In this document: positions 1-37,647 of the stretch, in pieces
Layout of the letters: each line of letters begins with the position of its first letter
Position numbering within the stretch: the first letter of the stretch is position 1
Origin: Chloroflexota bacterium
Lineage (GTDB): Bacteria; Chloroflexota; UBA6077; FW602-bin22; JAMCYS01
Assembly (NCBI GenBank): GCA_023473795.1
Contig: JAMCYS010000119.1
Location: 1-37,647, forward strand
Direction of reading: 5' to 3'
DNA: 37,647 bases
Translations under genes and position numbers: made by a program
Notes under the pieces: generated by a model
What the model was told of the DNA's origin: nothing
What the model saw: only the letters and a program-made list of their open reading frames with translations
Database searches by the model: none

Positions 1-360
1 TTGCTCCACGTTCTGCACCAGGCCCATGGCGCCCAGGAACACGGCGCCGCCCAACATGGCGCGCAGCAGCATGGGCTTGCGCCCGTAGCGGTCGGCCAGT
101 GCTCCCCAGACGGGCGCCGAGGCCGCCATGGATAGTCCGGCGGCAAAGCCCAGTAGCCCTGCCCACATCTCGACCTCGTGGGGGTCGGCAATGCCCAGCT
201 CCTGCACGTAGAGGGGGATGAACGGGAAGGCGAAGCTGAAGCCGACCGCCGCCATCAGTTGGCCCACCCAGGCCCCGGCCAGGTTGCGCCGCCAGGAGGA
301 ATGAGACGAGTGATGAGCAGTGAGTGCTGAGTGATGAGTACCGGAATCTTGACTACTCAT
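1..360 (-). CDS. MFS transporter, N-terminal part (truncated by window edge)
   Basis: The reading frame stays open from an ATG at 360 to the window edge and gives the first 120 residues of a major facilitator permease. After a polar N-terminus there is a hydrophobic first helix, a second helix, and the MFS loop motif GALADRYGRKPM, which marks the cytoplasmic loop between helices 2 and 3. The substrate cannot be told from this part. The first 20 residues (rich in His and Ser, such as HHSALTAHH) are encoded by a GAGTGATGAG-type repeat lying across the gene start, so they may be non-native. There is no clear Shine-Dalgarno sequence before 360, and a GTG at 375 in the same frame is an alternative. 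Transcription runs leftward out of the window. Confidence 0.85.
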   Translation of the reverse strand, partial: MSSQDSGTHHSALTAHHSSHSSWRRNLAGAWVGQLMAAVGFSFAFPFIPLYVQELGIADPHEVEMWAGLLGFAAGLSMAASAPVWGALADRYGRKPMLLRAMLGGAVFLGAMGLVQNVEQ

Positions 361-488
361 GGCGGACTTGCCGACAGGCAGCTCCAGTGCTTGGCTGGGA
401 AACGCAGGGACCCTGGCTGAGTGGGGAGTGACGAGTCAGGACGGACGCCCACTGGCGACTCGTCACTCGTCACTCGCCACCCATCACT
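302..488. repeat. GAGTGA(T/C)GAGT short-repeat clusters with a 12-bp inverted repeat
   Basis: Two clusters of near-identical short units occur, at about 309-340 (GAGTGATGAG, GTGAGTG, GAGTGATGAG) and 426-488 (GAGTGACGAGT units on either strand). Within the second, GAGTGACGAGTC at 426-437 is the exact reverse complement of GACTCGTCACTC at 457-468, giving a 12-bp stem with a 19-nt loop. The left cluster runs into the start of the MFS gene and the right one abuts the stop codon of the dehydrogenase at 488. The stem could act as a weak terminator for the dehydrogenase, but no T-run follows it. Confidence 0.6.
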
Positions 489-1471
489 CACAATTTCTTG
501 GAGAGGACTTCAGGGTTGACCGGGGTCAGGGGCGGTTTGCCCTGCAGAACGGCGATGGCGTTGTCCACCGCCAATTGCTGCATAGCCACGCGGGTGGCTT
601 CGGTGGCGCTGCCGATGTGCGGCAGAGCGACCACGTTGTCCATCTTCAGGAGCGGGTTGTTCGGGTCGGTCGGCTCCTTGGCGAAGACGTCCAGTCCGGC
701 GCCGGCGATCTTGCCTTCCTTGAGCGCGTCTATGAGCGCCGGCTCGTCCACCACTTCGCCCCTGGAGGCATTGATGAGAAACGCCGTGCGTTTCATCTTG
801 CTCAGTTCGGGGGCGCCGATGAGGGCGCGGGTCTGGTCGGAGAGCACCGTGTGCAGGGAGACGAAGTCCGACTCACTCAGCAGTGTGTCCATATCGACGT
901 ACTGGAGGCCGTACTGCTTCTCCAGGTCCTCGCGTCGCACCACGTCGTGATAGAGCACCTTCATGTGAAAACCCAGAGCCCGGTGAGCGACCTCGAAGCC
1001 GATGCGGCCCAGGCCAATGATGCCCAGCGTGGCATGGTGCACGTCATGCCCGAACATGGACGCGGAGCCACCGACCGCCACCCATTTGCCGGCGCGAACG
1101 TAGCGGCCGGCCTCGCAGATGCGCCTGGCCGCGGTCATAAGCAGCGCAAAGGCGGTGTCGGCAGTAGTGTCGCTGAGCACGCCCGGCGTGTTGGTGACGA
1201 CAAGGCCGCGCTGGGTAGCCGCGGGCACGTCCACGTTGTCATAACCCACAGAGATGTTGGCGATGAGCCGCAGCTTGGGCGCCTGATCCATCACGGCGCC
1301 CGTCCAGCGGTTGTTGCCCAGGAAGACCTCGATATCGCCTATCTCCTTGAGCAGGACGTCATCTGGGCAGCGGGTCGGGCTAGGCCACACGCGCACGTCG
1401 GCCACTTCGGCCAGGCGAGAGAGGGCGGAATCGACAATAGCGCGGCCCACGTAGGCCTTGGGTTTAGACAC
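488..1471 (-). CDS. D-2-hydroxyacid dehydrogenase (glyoxylate/hydroxypyruvate reductase-like)
   Basis: A 327-residue NAD(P)-dependent D-2-hydroxyacid dehydrogenase of full family length. Members reduce 2-keto acids such as glyoxylate, hydroxypyruvate or 3-phosphohydroxypyruvate in the cytosol. The substrate domain contains the ANISVGYDNVD segment, and the Rossmann dinucleotide site is GIIGLGRIG. The catalytic Arg is in NASRGEVVDE and the catalytic His in LPHIGSAT, with the Glu of the triad between them. The GTG at 1471 is chosen because AGGAG lies 7 nt upstream. The gene has its own promoter (TTGACA, 18 bp, TAACAT at 1545-1574). It has no ACT domain, so it is closer to glyoxylate or glycerate dehydrogenases than to long SerA proteins. 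The exact substrate is not determined. Confidence 0.92.
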   Translation of the reverse strand: MSKPKAYVGRAIVDSALSRLAEVADVRVWPSPTRCPDDVLLKEIGDIEVFLGNNRWTGAVMDQAPKLRLIANISVGYDNVDVPAATQRGLVVTNTPGVLSDTTADTAFALLMTAARRICEAGRYVRAGKWVAVGGSASMFGHDVHHATLGIIGLGRIGFEVAHRALGFHMKVLYHDVVRREDLEKQYGLQYVDMDTLLSESDFVSLHTVLSDQTRALIGAPELSKMKRTAFLINASRGEVVDEPALIDALKEGKIAGAGLDVFAKEPTDPNNPLLKMDNVVALPHIGSATEATRVAMQQLAVDNAIAVLQGKPPLTPVNPEVLSKKL

Positions 1472-1544
1472 GGGTAGGCTCCTTTCGGGTGCGGGACTTA
1501 GTGAGGGGCGGCAGCAACTGGCAGCCCGTTTCTCTAGCGGGGGT

Positions 1545-1574
1545 ATGTTAGACCGTGGGGGCGTGGGCTGTCAA
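1545..1574 (-). promoter_or_regulatory. Promoter of the hydroxyacid dehydrogenase
   Basis: On the minus strand a perfect -35 TTGACA (1569-1574) is followed after 18 bp by TAACAT (1545-1550). The predicted start near 1538 gives a leader of about 67 nt before the GTG at 1471. Confidence 0.6.
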
Positions 1575-1649
1575 CGCTGTGGACCGGGCTCGCCGGGCAC
1601 ACACCAACCCGGACAACCGTGGCCTGGATGGCAGCGGCGCCTGGCTTGC

Positions 1650-2165
1650 CTACTGCGGCATGACCAGCTGCAGAGGCAGCGACTTACTGTTGTTGGCGAG
1701 GTTCTGCTCTCCCGGGACCTGATCGACGGCGACTGTCAGCAGGTAGCCGTCGCGCGCCGGGATGTTCGGGAAACCCTCGTAGCGCACTACCGCGGCCTGG
1801 CCGGGCGCCAGAGTCGAGACGACCTGGCGGCGCTGCAAGAGTACCTCGTCATCCGGCGTTGCTCGCAGAGTGACCACGACGTTGACCTGCTGCTCCGTGT
1901 AGGTGCCCTTGTTGTCTACTGCCACGAGCAAGGCGACGTCGCTCTGCTGCTGGCCGACTTGCAGGACACGCAGTGGGGGGTCGAAATCGAGAGAAGTAAC
2001 GGCCACGTCGTGACTTGGGCCCACTACCGCCGCCGCCTCCGCCACCGCCGCGCCGCCACTCGGCGCTACCATCGTGACCTTGGAACAACCCGGAAAGAGC
2101 ACCAGGAGAGACAGAGCCAGAGCCAGAGCCAGAGGAATCGTCCACTTACCTAGCCGGCTGAGCAA
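1650..2165 (-). CDS. Secreted lipoprotein with a CARDB-like domain
   Basis: A 171-residue protein that starts with a long hydrophobic signal peptide and a lipobox-like LFPGC (Cys27), so it is probably anchored on the outer face of the membrane. Residues from about 50 to the end are predicted beta-rich and resemble a CARDB domain (cell adhesion related, found in bacteria). The recognisable pattern is DVAVTSLDF, VDNKGT, LAPGQAAVVRYEG and a closing EQNLANNSKS, typical of the conserved N-rich turn. Such domains usually act in adhesion or as spacers in surface proteins; no catalytic residues are visible. The TTG at 2165 is the only start that preserves the signal peptide, with GGGAGGG about 10 nt upstream. 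The hydrophobic LALALAL stretch is encoded by a hexanucleotide repeat. Confidence 0.75.
   Translation of the reverse strand: MLSRLGKWTIPLALALALSLLVLFPGCSKVTMVAPSGGAAVAEAAAVVGPSHDVAVTSLDFDPPLRVLQVGQQQSDVALLVAVDNKGTYTEQQVNVVVTLRATPDDEVLLQRRQVVSTLAPGQAAVVRYEGFPNIPARDGYLLTVAVDQVPGEQNLANNSKSLPLQLVMPQ
2113..2138. repeat. Hexanucleotide repeat (AGAGCC)n in the signal peptide of the lipoprotein
   Basis: About three AGAGCC units in a row (plus-strand view) encode the alternating Leu-Ala core of the signal peptide. The unit is six bases, so a gain or loss adds or removes two residues without changing frame. Confidence 0.6.
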
Positions 2166-2541
2166 TGTGCTTCAGCCCTCCCTTCGTTTCGGGAACCTAC
2201 GAGACAGACTAGTACGTAGCGGCCTTGCGGCCACAGCCTGGCCTGCGCCCGTGAGCAACCCGCGCCGAGTCCAGCCACTCCCGCCGTGCCCCTGGGTTCC
2301 CTAGTTAGGGATGAGACGCTTGCGCCTCCATCGGCCCTCGGCCACCAACTGGCCCAGGGCCCGCCAGCCTTGGTTAACACAAGGATGATACCCCCGGTAA
2401 GCCCGCCTGTCAAGCTGCAAGCTCGCCTGCTTCCTGTTGTGACGACCAACCAGCTCGAGTGCCTTGCCGTTGCCACCAGGCGCACGCAGTCTCCTCTGTC
2501 TGCTCCGGGCAGCGCCAGGGGCGCGCACCCTGCAAGAAGAA
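2166..2541. other. Gene-free stretch: leader of the lipoprotein gene
   Basis: No coding region can be supported here; the open frames are uncharacteristic. The stretch holds the minus-strand promoter at 2385-2413 and then a leader of roughly 210 nt before the lipoprotein start. The leader includes small hairpins, for example GAGGCG-CAAG-CGTCTC near 2310-2330 and GGCC-GCAA-GGCC near 2222-2235. I could not match it to a known riboswitch class. Confidence 0.4.
2385..2413 (-). promoter_or_regulatory. Promoter of the CARDB-like lipoprotein gene
   Basis: Minus-strand TTGACA (2408-2413), 17-bp spacer, TATCAT (2385-2390). This is the best-scoring promoter by eye in the left part of the window, and it implies a leader of about 210 nt. 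Confidence 0.65.
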
Positions 2542-2575
2542 GGCGCCCTCTCCCCTTTTGGTGGGAGAGGGCGCC
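2530..2575 (-). terminator. Rho-independent terminator of lpd
   Basis: A perfect 13-bp stem (2542-2554 with 2563-2575) and an 8-nt loop lie 16 nt past the lpd stop codon. In the direction of lpd transcription the stem is followed by TTCTTCTTG. Confidence 0.85.
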
Positions 2576-2590
2576 TCGTCCCGCCGCTAT

Positions 2591-4021
2591 CTACCTCGCG
2601 ACCGGCTTGCGCGTCGGCGCGTAGAAATGGATCGGGCCCTCGAATTGGGCCATCGCCGCCTCGTGCAGCGCTTCGGGTAGGGTGGGATGGCCGTGGATGG
2701 TGAGCACCAAATCCTCCGCCAGCGCCTCCATTTGGATTGCCAGGACGGCCTCGGCGATGAGGTCGGTCGCCCGCGGGCCCATGATGTGCACGCCCAGGAT
2801 GCTGCCGGTGCTCCTCTCGCAGACCATCTTCACCAACCCGGCCGTTTCGTTCAGGGTGGTTGCCCTGCCGTTGGCCGTGAAGGGGAACTTCGAGACCTGG
2901 ACGTCGATGCCCTGCTCCTTGGTTTGGGTTTCCGTGAGGCCGACGCTGCCGATCTCCGGCATCGTAAAGATCACGCCCGGCACGGCCCGGTAATCGGCTT
3001 TGCGGCTGTGCCCCAGGATGTTCTCCACGGCCACCTCGCCCTGGTACATCGCCACGTGTGCCAACATGATCTGGCCGGTGGCGTCGCCGATGGCCCAGAC
3101 TCCGGGCACGTTCGTCTGCATTCGCTCGTTGGCGACGACGGCGCGCCGGTTCATGGACACGCCTAGCTGTTCTAGCCCCAGGCCCTCGGTGTAGGGCACG
3201 CGACCGGTGGCCACCAGGACCTTGTCGCCCGCGACCGCCTTTTCGCCGTCGCCGGTCGTGTAGACGACCGACAACTGGCCGTTCTCCCCCTGGCGAATCT
3301 CCTTGACCGGCGAGTTGACGTTGATCTCCACTCCCCGCTGGCGCATGAGCTGGTGGAAACGCCGGGCGATCTCCTCGTCCGTGTTCGTGAGGATGGAAGG
3401 CAGCATCTCCACGATGGTGATCTTGCTCCCCAGCGACTGGTAGAGGCAGGCCATCTCCATGCCGATGTAGCCGCCGCCGATGATCACCAGCCGTTCCGGC
3501 ACCTTCTCCAGGGCAATGGCCTCGGTGGAAGTGATCACTCCCGGCAGGTCTAGCCCCGGCAGCGGCGGCCGAGCTGAGACCGAACCCGTGGCCACAATGA
3601 TGTTGTCGGCCTGGACCTCGCGCTTGCCGCTGCCGCTCTCCACGATGAGCGAGTTGGGCGTGGCGAACTTGGCCGTTCCCTCCACGATGTCGACTTTGTT
3701 CGCTTTGAGCAGCTGCGCCACCCCGCTGACCATCTGATTGACGACCTTCTGCTTGCGCTCCATTATGGCCGCGAAGTTGAAGCCTACTTCGCCGACCTCG
3801 ACGCCGAAGGTCTTGGCCTGGCGAGCCGTCTCTAGCACTTCGGCGCTGGTCACCAGCGCTTTGGTGGGGATGCAGCCGATATTGAGGCAGGTGCCGCCGA
3901 TCCTATCCTTCTCGATTATGGCCACCTTGGCACCCAGTTGGCAGGCCCGGATGGCGGCCACGTAGCCGCCCGGCCCGCTGCCGACGATGGCTATGTTGTA
4001 GCGCCCGGCGCTTTCCGTCAT
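2591..4021 (-). CDS. lpdA: Dihydrolipoamide dehydrogenase (E3)
   Basis: A 476-residue flavoprotein that reoxidises dihydrolipoamide in 2-oxoacid dehydrogenase complexes or the glycine cleavage system. The FAD site is GSGPGG (residues 14-19), the redox disulfide is Cys45-Cys50 in GGTCLNIGC, the NAD site is IIGGGYIGME, and the C-terminal active-site segment HGHPTLPEAL supplies the His-Glu pair. An upstream in-frame start at 4180 would add 53 residues. ATG 4021 is preferred because GGGAG lies about 8 nt upstream and the protein then begins just before the FAD fold. A divergent extended -10 promoter sits at 4055-4063 and a terminator follows, so the gene appears monocistronic. No E1 or E2 genes are nearby, so its partner complex is unknown. 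Confidence 0.96.
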   Translation of the reverse strand: MTESAGRYNIAIVGSGPGGYVAAIRACQLGAKVAIIEKDRIGGTCLNIGCIPTKALVTSAEVLETARQAKTFGVEVGEVGFNFAAIMERKQKVVNQMVSGVAQLLKANKVDIVEGTAKFATPNSLIVESGSGKREVQADNIIVATGSVSARPPLPGLDLPGVITSTEAIALEKVPERLVIIGGGYIGMEMACLYQSLGSKITIVEMLPSILTNTDEEIARRFHQLMRQRGVEINVNSPVKEIRQGENGQLSVVYTTGDGEKAVAGDKVLVATGRVPYTEGLGLEQLGVSMNRRAVVANERMQTNVPGVWAIGDATGQIMLAHVAMYQGEVAVENILGHSRKADYRAVPGVIFTMPEIGSVGLTETQTKEQGIDVQVSKFPFTANGRATTLNETAGLVKMVCERSTGSILGVHIMGPRATDLIAEAVLAIQMEALAEDLVLTIHGHPTLPEALHEAAMAQFEGPIHFYAPTRKPVAR

Positions 4022-4054
4022 TGTCGCAAACTCCCTGCAAGAATGTTCGCCTGC

Positions 4055-4063
4055 ATTATAACA
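4055..4063 (-). promoter_or_regulatory. Promoter of lpd (extended -10)
   Basis: The minus strand reads TGT-TATAAT, a consensus -10 with a TG extension and no good -35. The predicted leader is about 27 nt. It lies back to back with the promoter at 4096-4104. Confidence 0.6.
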
Positions 4064-4095
4064 ACGCTCGCTCGACTTTGTGTAGCTCGCCAATC

Positions 4096-4104
4096 TGCTA
4101 TAAT
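4096..4104 (+). promoter_or_regulatory. Promoter of the CpaE-like gene (extended -10)
   Basis: TGC-TATAAT, a perfect extended -10, 40 nt before the ATG at 4145. The -35 is poor, as expected for an extended -10 promoter. Only about 32 bp separate it from the divergent lpd -10. Confidence 0.65.
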
Positions 4105-4144
4105 GGCCGCCACTATCACAAGCGGACGGCAGGGGGGTCTCTTG

Positions 4145-5320
4145 ATGGCCGAGAACCGAATCCGTGTGCTGCTGGTGCATGCCTTCCCCGATACCACCGC
4201 GTACATCACGGCCCTGCTCGGCCTCGAACGCGATATCTCTCTCGAGGGAAGCGTGGCCAACGGTTCGGCTGGTCTCAAGCAGGCCAGCGAAGCCAAGCCC
4301 GACGTCATCCTCGTGGGCAGCGAGCTACCGGATACAGACAGCGCCGGCTTGGTGCGGCAGATTACGACCAAGCTGCCCCGCACCGGAGTCATCGTGCTCG
4401 TCACCGCCGACGATCCGAACGAGCTGCGCCGCTACATGCAGGCCGGGGCACGCTCCTTCCTGGTCATGCCCTTCAGCAGCGAACAGCTGGCGGAGTCGAT
4501 TCGCGACGTGTACCGGCGTATGCGGAGCGTCAAAGTGGCGGCCGAGCCGCGGCATTCGGCGCCTGCTGGCAACGCCGGGCAGGGCAAGCTGGTGGCCGTG
4601 TTTGGCCCCAAGGGCGGCGTGGGCAAGTCCACTCTGGCGGCGAACCTTGCCGTCGCGCTACGGCGGAATGCCGAACGGAAGGTTGCCCTGGTCGACTGCA
4701 GCTTCTCTTTCGGCGACCTCCATCTCTTCTTCGACATCAAGCCCGAACGCACGATCGTCGATTTCATCGACTGCGGTCCCGACGGAGACCTAGACACGCT
4801 GGAGCAGGTACTCCGACGCCATTCCAGCGGCGTTGCCCTGTTGGCACGGCCCGTGCGTCCGGAGCACGCCGAGATGATTACCACAGATGGCTTGCGGCAC
4901 ACTCTCGACGTGTTGACTCAGGGGTATGACGTGACGGTGCTCGATTGTCCCGCCTCGTACGATGACCGGGTGTTGATGGCGCTGGACCGTGCCCACGTGA
5001 TCATCCTGATCGTAACGCCCGATTTGGGCACGCTCTATAACGCCACCACGTTCTTGAGCTTGACCAGGGCGTTGGGGTACTCGCGCGAGCGCATTATGAT
5101 CGTTTTCAATCGCTATGACAGCCAGGGTGGCGCCTCCGTCAAAGAGGTTGAAGACACGCTTTCCCATGCGGTGGAATTCAAGGTGCCCAGTCGCTGGCGC
5201 GACTTCTCGTCCGCGCTCAACTCGGGGGTGCCTTATGCCCTGTCCCATCCCAACTCCGAGTTGGCCAGGACCCTGGCGAGTCTCGCCGACATGGTCCTGA
5301 AGAAGTGTGATGGCCAGTAG
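4145..5320 (+). CDS. CpaE/TadZ-like ParA-family ATPase with degenerate receiver domain
   Basis: A 391-residue two-domain protein. Residues about 6-125 have the fold pattern of a response-regulator receiver, but the acidic pair is replaced (VHAFPD), the phospho-acceptor position reads VGSELP with no Asp, and the conserved Lys near MPF is missing. It therefore cannot be phosphorylated in the usual way. Residues from about 147 form a ParA/MinD-type ATPase with a deviant Walker A, KGGVGKS (156-162), and switch Asp in LVDCSF and LDCPA. This architecture is known from CpaE/TadZ, which place Tad pili at the pole. No other tad/cpa genes are in the window. ATG 4145 follows a GGGGGG ribosome site. The end overlaps the start of mazG by 11 nt, so the two genes are translationally linked. 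Confidence 0.88.
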   Translation: MAENRIRVLLVHAFPDTTAYITALLGLERDISLEGSVANGSAGLKQASEAKPDVILVGSELPDTDSAGLVRQITTKLPRTGVIVLVTADDPNELRRYMQAGARSFLVMPFSSEQLAESIRDVYRRMRSVKVAAEPRHSAPAGNAGQGKLVAVFGPKGGVGKSTLAANLAVALRRNAERKVALVDCSFSFGDLHLFFDIKPERTIVDFIDCGPDGDLDTLEQVLRRHSSGVALLARPVRPEHAEMITTDGLRHTLDVLTQGYDVTVLDCPASYDDRVLMALDRAHVIILIVTPDLGTLYNATTFLSLTRALGYSRERIMIVFNRYDSQGGASVKEVEDTLSHAVEFKVPSRWRDFSSALNSGVPYALSHPNSELARTLASLADMVLKKCDGQ

Positions 5321-6815
5321 TGTGACCGTCGTCGGGCTGGGCCCGGGAGCGTCTGGCCAGCTCACCCTGGCGGCCCGCGATGCCCTGGCCAGCGCCGGCG
5401 CCGTCTGGCTGCGCACGAGTCGCCACCCAGTAGTGCCCTCCCTGCCTCAGGGGCCGGTCTACAACTCCTTCGACCACCTCTACGAGGAAGAGTCCACCTT
5501 CGAGGAAGTCTATGCCGCCATCGTGGGGCGCCTCATGGAGCTGGGCCAGCGCCCGGAGGGGGTGGTGTACGCCGTGCCCGGGCATCCGCTGGTGGGCGAG
5601 CGCACGACCAGGCTGCTCCTGGCCGAGGCCAAGAAGGTTGGCCTGCCCGTAGTCATGATCGCCGGCCTCTCCTTCGTGGAGCCGACCTGCGGCGCGTTGC
5701 AGCTCGACCCTCTGGCGGAGGGGCTGCAGATACTCGATGCCGGCGACCTGGCGGAGCTGGCCGAGTTGAACCAGGGCCAGCCGGCGATGCGGCCCGGCTT
5801 TCTGCCCACCAAGCCGCTGCTGCTGGCCCAGGTCTACAACCGACGGCTCGCCTCGTTGCTGAAGCTCCACCTCCTCGAGTTCTACCCGTCCCGCCACAAG
5901 GTGAGTCTGGTCCAGGCGGCCGATGTGCCCGGGGAGGAGAAGGTCAGTACGGTCCTCCTCCACCAGCTGGATCGGAACGCTGCCGTCGACCACCTGAGCA
6001 GCGTCTATGTGCCGCCCCTGGAGCCGCTCGACGACCTGGCGGACTTCCCGGGCCTGCGCTATGTGGTCGCCCGCCTGCGCGCGCCCAACGGCTGTCCCTG
6101 GGATCGCGAGCAGACGCACAGTACGCTCAAGCCCTACCTGATCGAGGAGGCCTACGAGGCCCTGGACGCGCTCGATTCCGGGGACCTGGCGAAGTTGCAG
6201 GAGGAGATGGGCGACGTCCTGCTCCAGGTGGTGCTCCACGCCCAGCTGGCCGAGGAGGCGGGTGAGTTCGCCATCGAGGACGTGATTCGCGGCCTCAACG
6301 CCAAGTTGATACGCCGCCATCCCCACGTCTTCGGCGACATCTCGGTGCGCGACTCCGCCGACGTCCTGCGCAACTGGCAGCAGATCAAGAAAGCGGAAAA
6401 GGGCGAGGAGGGGGGCCCGGCCTCCTTGTTGGGCGACATCCCGCACCACATGCCCGCCCTGGCTTATGCCCTCAGCCTGCAGAAGCGCGCCGGCCGCGCC
6501 GGTTTCGACTGGCCCGGGGTGGAAGGCGTCGAAGACAAGGTGGCCGAGGAACTGCGCGAGCTGCGCGCTGCCGAGGGCCAGGAGGCGCGCCTGCACGAGT
6601 TTGGCGACCTGCTGTTCGCCATCGTCAATCTCGCCCGCTGGCTGAAGCTGGATGCTGAGGAGGCGCTGCGCTTGGCGAACCGGCGTTTTCAGCGGCGTTT
6701 CCACTACATGGAGCGCGCCGCCCACGAGCGCGGGCTCGATTTCGCGCACCTCTCCGCCGCCGAGCAAGACGAGCTGTGGGAGGAGGCCAAGCGCGCGGAG
6801 TCCAATTTCACGTAG
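5310..6815 (+). CDS. mazG: Methylase-MazG fusion (nucleoside triphosphate pyrophosphohydrolase, YabN-like)
   Basis: A 501-residue fusion. Residues 1 to about 215 belong to the SAM-dependent tetrapyrrole methylase family (start VTVVGLGPGA, later PGHPLVGERT). Residues from about 250 form an all-alpha MazG NTP pyrophosphatase with the metal-binding EEAYE and EEMGD motifs and a second, diverged MazG half at the C-terminus (EELRE, EFGDLLFA). The MazG part hydrolyses NTPs or dNTPs to NMP and pyrophosphate and is thought to clean the nucleotide pool. The methylase part of YabN-type fusions has no settled role. ATG 5310 is chosen; a GTG directly before it (5307) is also possible. It overlaps the upstream ATPase gene and is 18 nt from pyrE, suggesting one operon. 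Confidence 0.92.
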   Translation: MASSVTVVGLGPGASGQLTLAARDALASAGAVWLRTSRHPVVPSLPQGPVYNSFDHLYEEESTFEEVYAAIVGRLMELGQRPEGVVYAVPGHPLVGERTTRLLLAEAKKVGLPVVMIAGLSFVEPTCGALQLDPLAEGLQILDAGDLAELAELNQGQPAMRPGFLPTKPLLLAQVYNRRLASLLKLHLLEFYPSRHKVSLVQAADVPGEEKVSTVLLHQLDRNAAVDHLSSVYVPPLEPLDDLADFPGLRYVVARLRAPNGCPWDREQTHSTLKPYLIEEAYEALDALDSGDLAKLQEEMGDVLLQVVLHAQLAEEAGEFAIEDVIRGLNAKLIRRHPHVFGDISVRDSADVLRNWQQIKKAEKGEEGGPASLLGDIPHHMPALAYALSLQKRAGRAGFDWPGVEGVEDKVAEELRELRAAEGQEARLHEFGDLLFAIVNLARWLKLDAEEALRLANRRFQRRFHYMERAAHERGLDFAHLSAAEQDELWEEAKRAESNFT

Positions 6816-6833
6816 GCGCCTGGGGGTTGTGAG

Positions 6834-7472
6834 ATGGCAAATATGGTCGGAGCCCGCGAGGCGGCGGCGATTCTCTTGCGTATTGGCGCCGTCTCCATCA
6901 ACACAAAGAGCCCCTTCACCTACACTTCCGGCCTGAAGAGCCCAATCTACACGGATAACCGTCTGCTGATCTCCTATCCCGAGGAGCGCAGTCGCGTCAC
7001 CGAGCTGTTGGCGACCGCCGTCGTGGAGAGCGTGGGCCTGGAGGAGGTCGAGGTGGTGGCGGGAACGGCCACGGCGGGTATCCCTTTTGCCGCCTGGCTC
7101 GCTCATCGCCTCTGGCGCCCAATGGTCTACGTGCGCAGCGCCGCCAAGGAGCATGGCCGAGGGCGGCAGATCGAAGGCAGGCTTGATCCCGGCCAGCGGG
7201 TGGCGGTGGTGGAGGACCTAATCACCACCGGCGGCAGCTCCCTGGCCACCGCCGACGCGCTGAGCGCCCAAGGGGCGCTCGTCACCTGCTGTCTCGCCAT
7301 CTTCTCTTATGGGCTCGAAAGGGCCGCCCGTGCCTTCGACGAGCGCCATATCCCGCTGGTACCCCTCACCACTCTGCGCGTGCTGCTGCAGGAGGCCGTG
7401 GCCGGCAACTATATCGAGCCCGCCGATGTGCAGACCGTCCTGGAGTGGTCCCAGGCCCTAGAGCGAGGCTGA
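6834..7472 (+). CDS. pyrE: Orotate phosphoribosyltransferase
   Basis: A 212-residue type I phosphoribosyltransferase that joins orotate to PRPP, giving OMP in pyrimidine synthesis. The PRPP loop VVEDLITTGGSS is intact, as are the FTYTSGLKSPIYTDNR substrate segment and the YVRSAAKEHGRG hood loop (one Lys kept). Length is typical for bacterial PyrE. The ATG at 6834 has GGGGG about 7 nt upstream; an ATG three codons later is possible. It is the last gene of the ATPase-mazG-pyrE run. Other pyr genes are absent here. Confidence 0.94.
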   Translation: MANMVGAREAAAILLRIGAVSINTKSPFTYTSGLKSPIYTDNRLLISYPEERSRVTELLATAVVESVGLEEVEVVAGTATAGIPFAAWLAHRLWRPMVYVRSAAKEHGRGRQIEGRLDPGQRVAVVEDLITTGGSSLATADALSAQGALVTCCLAIFSYGLERAARAFDERHIPLVPLTTLRVLLQEAVAGNYIEPADVQTVLEWSQALERG

Positions 7473-7477
7473 TCTTC

Positions 7478-7535
7478 GGCAGCGGCACAGCTGCCAGGCC
7501 TGGTGGCCGCCTCTGTGTGGCGGCGCACCAGGCCT
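7478..7535 (+). terminator. Tandem hairpins after pyrE
   Basis: Two adjoining stems follow the pyrE stop: GGCAGC/GCTGCC (7478-7495), and a stronger AGGCCTGGTG-GCCGCC paired with GGCGGC-GCACCAGGCCT (7496-7535, one bulge). No uridine run follows, so termination may be partial or Rho-dependent. Confidence 0.45.
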
Positions 7536-7629
7536 CTTGGAGTCCGGCCCTCTTCCTCCAATGCCCCCCGTTTACTTTCGCCGATTCAAGGTTCAGCAGC
7601 TGCAAATGGTTCAATCTTGGCAGACTATT

Positions 7630-7638
7630 TGCTATACT
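7630..7638 (+). promoter_or_regulatory. Promoter of the MarR-DHA2 exporter pair (extended -10)
   Basis: TGC-TATACT, 21 nt before the ATG at 7660. The -35 region (TTCAAT at a 17-bp spacing) is weak. Confidence 0.6.
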
Positions 7639-7659
7639 CACCCTCTACGGAAGGGGGTG

Positions 7660-8112
7660 ATGCTGGTGATGGTAGCACCGGAGGCGCTGCCGGCCGAGGA
7701 AGTGCTGGAGCGGTGGCGTCAAGTCGTCACCTACGCCCAGGGCTCGCGGCCTGGTTGGCTAGATCTGGACTTGACCGTGGCCCAGATCAAGGGCTTGTTC
7801 GTTTTGGCGAAGCACGGCCCGCTGACGATCAGCAGGGTGGCCGAGTTACTGCACGTCGGCAACCCTCGGGCGAGCATGCTGGTTGAACAGTTAGTGGAGA
7901 GCGGTCTGGTGGAGCGCGCCGAGGACGCCGCCGACCGGCGACGGTCGCTGGCGCGTCTGACGCCACGGGGGGAAGCGACGGTCAGTCGCCTGCACGAGGG
8001 CGGACGGGAACGTCTGCGCGAGTGGCTCGGCAGGCTGCCCGCCGAGGAATTAGCGGCGTTGGCCCTGGGACTGGACGGGCTGCTAGCCGTAGCGGCGGCC
8101 GACCGCCGCTGA
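7660..8112 (+). CDS. MarR-family transcriptional regulator
   Basis: A 150-residue winged-helix protein. The helix-turn-helix is in LTISRVAELLHVGNPRASMLV, followed by VERAEDAADRRRS, which is the wing with the conserved Asp-Arg pair of MarR proteins. Flanking helices should form the dimer interface. Such regulators usually repress a neighbouring exporter and release DNA on binding a phenolic or lipophilic ligand. The DHA2 exporter gene starts 39 nt downstream, making it the probable target. ATG 7660 lies just after GGAAGGGGG; the second ATG at 7669 is nearly as good. A longer open frame back to 7537 is unlikely because it would run across the promoter. Confidence 0.88.
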   Translation: MLVMVAPEALPAEEVLERWRQVVTYAQGSRPGWLDLDLTVAQIKGLFVLAKHGPLTISRVAELLHVGNPRASMLVEQLVESGLVERAEDAADRRRSLARLTPRGEATVSRLHEGGRERLREWLGRLPAEELAALALGLDGLLAVAAADRR

Positions 8113-8151
8113 GTTCACATTCTGGCACCACTTACGTGGAGGCACATTACA

Positions 8152-9846
8152 TTGGCGCAAGGTACTTCTGAACAAACAGTGGCCCTGGGCGAACCGCAAA
8201 GCCTGCGGGCGACGCTCAGCCGGCGGCGTCTGATCGCCGTGGTCGGCGGCATAATGCTGGCTATGCTCCTCTCGGCCATCGACCAGACGGTGGTGGGCAC
8301 GGCAATGCCCCGCATCATCGCCGAGCTGAACGGCCTGGAGCATTACGCGTGGACGTTCACGGGCTACATACTCGCCTCCACGGTTTCGCTGCCGATATTC
8401 GGCAAGCTGTCCGATATCTACGGGCGCAAACCCTTCTTCCTGACGGGCATGGTGCTGTTCATGGCAGGCTCGGCGCTCTCCGGCATGAGCCAGGACATGA
8501 CCCAGCTGATTGTCTGGCGCGGACTCCAGGGTTTGGGCGCCGGGGCAATGATGCCCATCGTGCAGGCGATCATCGGCGACATCTTCCCGCCGATAGAGCG
8601 TGGCAAGTGGCAGGGCCTGATGATGTCCGTCTTCGGTCTGGCGACAATCCTCGGACCCACTGCCGGGGGCTGGATAACCGACAACCTGGGCTGGCGCTGG
8701 GTCTTCTACGTCAACATGCCGGTGGGCGTGCTGGCGCTGATCGCCGTCGCCATAACCCTGCCGGGAGGCGGCAGCCGCCGGCAGCACACAATCGACTACA
8801 CCGGCGCCGCCGTACTCATCGCCGCCACGGTGCCGCTGTTGCTCGGCTTCACCTGGGCAGGCACCCAGTATGAATGGACCTCCCCTCAGATCGCCGGCTT
8901 GCTGGCTTTCGCCGCGGCTATGTTCGTGGTCTTCTTCTTGATCGAGAGGCGCGCCGCCGAGCCCACTATCAACCCGAACCTGTTTGGCAATCGCATCTTC
9001 GCCGTCTCGGCGGCGGCGAGCTTCCTGGTTAGCGTGGGCATGTTCGGGGCGATCATGTACTTGCCGCTCTTCATGCAGGGCGTGATCGGCGACAGCGCGA
9101 CCAACTCGGGCGCGGTGCTAACGCCGATGATGCTTTCCTTCATGGTCAGCAGCATCGTGGGCGGCCAGCTTCTCTCGCGCACGGGACGCTACAAGGTTCT
9201 GGCTCTAGCCGGTTTCGCCGTGGCGGCGGTTGGCATGTTCCTGCTGGCGCAAATGAACGCGACGGCGACCGACGGATTGGTGGTTCGCAACATGCTCGTC
9301 ACCGGCCTGGGCATCGGCGTGATGATGAGCCTCTTCACCATCGTCGTGCAGAATGCCTTCCCGTTGCGCCGTCTGGGCGAGGTCACCGCCAGCCTCCAGT
9401 TCTTTCGCTCGATCGGTAGCACGGTGGGCGTGGCCGTGCTGGGCAGCCTCATGAGCGGCGGCTTTCAGAGTGGCATTCAGGCGAACCTGCCGGCCCAGCT
9501 CAAGCAATTGATTCCCGCGGATAGACTGGCGCTTTTGCAGAACCCTGACCTGCTGATGTCGCCGCAGTCGGCCGCGCAACTGCAACAAGGTCTGGCAGCC
9601 CTCGGCCCGCAGGGTCAGGTCCTCTTCAACTCCCTGATGGTGGCCGTCCGGACCAGCCTGGCGACGGCGATCGCGGACGTCTTTGCCGTGGGAGCGGCGG
9701 TAATGATTGCGGCCCTTCTGGTCACCCTCTTCCTGCCGGAGATCCCTCTACGCGGGCGCCACGAGGAGGCACCGCTGCCCGAGCCAAGCGCCAATCCCGC
9801 CGCCCGGCAGGCCTGGTTGAAGGCTCCCGTCGGCGACGAGAGCTAA
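8152..9846 (+). CDS. DHA2-family MFS multidrug exporter (EmrB/QacA type, 14 helices)
   Basis: A 564-residue drug:proton antiporter of the 14-helix DHA2 family. The first helix carries the family motif LSAIDQTVVGTAMP, the 2-3 loop reads GKLSDIYGRKP (motif A), and helix 5 contains GLATILGPTAGGWI (motif C of antiporters). About 14 hydrophobic segments are visible, with a large extra loop near residues 440-495. The start is a TTG at 8152 with GTGGAGG about 9 nt upstream; no ATG is available before the first helix. It is co-directional with the marR gene just upstream and probably cotranscribed. The drug or metabolite exported is unknown. Confidence 0.93.
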   Translation: MAQGTSEQTVALGEPQSLRATLSRRRLIAVVGGIMLAMLLSAIDQTVVGTAMPRIIAELNGLEHYAWTFTGYILASTVSLPIFGKLSDIYGRKPFFLTGMVLFMAGSALSGMSQDMTQLIVWRGLQGLGAGAMMPIVQAIIGDIFPPIERGKWQGLMMSVFGLATILGPTAGGWITDNLGWRWVFYVNMPVGVLALIAVAITLPGGGSRRQHTIDYTGAAVLIAATVPLLLGFTWAGTQYEWTSPQIAGLLAFAAAMFVVFFLIERRAAEPTINPNLFGNRIFAVSAAASFLVSVGMFGAIMYLPLFMQGVIGDSATNSGAVLTPMMLSFMVSSIVGGQLLSRTGRYKVLALAGFAVAAVGMFLLAQMNATATDGLVVRNMLVTGLGIGVMMSLFTIVVQNAFPLRRLGEVTASLQFFRSIGSTVGVAVLGSLMSGGFQSGIQANLPAQLKQLIPADRLALLQNPDLLMSPQSAAQLQQGLAALGPQGQVLFNSLMVAVRTSLATAIADVFAVGAAVMIAALLVTLFLPEIPLRGRHEEAPLPEPSANPAARQAWLKAPVGDES

Positions 9847-9865
9847 GCCAGCGCCCCGTGGGGCC

Positions 9866-9898
9866 TGCCGCATCCCCGCCCCACAGCGGGGAGCGGCA
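9866..9898 (+). terminator. Hairpin after the DHA2 exporter gene
   Basis: TGCCGC-a-TCCCCGC pairs with GCGGGGA-GCGGCA around a 6-nt loop, 20 nt past the stop. There is no T-run, so it is a possible weak terminator or an mRNA 3' stabiliser. Confidence 0.35.
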
Positions 9899-10112
9899 CC
9901 ATGGCACGGTAACTGCTTTAAATACCATAGGGAGTTGGCACCGAAAGAGCCGACTCGCCCCCGGCGGCACTTGACGGCAACTAGCCAGCCATCGGCACTC
10001 ACCCTGGACGAGGCACGGGCGAAGGGAATCGCTCGCTTGCCGTTCGGAGTTAGCGGCAACGCCGGGCACGAACGCGTAAGCAGTGGCTAGTTCGCGAAAG
10101 GCAAGCGAACAG

Positions 10113-10676
10113 ATGATAGCAAGAAAGAATGATAGGCGGCCTAGAAGCCAGCTAGATTCTCTGGCTGGCGGCGGCTTCGGGGTGCTCTTGCGGGCCCTTG
10201 GCAGCGGCAACCCCGTTGCCAGAGGTATGGCGAGAGAGCGATTAGTGGCTTTGGGTGCTGTGGCCATAGGGCCGCTGACCGAAGCCGTGGGCAACCCGAG
10301 CCCAGCGGTTCGCTGGGAGGCGGTGAAGGCGCTGGGCGAGATGTACGATCCCGCCGCGACCGCCGGGCTCGTGCGGGGCTTGGTAGACGAGGATTTCGGT
10401 ATTCGCTGGTTAGCGGCGGAGGGCCTCGTGAGGCTGGGCTATCCCGGCCTGGTGGCCTCGTTGCGCGCCCTCGAGGTAGGCGCCGAATCGGTCTGGTTGC
10501 GCGGGAGGGTGCACCAGATTCTACGGGCCTTCGCTAGGCAGGGCTACGGCAGAGATCTGGTGCCGGTGCTGAGGGCCCTTGAGGGCTGGGACCCAGAGAC
10601 GACGGCGCCACTTGCCGCGGCCCGGGCCCTGGACGCGTTGGCGATGGCTGAAGCCGCCGGGATCAAGCGCCACTGA
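10113..10676 (+). CDS. Small HEAT-repeat protein
   Basis: A 187-residue all-helical protein. Repeats of about 31 residues are visible: VARGMARERLVALGAVAIGPL, VRWEAVKALGEMYDPAATAGL and IRWLAAEGLVRLGYPGLVASL, the pattern of HEAT/PBS-lyase-type repeats that make a protein-binding solenoid. No catalytic domain is attached. Such proteins act as scaffolds or as chaperones for phycobilin-like chromophore lyases; nothing here shows which. ATG 10113 is used; a GTG at 10083 would add ten residues. It lies about 90 nt before the promoter of the heme-linked operon and is probably a separate unit. Confidence 0.75.
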   Translation: MIARKNDRRPRSQLDSLAGGGFGVLLRALGSGNPVARGMARERLVALGAVAIGPLTEAVGNPSPAVRWEAVKALGEMYDPAATAGLVRGLVDEDFGIRWLAAEGLVRLGYPGLVASLRALEVGAESVWLRGRVHQILRAFARQGYGRDLVPVLRALEGWDPETTAPLAAARALDALAMAEAAGIKRH

Positions 10677-10768
10677 CGCCCCTTCGCCGCCTAGGGGCGC
10701 TGGCGCAGGCCAATGTCTTCAGCGGCCGGCTTTGGTACGACTGCCCCGCCTTGTCGGCTCTCCATCTG

Positions 10769-10798
10769 TTGACGGCTCGCCTCCACCGCAGTTACAAT
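10769..10798 (+). promoter_or_regulatory. Promoter of the HTH-hemY-transporter-hemH operon
   Basis: TTGACG (10769-10774), 18-bp spacer, TACAAT (10793-10798). The predicted start near 10805 leaves a leader of about 65 nt before the TTG start codon at 10871. No other promoter-like site is evident until 17483. Confidence 0.65.
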
Positions 10799-10870
10799 GG
10801 ATAAGGTTTGCTTAGGTTTGCTGACTCTTGCACAGATCCAGTTGCCACTGAACCGGGAGGACACGCCGCC

Positions 10871-11542
10871 TTGACCCCCAAGATTGCCCCTGGACTCGAC
10901 CAGTGGCTGACTCTGGAGCAGACTTGCCGCCGCCTTGGGGTGCATGCCAGTACCCTGCGTCGGTGGGTCGACCAAGGTGACATCTCGTCCCTGCGCACAC
11001 CCGGCGGCCACCGCCGCTTCGCTCTCGCGGACCTCGAACGCTTCGAACGCGAGCACCGCCAGCCGCCGCCGGCCCTCCAGAGCGGCCTTCTCTTGGCCGA
11101 TCACGCCCTCGTTCGCACCCGTGAGAGCATCGCGCAACAGCGCTGGCTGGTTACTTTTGACGAGGAGGAACGCCGGGCCGGCCGCGAGCTCGGTCGCCGG
11201 CTGGTGGGCCTCATGCTGCAGCACATCGCCGCGAGGGAGGAAGAAGCCGAGCTTCTGCTAGAGGCGCGCGCCATCGGCGAGCAACACGCCCGCAATGGGC
11301 TTGCCAGGGGCCACAGCCTGGCCGACCTCCTGCAGGCGATCGCCTTCTTCCGGCGGGCCATGCTGGAAACGGCACTTGGCCACATGCACCGCCGTTCGGC
11401 GAGTCGAGACGAGCCCGGACTACTGCTCCTGCGGCGTATCGACGGCTTGCTGAATGAGGTGCAATCCGGGGTCGTTGCCTACTGGACCGGCGCCGGCCAA
11501 GGCCCACCGTTGGAGCGGGGGACGTCTAGTGACCTGTACTAG
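10871..11542 (+). CDS. HTH (excisionase/MerR-type) regulator with helical sensor-like domain
   Basis: A 223-residue protein. Residues about 10-65 form a MerR/excisionase-type DNA-binding domain (LTLEQTCRRLGVHASTLRRW, then the wing TPGGHRRFALADLERF). The remaining 150 residues are helical and include EARAIGEQHARNG followed by LADLLQAIAFFRRAMLE. This resembles the RsbRD N-terminal sensory domain found in stress and stressosome proteins; the match is from memory of the pattern and is tentative. The TTG at 10871 has GGGAGG 10 nt upstream; starting further upstream (10808) would include sequence over the likely transcription start. The 3' end overlaps hemY by 14 nt, so it is probably a local regulator of the heme-linked operon. 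The ligand is unknown. Confidence 0.8.
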   Translation: MTPKIAPGLDQWLTLEQTCRRLGVHASTLRRWVDQGDISSLRTPGGHRRFALADLERFEREHRQPPPALQSGLLLADHALVRTRESIAQQRWLVTFDEEERRAGRELGRRLVGLMLQHIAAREEEAELLLEARAIGEQHARNGLARGHSLADLLQAIAFFRRAMLETALGHMHRRSASRDEPGLLLLRRIDGLLNEVQSGVVAYWTGAGQGPPLERGTSSDLY

Positions 11543-12965
11543 CACCCGCGTCGTCGTCATTGGCGCCGGCGTGGCCGGCTTGGCCACAACCCACTACTTG
11601 TTGCACGGCGACCCATCTGTAGAGCACCCGCTCGACGTGACGCTGGTGGAGGCGAGCGAGCGAGCCGGCGGCAAGGTCGTCACCCGCCGCAGGGACGGCT
11701 TCGTAGTTGAGGGCGGCCCCGACTGCTTCCTAACCCAAAAGCCGTGGGCGGTAGATCTCTGCCGTCACCTCGGCCTGGAGAGCAGGCTCATCGGCACCAA
11801 CGAGGCTAGCCGGAAAGTGCTCATTCCCTGGGGCGGCAAAATGCACCAACTGCCCGACGGTGTCTTGCTGATCGTGCCTACGCGCTTCGCGCCGTTTGCT
11901 TTCTCGCCCCTGATCTCGCCTTTGGGCAAGCTGCGAATGGGTCTCGACCTAGTGTTGCCCGCCCGCCGGGACAGCGGCGACGAGAGCGTCGCCTCATTCG
12001 TCCGTCGCCGGTTGGGCGGCGAGGCGCTGGACAAGATAGCCGAACCGTTGATGGGTGGCATTCACGTATCCGACCCCGAGCGGCAAAGCATCTTGGCCAC
12101 GTTCCCTCGCTTCCGGGACATAGAACGCAAGCACGGCAGCCTGGTTCGCGGCATGTTGGCGGCCCGGCGAGCGCGGCCCGCCAAGTCGGGCAAGGAATTG
12201 CCTATGTTTATGACGCTGCGGGGCGGCTTGGGCGAGCTGGTAGATGCCTTGAGCCAGAGCGCCGCCGGCGCCAGATGTTTGTTCGGCCAGCGGGCCCTGG
12301 CTGTCCAGCCGACGGAAGCCGGCGCCTACCGTGTTGTCCTGGACGACGGCGGCGTGCTGCGGGCCGACCAAGTGGTGCTGGCGGTGCCCGCGCGAGTGGC
12401 GGCCGAGCTAGTCCGCGGCTTCGCCGGCGAGCTTTCCGCGCGCCTGCGCTCCTTGCGCTACGTTAGTACGGCCACGGTCTCCTTGGGCTATCGTCGCAGC
12501 TCGCTCTCCCGGCCGCTCGATGGGTTCGGTTTCGTCGTACCCACCAAGGAAGGGCGAAGGATCACCGGCTGCACGTGGTCGTCTACCAAGTTCGACGACC
12601 GCGCCCCCGACGGACACGTGCTGGTCCGCTGTTTCCTGGGAGGGGCAGTGGATGAGACCCCCGCCTTGCTGCCGGAAGACGAGATGGTGGCGCTGGCCCG
12701 CGAGGAACTGCGCGACCTGATGGGTCTCAAGGCGGAACCGGTGCTGAGCGAAGTGTTCAGCTGGCGCCAGGCGCATCCCCAGTATGACGTCGGCCATTTG
12801 CGCTGGCTGGCCGAAGTTGAGGCCTTAGCGGCTCAGCTGCCAGGCCTGCATTTGGTCGGTAGCTCGTATCGCGGCGTTGGGCTGCCGGACTGCATTCGCT
12901 CGGGGAAGGCGGCGGCGGGGCTCGTCCTCTCTGCGACGATGGCCGAGGAGGTCGTCGGCAGGTAG
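11529..12965 (+). CDS. hemY: Protoporphyrinogen/coproporphyrinogen III oxidase
   Basis: A 478-residue FAD enzyme that takes six electrons from protoporphyrinogen IX (or coproporphyrinogen III in the CgoX branch) with oxygen as acceptor. The N-terminal FAD site reads VVVIGAGVAGLATTHYLL, followed by SERAGGKV. Family markers are GPDCFLTQKPWAVDL, the middle segment DKIAEPLMGGIHVSDPE, and the C-terminal FAD contact GSSYRGVGLPDCIRSG. GTG 11529 has GGGGGA 6-7 nt upstream and lies inside the end of the regulator gene. Whether the substrate is proto- or coproporphyrinogen is not decided by the sequence. The hemH gene follows after three transporter genes in the same run. Confidence 0.95.
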   Translation: MTCTSTRVVVIGAGVAGLATTHYLLHGDPSVEHPLDVTLVEASERAGGKVVTRRRDGFVVEGGPDCFLTQKPWAVDLCRHLGLESRLIGTNEASRKVLIPWGGKMHQLPDGVLLIVPTRFAPFAFSPLISPLGKLRMGLDLVLPARRDSGDESVASFVRRRLGGEALDKIAEPLMGGIHVSDPERQSILATFPRFRDIERKHGSLVRGMLAARRARPAKSGKELPMFMTLRGGLGELVDALSQSAAGARCLFGQRALAVQPTEAGAYRVVLDDGGVLRADQVVLAVPARVAAELVRGFAGELSARLRSLRYVSTATVSLGYRRSSLSRPLDGFGFVVPTKEGRRITGCTWSSTKFDDRAPDGHVLVRCFLGGAVDETPALLPEDEMVALAREELRDLMGLKAEPVLSEVFSWRQAHPQYDVGHLRWLAEVEALAAQLPGLHLVGSSYRGVGLPDCIRSGKAAAGLVLSATMAEEVVGR

Positions 12966-12997
12966 GCGAGGCATGATTCAGACTGACGGAGGTTCGC

Positions 12998-14602
12998 ATG
13001 CGTCCCAAGTCCTCCTTGCCAGCGGTAGTGCTGGTCCTCTCCCTTCTGATCGCCGGCTGCGCGGGCAGCACCCCCAGCGTGACAGCACCTGCCTCTAGCG
13101 GTGGCGGTGGAACCCTGACTCGCTCTATGACGGACGAACCTACTTCGCTGGATCCGCAGGGAGCCGCTAATTCGGGCGCCAACCTAATGTTGCCCTACCT
13201 ATTCGATACCCTGGTGACCCGGCAAAGCGATGGCCAGTACGTGCCGCTGCTCGCGGAAAGCTGGCAGGTAGGCTCGGACGGCAAGACGGTGGACTTCAAA
13301 CTTCGGCAAGGGGTCAAGTTCCACGATGGCTCTGCTCTCGACGCCAAGGCCGTGGTCTTTACCTTCGAGCGCTTCAAGGCACAGGGGGACAAGTCGCCCA
13401 TCGCCGGCAACATCAAGGAGATCGCCAGCATTACCGCGCTCGACGAAAGCACGGTACGCTTCAGTTTCGCCAAACCGACGGCCACTGTGTTCAGCACCCT
13501 CTCGATGCCGTACGCCGGCATCCTCAGTCCCTCGGCGGTCGCCGCGGCCGGCCAGGATGTGGGGCGCAAGCCGGTAGGTACCGGCCCATTCAAGCTTGGC
13601 GATTGGCAATCGGGAGTAGGCGTTACCCTGGTGCGCAACCCCGACTACAACTGGGGCACCCCGGAGGCGAAGAACCGGGGCCCTGTGAAGTTCGAGAAAC
13701 TGGTCTTCAAACTGATTCCCGATCCGAGCACTCAGCTGGCTGCTCTGCAGTCCGGAGACGTCGACGTCCTCTTCGTCAACGAGCCCAGCCAGCTGACGAC
13801 GCTGGAAAAGGATAACAACTTCGCTGTCCAGCGGGTTAACCTGGACTCCCTCATCTACCTTGGGTTCAACTGCGCTAAGCCACCTTTCGACGACGTGAAG
13901 GTGCGGCAGGCGCTGTCCTTCGCGGTGAACAAGGACCAGATAGTGCAGACGGCCCTTGCCGGCATGGGCGCCGTCGCCTCGACGCCGCTCACCCCCTCGT
14001 TGCTGGGGTACAATGCGGACTTGGGCTCATACGGCCAGGGGTTCGATCCGGCCAAGGCGAAGTCACTTCTAACGCAGGCCGGCTTCAACCAGGGCGCTGA
14101 CGGGGTGTGGCAGCGGGGCGGCCAGAAACTGACCGCGCGCTTGCTCACGTCGACCAGGGCGCCGAACGATGCCATCGCCACGGTTCTGCAAAGTCAGTTC
14201 AAGACCCTCGGCGTGCCGGTGGAAATCCAGCAGCTCGACTCGGCCGCGGTGATGAAGTCTACCACCGAGGGGGCATTCGATATTCTCCTCTGGCGCTACG
14301 AGTGGAACGATCCCGATGCGCTCAACATCTATCTCGGCGGCAGCCGGATCCGGCAGACGAACCGCGTCTTCTACTCCAACAAAGCGGTCGACGATCTTCT
14401 GCGGAAGGGTCTGAGCGAGTTTGACAGTGCCAAGCGGGCCGGCATTTATCAGGAGGCGCAGAAGCTGATCCTGGCCGACGCCCCCTGGCAGCCGCTGTAC
14501 TTGCCGGTAGAGGGGCTGGTCGTCGGCAAGCGCGTGCAGGGTCTGAAGATCGGCGCGCTGGGTCGCATGCTGGTGAACGACGTCACTCTGGCCGGGCAGT
14601 AG
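12998..14602 (+). CDS. Peptide-type ABC transporter solute-binding lipoprotein (DppA/OppA family)
   Basis: A 534-residue family 5 extracellular solute-binding protein. It starts with a lipoprotein signal ending in LLIAGC (Cys21) and a Gly/Ser/Thr linker. The mature part shows the family 5 pattern EPTSLDPQGAAN, FDTLVTRQSDG, LRQGVKFHDGSALDAKAVVFTFERF, GTGPFKL and VRQALSFAVNKDQIV. The family binds oligopeptides, but also heme, 5-aminolevulinate, nickel or sugars, so the ligand is open. It is 32 nt after hemY and 9 nt before a permease gene. ATG 12998 has CGGAGG at an ideal distance. Its place between hemY and hemH makes a heme-related ligand worth considering. Confidence 0.93.
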   Translation: MRPKSSLPAVVLVLSLLIAGCAGSTPSVTAPASSGGGGTLTRSMTDEPTSLDPQGAANSGANLMLPYLFDTLVTRQSDGQYVPLLAESWQVGSDGKTVDFKLRQGVKFHDGSALDAKAVVFTFERFKAQGDKSPIAGNIKEIASITALDESTVRFSFAKPTATVFSTLSMPYAGILSPSAVAAAGQDVGRKPVGTGPFKLGDWQSGVGVTLVRNPDYNWGTPEAKNRGPVKFEKLVFKLIPDPSTQLAALQSGDVDVLFVNEPSQLTTLEKDNNFAVQRVNLDSLIYLGFNCAKPPFDDVKVRQALSFAVNKDQIVQTALAGMGAVASTPLTPSLLGYNADLGSYGQGFDPAKAKSLLTQAGFNQGADGVWQRGGQKLTARLLTSTRAPNDAIATVLQSQFKTLGVPVEIQQLDSAAVMKSTTEGAFDILLWRYEWNDPDALNIYLGGSRIRQTNRVFYSNKAVDDLLRKGLSEFDSAKRAGIYQEAQKLILADAPWQPLYLPVEGLVVGKRVQGLKIGALGRMLVNDVTLAGQ

Positions 14603-14611
14603 GCTGGCGAT

Positions 14612-15541
14612 TTGGGGTTCTACATAGCTCGTCGCCTAGCGGGCATAGTGCTGACTATGCTTGCGGTCAGTTTCCTGGTTTACACCGGGCTGACCCTGGC
14701 GCCGGGCGACACCGCCGAGGCGTTGCTGGGCGAGCACGCCTCGGCGGAGCAGGTGGCGGCGCTCCGTTCGCGGCTGAATCTCGACGCTCCCCTACCGGAA
14801 CGGTATGCCGACTACATGGCCGCCGCGGTCTCGCGGGGCGACCTGGGGCGCTCCCTCCTCAGCGACCGGCCTGTGGCCGAGGTGATACGGGAACGTCTGC
14901 CGGCCACTCTGCTGCTGGCCGGTCTCTCGGTTCTCCTCGCGGCGGGTCTGGGCATCGCTCTGGGGCTGCTGGCCGCGGTGCACCGCGGCGGCCGTCTCGA
15001 CCTAGCGCTGGTCAGCGGGACCGTGCTGGGACTGGCCATTCCGCCTTACTGGCTCGCCATTCTATTCATCCAGTTCTTCGCCCTGCGACTGGGCTGGCTG
15101 CCGGTTTTCGGTTCGGGCACGGCGGCGCACCTGGTGCTGCCGACGTTGACGCTCTCTCTGCCGGCAATGGCCGTCGTGGCACGGCTGGTGCGGGCAAGCG
15201 TCATCGAGGTCAGTCGCTCCGACTTCGTCCGCACTGCCCTGGCAAAGGGGCTGCCGCCGCGCCGGGTGCTGCTGAGGCATATCCTGCCGAATAGCCTGCT
15301 GCCGGCTCTGGTGGTGTTGGGGCTGAACCTTGGGCATCTGGTGGGCGGGGCTTTCGTCGTGGAAACCATCTTCGCCTGGCCTGGCTTGGGCCGTCTGACC
15401 GTCCAGGCGATCTTCGACCGGGATATACCGATGGTGATGGGCAGCGCACTGGTGGTGGCGCCGCTGTGTCTTGGCGTCAACCTGGCAGTAGACCTTCTCC
15501 ACGGGATGTTGGATCCGCGTGTCCGGCACGGCGCGCTGTAG
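14612..15541 (+). CDS. ABC transporter permease, DppB type
   Basis: A 309-residue inner-membrane permease with about six helices. The N-terminus MGFYIARRLAGIVLTM and LAPGDTAEALLGE are typical of DppB/OppB. The EAA loop that contacts the ATPase reads DFVRTALAKGLPPRRVLLRHILPNSLLP, and the end VDLLHGMLDPRVRHG is the usual DppB tail. TTG 14612 is the only start preserving the first helix. It works with the solute-binding protein and the DppC-type permease around it. No ATPase gene (DppD/DppF) is present in this cluster. Confidence 0.93.
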   Translation: MGFYIARRLAGIVLTMLAVSFLVYTGLTLAPGDTAEALLGEHASAEQVAALRSRLNLDAPLPERYADYMAAAVSRGDLGRSLLSDRPVAEVIRERLPATLLLAGLSVLLAAGLGIALGLLAAVHRGGRLDLALVSGTVLGLAIPPYWLAILFIQFFALRLGWLPVFGSGTAAHLVLPTLTLSLPAMAVVARLVRASVIEVSRSDFVRTALAKGLPPRRVLLRHILPNSLLPALVVLGLNLGHLVGGAFVVETIFAWPGLGRLTVQAIFDRDIPMVMGSALVVAPLCLGVNLAVDLLHGMLDPRVRHGAL

Positions 15542-15553
15542 AGGGCAGAGGGC

Positions 15554-16540
15554 GTGAAGTTGGCAAGGCAGGGCAGGCTAGGCCAAGCCGAGATTCTGGC
15601 GGGCTGGAGACAGGCCTGGCGCCAGTCACGTTCCCTGCGCTGGGGACTAAGCCTCCTGGCGCTCGTGCTGAGCTTCTGCCTGGCGGCCGCGCTGCTCACG
15701 CCCTACGCCCCCGACCAGCTTCTACCCGGCTCGCGCCTGCTGCCGCCGAGCGGGGAGCATCCCTTCGGTACCGATACGCTTGGCCGCGACCTGCTCAGCC
15801 GGGTGGCTTTCGGTGGTGGGCTGGCCTTGCAGATGGCAGCGCTCGGCATTGGCTTATCGCTGGCAGCAGGCCTAGCCCTGGGCAGTCTTGCCGGTTACTA
15901 CGGTGGCTGGGTTGACCAGCTGCTGTCGCGCCTTATGGATGGCTGGCTGGCGCTGCCGGCGGCCCTGGTGGCGGTGGTCATTGTCGCCAGGCTGGGTGCC
16001 TCGCTCGATCACTTGATCCTTGCCCTGGGTCTAATGGGCGTGCCAACGTTCTACCGGATGGTGCGCAGCAACACCCTGAGCGTGCGCTGCTCAGCCTACG
16101 TGGAGGCTGCAGTCACCCTGGGCGCGCGGGACAGCCGCGTGATGTGGCGCCACGTCTTTCCCAACATCCTTTCACCCCTCGTCGTTCTGGCCACGACCCA
16201 CGCCGGCATTGCCTTGTTGACCGGCAGCAGCTTGAGCTTCATCGGTCTCGGCGCGCAGCCGCCGTTGCCGGAATGGGGCAGCCTTATGGCCGCGGGCAGG
16301 AATTACCTGGATACCGGCTGGTGGCTGTCTTTCTTTCCTGGCCTGGCGGTGACTCTCACGGTTATTGGGCTCAACCTGCTGGGCGACGGCCTCCGCGACG
16401 CGCTCGACCCCGGACTATGCCGGGAAGAAGCCCTACCACAGGGGGCTTGTTCCGAGCCCCAGGCAGGCGATTGGCGGGCGAGTACGCGCACAGAGGCCGA
16501 GCGTTCCCTGCCGTTGGTCCGTGGCGAGGGCACCGGTTGA
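15554..16540 (+). CDS. ABC transporter permease, DppC type
   Basis: A 328-residue permease. After a short N-terminal helix comes the DppC marker HPFGTDTLGRDLLSRVAFGG, then about five helices and the EAA loop YVEAAVTLGARDSRVMWRHVFPNIL. The family normally ends soon after LGDGLRDALDP; here about 37 extra polar residues follow, a small C-terminal extension of unknown purpose. GTG 15554 follows GAGGGCAGAGG. The stop codon overlaps the hemH start by one base (TGATG), so translation of hemH is probably coupled to this permease. Confidence 0.93.
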   Translation: MKLARQGRLGQAEILAGWRQAWRQSRSLRWGLSLLALVLSFCLAAALLTPYAPDQLLPGSRLLPPSGEHPFGTDTLGRDLLSRVAFGGGLALQMAALGIGLSLAAGLALGSLAGYYGGWVDQLLSRLMDGWLALPAALVAVVIVARLGASLDHLILALGLMGVPTFYRMVRSNTLSVRCSAYVEAAVTLGARDSRVMWRHVFPNILSPLVVLATTHAGIALLTGSSLSFIGLGAQPPLPEWGSLMAAGRNYLDTGWWLSFFPGLAVTLTVIGLNLLGDGLRDALDPGLCREEALPQGACSEPQAGDWRASTRTEAERSLPLVRGEGTG

Positions 16541-17454
16541 TGGTCAGCCGGGTTGGCGTTCTACTGATGCACCACGGGGCGCCCGGTTCTGAGAACGAAG
16601 TGCCGGGCTTTCTCGCGCGCCTGACCGGCGGACGGTCTTCGCCCGCCATGGAAATGGCGTACTTGGCGAAGTTCCGCCGCTGCGGCGGCTCACCGCAGGC
16701 TTTTCTCGTTGACAAGTTGGCTGAAGCACTGCAGGTCGCGCTCCGGCCGCGTCTTGCTGATTGCCTGGTAACGCAGGGCTCGCTGTTTGGTCGCGGGTCC
16801 ATCGCCGACGCCGTATCGGACCTGGCTGTAGCTGGGGTCTCGACTCTGGTAGCCGTCGTCCTGGTGCCCCAGCGCTCGCGGGCAACCGCGGATCGGTACC
16901 TGGCGCGACTGAGGGAAGCGATTGACGCCGCTGGCTTGACCGCGCCGCTGGCCTGGGTCGACGGTTGGGCTACCGAACCCCACCTGGTGGCGGCGTTTGC
17001 CTCCCGCGTCGCGGAGGCTCTCGCGGACCTGCCCCCGGCGACAGCCTCCACTCCGCCGACCATCTTCACCGCCCACAGCCTACCGCGGGCGGCGCTGAGC
17101 GAGGGCGACCCGTTTGTCGCCGAGTTGCAGGCCACAGCCGCGGCCGTTGCCCAGGCGACCGGCCTGGCGGACTGGCAACTGGCCTACCAGAGCCCCGGGC
17201 GGCTGCCCGGGCCATGGCTGGGCCCCTTTGTCGGCGACACGCTACGCCATCTAGCGGAGAGGGGCGAGCGGCTGGCGCTGGTCGTGCCCATCCAGTTCCT
17301 CTTCGACAACCTGGAGACGCTCTACGACCTTGACGTCGAGTTGCGCCGTCAGGCTGATGCCCTTGGTATCGAGCTGTGCCGCGCCTCGGCACCTAATGAC
17401 ACTCCCCTGCTCGTGGCCGCCCTGGCCGCCCTCGTCTCGTCCGCGCTACCGTAG
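16540..17454 (+). CDS. hemH: Ferrochelatase (protoporphyrin or coproporphyrin)
   Basis: A 304-residue ferrochelatase that inserts ferrous iron into a porphyrin in the last or next-to-last heme step. The start VSRVGVLLMHHGAP is the diverged form of the usual LLLMNLGTP. The metal-site His is H179 in FTAHSLPRAAL, followed by EGDPF (the usual Tyr of the signature replaced by Phe). The second catalytic residue, Glu259, is in FLFDNLETLYDLD, the position equivalent to the Glu of the B. subtilis DHLEVLYD motif, with Asn in place of His. There is no C-terminal iron-sulfur cluster. ATG 16540 overlaps the stop of the permease gene. The divergence of both motifs is moderate, but the enzyme looks functional. 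Confidence 0.88.
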   Translation: MVSRVGVLLMHHGAPGSENEVPGFLARLTGGRSSPAMEMAYLAKFRRCGGSPQAFLVDKLAEALQVALRPRLADCLVTQGSLFGRGSIADAVSDLAVAGVSTLVAVVLVPQRSRATADRYLARLREAIDAAGLTAPLAWVDGWATEPHLVAAFASRVAEALADLPPATASTPPTIFTAHSLPRAALSEGDPFVAELQATAAAVAQATGLADWQLAYQSPGRLPGPWLGPFVGDTLRHLAERGERLALVVPIQFLFDNLETLYDLDVELRRQADALGIELCRASAPNDTPLLVAALAALVSSALP

Positions 17455-17482
17455 ACTCTTCGCCGGCTCGGCTCACTGCCTG

Positions 17483-17491
17483 TGCTATACT
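17483..17491 (+). promoter_or_regulatory. Promoter of the Gfo/Idh/MocA gene (extended -10)
   Basis: TGC-TATACT identical to the site at 7630. The -35 is poor. The predicted leader is about 60 nt. Confidence 0.6.
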
Positions 17492-17556
17492 GACGCCCAC
17501 CTGACGGCGGCTCGCAGGGCCGGTCCGGTAGGGAGAGCCATCTTGGGGGTTGCCGC

Positions 17557-18567
17557 GTGCGCAAGATTGGACTGGGCATTATCGGCTGTGGCGCCGAGTT
17601 GGACAGATACATGGAAACCGGTTTGTTGTCTCTGAGGAGCGAGGCCGACTTCGTCGCCTGCTTCTCTCGCCGCCGGGCGCGTGCCGATGCCGGCGCGGCC
17701 AAGCTGAACGCCACGCCCTACGACGACCTGGTCGCTCTGCTCGCCGACCCCTCCGTGGAGGCGGTGATCGTCGTCACCCCTCATCAAGCCCATTATGACA
17801 TAACGTTGCAGGCTTTGGCGGCAGGCAAGCACGTGCTGGTTGAGAAGCCGCTGGCAACGAAACTGGACGACGCCAGACAGATGATACGGGCGGCCGAGGA
17901 GGCCGGCTTGGTGCTGGCCGTGTTCGAGAACTACCATTTCTTCGAGCCATTTCTCCGCGCCAGGGGAATGATCGAGGCCGGTGAGATCGGCCCGCTGGTC
18001 ACCCTGCGCTACACTCGCACCGTCTACCTGGAAGGGCCGTGGGTGCGAGAGGGCTGGCGCCAGCGGGGTGAAGCGGCGGGGATGCTTATCGACCAGGCCT
18101 GCCACTACGTGGACGGCCTGCGGGTGTTGGCGGGGGAGGAGATTGCCCAGGTAGCGGCCTTTGCCGCCCGGACCCGGCCGGATTTCGCCGCGCCGGACAC
18201 GATCGTGCTCAACTTCCGCTTCGCCTCGGGGCTCGTCGGTCAGGGGTTCATGACCTGGGGAAGCCAGACCCCCAATCGCGGCGCCGAGGCGGAGGTGTTC
18301 GGCCAGCTAGGCAGTCTCACCGTCTACCAGCGGCCGGTGGGTTTGGTGCTGCACCGGCGGGACCTCCCGGCCGGGCAACAAGTGGTGATTCCCCTGGCCG
18401 ACTACGGCGAAAGTTTCGTGCCCACCATTGCCGACTTCCTGGCGGCGGTCCGCGGCGAGAAGGAGCCGCGCATGACCGGCCTGGAGGGCTTCCGCGACCT
18501 GGCCGTGGTGGCCGCCGCCCAGCGGTCGCTCCTCTCGGGTTGGGCGGAAGACGTCGAGGGGTTCTAA
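17557..18567 (+). CDS. Gfo/Idh/MocA-family oxidoreductase
   Basis: A 336-residue NAD(P)-dependent dehydrogenase of the glucose-fructose oxidoreductase / inositol dehydrogenase family. The N-terminal Rossmann site is GLGIIGCGAE, the family motif GKHVLVEKPLAT carries the catalytic Lys, and the substrate domain contains GGMLIDQACHYVDGLR-like sequence (here AAGMLIDQACHYVD) with the conserved Asp and His. Members oxidise sugars, inositols or their derivatives. GTG 17557 follows GGGGG at 9 nt. It is convergent with a fucose/arabinose isomerase-like gene, which fits a sugar pathway, but no substrate can be assigned. Confidence 0.92.
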   Translation: MRKIGLGIIGCGAELDRYMETGLLSLRSEADFVACFSRRRARADAGAAKLNATPYDDLVALLADPSVEAVIVVTPHQAHYDITLQALAAGKHVLVEKPLATKLDDARQMIRAAEEAGLVLAVFENYHFFEPFLRARGMIEAGEIGPLVTLRYTRTVYLEGPWVREGWRQRGEAAGMLIDQACHYVDGLRVLAGEEIAQVAAFAARTRPDFAAPDTIVLNFRFASGLVGQGFMTWGSQTPNRGAEAEVFGQLGSLTVYQRPVGLVLHRRDLPAGQQVVIPLADYGESFVPTIADFLAAVRGEKEPRMTGLEGFRDLAVVAAAQRSLLSGWAEDVEGF

Positions 18568-18715
18568 CAGTGCCCGCGGCCAGGAACAAAGAGCCCCTCC
18601 CCGCTTGTGGGTTATGCAGATTAGGCGCGTGATCTGCCAGTACCGTAATGGCCGGGCCCTGCGCGGCCATGGTACCTGTCGGTGGCAGAATGTCGACCAG
18701 GCGGGCGGGCGAGGC

Positions 18716-18765
18716 GTCCGACGCTACGCTCTGGACAAATGTCCGACGCTTCGCTCTGGATAAGT
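18716..18765. repeat. Tandem 25-bp direct repeat (two copies)
   Basis: GTCCGACGCTACGCTCTGGA at 18716 is followed directly by a second 25-bp copy starting at 18741 with three base changes. Each copy has GTCC and GGAC (or GGAT) at its ends and can fold into a small hairpin. It lies in the 284-nt gap between two convergent genes. Confidence 0.7.
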
Positions 18766-18851
18766 GTGCCTCGCCCCCTACGGCACCCAGTGGGTCGCCT
18801 GCTGGCTTGCGTTAGCCGTGAACGGGAAGGCAGCGATCGACTGTGGCGTCG

Positions 18852-20264
18852 CTACACGACTACCGTTTTCACTCCCACGAAGCGGCAGAACTCCCGCAGC
18901 GCCCGGCGATGGTCACCGTGGATCAGGCTGGCGTGGTGGATGAAGCCCTCGTCGATTAGGGTGTTGTAGAGCTTGTCCAGGTCGGGTACCTCCACCCAGG
19001 CGTGGCTGCCGCGCTCGGGCGCGGGATCGTCCACGATCTCGCCGCCGGTGATCAGCATCTTATACTCGCCCCCGTCCTCCACCAGCCGGCTGAGGGTGAC
19101 TGCCCCGGTTCTGAGCTGGAACTCCCGCGCCCCGGCGCCGTCATCCTCCAACGGAATGGGCTCGTCCAATCCCCGCCAGCGGTTGCGCAGCACCACCTCC
19201 GTGCCGGGGCGGCGCAGGCTGTAGGGCGCGTTACCGCAATGCCAGGCCAGGAAAGTGTTGGGCCTGGACCGGTGTTGGATCGTCCAGTCGATGAAGTGCG
19301 GCTTGGTTGTCTGCCGAGCGGCATGGTACTGCGTCAGCATGTCGAGCGCCCCCAGCACGTCGACCTCACAGGCCGTCATCATTCCCTGGTCCGTCAGCCG
19401 GCCGAAGAGCGAGCAGGGCATTATGCCCCACTGGGGCCGCAAGGAGGGCCAGCATTGCACGGCCATCGCGTTCAGCCGCTTTCGCTGGTAGAAGTCGCGC
19501 AGCGCCACCTCCAGCCGGCCCGCCCTATCCACATAGCCGTCGCTCACCTTAACGGCGGTCGCTTCGCTCTTGATGGACGCCAAGGCCGCGACCAGGCGTT
19601 CGTCGTCGGCCGAGAAGCCCTGAGCGGCGAGGACCATATCGGAGAGCTCCACCGGCACGACCTTCTGGCCGAAGCGCCGCAGCAACTTCGCCTCGTCGTA
19701 GGCCACCGTCTCGAAGCGCTCGGGACGGACGCCCACCTGGCCGACCCTGGCGCCCAGGAAGGCCCGGCTGGCGGCGCAGGCGGCGGCAAAGACCGAGACC
19801 TCGTCGGCGAAGCGCTTCTCCTCGGGGAAGACGATGCCGCCGTAGGTGAAGGGCAGGGCCCGTCGGCGCAGCGCCGAGGCCACCGACAGCGTGCCGCAGA
19901 ATGAGTCGGAGATGCGCTCGCCATTGGGGCGCAGCGGCCCCTCCTTGCTGGCGAAGAGCAACACCGGTTTGCCGAGTTCTTTGGCTATCGTCGCCGCCGC
20001 GATCTCGTCGGCAAAATCGAGCGCGACGATGAGAACGCCGTCGACCTTCTGCTGCTGGAAGAACGGAATGGCGGCCGCCGCGTCGTCGTCATTCTGCACC
20101 AGGCCGAAGGGGACGACACTCTCATCCGGGACCACCACTTCCACGTCGGGCACGTCGCTCAGCGCGCGCAGTACGCGCCCCCGCAAATCGACGGCCCACT
20201 CGGTAGAGAAAGGAAAACGCTTGGCGGGAACGAAACCAATGCGAACGACTTCCCTGTCGGACAA
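18852..20264 (-). CDS. L-fucose/L-arabinose isomerase-family protein
   Basis: A 470-residue protein of the FucI/AraA fold (aldose-ketose isomerases that use Mn). Residues likely to hold the metal are the Glu in TACEVDVLGALDML, the Asp in PHFIDWT and the His in LAWHCGNAPYSL. The N-terminal half shows alternating Rossmann-like strands (VDGVLIVALDFADEIAA and LGKPVLLFASKEG). It is shorter than E. coli FucI (about 590) and similar in length to AraA (about 500); it belongs to the loosely annotated fucose isomerase-like group whose substrates vary. The TTG at 20264 has AGGAGG 7 nt upstream. The gene has its own promoter and is convergent with the Gfo/Idh/MocA gene. Confidence 0.85.
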   Translation of the reverse strand: MSDREVVRIGFVPAKRFPFSTEWAVDLRGRVLRALSDVPDVEVVVPDESVVPFGLVQNDDDAAAAIPFFQQQKVDGVLIVALDFADEIAAATIAKELGKPVLLFASKEGPLRPNGERISDSFCGTLSVASALRRRALPFTYGGIVFPEEKRFADEVSVFAAACAASRAFLGARVGQVGVRPERFETVAYDEAKLLRRFGQKVVPVELSDMVLAAQGFSADDERLVAALASIKSEATAVKVSDGYVDRAGRLEVALRDFYQRKRLNAMAVQCWPSLRPQWGIMPCSLFGRLTDQGMMTACEVDVLGALDMLTQYHAARQTTKPHFIDWTIQHRSRPNTFLAWHCGNAPYSLRRPGTEVVLRNRWRGLDEPIPLEDDGAGAREFQLRTGAVTLSRLVEDGGEYKMLITGGEIVDDPAPERGSHAWVEVPDLDKLYNTLIDEGFIHHASLIHGDHRRALREFCRFVGVKTVVV

Positions 20265-20334
20265 GGATGGACCTCCTGCGCTCGGCGTTTAGGGCCGTGG
20301 CGCCTGGCACCAAGACGGGCAGCCGGCCCGCCGG

Positions 20335-20343
20335 ATTGTAGCA
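20335..20343 (-). promoter_or_regulatory. Promoter of the isomerase-like gene (extended -10)
   Basis: Minus strand TGC-TACAAT, with TCCACG at a 17-bp spacing as a weak -35. The leader is about 63 nt. Confidence 0.55.
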
Positions 20344-20403
20344 GATTTCGGGTAGGTCGTGGATCAGGTCGGCGGCCCACTTTCTTAGCGGCAAGGGGAG
20401 TGG

Positions 20404-20441
20404 CGAAAAGAAAACAGCCGGGGAAAAGGTGCTCCCCGGCT
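20404..20441 (-). terminator. Rho-independent terminator of the MarR-ABC exporter operon
   Basis: A 9-bp stem AGCCGGGGA/TCCCCGGCT (20416-20441). In the direction of the operon it is followed by GTTTTCTTTTCG. It lies 34 nt past the stop of the second exporter gene. Confidence 0.85.
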
Positions 20442-20474
20442 CTCGACGAAGCCTGTGCCCGCCCGACCCGGCCG

Positions 20475-22336
20475 TTAGGGCCTGCCGAAAGCCGGCCGTA
20501 GGCGACCGTCCCCCGCGGGGCTGCCGTCCGTCGCCGGCACAGCCTGGGCCGGTGCTGAGTCGCGGAACTGCCGCCGGTACAGGTCCGAGTAAGCCCCGCC
20601 CTTGGCGAGCAGTTCTCTGTGGGTGCCGTGCTCGACGACGCGGCCGCCGTCGAGCACCAGCACCTGATCGGCGTTGCGCACCGTACTCAGCCGGTGGGCG
20701 ATGACGAACGCGGTCCTTTTTTCCAGCAACCGCGCCAGCGCCTGCTGGATGAGCACCTCGGTACGCGTGTCGACGCTGGAAGTGGCCTCGTCCAGAATCA
20801 GAATGCGCGGGTCGGCCAGCACTGCCCGGGCGAAGGCGATGAGCTGGCGCTGTCCCTGGCTCAGACCACCGCCACGCTCGCCGAGGTGCGTCCGGTAACC
20901 CTGCGGCAGGCTCATTATGAAGTCGTGCGCGTTGACCGTCTTAGCCGCCATCTCGACCTCGGCGTCGCTGGCTTCCAGGCGGCCGTAGCGGATATTGTCG
21001 GCCACCGTGCCGGCGAAAAGGAAGCTGTTCTGGGGCACGATGCCCATTTGCCGGCGTAGCGAGGCGGAAGTCACCGTGCGCACGTCCGTGCCGTCGACCA
21101 GCACCCTGCCGCTAGTCACGTCGTAGAAGCGGGCAATCAGATTCGCCGTGGTGGTCTTACCGGCGCCCGTCTGCCCGACGAGGGCGACCGTCTTTCCTGG
21201 CTCTGCCGTGAAGTTGATGCCGTCCAGCACTGGGTGGCCAGGCTCGTAGGAGAAGTGGACGTCTTCGAAGGTCACCCGGCCTGAGATGGCGGGCAGTTCC
21301 CGCGCATCGGCCGCGTCCTGCAGGTCCACCGGCGTATCTACCAGGTCGAAGATGCGCTCGGCGCCGGCCATGGCCGATTGGGCCTGCGCCCACATCTGCG
21401 CCACCTGTTGGATCGGGAAGAAGAACTGCTGGACGTAGCCCAAGAAGGCGACGACCACGCCGACGGTCGCCTGGCCGTTGATGGCCAAATAGCCGCCGAA
21501 GCCGGCCACTATGCCGGTGGCGATGGCGCTCAGCACGTCCATTGCCGGAAAGAACGCGGAGGTCACCGCGGTCGCGCCGACGTTGGCGTCCCGATTCGCA
21601 GCGTTGCGCTCGGCGAAGCGGGCTCGGTTGAACTGGGTGCGGTTGAACGCCTGCGCCACTTTAATGCCGGCGATATCCTCCTGCAGATTGGCCGAAACGT
21701 CGCCGATGGTCTGGCGGGTCGTGCGGAACGAGCGGCGTGCCCAGGAGGAGAAGAAGTTCGTCGTCAAGAACATCACCGGCAGCACCACGAACGACGCTGC
21801 CGCCAGTCTCAGGTCGAGCGCGAGCATGGCCAGGACGATGCCCAGGAGGCCGAAAAGGCTGCCGATGCTCTGCACCAGGCCCTGCCCAAGGATCTGGTTG
21901 ATGACCTCGACGTCGTTGACCAGCCGCGACATCAGGTCCCCTGCCTCGTGGCGGTCGAAGAACGTTAGTGACTGGCGCTGCAGTGACTGGAAGATCGAAA
22001 CGCGCAGGCCGGCCAGGGCGCGCTGCGCCACCCAGCCCGTCAGGTAGCCCTGAGCCACGCGGGCCACGAAGCCGGCTAGATAAGTGCCAAACAAGACCAG
22101 AATTATCGTCTCCAGCCCGTTGCGCACGCCCGCGGCAATGTAATGGTCGATGGCTAGCCCGATCAGGTAGGGCCCCAGCGCGCCTGTGGCGGCTGTGAAT
22201 AGCATCAAGAGCAGAGCCACTAACAGGTGGCGCCAGTACGGTCGCAGGTAGCTCCAGAAACGGCGCAGCACGGCCCCGCTGTCGGTTGGCTTGCCCTCCG
22301 GCAGGTCCCGACCGAAGTGCCCCGGCCCTCCCCTCA

Positions 22337-22340
<4 letters not shown>
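20475..22340 (-). CDS. ABC exporter half-transporter, catalytic-site subunit of a heterodimer
   Basis: A 621-residue membrane-ATPase fusion: six helices (about residues 35-330), then a nucleotide-binding domain. Walker A is VGQTGAGKTTT (about 390), Walker B is ILILDEATSSVD with the catalytic Glu, and the switch His is in FVIAHRLSTV. The signature motif is changed to LSQGQ from LSGGQ. With the partner below, this is the known arrangement of heterodimeric exporters such as Thermotoga TM287/288, where this subunit corresponds to TM288. These export drugs or lipids from the inner leaflet. The start overlaps the partner's stop by 4 nt (ATGA). The C-terminal tail is short and polar. Confidence 0.93.
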
Positions 22341-24147
<1,807 letters not shown>

Positions 24148-24151
<4 letters not shown>

Positions 24152-24603
24152 TCACTTACACCTCTGGTGTGCTTGACGCAGGTCAGTATGGTGGCCATGG
24201 CCTCCCGCAGGGCCTGACGCTGTTCGGGGCTGAGGTCCGCCTCGAGTTCATCGCTGGTCTCTCGCAGCAGCTTGGCCAGAAGCTGCGCCTCGCCGCGGCC
24301 GGCGGCGGTGAGTTCGAAGACGTTAGCGCGCCCATCGCTGGGGTGCGGACGACGCTGCACGAGGCCGCGGCGCTCTAATGACTGCAGGGCGCGGGTGACG
24401 CTGGGCGCCTCGACCGGCAGAGGTCCCACCATCTCCTGGCCGATCAGGCCAGGGTGCCGGCGCAACATCCCGATCAGCGCCGCCTGGGTGTGATTGTACT
24501 CGTATTTCGCCAGCCGCCGCTCGACCAGGCTGGTCACGCGGTGGCCTAAGAAGATCAGACGCACCGCCAGAGGCATCACGTCTTCATCGTGGCATTTTTC
24601 CAC
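24148..24603 (-). CDS. MarR-family repressor of the ABC exporter operon
   Basis: A 151-residue winged-helix regulator. Recognition features are LIGQEMVGPLPVEAPSVTRALQSLERRGLVQRR and the wing HPSDGRANVFELT, with the conserved Asp-Arg of the wing kept. The GTG at 24603 has GGAG 8 nt upstream; ATG 24576 is an alternative. The first gene of the marR-ABC-ABC operon, it very probably binds the perfect palindrome just upstream of its own start (24627-24642) and represses itself and the exporter. The inducing compound is unknown. Confidence 0.92.
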
Positions 24604-24626
24604 TTAGGGGACTCCAGAAGCTTATC

Positions 24627-24642
24627 TTGCTTGCGCAAGCAA
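24627..24642. promoter_or_regulatory. Perfect 16-bp palindromic operator (TTGCTTGCGCAAGCAA)
   Basis: An exact inverted repeat with no spacer, 24 nt upstream of the marR start. It directly adjoins the -10 element and covers the expected transcription start, so a bound repressor would block initiation. Its size fits a MarR dimer site. Confidence 0.75.
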
Positions 24643-24672
24643 ATAGTAGCATGTTCGCCTTGGTCGCGTCAA
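24643..24672 (-). promoter_or_regulatory. Promoter of the MarR-ABC exporter operon
   Basis: Minus strand TTGACG (24667-24672), 18-bp spacer ending in TGC, then TACTAT (24643-24648). The palindromic operator begins immediately after the -10. Confidence 0.7.
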
Positions 24673-24728
24673 CCCGCGCGTTCGCGAAGGCGAACGCGGA
24701 GTCGTCTCCGAGAGCGGCGCCGGACTGG

Positions 24729-25019
24729 TCAGGGGGAGGTAATGGGTGGCTCGGAGTCAGGCAATGCGGGCGCTTGGCCGGCAGGCCAGGTCTGGTCGCG
24801 CAGCTGCCGGAGGAGGGCGAGCGTCTGCATCGCTTCGCCCTCGTCGATCTTGCTGATGGCGAAGCCGGCGTGCACTATGACGTAGTCGCCAACCGTGGCC
24901 TCGGGGACGAAGGCCAGGCCCACTTCGCGGGCGACGCCGTCGAAATCGACCGTCCCTACGGGAAAGCCAACGACGCCCTGGCTGATCTGAGATATCCTGC
25001 CGGGAATGGCAAGGCACAT
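24729..25019 (-). CDS. hypC: HypC/HupF-family [NiFe]-hydrogenase maturation chaperone
   Basis: A 96-residue protein that begins MCLAIPGRI, the hallmark of HypC: Cys2 carries the Fe(CN)2CO unit with HypD and passes it to the hydrogenase large subunit. The conserved His50 is in VHAGFAISKIDE. An OB-like small beta-barrel is expected. The C-terminus is about 15 residues longer than usual and rich in Pro. ATG 25019 has AGGAG 8 nt upstream; a longer frame (25046) would put residues before the essential Cys2. No hypA, B, D, E, F or hydrogenase genes occur in the window, so it is an orphan here. It may serve a distant hydrogenase cluster. Confidence 0.92.
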   Translation of the reverse strand: MCLAIPGRISQISQGVVGFPVGTVDFDGVAREVGLAFVPEATVGDYVIVHAGFAISKIDEGEAMQTLALLRQLRDQTWPAGQAPALPDSEPPITSP

Positions 25020-25222
25020 AATCTCTTCTCCTGACGACCCACGCATTCTTGATGTCCGATGGCTTCACGCTGGAGCGAGAACCAGTGCCAACTCTTCGCT
25101 CCGCGGCCCGTGGCTGGGAGGGGCCGAGTTCCCGGCTCAGTCACGGCCGCTCCTCGTCGTCTGCTGTCGGTACGGTGAGCCGGCAGCAGACGAGCCTCCT
25201 TGTCGGTCGAGCCGCGCCGCTG

Positions 25223-26782
25223 CTAGCTCGTGCGCAGCTCGGCCATGAACTCGCGCAATTGAGCGTAGAGGTCGGAAGCTCGGCCCGGGTCCTTGGCGGC
25301 GATGTTGTTCAGCTGGAATGGGTCCGCCTTGCGGTCGAACAACTGGTCGTTCGCCGGAACCTCCGCCACACTGCCCGGCGTGCAGGTCCACTGGTCCTCG
25401 CCGTCCAGCGTGGCCGCTTCCCGAAGATGCTTCGCGGCCTCGTTCATACTGCCCACAAGGCCCTCCTTCAGATTGGGGAGATAGCCCGAGGTCTTCAACA
25501 ACCCGACGCCGTAGATACCCGCGGCGGATTCACTGACGGTACGCTCGGCCGAGCGCGTCCAGTGAACGAATGACCAGTCGTCGGTGATGATCGAGGCCGA
25601 GTAGCGATGGTAGCCAGCGATAGCGAAGTCACGCAGCTTATCCACCTCACCCTTGGCGAGCGGCAAGAGGCTCTGGCCCTGCATCTCCGGGTGCACGCCG
25701 ATGCCCAGCCAGTCGGTCACGGTGGGGGCGACGTCGCACGACTGCGTGAAGGACGTTATCCGCTTGCCGGCCGGCAGGCCCGGGCCCCTGATGATCATCG
25801 GGGCGTGGGCCAGCTCTTCGTAGGGCCAGGGCCGCACCTTGCGCATCAAGCCGTGGCCGTGCTCGCCGTTGCCCAAGGGCTCGCCGTGGTCGGAGACGAG
25901 CATGAACAACGTGCTGTCCTCCAACCCCAGCGCCTTCACCCTGTCCATCAGGTAGCCCACCCACCTATCGCACATCGTCACCTTCTCGGCGTAGAGCATC
26001 CGGATGTGGTTCAGTTCCGGCTCCGTGTAAACCCCCGCGACGTGGCCGGGGATGGGCAGGAACATATCCTTGCCCTTGTAGTCGGGGTCGTAGGGGCATT
26101 TCATATCCGGGTCGTGCACTGAGGGAGGATCCCAGGGCTCGTGGGGATCGAAGGAGTCCACCCAGAGGAAGAACTGTTTGTTGCGATCGACATTCTCGAG
26201 GTACTCGACGGCCATCTTCATGATCTTGGGCACGTCCTGATCTTCCTCGGTCTTCCAGTACTGGCGGTGCTTCAGGTAGGTCGTCAACTCGTGCAGCGAG
26301 GGCCCGACGACCTTCTCGCCCATTATCCTGTCCGCCGACTCGAGGACGTGCTCCTCGATGTAGTCCAGTGGGTCGCAGTGGATCAGCGGGTCCTCAGCGT
26401 AGTACTCATGGTCGCCCTCGTGGCCGTGGAGGAACCAGACCTTGTCGAAGCCGCGGGTGTAGCCGAACTTCGGCAGACGGAAATTGGGACAATCGAAGAC
26501 GAGCGCGCTGTCGATCGGCCGGCCCCAGCAGAGATCGGCGATGGTGGTGTCGTCCAGCTCGAGGGCCGACCAGCCCTTGTCGTGCAGGTGGTAGCGGCCG
26601 GTCAGCATGGTGCGCCGAGCGGGGACGGTGGGCAGTCCCTCGATGTAGTTGTTCTCGAAGAGCACCCCTTCCCTGGCTAGCCTGTCGAGGTTGGGGGTCT
26701 TGATCCACTTATTGCCGTAGCAGCCGAGGTAGTTGAACTGCAGGCTGTCCAGCATCACGACGATGACGTTCGGCTTGACCAC
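25223..26782 (-). CDS. Sulfatase-fold (alkaline phosphatase superfamily) hydrolase lacking the Cys/Ser nucleophile
   Basis: A 519-residue member of the sulfatase family (PF00884-type). The N-terminus VIVVMLDSLQFNYLGCYGN gives one metal Asp (Asp12) where most sulfatases have two. TPNLDRLAREGVLF follows, and the active-site region reads PTVPARRTMLTGR. In true sulfatases a Cys or Ser stands where Thr52 is, and it is converted to formylglycine. Later metal residues are in VSDHGEPLGNGEHGHG. Thr is the nucleophile in several phospho-transferring relatives, so a phosphodiesterase or phosphotransferase activity is as likely as sulfatase activity. There is no signal peptide, so it is cytoplasmic. GTG 26782 has AAGGA 6 nt upstream. 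Confidence 0.87.
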   Translation of the reverse strand: MVKPNVIVVMLDSLQFNYLGCYGNKWIKTPNLDRLAREGVLFENNYIEGLPTVPARRTMLTGRYHLHDKGWSALELDDTTIADLCWGRPIDSALVFDCPNFRLPKFGYTRGFDKVWFLHGHEGDHEYYAEDPLIHCDPLDYIEEHVLESADRIMGEKVVGPSLHELTTYLKHRQYWKTEEDQDVPKIMKMAVEYLENVDRNKQFFLWVDSFDPHEPWDPPSVHDPDMKCPYDPDYKGKDMFLPIPGHVAGVYTEPELNHIRMLYAEKVTMCDRWVGYLMDRVKALGLEDSTLFMLVSDHGEPLGNGEHGHGLMRKVRPWPYEELAHAPMIIRGPGLPAGKRITSFTQSCDVAPTVTDWLGIGVHPEMQGQSLLPLAKGEVDKLRDFAIAGYHRYSASIITDDWSFVHWTRSAERTVSESAAGIYGVGLLKTSGYLPNLKEGLVGSMNEAAKHLREAATLDGEDQWTCTPGSVAEVPANDQLFDRKADPFQLNNIAAKDPGRASDLYAQLREFMAELRTS

Positions 26783-26922
26783 GGTTTTTCCTTGTCCGTG
26801 AATTCGTGGCTCGGTGGACGACCGTGACGCCGCGGTGTCGGCCCGGCGCGCACCCCAGCCCGCCTCGGCGCCCGGTGGCTGGCAGCTCTCTCCTGCTCCC
26901 TCCACCCTCCCGTCCGCCGTGC

Positions 26923-26951
26923 ATTATATCCCTGCGCGGCTCCTTTGCCTA
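26923..26951 (-). promoter_or_regulatory. Promoter of the sulfatase-like gene
   Basis: Minus strand TAGGCA (26946-26951), 17-bp spacer, TATAAT (26923-26928). The -35 overlaps the stop codon of the DsrE2 gene. The leader is about 130 nt. Confidence 0.6.
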
Positions 26952-27425
26952 GAAGGCGAAGGTGATGGCGTCCTGGCTGCAGAACTCGAGCAGGGTGGCC
27001 ACGCCGCCGTACTCCAAACCGTCGATCAGTTCCTCCCTCTTTATGCCCAGAGCATCCATCGTCATCTGGCAGGCGACAAGGTGCACGCCCAGTTCACGGG
27101 CGAGTTCCAGCAGCTCGCCTAGGGACGCCGCGTTGGCCGACTTGAACATGTTCTTCATGATCCCGGTTGCCACGGCCGTCATGCCGGGAAGCATACCGAC
27201 GATATTCGGCACGGGCATGGGCATCGCCGGGTTGGCCAGCGGCGCCACCTGCAACTTGTCGGCGCCGCCCTTCTTGAGTATCTGCAGCCCGTAGAAGGTG
27301 AAGTAAATGCTCGCTTCCATATCCATGGCTACTGCCCCCGTTGCGATCAGCAGGGGAGGGTAGGCCATGTCCAACGTGCCGTGAGAGGCGATGATGGCGA
27401 CCCGTTTCTTGCGTTCCTCGGTCAC
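26949..27425 (-). CDS. DsrE2-like sulfur-relay protein
   Basis: A 158-residue DsrE/DsrF-fold protein of the DsrE2 type. Family segments are VAIIASHGTLDMAYPPLLIATGA near the start, a hydrophobic middle (NIVGMLPGMTAVATGIM), and LGVHLVACQMTMDALGI with the conserved Cys, followed by GVATLLEF. DsrE2 proteins accept or pass persulfide sulfur together with TusA, often beside a rhodanese. GTG 27425 has AGGAG 6 nt upstream. The tusA stop is only 10 nt before the start, so the two genes are surely one transcript. No rhodanese gene is adjacent. Confidence 0.88.
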   Translation of the reverse strand: MTEERKKRVAIIASHGTLDMAYPPLLIATGAVAMDMEASIYFTFYGLQILKKGGADKLQVAPLANPAMPMPVPNIVGMLPGMTAVATGIMKNMFKSANAASLGELLELARELGVHLVACQMTMDALGIKREELIDGLEYGGVATLLEFCSQDAITFAF

Positions 27426-27435
27426 GACGCTCTCC

Positions 27436-27672
27436 TTACCTGTACTTCCTGATAAAGAACACGTACTTGCCGCCCTCTTGCTCCTGGGCCAGCAACTCGT
27501 GGCCGGTCCTGGCGGTCCAGGCGTTCATATCGCTGACGGAGCCCGGGTCCGTGGCGGTCATCTTGAGCACCTGACCGACCTGCAGGCCATCTACTGCCTT
27601 CTTGGTTCTGATGATGGGCATGGGGCAGGCAAGCCCCGAACAGTCGATCTCCTGGTCAAACGGTACGGACAC
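27436..27672 (-). CDS. tusA: TusA/SirA-family sulfur carrier protein
   Basis: A 78-residue TusA-like protein. The signature is DCSGLACPMPIIRTKKA, in which Cys16 of the CPMP motif carries the persulfide. The remainder forms the small two-layer fold (LKMTATDPGSVSDMNAWTARTGHELL). TusA proteins move sulfur for tRNA thiolation, molybdopterin or dissimilatory sulfur metabolism. GTG 27672 is preceded by AGGAGG at 6 nt, a strong site; the longer frame back to 27837 has an uncharacteristic N-terminus. It is the first gene of the tusA-dsrE2 pair. A weak GATAAT on the minus strand at 27843-27848 could be its -10. Confidence 0.92.
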   Translation of the reverse strand: MSVPFDQEIDCSGLACPMPIIRTKKAVDGLQVGQVLKMTATDPGSVSDMNAWTARTGHELLAQEQEGGKYVFFIRKYR

Positions 27673-27909
27673 AGTGCACCTCCTTTGTTGGGGGCCGCCG
27701 CCCAGGGCCGGCGCGGCTGCGCATTTGGACGCTCTCGGCACGCACCGCCGGGCGCCCCGGCAAAGCGGGAGAGCTAGTGGGCGTGGGAAAGGGGACGAGC
27801 GCCCGCGGATGAGATCTCGCCCCTGGGAGCCGGCCAATTACAATTATCTGGCGCACGTGAGTGAAGCTTACACCTGGACGGCGTCGGCAGCAACCCGGCC
27901 CAGTTGGAT

Positions 27910-28182
27910 CTAGCCGCCGAGAAGGTTGATGCCGAACAGGCTCAGCGGCAAGGAGACGAGCAGGGCGGCGATGGTCGCGCTCACCAGCACCAGCGTTCCC
28001 CAGCCGAGGGCATTCCGCAGCCGGGAGTTCCTGAAATCGCCCAGCAGACATCTGTCGTTGCTTAGCAGAAGCAGGAAGAGCAAGATCACGGGCAGGAGCA
28101 GACCGTTCAGCAGGGCAACTAATCGAACATGAGCGCGATCCGGCCGGGGGGCAGCAGGGCCACGCGGCCGGGCCTCTGACAA
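27910..28182 (-). pseudogene. Remnant of an NRAMP divalent-metal transporter (C-terminal fragment)
   Basis: A 90-residue frame whose residues from about 20 onward match the last two helices of NRAMP (MntH-type) Mn/Fe transporters: LVALLNGLLLPVILLFLLLLSNDRCLLGDFRNSR, then ALGWGTLVLVSATIAALLVSL. A complete NRAMP protein has 400 or more residues and eleven helices; the upstream nine are absent. The DNA before the fragment (28183-28294) shows no NRAMP-like frame on this strand. The TTG start and the first 17 residues are therefore probably meaningless. It sits between the tusA-dsrE2 pair and a peptide-type transporter operon. Confidence 0.75.
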
Positions 28183-28294
28183 GCTGACGGCGGCCGCATC
28201 ACCGGCCAGCGTTCGATATGATCACCTATGAACAGGATGATCTACTAGCCTTTCGCCGTCTACGCGAAAGAGGAAAACAACTTTGGGGATTGAC

Positions 28295-29179
28295 CTATCG
28301 CTCCAGAATGCGCGGGTCGAGGGCGTCTCGCAGGCCGTCGCCAAGCTGGTTCAGGCCCAGCACGGTGAAGGTAATGGCCAGCCCCGGGAAGACGGACATC
28401 CACGGTGCCGCGGCCATGAGCGGCACACCCTCGTGCAGCTGGTTCCCCCAGGTGGGGATCTCCGGCGGTACGCCCGCCCCCAAGTAGGAGAGCGAGGCCT
28501 CAGTGATGACGGCGAAGGCAAAGGTGAAGCTGCTTTGCACGATGAGGGGCGAGACGCTGTTGGGCAGGGTGTGGCGGAAGATTATGCGCCAGTGGCTGGC
28601 TCCGATGGCACGAGCAGCCTCCACATACATGAACTCCCGCACCACCAGCACCTGGCCGCGCACCAGCCGGGCGATGCGCGGCAGGTAGACCACCGTTAGG
28701 GCGGCGATGACGTTCTCCGTGCGCGGTCCCAGGCTGGCCATGATGGCTATAGCCAGGAGGATGCTGGGAAAGGCCATGAAGCCATCCATCACCCGCATAA
28801 TGGGGCCGTCCACCTTCTTGAAGTAGCCGGCGATGAGGCCCAGCAAAGCTCCCAGGACGGTGGAGCAGACCATCGTGGCAAAGCCGACAGACAATGAGAC
28901 ACGGGCGCCGTAGAGCACGCGCGTGAGTAAGTCTCGTCCAAAGCCGTCGGTGCCCATCCAGTGGCCCGACGATGGAGGAAGGAGGCGGTTCATCGGATCC
29001 ACTTTGAAAACATCGTAGCCGGTGAAATATGGTCCGAAGAACCCTAACAGCGCCACGGCCAGCACTGTGAGGCCACCCAGTACCGCGCCGGAGTCCCCCG
29101 AGAGCAGCCAGAGCCAGTGAAAGCGCGAAGAACGGGAGGACATCGACAAGGCAATGCGCTTGAGTAGACCATCTTGCAC
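28295..29179 (-). CDS. ABC transporter permease, DppC type
   Basis: A 294-residue permease. It contains an N-terminal helix, the DppC marker GHWMGTDGFGRDLLTRVLYGA, about five further helices, the EAA loop YVEAARAIGASHWRIIFRHTLPN and the standard end LGDGLRDALDPRILER. GTG 29179 overlaps the stop of the upstream dppB-type gene by one base (TAGTG). With the solute-binding protein and DppB-type gene it forms a second, ATPase-less importer cluster. It is a distant paralogue of the DppC-type gene at 15554-16540 and lacks that protein's C-terminal extension. Confidence 0.94.
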   Translation of the reverse strand: MQDGLLKRIALSMSSRSSRFHWLWLLSGDSGAVLGGLTVLAVALLGFFGPYFTGYDVFKVDPMNRLLPPSSGHWMGTDGFGRDLLTRVLYGARVSLSVGFATMVCSTVLGALLGLIAGYFKKVDGPIMRVMDGFMAFPSILLAIAIMASLGPRTENVIAALTVVYLPRIARLVRGQVLVVREFMYVEAARAIGASHWRIIFRHTLPNSVSPLIVQSSFTFAFAVITEASLSYLGAGVPPEIPTWGNQLHEGVPLMAAAPWMSVFPGLAITFTVLGLNQLGDGLRDALDPRILER

Positions 29180-30129
29180 TAACGCGAACCCTCCCGGATA
29201 CGGGGATCAACCACTGCGTAGGCGATGTCTACCACCAGGTTCACCAGGATGTACACGGCGGCGATGGTCAACACTGCCCCCTGAATGACTGGAAAGTCGC
29301 GGCGCAGCACGCTCTGCACTACCAGCCGTCCCACCCCCGGGGTGTTGAACACCGCTTCGGTCACTACCGCGCCGCCCAGCAACGTCCCCATCGAGTTGCC
29401 GATGATGGTCAGCGCTGGGATCATGGCGTTGGGCATGGCGTGGCGGACCAGAATGAATCGCTCCCGCAGTCCCTTGGCCCGGGCGGTGCGGATGTAGTCC
29501 TCGCGCAGCACCTCTAGCATGCTGGAGCGCACCACGCGAGCCAGTAGCGCCGCCGCTTGCAGACCCAGGGAAAAGGCCGGCATGACCAGGTAGCGGAGGT
29601 TTGCCAGGGGGTCTTCCGTGAATGGGACGTAGCCGGCCGCCGGCAGCCAGCGCAGTGAGACGGCGAAGAACAGGATCAGCAGGATGCCGAACCAGAAGGA
29701 GGGAATGCATACCCCACCCAGCGCCGTCACCATAGTCAGTCGGTCTATCCAGGTGTTGCGGTTCATGGCCGCGATAATCCCCGCCGGCAGACCGATGACG
29801 ATGGAGAATAGAAGAGCGTAGAGGGTGAGCAAGCCGGTCGGCTCGATCCGCTGCATTAGCGACAGGGAGACAGGCTGGTTCAGGAAGTAAGATTCACCCA
29901 GGTCGCCCCGCAGGGCGCTCGTTACCCACGACAGGAACTGCTCCGGAAGAGGTCGGTCGAGGCCCATCTGATGGCGCAACTGCTCTATGCGCTCCGAGGT
30001 GGCCTCATTGCCGGCCATCACTGCCGCCGGATCGCCCGGTGCCAGGTGGATCAGCATAAAGACGACGACGGCGACGACGGCCAGCACCGGCACCAGCGTG
30101 AGCAGGCGGCGAATGATCTGTGTGCCCAC
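29179..30129 (-). CDS. ABC transporter permease, DppB type
   Basis: A 316-residue permease with about six helices. Typical features are the start IIRRLLTLVPVLAVVAVVVFMLIHLAPGDPA-type helix, GDLGESYFLNQPV, the EAA loop DYIRTARAKGLRERFILVRHAMPN and VFNTPGVGRLV near the end. GTG 30129 has AAGGGG 5 nt upstream. It is 146 nt after the solute-binding gene, with a stem-loop in between, and overlaps the dppC-type gene. Confidence 0.94.
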   Translation of the reverse strand: MGTQIIRRLLTLVPVLAVVAVVVFMLIHLAPGDPAAVMAGNEATSERIEQLRHQMGLDRPLPEQFLSWVTSALRGDLGESYFLNQPVSLSLMQRIEPTGLLTLYALLFSIVIGLPAGIIAAMNRNTWIDRLTMVTALGGVCIPSFWFGILLILFFAVSLRWLPAAGYVPFTEDPLANLRYLVMPAFSLGLQAAALLARVVRSSMLEVLREDYIRTARAKGLRERFILVRHAMPNAMIPALTIIGNSMGTLLGGAVVTEAVFNTPGVGRLVVQSVLRRDFPVIQGAVLTIAAVYILVNLVVDIAYAVVDPRIREGSR

Positions 30130-30166
30130 AGCGACCCCTTAGGATCAAGGTAGTCCCCGGAAGTAT

Positions 30167-30192
30167 CACCGGCCGAAGCCTTCGCTCCGGTG
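30167..30192 (-). other. Intercistronic stem-loop between the solute-binding and permease genes
   Basis: CACCGG pairs with CCGGTG around a loop that can extend the stem (GAAG with CTTC). Such hairpins often protect the 3' end of the solute-binding mRNA and lower permease expression. Confidence 0.5.
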
Positions 30193-30275
30193 GCAACCTG
30201 GGAGGCGTGCCGAGCTGGTGTTCAGGCTTCAGCCGGAAGGGACCTTGTAGCACTCCCTGGATTCACATTACCTGG

Positions 30276-31946
30276 TTACGAAGTCATGGTTGCCTGCCAG
30301 AAGAACGGGGCAGGGTACACGCCGATTCCCTTGAGCTTGGCACTCGTTATATACACGTCGCGCACATCGCCCAACTTAAGCAGCGGCACCTCTTCGTAGA
30401 ACAGGCGCTGGACGTTCTCCCAGGTGGCGAACCGCTCCTTCGGGTCCAGAGTCTCGAGCATCTTGTCCCGCAGGGCGTCGATCTTGGGATTCGTCCACCA
30501 GCCCGGATAGACGGGATCCATGAAATCTATCAGGACCGGGTCGACGTTGTGTCCGTTCCAGGTCACGAACAGCTCCCACTCCTCGGGCTTGGCTCGCCGC
30601 GTAACCACGGAAGCCCAGTCTATGACCTCGAACTTCATATTGAGCCCGAGTGCCTGGAAGTTCTGGTTGAGCACCACTGCTTCCTGGTACATGTTGGGGT
30701 ACTCTCGGTTGGTCAGGTAGCGGATGGGTTCGCCCTTGTAGTTGGACTCGCCCAGCAGCTTCTTGCCCAGCTCCAGGCTCTTCTTGTTGAAGTTCTCGAC
30801 GGCCACCTGGGTATAGTACTGCCAGCCGGGCCCGTCCTCTTTAGGCATCAGTGCGCCATTCGTGCGGTAGAAGTCGGGCGAGCCCCAGCCTGCCTTGAGA
30901 GCCGCCTCTGGATCGATGACGGCCATCATGGCCTGGCGCAGCTTGACGTCCTTGGTAATCTCCGACTTCTTGTTGATGTAGTGGGTGGGACACTTGGACC
31001 ACACGCCGAGCACAAGGCTCACCGTCTTGGAGTCCTTGAGCAGGCCGACCTGGTCCGGGTTGATGCCCTCGGCGTAGTCAAACTCGCCGGACTGCACGCC
31101 AGCCAGGCGCACTGACTGGTCGGGCGTCGGCATGAAGCGTAGCTCCTCGAAGAAGGGAGCGCGTTTGCCGCCAGCCCCGTTTGGCTTGTCCCCCACGCCG
31201 CCATGGTACTTGTCGAAGCGGGACAGGCGGACGTAGCGGTCCTTCAGCCACTCCTCGAACTTGTACGGTCCGGTGCCGATGGGATTGGAGATCTGATTCT
31301 TCTCGGTGGCGGCCACCACCTGTTCCTTGGGCATGATCACGGCTGCCTGGGAGCGGAAGCTCAGGATCGTCTCGAAAACCGAGAAGCGGGCATTCATCTT
31401 GAAGACCAGTGTATAGGGGTCCGGTTTGCTCAGGCTATCCACCCGCTGGAAGAGCATCTTCCCGCGTCCGGCCATCTTGCTCCAGCGGAGCAGCGATGCC
31501 TCCACGTCATCGGCGGTCATCTCCTTGCCGTTGTGGAACTTGATGCCTTTGCGCAGCTTGACGGTGCGGGTGAGGCCGTCGCTGCTGGTCTCCGCGGACT
31601 CCGCCAGCAGCGGCACATTGGCCAGTTTCTCGTCGTACGTGAACAGGGTCTCGGTGATGTGAGCGGTGATCTCAGTGTTTATGTTCGCGGTGGTGAAGTG
31701 CGGGTCCATCGACGGTGTCTCGCCGATTGTGGCCAAGCGAAGAGTGCCCCCTTTCGGCGCCGCGGCCGCGGGAGCCTTGGTAGCGGCGGGCGCCGGGGCG
31801 GTGGTGGCCGCGGGCTTTGGCGCCTCAGTGGCCTTGGGCGCCGCCGTGGGCGAGGGCGTGGCCGGCTGGGAACAGGCCGCGAGGAGAGGCAGTGCCCCTA
31901 CCGCGGCGGCCTGGGCGAGGAACTTGCGACGACTGATCCTAATCAA
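30276..31946 (-). CDS. Peptide-type ABC transporter solute-binding lipoprotein with Tat-like signal
   Basis: A 556-residue family 5 solute-binding protein. It begins ISRRKFLAQAAAVGALPLLAAC: twin arginines (6-7) and a lipobox Cys25, so export is probably by Tat followed by lipid attachment. A 45-residue Ala/Pro/Thr linker precedes the binding domain (ETPSMDPHFTTANIN, LRKGIKFHNGKEMTADDVEASLLRW, NPIGTGPYKFEEW). TTG 31946 follows AGGGGGG; an upstream ATG at 31976 has no ribosome site and would move the signal. The promoter lies about 230 nt upstream with an operator-like repeat and a hairpin-rich leader. The ligand cannot be read from the sequence. Confidence 0.93.
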   Translation of the reverse strand: MIRISRRKFLAQAAAVGALPLLAACSQPATPSPTAAPKATEAPKPAATTAPAPAATKAPAAAAPKGGTLRLATIGETPSMDPHFTTANINTEITAHITETLFTYDEKLANVPLLAESAETSSDGLTRTVKLRKGIKFHNGKEMTADDVEASLLRWSKMAGRGKMLFQRVDSLSKPDPYTLVFKMNARFSVFETILSFRSQAAVIMPKEQVVAATEKNQISNPIGTGPYKFEEWLKDRYVRLSRFDKYHGGVGDKPNGAGGKRAPFFEELRFMPTPDQSVRLAGVQSGEFDYAEGINPDQVGLLKDSKTVSLVLGVWSKCPTHYINKKSEITKDVKLRQAMMAVIDPEAALKAGWGSPDFYRTNGALMPKEDGPGWQYYTQVAVENFNKKSLELGKKLLGESNYKGEPIRYLTNREYPNMYQEAVVLNQNFQALGLNMKFEVIDWASVVTRRAKPEEWELFVTWNGHNVDPVLIDFMDPVYPGWWTNPKIDALRDKMLETLDPKERFATWENVQRLFYEEVPLLKLGDVRDVYITSAKLKGIGVYPAPFFWQATMTS

Positions 31947-31968
31947 ATTATCCCCCCTTCCTATTATC

Positions 31969-32013
31969 GGCGGCAAACGCCTTGCTTGCCGCCACGAGCC
32001 GGGTTGCCCCGGC
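31969..32013 (-). promoter_or_regulatory. Two leader hairpins before the solute-binding gene
   Basis: In the 5' leader, GCCGGG-GCAA-CCCGGC (31998-32013, GNRA tetraloop) is followed by GGCGGCAA paired with TTGCCGCC (31969-31993). The second stem ends about 10 nt before the ribosome binding site, so it could influence translation. I see no known riboswitch pattern. Confidence 0.5.
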
Positions 32014-32161
32014 CCCCACCGACGACTTACGCCAAAGACACTATGGTCGTAGTTAACGCCGCGGTATTGCGGAAATGGGCGAACGAATGAGAGATAGAGT
32101 CGACTGGAACGACAATCTATTTATGTGCAGTCGGGTCGGCGCCCGTTCGAATCTGAGGAGC

Positions 32162-32176
32162 CACACTAAGAGTGTG
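32162..32176. promoter_or_regulatory. Operator-like inverted repeat CACACT-aag-AGTGTG
   Basis: Perfect 6-bp arms with a 3-nt centre, a few bases downstream of the predicted start of the solute-binding operon. The position fits a repressor that blocks initiation. Confidence 0.5.
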
Positions 32177-32185
32177 ACAGCTAGG

Positions 32186-32215
32186 AGTATATGCACACGA
32201 GGGCCAGGCTGTCAA
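32186..32215 (-). promoter_or_regulatory. Promoter of the second transporter operon
   Basis: Minus strand TTGACA (32210-32215), 18-bp spacer, TATACT (32186-32191): near-consensus and the strongest promoter by eye in the window. The leader is about 230 nt. Confidence 0.75.
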
Positions 32216-32657
32216 GCCTCGCTCGAAGCTATCTAACAAGTGGACTGCCGGTCGAGTCCCTGCGCAATACTGGTGGCAAACTCGGGCAGCTAGCGGAATC
32301 GTGCCCGGTGTCCGGCATAGAAGTAGGTCGAGCCGGTTCTTCTGCTTGCCGAGCCGCTCTTTCGGCCGGTACGCCCGGTTCCGGGGGATTCGTCAACAGT
32401 ATTCTCAGCATCTTCTGTAAGTGGGGGGATGCAGGTCACGCGCCAGCACTTGCCGGCCCCCGAGTGGCGGCAACTGACCGCCAAGCCTGAGGCCCGTGCG
32501 TAGCTGGCAGGGGTGGCGGCGGGGGCGGGGTCGGTACGCACCCGCCCATCTAATGCCCCCACCGGGCTGGCGATTGCGCCACTACGGCGGCCGCGGGCGC
32601 TGGCGGGGCAGAGCCCCCGACCCTACGAGCTTATGCACGGATCTCAGGGAAGTCCGA
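32216..32657. other. Gene-free GC-rich spacer between divergent promoters
   Basis: No plausible protein gene or recognised RNA. From about 32500 to 32625 the sequence is very GC-rich and self-complementary, for example GGGGGC with GCCCCC enclosing a GCGGG/CCCGC stem, and GGGGC-AGA-GCCCC. The function is unknown. Confidence 0.4.
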
Positions 32658-32686
32658 TTGTCCTGGGCAAGAGTCTCTGCTAGAAT
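32658..32686 (+). promoter_or_regulatory. Promoter of radC
   Basis: TTGTCC (32658-32663), 17-bp spacer ending in TGC, TAGAAT (32681-32686). The leader is about 40 nt. The subtilase gene may be cotranscribed from it. Confidence 0.65.
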
Positions 32687-32732
32687 GAGGGCGAGCGGCC
32701 GCCCAGGCGGGCGAATACGTGAGCAGTAGGCG

Positions 32733-33431
32733 ATGGCCACGGCTGAGTACCACCCGACGATCAAGGACCTGCCGGCGGAAGAGCGGCCGCGGGAGCGGTT
32801 GCTGAGCCTCGGGCCAGGCCAGCTGGGCAACCAGGAGCTGCTGGCCATCCTGCTGCGCACCGGCACTGCCAGCGAGAACGCGGTGGCGTTGGCACAGCGG
32901 CTGCTGGCGACTTTCCAGGGTCTCGAGGGGCTGGCTCGCGCCAGTCCGGTGGAGCTATGCGCCCAGCGTGGCCTGGGCGAGGCCAAGTCGGCGCAGCTGC
33001 TGGCGGCGCTGGAGCTGGGCAGGCGGATGGCTCAGGCGGGCACTCCCGAGCGGGCGCAAGTGCGCTCGCCCGCCGACGTGGCCGGTCTCCTGGCCGAGAT
33101 GGGTCAGCTGGAGCAAGAGCACCTGCGCGTGGTGTTGCTGAACGCCCGCAATCAGGTGGTGTCCATCCGCGAGGTGTACAAGGGCGCGGCCGACCGGGCC
33201 ACGGTCAGGGTGGCGGAGATTTTCCGGGAGGCGGTGCGCTACAACGCCGTTGCCCTGGTGGTGGCTCACAACCACCCCAGCGGCGACCCCAGTCCCTCGC
33301 CGGACGACATCCGCGTCACCGAGGAGATCGTCGAGGCTGGCAAGCTGCTGAGCGTGGACGTGCTCGACCACGTGGTCATCGGCCGGGGGCGCTGGGTGAG
33401 CCTGCGCGAGCGGCGGCTCGGCTTCAAATAA
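32733..33431 (+). CDS. radC: RadC family protein (JAB/MPN domain)
   Basis: A 232-residue RadC (UPF0758) protein. The N-terminal part includes a helix-hairpin-helix-like region ([20 protein letters not shown]). The C-terminal JAB/MPN metal site is intact: the Glu in SIREVYKG and [14 protein letters not shown] (His179, His181, Asp). The end [15 protein letters not shown] is the family's. The molecular role of RadC is uncertain; a DNA repair role has been questioned. The ATG at 32733 is weakly preceded by TAGG. The subtilase gene begins 31 nt after its stop. Confidence 0.95.
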
Positions 33432-33461
33432 GGCGGCGTTGGCGCCGGCGGGAGGGGGCGG

Positions 33462-34841
33462 ATGGGGCACAAGAAACAACTGCTGGCGGCGTTCGGCTGC
33501 CTGGCGGCAGTGCTGGCAGCCCTGCTCCTGGCCAGCCCCCGGGAGACGGCCAGGGCGCAGGTGCAGCCGACTTACGCCGTCTACCTGCCCTTCCTGGTCA
33601 ACCGCTGGCAGGAACCTGCCGTCGTGTCGCCCAACGATCCCTACTTCGCCAATGGTTACCAGTGGGGCCTCTACAACTACGGCCAGGATGGCGGCACGGC
33701 CGGAGCCGACATCGACGCCCGCCGCGCCTGGGGCCTGACGGTGGGCGAGAGCAATGCCGCCATCGCCATCGTGGACTCAGGCATCGACGCCAGCCATCCG
33801 GAGTTCGCCGGCAAGGTTCTGTCTGGGTGGAACTGCGTCGACAATAGCCCCAACACTAACGACGACTTCTACCACGGAACGATGGTGGCCGGCATCGCGG
33901 CGGCCAATACAAGCAACGCCACGGGCGTCGCCGGCGTGGCTTGGAACACCCGCTTGATGCCGGTGAAGGTGCTGGATGGCTCCGGACATGGCACCGATAG
34001 TACCCTTGCTTGTGGCATCGTGTATGCGGCCGACCACGGGGCGCGAGTGATCAACCTTAGTCTTGGTACGGCGTCGCTCTCCAGTACTCTGAACAACGCA
34101 ATCGATTACGCCTACTCCAGGGGTTCGCTTCTGGTAGCGGCCGCCGGCAATTGCGGCGTGGTCGGCACGGAGGGGTGCGCTTATCAGAACCAGCCCAGCT
34201 ACCCGGCGGCATCTCCCCACGTCCTGGCCGTGGCGGCCACCGACCGTAACGACAGCCGGGCCAGTTTCTCCACTCAGGGGTCGTACGTAGACGTGGCAGC
34301 GCCCGGGCAGGATATTCTGAGCACTTATCCGGGTGGCTACGCCTCTGGACGCGGCACTAGTTTCGCCGCCCCCTACGTCTCCGGCCTGGCGGGGCTGCTG
34401 CTGGCCCGGTATCCCGGCTACTCCCCGGACCAGCTGGCGGCGGCCATCGTGAACAACGCCGAGGACCTAGGCCCGATCATCGGCAAGGACCCGGAATACG
34501 GTTGCGGTCGCATCAACGCCTACCGCTCGCTGGCCTACGGCACGGGCGGTGCCGGTTGCCCCGGCTGGAGCTTTGCCGCCGCCGCGGTCACGGCGCAGGC
34601 GATGCCCGCCCAGGCGAAGGGCGCCTTCAAGGCCGGCAAGGTACTGGTCAAGTTCAAGAGCGCCGCCGACGCCCGGGCCAAGGGCCACGCGCGGGAGGCG
34701 GTCCCCGGCCTGGGCATCTACGAGGTGCGCGTGCCTCCGGGCCAGGAGCTGGCCAAGGTGGCCGAGCTGCAGGCCGACCCCGGCGTCGAGTTCGCCGAGC
34801 CAGACTACGTGGTCTACGCCCTGGGCGGGGCGGGCCGCTAA
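33462..34841 (+). CDS. Secreted subtilase (S8) with propeptide-like domain at the C-terminus
   Basis: A 459-residue secreted serine protease. A signal peptide (about 1-32, ending ARAQ) is followed by a TYAVYLPFLVNRW segment, of a kind common in Chloroflexi exoproteins. The catalytic domain starts at SPNDPYFANGYQWGL (about 57) and has the triad Asp105 (AIVDSGID), His138 (HGTMVAGIAA) and Ser300 (GRGTSFAAPYVSG). After the domain ends near 375, residues 389-455 read KVLVKFKSAADARAKG, then YEVRVPPGQEL and finally VEFAEPDYVVYA. That is the pattern of the fervidolysin-type N-terminal propeptide, which usually comes just before PNDPYF. Here it is at the other end. ATG 33462 has GGGAGGGGG upstream. 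Confidence 0.92.
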   Translation: MGHKKQLLAAFGCLAAVLAALLLASPRETARAQVQPTYAVYLPFLVNRWQEPAVVSPNDPYFANGYQWGLYNYGQDGGTAGADIDARRAWGLTVGESNAAIAIVDSGIDASHPEFAGKVLSGWNCVDNSPNTNDDFYHGTMVAGIAAANTSNATGVAGVAWNTRLMPVKVLDGSGHGTDSTLACGIVYAADHGARVINLSLGTASLSSTLNNAIDYAYSRGSLLVAAAGNCGVVGTEGCAYQNQPSYPAASPHVLAVAATDRNDSRASFSTQGSYVDVAAPGQDILSTYPGGYASGRGTSFAAPYVSGLAGLLLARYPGYSPDQLAAAIVNNAEDLGPIIGKDPEYGCGRINAYRSLAYGTGGAGCPGWSFAAAAVTAQAMPAQAKGAFKAGKVLVKFKSAADARAKGHAREAVPGLGIYEVRVPPGQELAKVAELQADPGVEFAEPDYVVYALGGAGR

Positions 34842-34945
34842 TCCTTTTCACTGGCCCGGCCGGTGGACGGAAATCCGGCGCCCAGGTTACCATTGACCCA
34901 GACGATCCGGGCCGCGCCCCGGGTGCCGAGCGAGGTATATGTTAA

Positions 34946-35341
34946 GTGCCGCCATTGGAAGCAGGCATCCTCGGCGAGGGCAGCGTGAAGGTCACGCCGG
35001 AGAACAGCACTCGCCATCTAGGCGACGTGATGGTCTTCACCACGCCCAACCTCGTCCGTCTGCTCGAGAACATCTGTACGCGGTCCGTCGCGCCGCACCT
35101 GGCGGAGGGCGAGGCCACGGTGGGCGTGGGCATCGACCTGCGCCATCTAGCGGCGACCCCGGTCGGGATGACGGTCACTGCCACCAGCCGATTGACCGGC
35201 ATCAAGGGCCGGGTGCTCACCTTCGCCGTGGAAGCGCACGACGAGCGGGAGAAGGTGGCGGAGGGCACCCACTGGCGGGCGGTGGTGAAGGTGGCGGAAG
35301 TGGCCGAGCGCCTGCGTCGCAAGGCGGAGGCGTTGCCTTGA
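34946..35341 (+). CDS. FlK-like hotdog thioesterase
   Basis: A 131-residue single hotdog-fold protein like FlK, the fluoroacetyl-CoA thioesterase. The family triad is visible: Thr and Glu in TTPNLVRLLEN, and His in RHLAATPVGM; GRVLTFAVEAHDEREKVAEGTHWR follows. Many FlK-like proteins of general bacteria act on other acyl-CoAs and are not fluoroacetate-specific. GTG 34946 has GAGG 10 nt upstream; TTG 34955 is an alternative. An overlapping frame starting at ATG 34939 is a shadow. It lies 104 nt after the protease gene and 34 nt before the carboxypeptidase gene. Confidence 0.85.
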   Translation: MPPLEAGILGEGSVKVTPENSTRHLGDVMVFTTPNLVRLLENICTRSVAPHLAEGEATVGVGIDLRHLAATPVGMTVTATSRLTGIKGRVLTFAVEAHDEREKVAEGTHWRAVVKVAEVAERLRRKAEALP

Positions 35342-35375
35342 AGCCCAACCCCTGCCCTGTTACTCTTGAGGCAAG

Positions 35376-36203
35376 ATGAAGAAGTCCCTTTTCGCGGCCC
35401 CCGCTTTGATACTGATCCTGGTCTTGGCGCCGCTGGCCCTGGCGGCTCCCGCCGCGGCGCCGTCCATCAACGCCGACGGCGTCTGCGTCATCGACGGCGC
35501 TAGCGGGGCCGTGGTCTATTCCGAGAACCCGCACAAGCGCTTTCCCATGGCCAGCGTCACCAAAGTGATGACGGCGGTGTTGGCCATCGAGAAATCCGAC
35601 ATCAAGCAAAAGGTCGTCGTCGACGTCAGCTGGGACGAGATACCGGATAGTTCGATCATGGGGCTGGATCTGATGGAGGAGCTGACGATCGAGCAGCTAC
35701 TCTACGGCTTGATGCTACCCTCCGGCAACGACGCCGCCCGGGCCATCGCCCGCAGCATCGCCGGCGACGATTACCGCTTTGCCGAGATGATGAATCAGAA
35801 GGCGCAAGAACTGGGTCTGGTGGATACCCATTATAAGAATCCGCACGGCCGCGACGAGGATGGCCACTACACCAGCGCCTGCGACCTGGCGACACTCGGT
35901 CGCTATGCCATGCGCTACCCGGAGTTCCGCCAGATCGTCGCCACCAAGCGCATCTCGTTCGACGGCCGCTTCGGCGCCTACAACCTGCGCAACATCAACC
36001 GCTTCCTCCTCAATTACCCCGGAGCGGACGGCATCAAGACGGGCTACGACGATCTACCCAACTCAGACGGGGTGGCGGCGCTCTCCTCCGTGATCGCCAC
36101 GGCGGAGCGCGATGGCAGGCGCGGCTACGTGGCGATTCTCCACTCGTACGGCGACTATGCCGCTCAGGCGGCGACGATGATGGACTTCTTCTTCAACAAC
36201 TAG
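35376..36203 (+). CDS. D-alanyl-D-alanine carboxypeptidase (penicillin-binding protein 5/6 type, S11)
   Basis: A 275-residue secreted S11 peptidase that trims the terminal D-Ala from peptidoglycan stem peptides. A signal peptide (about 1-25) precedes the catalytic domain, which has Ser60-x-x-Lys63 (ASVTK), SGN at 116-118 (LPSGNDAA) and KTG at 221-223 (GIKTGYDD). The C-terminal beta domain and amphipathic anchor of DacA/PBP5 are missing, so the enzyme is probably released or loosely held. ATG 35376 has GAGG 5 nt upstream. It is co-directional with the thioesterase gene. Confidence 0.94.
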   Translation: MKKSLFAAPALILILVLAPLALAAPAAAPSINADGVCVIDGASGAVVYSENPHKRFPMASVTKVMTAVLAIEKSDIKQKVVVDVSWDEIPDSSIMGLDLMEELTIEQLLYGLMLPSGNDAARAIARSIAGDDYRFAEMMNQKAQELGLVDTHYKNPHGRDEDGHYTSACDLATLGRYAMRYPEFRQIVATKRISFDGRFGAYNLRNINRFLLNYPGADGIKTGYDDLPNSDGVAALSSVIATAERDGRRGYVAILHSYGDYAAQAATMMDFFFNN

Positions 36204-36215
36204 GCGTCTGCATCT

Positions 36216-36271
36216 TGGAGTGCGCAGGCTTGCCTGCGCTGTGAAAAGCGGCGGCAAGCCGCCGCACTCCA
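36216..36271. repeat. Compact cloverleaf REP-like element (56 bp)
   Basis: TGGAGTGCG (36216-36224) and CGCACTCCA (36263-36271) are exact reverse complements. They enclose two perfect 8-bp stems with 2-nt centres: GCGCAGGC-tt-GCCTGCGC (36222-36239) and GCGGCGGC-aa-GCCGCCGC (36248-36265). The design is that of interspersed REP or mini-MITE elements; a very similar GGAGTGCGGCGGCTTGCCGCCGC sequence is, as I recall, common in bacterial metagenomic genomes. It sits between convergent genes and may also act as a bidirectional terminator. Confidence 0.75.
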
Positions 36272-36336
36272 CGCTTCTCGCGCTCGGCGGCACCGTCACC
36301 AGTGTCAGCCGCTTGCAACGTCTCCTTGCTAGAACC

Positions 36337-37368
36337 TTAGAGCGTGACCACGCACTTGATGGCGACATCCTTGCGCTTGATGGCGAACTCTATCCCTTCC
36401 GTCAGTTGGTCGATGGGGAAGGAATGGGTGACGGTCGAGCGTACGTCCACTTTGCCGGTGCTGGCCAAGGACACCGCGACCGGGTACTGGTTGACGTAGC
36501 GGAAGCAACCGCGCACCTGCATGCGGGAGCGCACGATGCGCACGACGTCCAGCGGGACGTTGGCCTGGCTGGCGATGCCAACGAGAACGACCACGCCGCC
36601 GCGCCGGGCGGCATAGAGCGTCTGCTGAATCGTGGGCACGGCCCCCGCCGTCTCCAGCACCACGTCGGCGCCCAGCCCGCCAGTCAAGCGGGCGATTTCC
36701 TGCACGGCGGGCGTGTGGGCGGCGTTGACGACGTGGGAGGCGCCCAGTTCCTTGGCCATCTCCAAACGCTTTTCCACCACGTCGACGACGATCACGTTGG
36801 TTGCCCCGTGCACGAGGCTGGCCTGCAAAGCGGCCAGGCCAATGGGTCCGGACCCGAGTATGGCTACGCTCTGGCCCGGTCGCACTTCTCCTTCGGTCGC
36901 CGCCTGCAGACCCACTGCCAGCGGTTCGAGCATCGCGCCCTGCACGTAGTCCAGATTGGCCGGCAGCTTGAAGGCGAAGTCGGCGGGGATTGTGGCGTAC
37001 TCGGCGAAGTAGCCGTCGTTGCCCGGCACGCCGTGGAATTTCACGTCGGGACAGAGATGATACTCGCCGCGTTTGCAGTAGGCGCACTGGCGGCAGGGAA
37101 TGCCCGGCTCCATGGCCACCCGGTCGCCTACCTTGAGGCTCGTCACGCCGGAGCCCAGCTCGACTACCTCGCCCGCCGCCTCGTGGCCCAGCACCACCGG
37201 TTGCTCCAGCACCGTGTTGCCGATTCGGCCTTCCTCGTAGAGGTGCATGTCCGAGCCGCAGATGCCCACGGCTTTGATCTGCACCAGCACCTCTCCGGGC
37301 GCTGGCGCCGGTCGCGGCCTTTCCTCGAGACGCAGATCGTGAGCCTTGTAGAGAACACCAGCTTTCAT
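36337..37368 (-). CDS. Zinc-dependent medium-chain alcohol (polyol) dehydrogenase
   Basis: A 343-residue medium-chain dehydrogenase of the sorbitol/threonine dehydrogenase branch. Catalytic zinc ligands are Cys37 (GICGSDMH), His62 and Glu63 (GHEAAGE); the structural zinc is held by Cys92, 95, 98 and 106. The NAD site is [13 protein letters not shown] with VVDVVEKR after it, where the acidic Asp suggests NAD rather than NADP. Likely substrates are polyols such as sorbitol or xylitol, or a keto-sugar partner. ATG 37368 has GGAG 7 nt upstream; longer frames (37548) cross the promoter. It is convergent with the carboxypeptidase gene. Confidence 0.93.
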
Positions 37369-37452
37369 AGCCGCTCTCCGAACCTGTAGCTTTGTCGTCG
37401 GCGGGCAAGGCGACCGAGCCGCTCTGCTGGCAGGCCCCTTCCCACCGTCGCG

Positions 37453-37481
37453 AGCGTAGCACGGGCTTTTCCGCTTGTCAA
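37453..37481 (-). promoter_or_regulatory. Promoter of the zinc dehydrogenase
   Basis: Minus strand TTGACA (37476-37481), 17-bp spacer ending in TGC, TACGCT (37453-37458). A perfect -35 and a TG extension offset the weak -10. The leader is about 80 nt. Confidence 0.6.
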
Positions 37482-37517
37482 CGGAAGCCCGTCTGGCATT
37501 CGTGCATAATCCCGTAG

Positions 37518-37635
37518 GGGTGGGCGTCTCTGCCCGCCCGCCAGCCATGTCCCCGAAGCGTAGCGAAGGGGGCGGCCGCGGCCGCCGTAGCGGCGTAGTT
37601 GCCAGCTCGGCGTGGGGATTAGACGGGCGGGCGGG
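37518..37635. repeat. GC-rich inverted-repeat region at the window edge
   Basis: GGGTGGGC-gtctct-GCCCGCCC (37518-37539) forms an 8-bp stem with one G-T pair. CCCGCCCGCC (37533-37542) is repeated inverted as GGCGGGCGGG (37626-37635). Between them lies a perfect 16-bp palindrome, GGCGGCCGCGGCCGCC (37571-37586). No gene is visible. The arrangement suggests an interspersed element, perhaps extending past the window. Confidence 0.5.
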
Positions 37636-37647
37636 TACGGAGCCCCG

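Follow-up and report, generated by a model that had tools for sequence, protein, structure and literature searches.

Domain organization of the subtilase gene

The window, a stretch of 37,647 nucleotides of Chloroflexota DNA, contains on its + strand a gene at 33462..34841, for which the open reading frame and Pfam matches indicate a subtilase of 459 amino acids with a C-terminal propeptide; all features described below lie on the same strand. A signal peptide, MGHKKQLLAAFGCLAAVLAALLLASPRETARAQ, predicted by eye from the sequence (33462..33560), is followed by a YAVYLPFLVN motif (33573..33602), which was recognized by motif comparison across proteins with the propeptide after the catalytic domain (C-order) and those with the ordinary arrangement (N-order). 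The thermitase-like S8 catalytic domain, delimited by Pfam together with alignment and structure comparison, starts with VSPNDPYF and covers residues 55-360 (33624..34541); the Peptidase_S8 model of Pfam matched residues 98-349 with an E value of 2.4e-56 and 191.6 bits (cut-off, 21.8). Alignment placed the catalytic residues at Asp105 (33774..33776), His138 (33873..33875) and Ser300 (34359..34361) and the oxyanion-hole residue at Asn230 (34149..34151), so that the triad and the Asn are complete, and all four are invariant across 24 aligned C-order proteins, save the Ser in one. By its sequence the protein is a thermitase-like member of peptidase family S8, and proteolytic activity is predicted.

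An Ala/Gln/Pro-rich linker (residues 361-386, 34542..34619), delimited by the AlphaFold2 model, in which its pLDDT is low in part, and by the profile matches, leads to a fervidolysin-type propeptide domain (residues 387-454, 34620..34823), which was defined by profiles, AlphaFold2 and Foldseek. The chain ends with a GGAGR extension past the P1-equivalent Leu454 (34824..34838), which the family alignment showed to be missing in most relatives. The order of signal peptide, S8 catalytic domain and propeptide, which had been proposed in the first-pass annotation, was thus borne out by Pfam on the 459-residue open reading frame. The annotation had left room for a second propeptide at the N-terminus, and none was found: residues 1-90 gave no Pfam match, and the reading frame opens at 33432, right behind the radC stop codon, which makes an in-frame N-terminal propeptide further upstream impossible.

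Identity and predicted structure of the C-terminal domain

The Pfam model of the fervidolysin N-terminal prodomain, PF22148, matched residues 377-448 when the whole protein was scanned (E value of 5.1e-8, 33.6 bits) and gave 38.3 bits (E value of 1.8e-9) when the last 100 residues were scanned alone, with a cut-off of 21 bits. To avoid circularity, an independent profile was built from the propeptides of other enzymes only, leaving out the window copies, and it scored 62 bits against the C-terminal segment, while the best of 20,000 shuffled sequences reached 13.2 bits. Comparison with ordinary subtilase propeptides thus identifies the segment as a propeptide; its presence at the C-terminus agrees with what had been noted from the sequence, and its limits, initially given as 389-455, are corrected to about 387-454. 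Relative to its relatives, the window propeptide is about 10 residues short around helix 1 (34665-34700).

An AlphaFold2 model of the whole protein, built on a 24-sequence family alignment, had a mean pLDDT of 88.3 and a pTM of 0.91, and its catalytic domain matched thermitase (1THM) with a TM score of 0.96 by target length in Foldseek. Residues 389-453 were modeled as beta-alpha-beta-beta-alpha-beta, with block-mean pLDDT values of 88-97. When the domain alone was compared with the PDB by Foldseek, the three best distinct matches were the PAM protease propeptide, prosubtilisin and the PC1/3 prodomain on furin, at weak values (best E value of 0.012, probability of 0.99, TM score of about 0.5), and lower, also weak, matches included POIA1 (1V5I_B, rank 15) and the ORF2 chain (rank 16). 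A propeptide fold is therefore predicted for the C-terminal domain, and the concern that the segment might fold unlike a subtilase propeptide did not materialize. In the full model, order in the last strand of the propeptide extended to residue 453, against residue 449 for the domain folded alone, and such lengthening in the whole protein would be expected from pairing of the tail with the substrate strands. Furthermore, random placement of a sixth of the chain would hardly be compatible with a pTM of 0.91, which was counted in favor of docking in cis. From these two indirect lines, pTM and strand length, we infer that the propeptide may be docked in cis with its tail in the active site.

A C-order family in Chloroflexota

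In a first scan of GTDB genome contigs, 80 related subtilase loci were collected, and the propeptide always came first where it was recognized in one frame with the catalytic domain. Wider searches of Chloroflexota detected the reversed order in proteins of three genomes, G107 (1349 amino acids, with CARDB and BNR-like domains ahead), G198 (460 amino acids) and G149, which were 36%, 45% and 34% identical, respectively, to the window protein in the C-terminal half. With a profile made from such C-terminal halves, further members were recovered, giving a family of 25 distinct proteins whose C-terminal end is intact, the window protein counted, across many Chloroflexota genomes; the partial genes L204 and L206 and the divergent L208, whose domain escapes the profile, were kept outside this number. 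Homologues with the same order, a search for which had been suggested at the outset, thus number at least 24. The PF22148 domain is located C-terminal to the catalytic domain in all 25 members, opposite to its usual N-terminal place, and an N-terminal propeptide copy was detected in none of them. The gap between the S8 and propeptide profile matches ranges from 26 to 47 residues across the family. The ordinary comparison set consisted of 127 N-order catalytic domains. Outside Chloroflexota, no match spanning the whole profile was found in 42 genomes of other phyla that have homologous subtilases, and none was found at an E value of 1e-28 in 199 genomes of Moorella's phylum (Bacillota), a weak negative given the strict threshold and no positive control.

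The sharing of this order by 25 distinct proteins in many Chloroflexota genomes indicates that it is not an assembly error. It could be argued that the arrangement arose when a propeptide-less subtilase happened to fuse with the beginning of a neighboring subtilase gene that has been lost, or in assembly, since the window genome is alone among 29 of its class in having the reversed order and is a draft assembly with 4.8% contamination. However, the homologues share not only the order but mostly also the end point of the chain, and the dN/dS of the C-terminal domain is below 1 (0.12-0.51 in the seven pairs that allowed an estimate, with mostly lower values for the catalytic domain), from which we conclude that the domain is under purifying selection. 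Such an origin is already refuted for the C-order family, and for the window gene it is scarcely credible.

Two further observations were made among these genes. L206, and also L185, contain a tandem pair on one strand, in which a C-order subtilase gene precedes an N-order one. In the C-order protein L175 (G497:C49), the catalytic Ser is replaced by Ala (GTAQAA), and this protein is probably a dead protease that still carries its propeptide domain, which means that the domain has been retained without activity at least once.

The end of the chain and the processing site of ordinary subtilases

In 22 of the 25 C-order proteins, the chain terminates 3-4 residues beyond the final column of the propeptide profile, often as ...AQ, ...LQ or ...IQ. 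For the ordinary homologues with a recognizable PND motif, this motif starts 5-6 residues past the profile end in 82 of 91 cases, and alignments place the beginning of mature thermitase and of Ak.1 protease two residues ahead of PND, so that the ordinary P1 residue lies at +3 or +4. When the domain profile was aligned to the solved prosegment of BPN' (1SPB_P), its terminal Tyr was reached at profile position 79 of 80. As judged from these alignments, the stop codon of the C-order genes coincides with the processing site (P1) of the ordinary relatives in 22 of 25 cases. Of 24 C-order proteins, 13 end in Gln, which is rare at the corresponding position of the ordinary enzymes (4 of 87; Fisher p of about 1e-7, relatedness ignored). 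The window protein is among the three exceptions, in that Leu454 at P1 is followed by five extra residues, GGAGR, which are probably a trimming site. With a chain terminus that is product-like from the start, most of these proteins would have no need of the usual cut at the C-terminal end of the propeptide.

Proposed mechanism

It is likely that the window protein is a secreted thermitase-type zymogen in which the propeptide, serving as folding chaperone and inhibitor, has been shifted from the N- to the C-terminus and acts in cis. After export and removal of the signal peptide, the catalytic domain would be complete before the propeptide domain emerges. The propeptide, carried on a flexible linker of about 30 residues, would then fold onto the same face as in ordinary pro-subtilases and finish the folding of the enzyme, with its last residues (about Val450-Leu454) occupying the substrate cleft. 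With the chain ending at P1 or a few residues past it, product inhibition would be reached without the usual cut between propeptide and mature enzyme, and in the window protein at most the GGAGR tail would be trimmed. Activation would result from a cut in the linker or from degradation of the propeptide, through another protease or an active copy in trans, and the region of residues 361-386 is the likely place of the release cut. It has been reported that the C-terminal tail of the propeptide sits product-like in the active-site cleft of subtilases (PMC10580911), that the prodomain of CspB is effective in trans (PMC3567191), and that ORF2 chaperones the protease ASP from a 3' gene (PMC5638518). 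Since chaperoning is known both in trans and from a 3' gene, a chaperone that is made last would be no obstacle. Counted against this account are the shortened helix-1 region and the additional GGAGR of the window propeptide, the weak Foldseek values of the domain, and the retention of the domain in L175 despite its lost catalytic Ser.

The same trans activity of the CspB and ASP/ORF2 propeptides, together with the tandem C-order and N-order genes in L206, could suggest that the domain docks on an adjacent molecule of the protein or on a different subtilase present in the same cell. This is very improbable, as the single-chain model is confident (pTM 0.91), the family's linker of 26-47 residues is ample for docking in cis, and the sole other PF22148 match in the window genome belongs to an ordinary subtilase, which has an N-terminal propeptide of its own.

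Alternatively, the C-terminal propeptide could be a permanent lid, tethered and reversible, which would keep the secreted enzyme latent until a signal is received. CspB of Clostridium and PCSK9 retain a bound prodomain, whose P3-P1 residues, at its C-terminus, occlude the site (PMC3567191), although in these proteins the prodomain is N-terminal and is cut from the chain by autoprocessing. A lid of this kind would need no cut at the propeptide end, most chains stopping at P1, and a covalent tether would help rebinding once the domain had dissociated. However, the flexible and poorly conserved linker would be an easy target for the enzyme itself, and loss of the propeptide is usual among degradative subtilases of bacteria (PMC3567191). 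We therefore regard a permanent lid as rather unlikely, and release of the cis-acting propeptide by a linker cut or by degradation as the preferred account.

Evolutionary origin of the reversed order

In a tree of the catalytic domains, the C-order proteins fell into about four groups, with at least four changes of order on the careful tree. A single origin of the C-order proteins was considered and is unsupported on this tree, since grouping all of them together was rejected (AU p = 0.020), as was placing the two main groups together, a grouping that was picked after inspection of the tree (AU p = 0.008). This suggests repeated moves, reversions or domain exchange, within the limits set on the tree by long branches and few columns. 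The propeptide tree, with 78 columns, was too weak to place the source of the C-terminal copies. The window protein groups with the G198 set (SH-aLRT of 92 in the quick tree; bootstrap of 96 and SH-aLRT of 55 in the careful tree). That its gene is the only C-order gene found among the 29 genomes of its class makes lateral acquisition plausible; the window contig may also be misbinned, a matter on which the neighboring radC is uninformative. The broader possibility, that several Chloroflexota lineages independently moved the propeptide to the C-terminus with the stop codon falling precisely on the former processing site, and that a class of self-product-inhibited zymogens resulted which dispense with primary autoprocessing, make their chaperone last and are released by a linker cut, is offered tentatively, and we stop somewhat short of calling it probable.

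A second feature bears on how the order changed. Among 25 C-order rows, in which one gene appears twice, 23 have a YLP-like motif immediately ahead of the catalytic domain, and among 127 N-order rows 3 have one; in the C-order proteins it is placed after the signal peptide or after accessory domains. Some N-order subtilases (proteins L084, L111 and L171) end in the motif [YF]LPLV[MLV][RKN], which is a terminal feature of Chloroflexota secreted proteins and looks like an uncharacterized tag. With the tag N-terminal in the C-order proteins and C-terminal in some ordinary ones, the two ends have changed places. A circular permutation produced by duplication and fission was weighed and set aside, as the position of the tag fits no simple version of it despite the tandem genes in L206. 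Accordingly, of the permuted order that had been read from the sequence, the location of the propeptide after the protease stands, and circular permutation is a poor description of it. In L147/L188 the same motif also ends the product of the gene that lies upstream of the C-order one.

Significance and comparison with known systems

Subtilases are the textbook example of an intramolecular chaperone at the N-terminus, in which folding, primary self-cleavage and rearrangement of the N-terminus follow in a fixed order. A natural reversal of the domains separates these steps, as chaperoning would no longer depend on N-terminal synthesis, nor inhibition on a propeptide-release cut. With the C-order family, one can ask experimentally if primary autoprocessing serves a necessary purpose other than liberating the propeptide C-terminus, and the layout of the family is a natural design for engineered latent proteases. 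No description of C-order subtilases was found in the open literature searched, and as far as this literature shows, the domain order and the built-in product-like terminus are new, while the S8 and PF22148 families are known.

The window protein resembles the thermitase/fervidolysin-type S8 enzymes with N-terminal PF22148 in its catalytic domain, which is 46% identical to thermitase (1THM), and in a propeptide of the same family; it differs from them in the C-terminal location of that propeptide, in a catalytic domain nearly adjoining the signal peptide, and in the N-terminal YLPLV tag. The nearest precedent is the Aeromonas sobria protease ASP with its external chaperone ORF2 (3WQB), in which the protease likewise has no N-terminal propeptide and the chaperone is encoded 3' of it. 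The C-terminus of ORF2 binds at the catalytic site (PMC5638518), the position proposed here for the propeptide tail. However, ORF2 is made as a protein of its own and ASP is of the kexin-like type, whereas the window chaperone is in the same chain and open frame and belongs to PF22148. The stand-alone I9-type inhibitors POIA1 and yeast IB2 are also propeptide-like with an inhibitory C-terminal tail, and differ from the window domain in having no fusion to a protease. Other placements of such domains were observed in the course of the searches: a Fimbriimonas-like genome contains a stand-alone propeptide-like open reading frame (L018:3754-4311) beside an ordinary subtilase, and on a Nitrospirae contig a secretin-like open reading frame (L065:2-2074; GspD-type by eye), which sits upstream of an ordinary subtilase, carries a PF22148-like domain at its end (residues 615-686).
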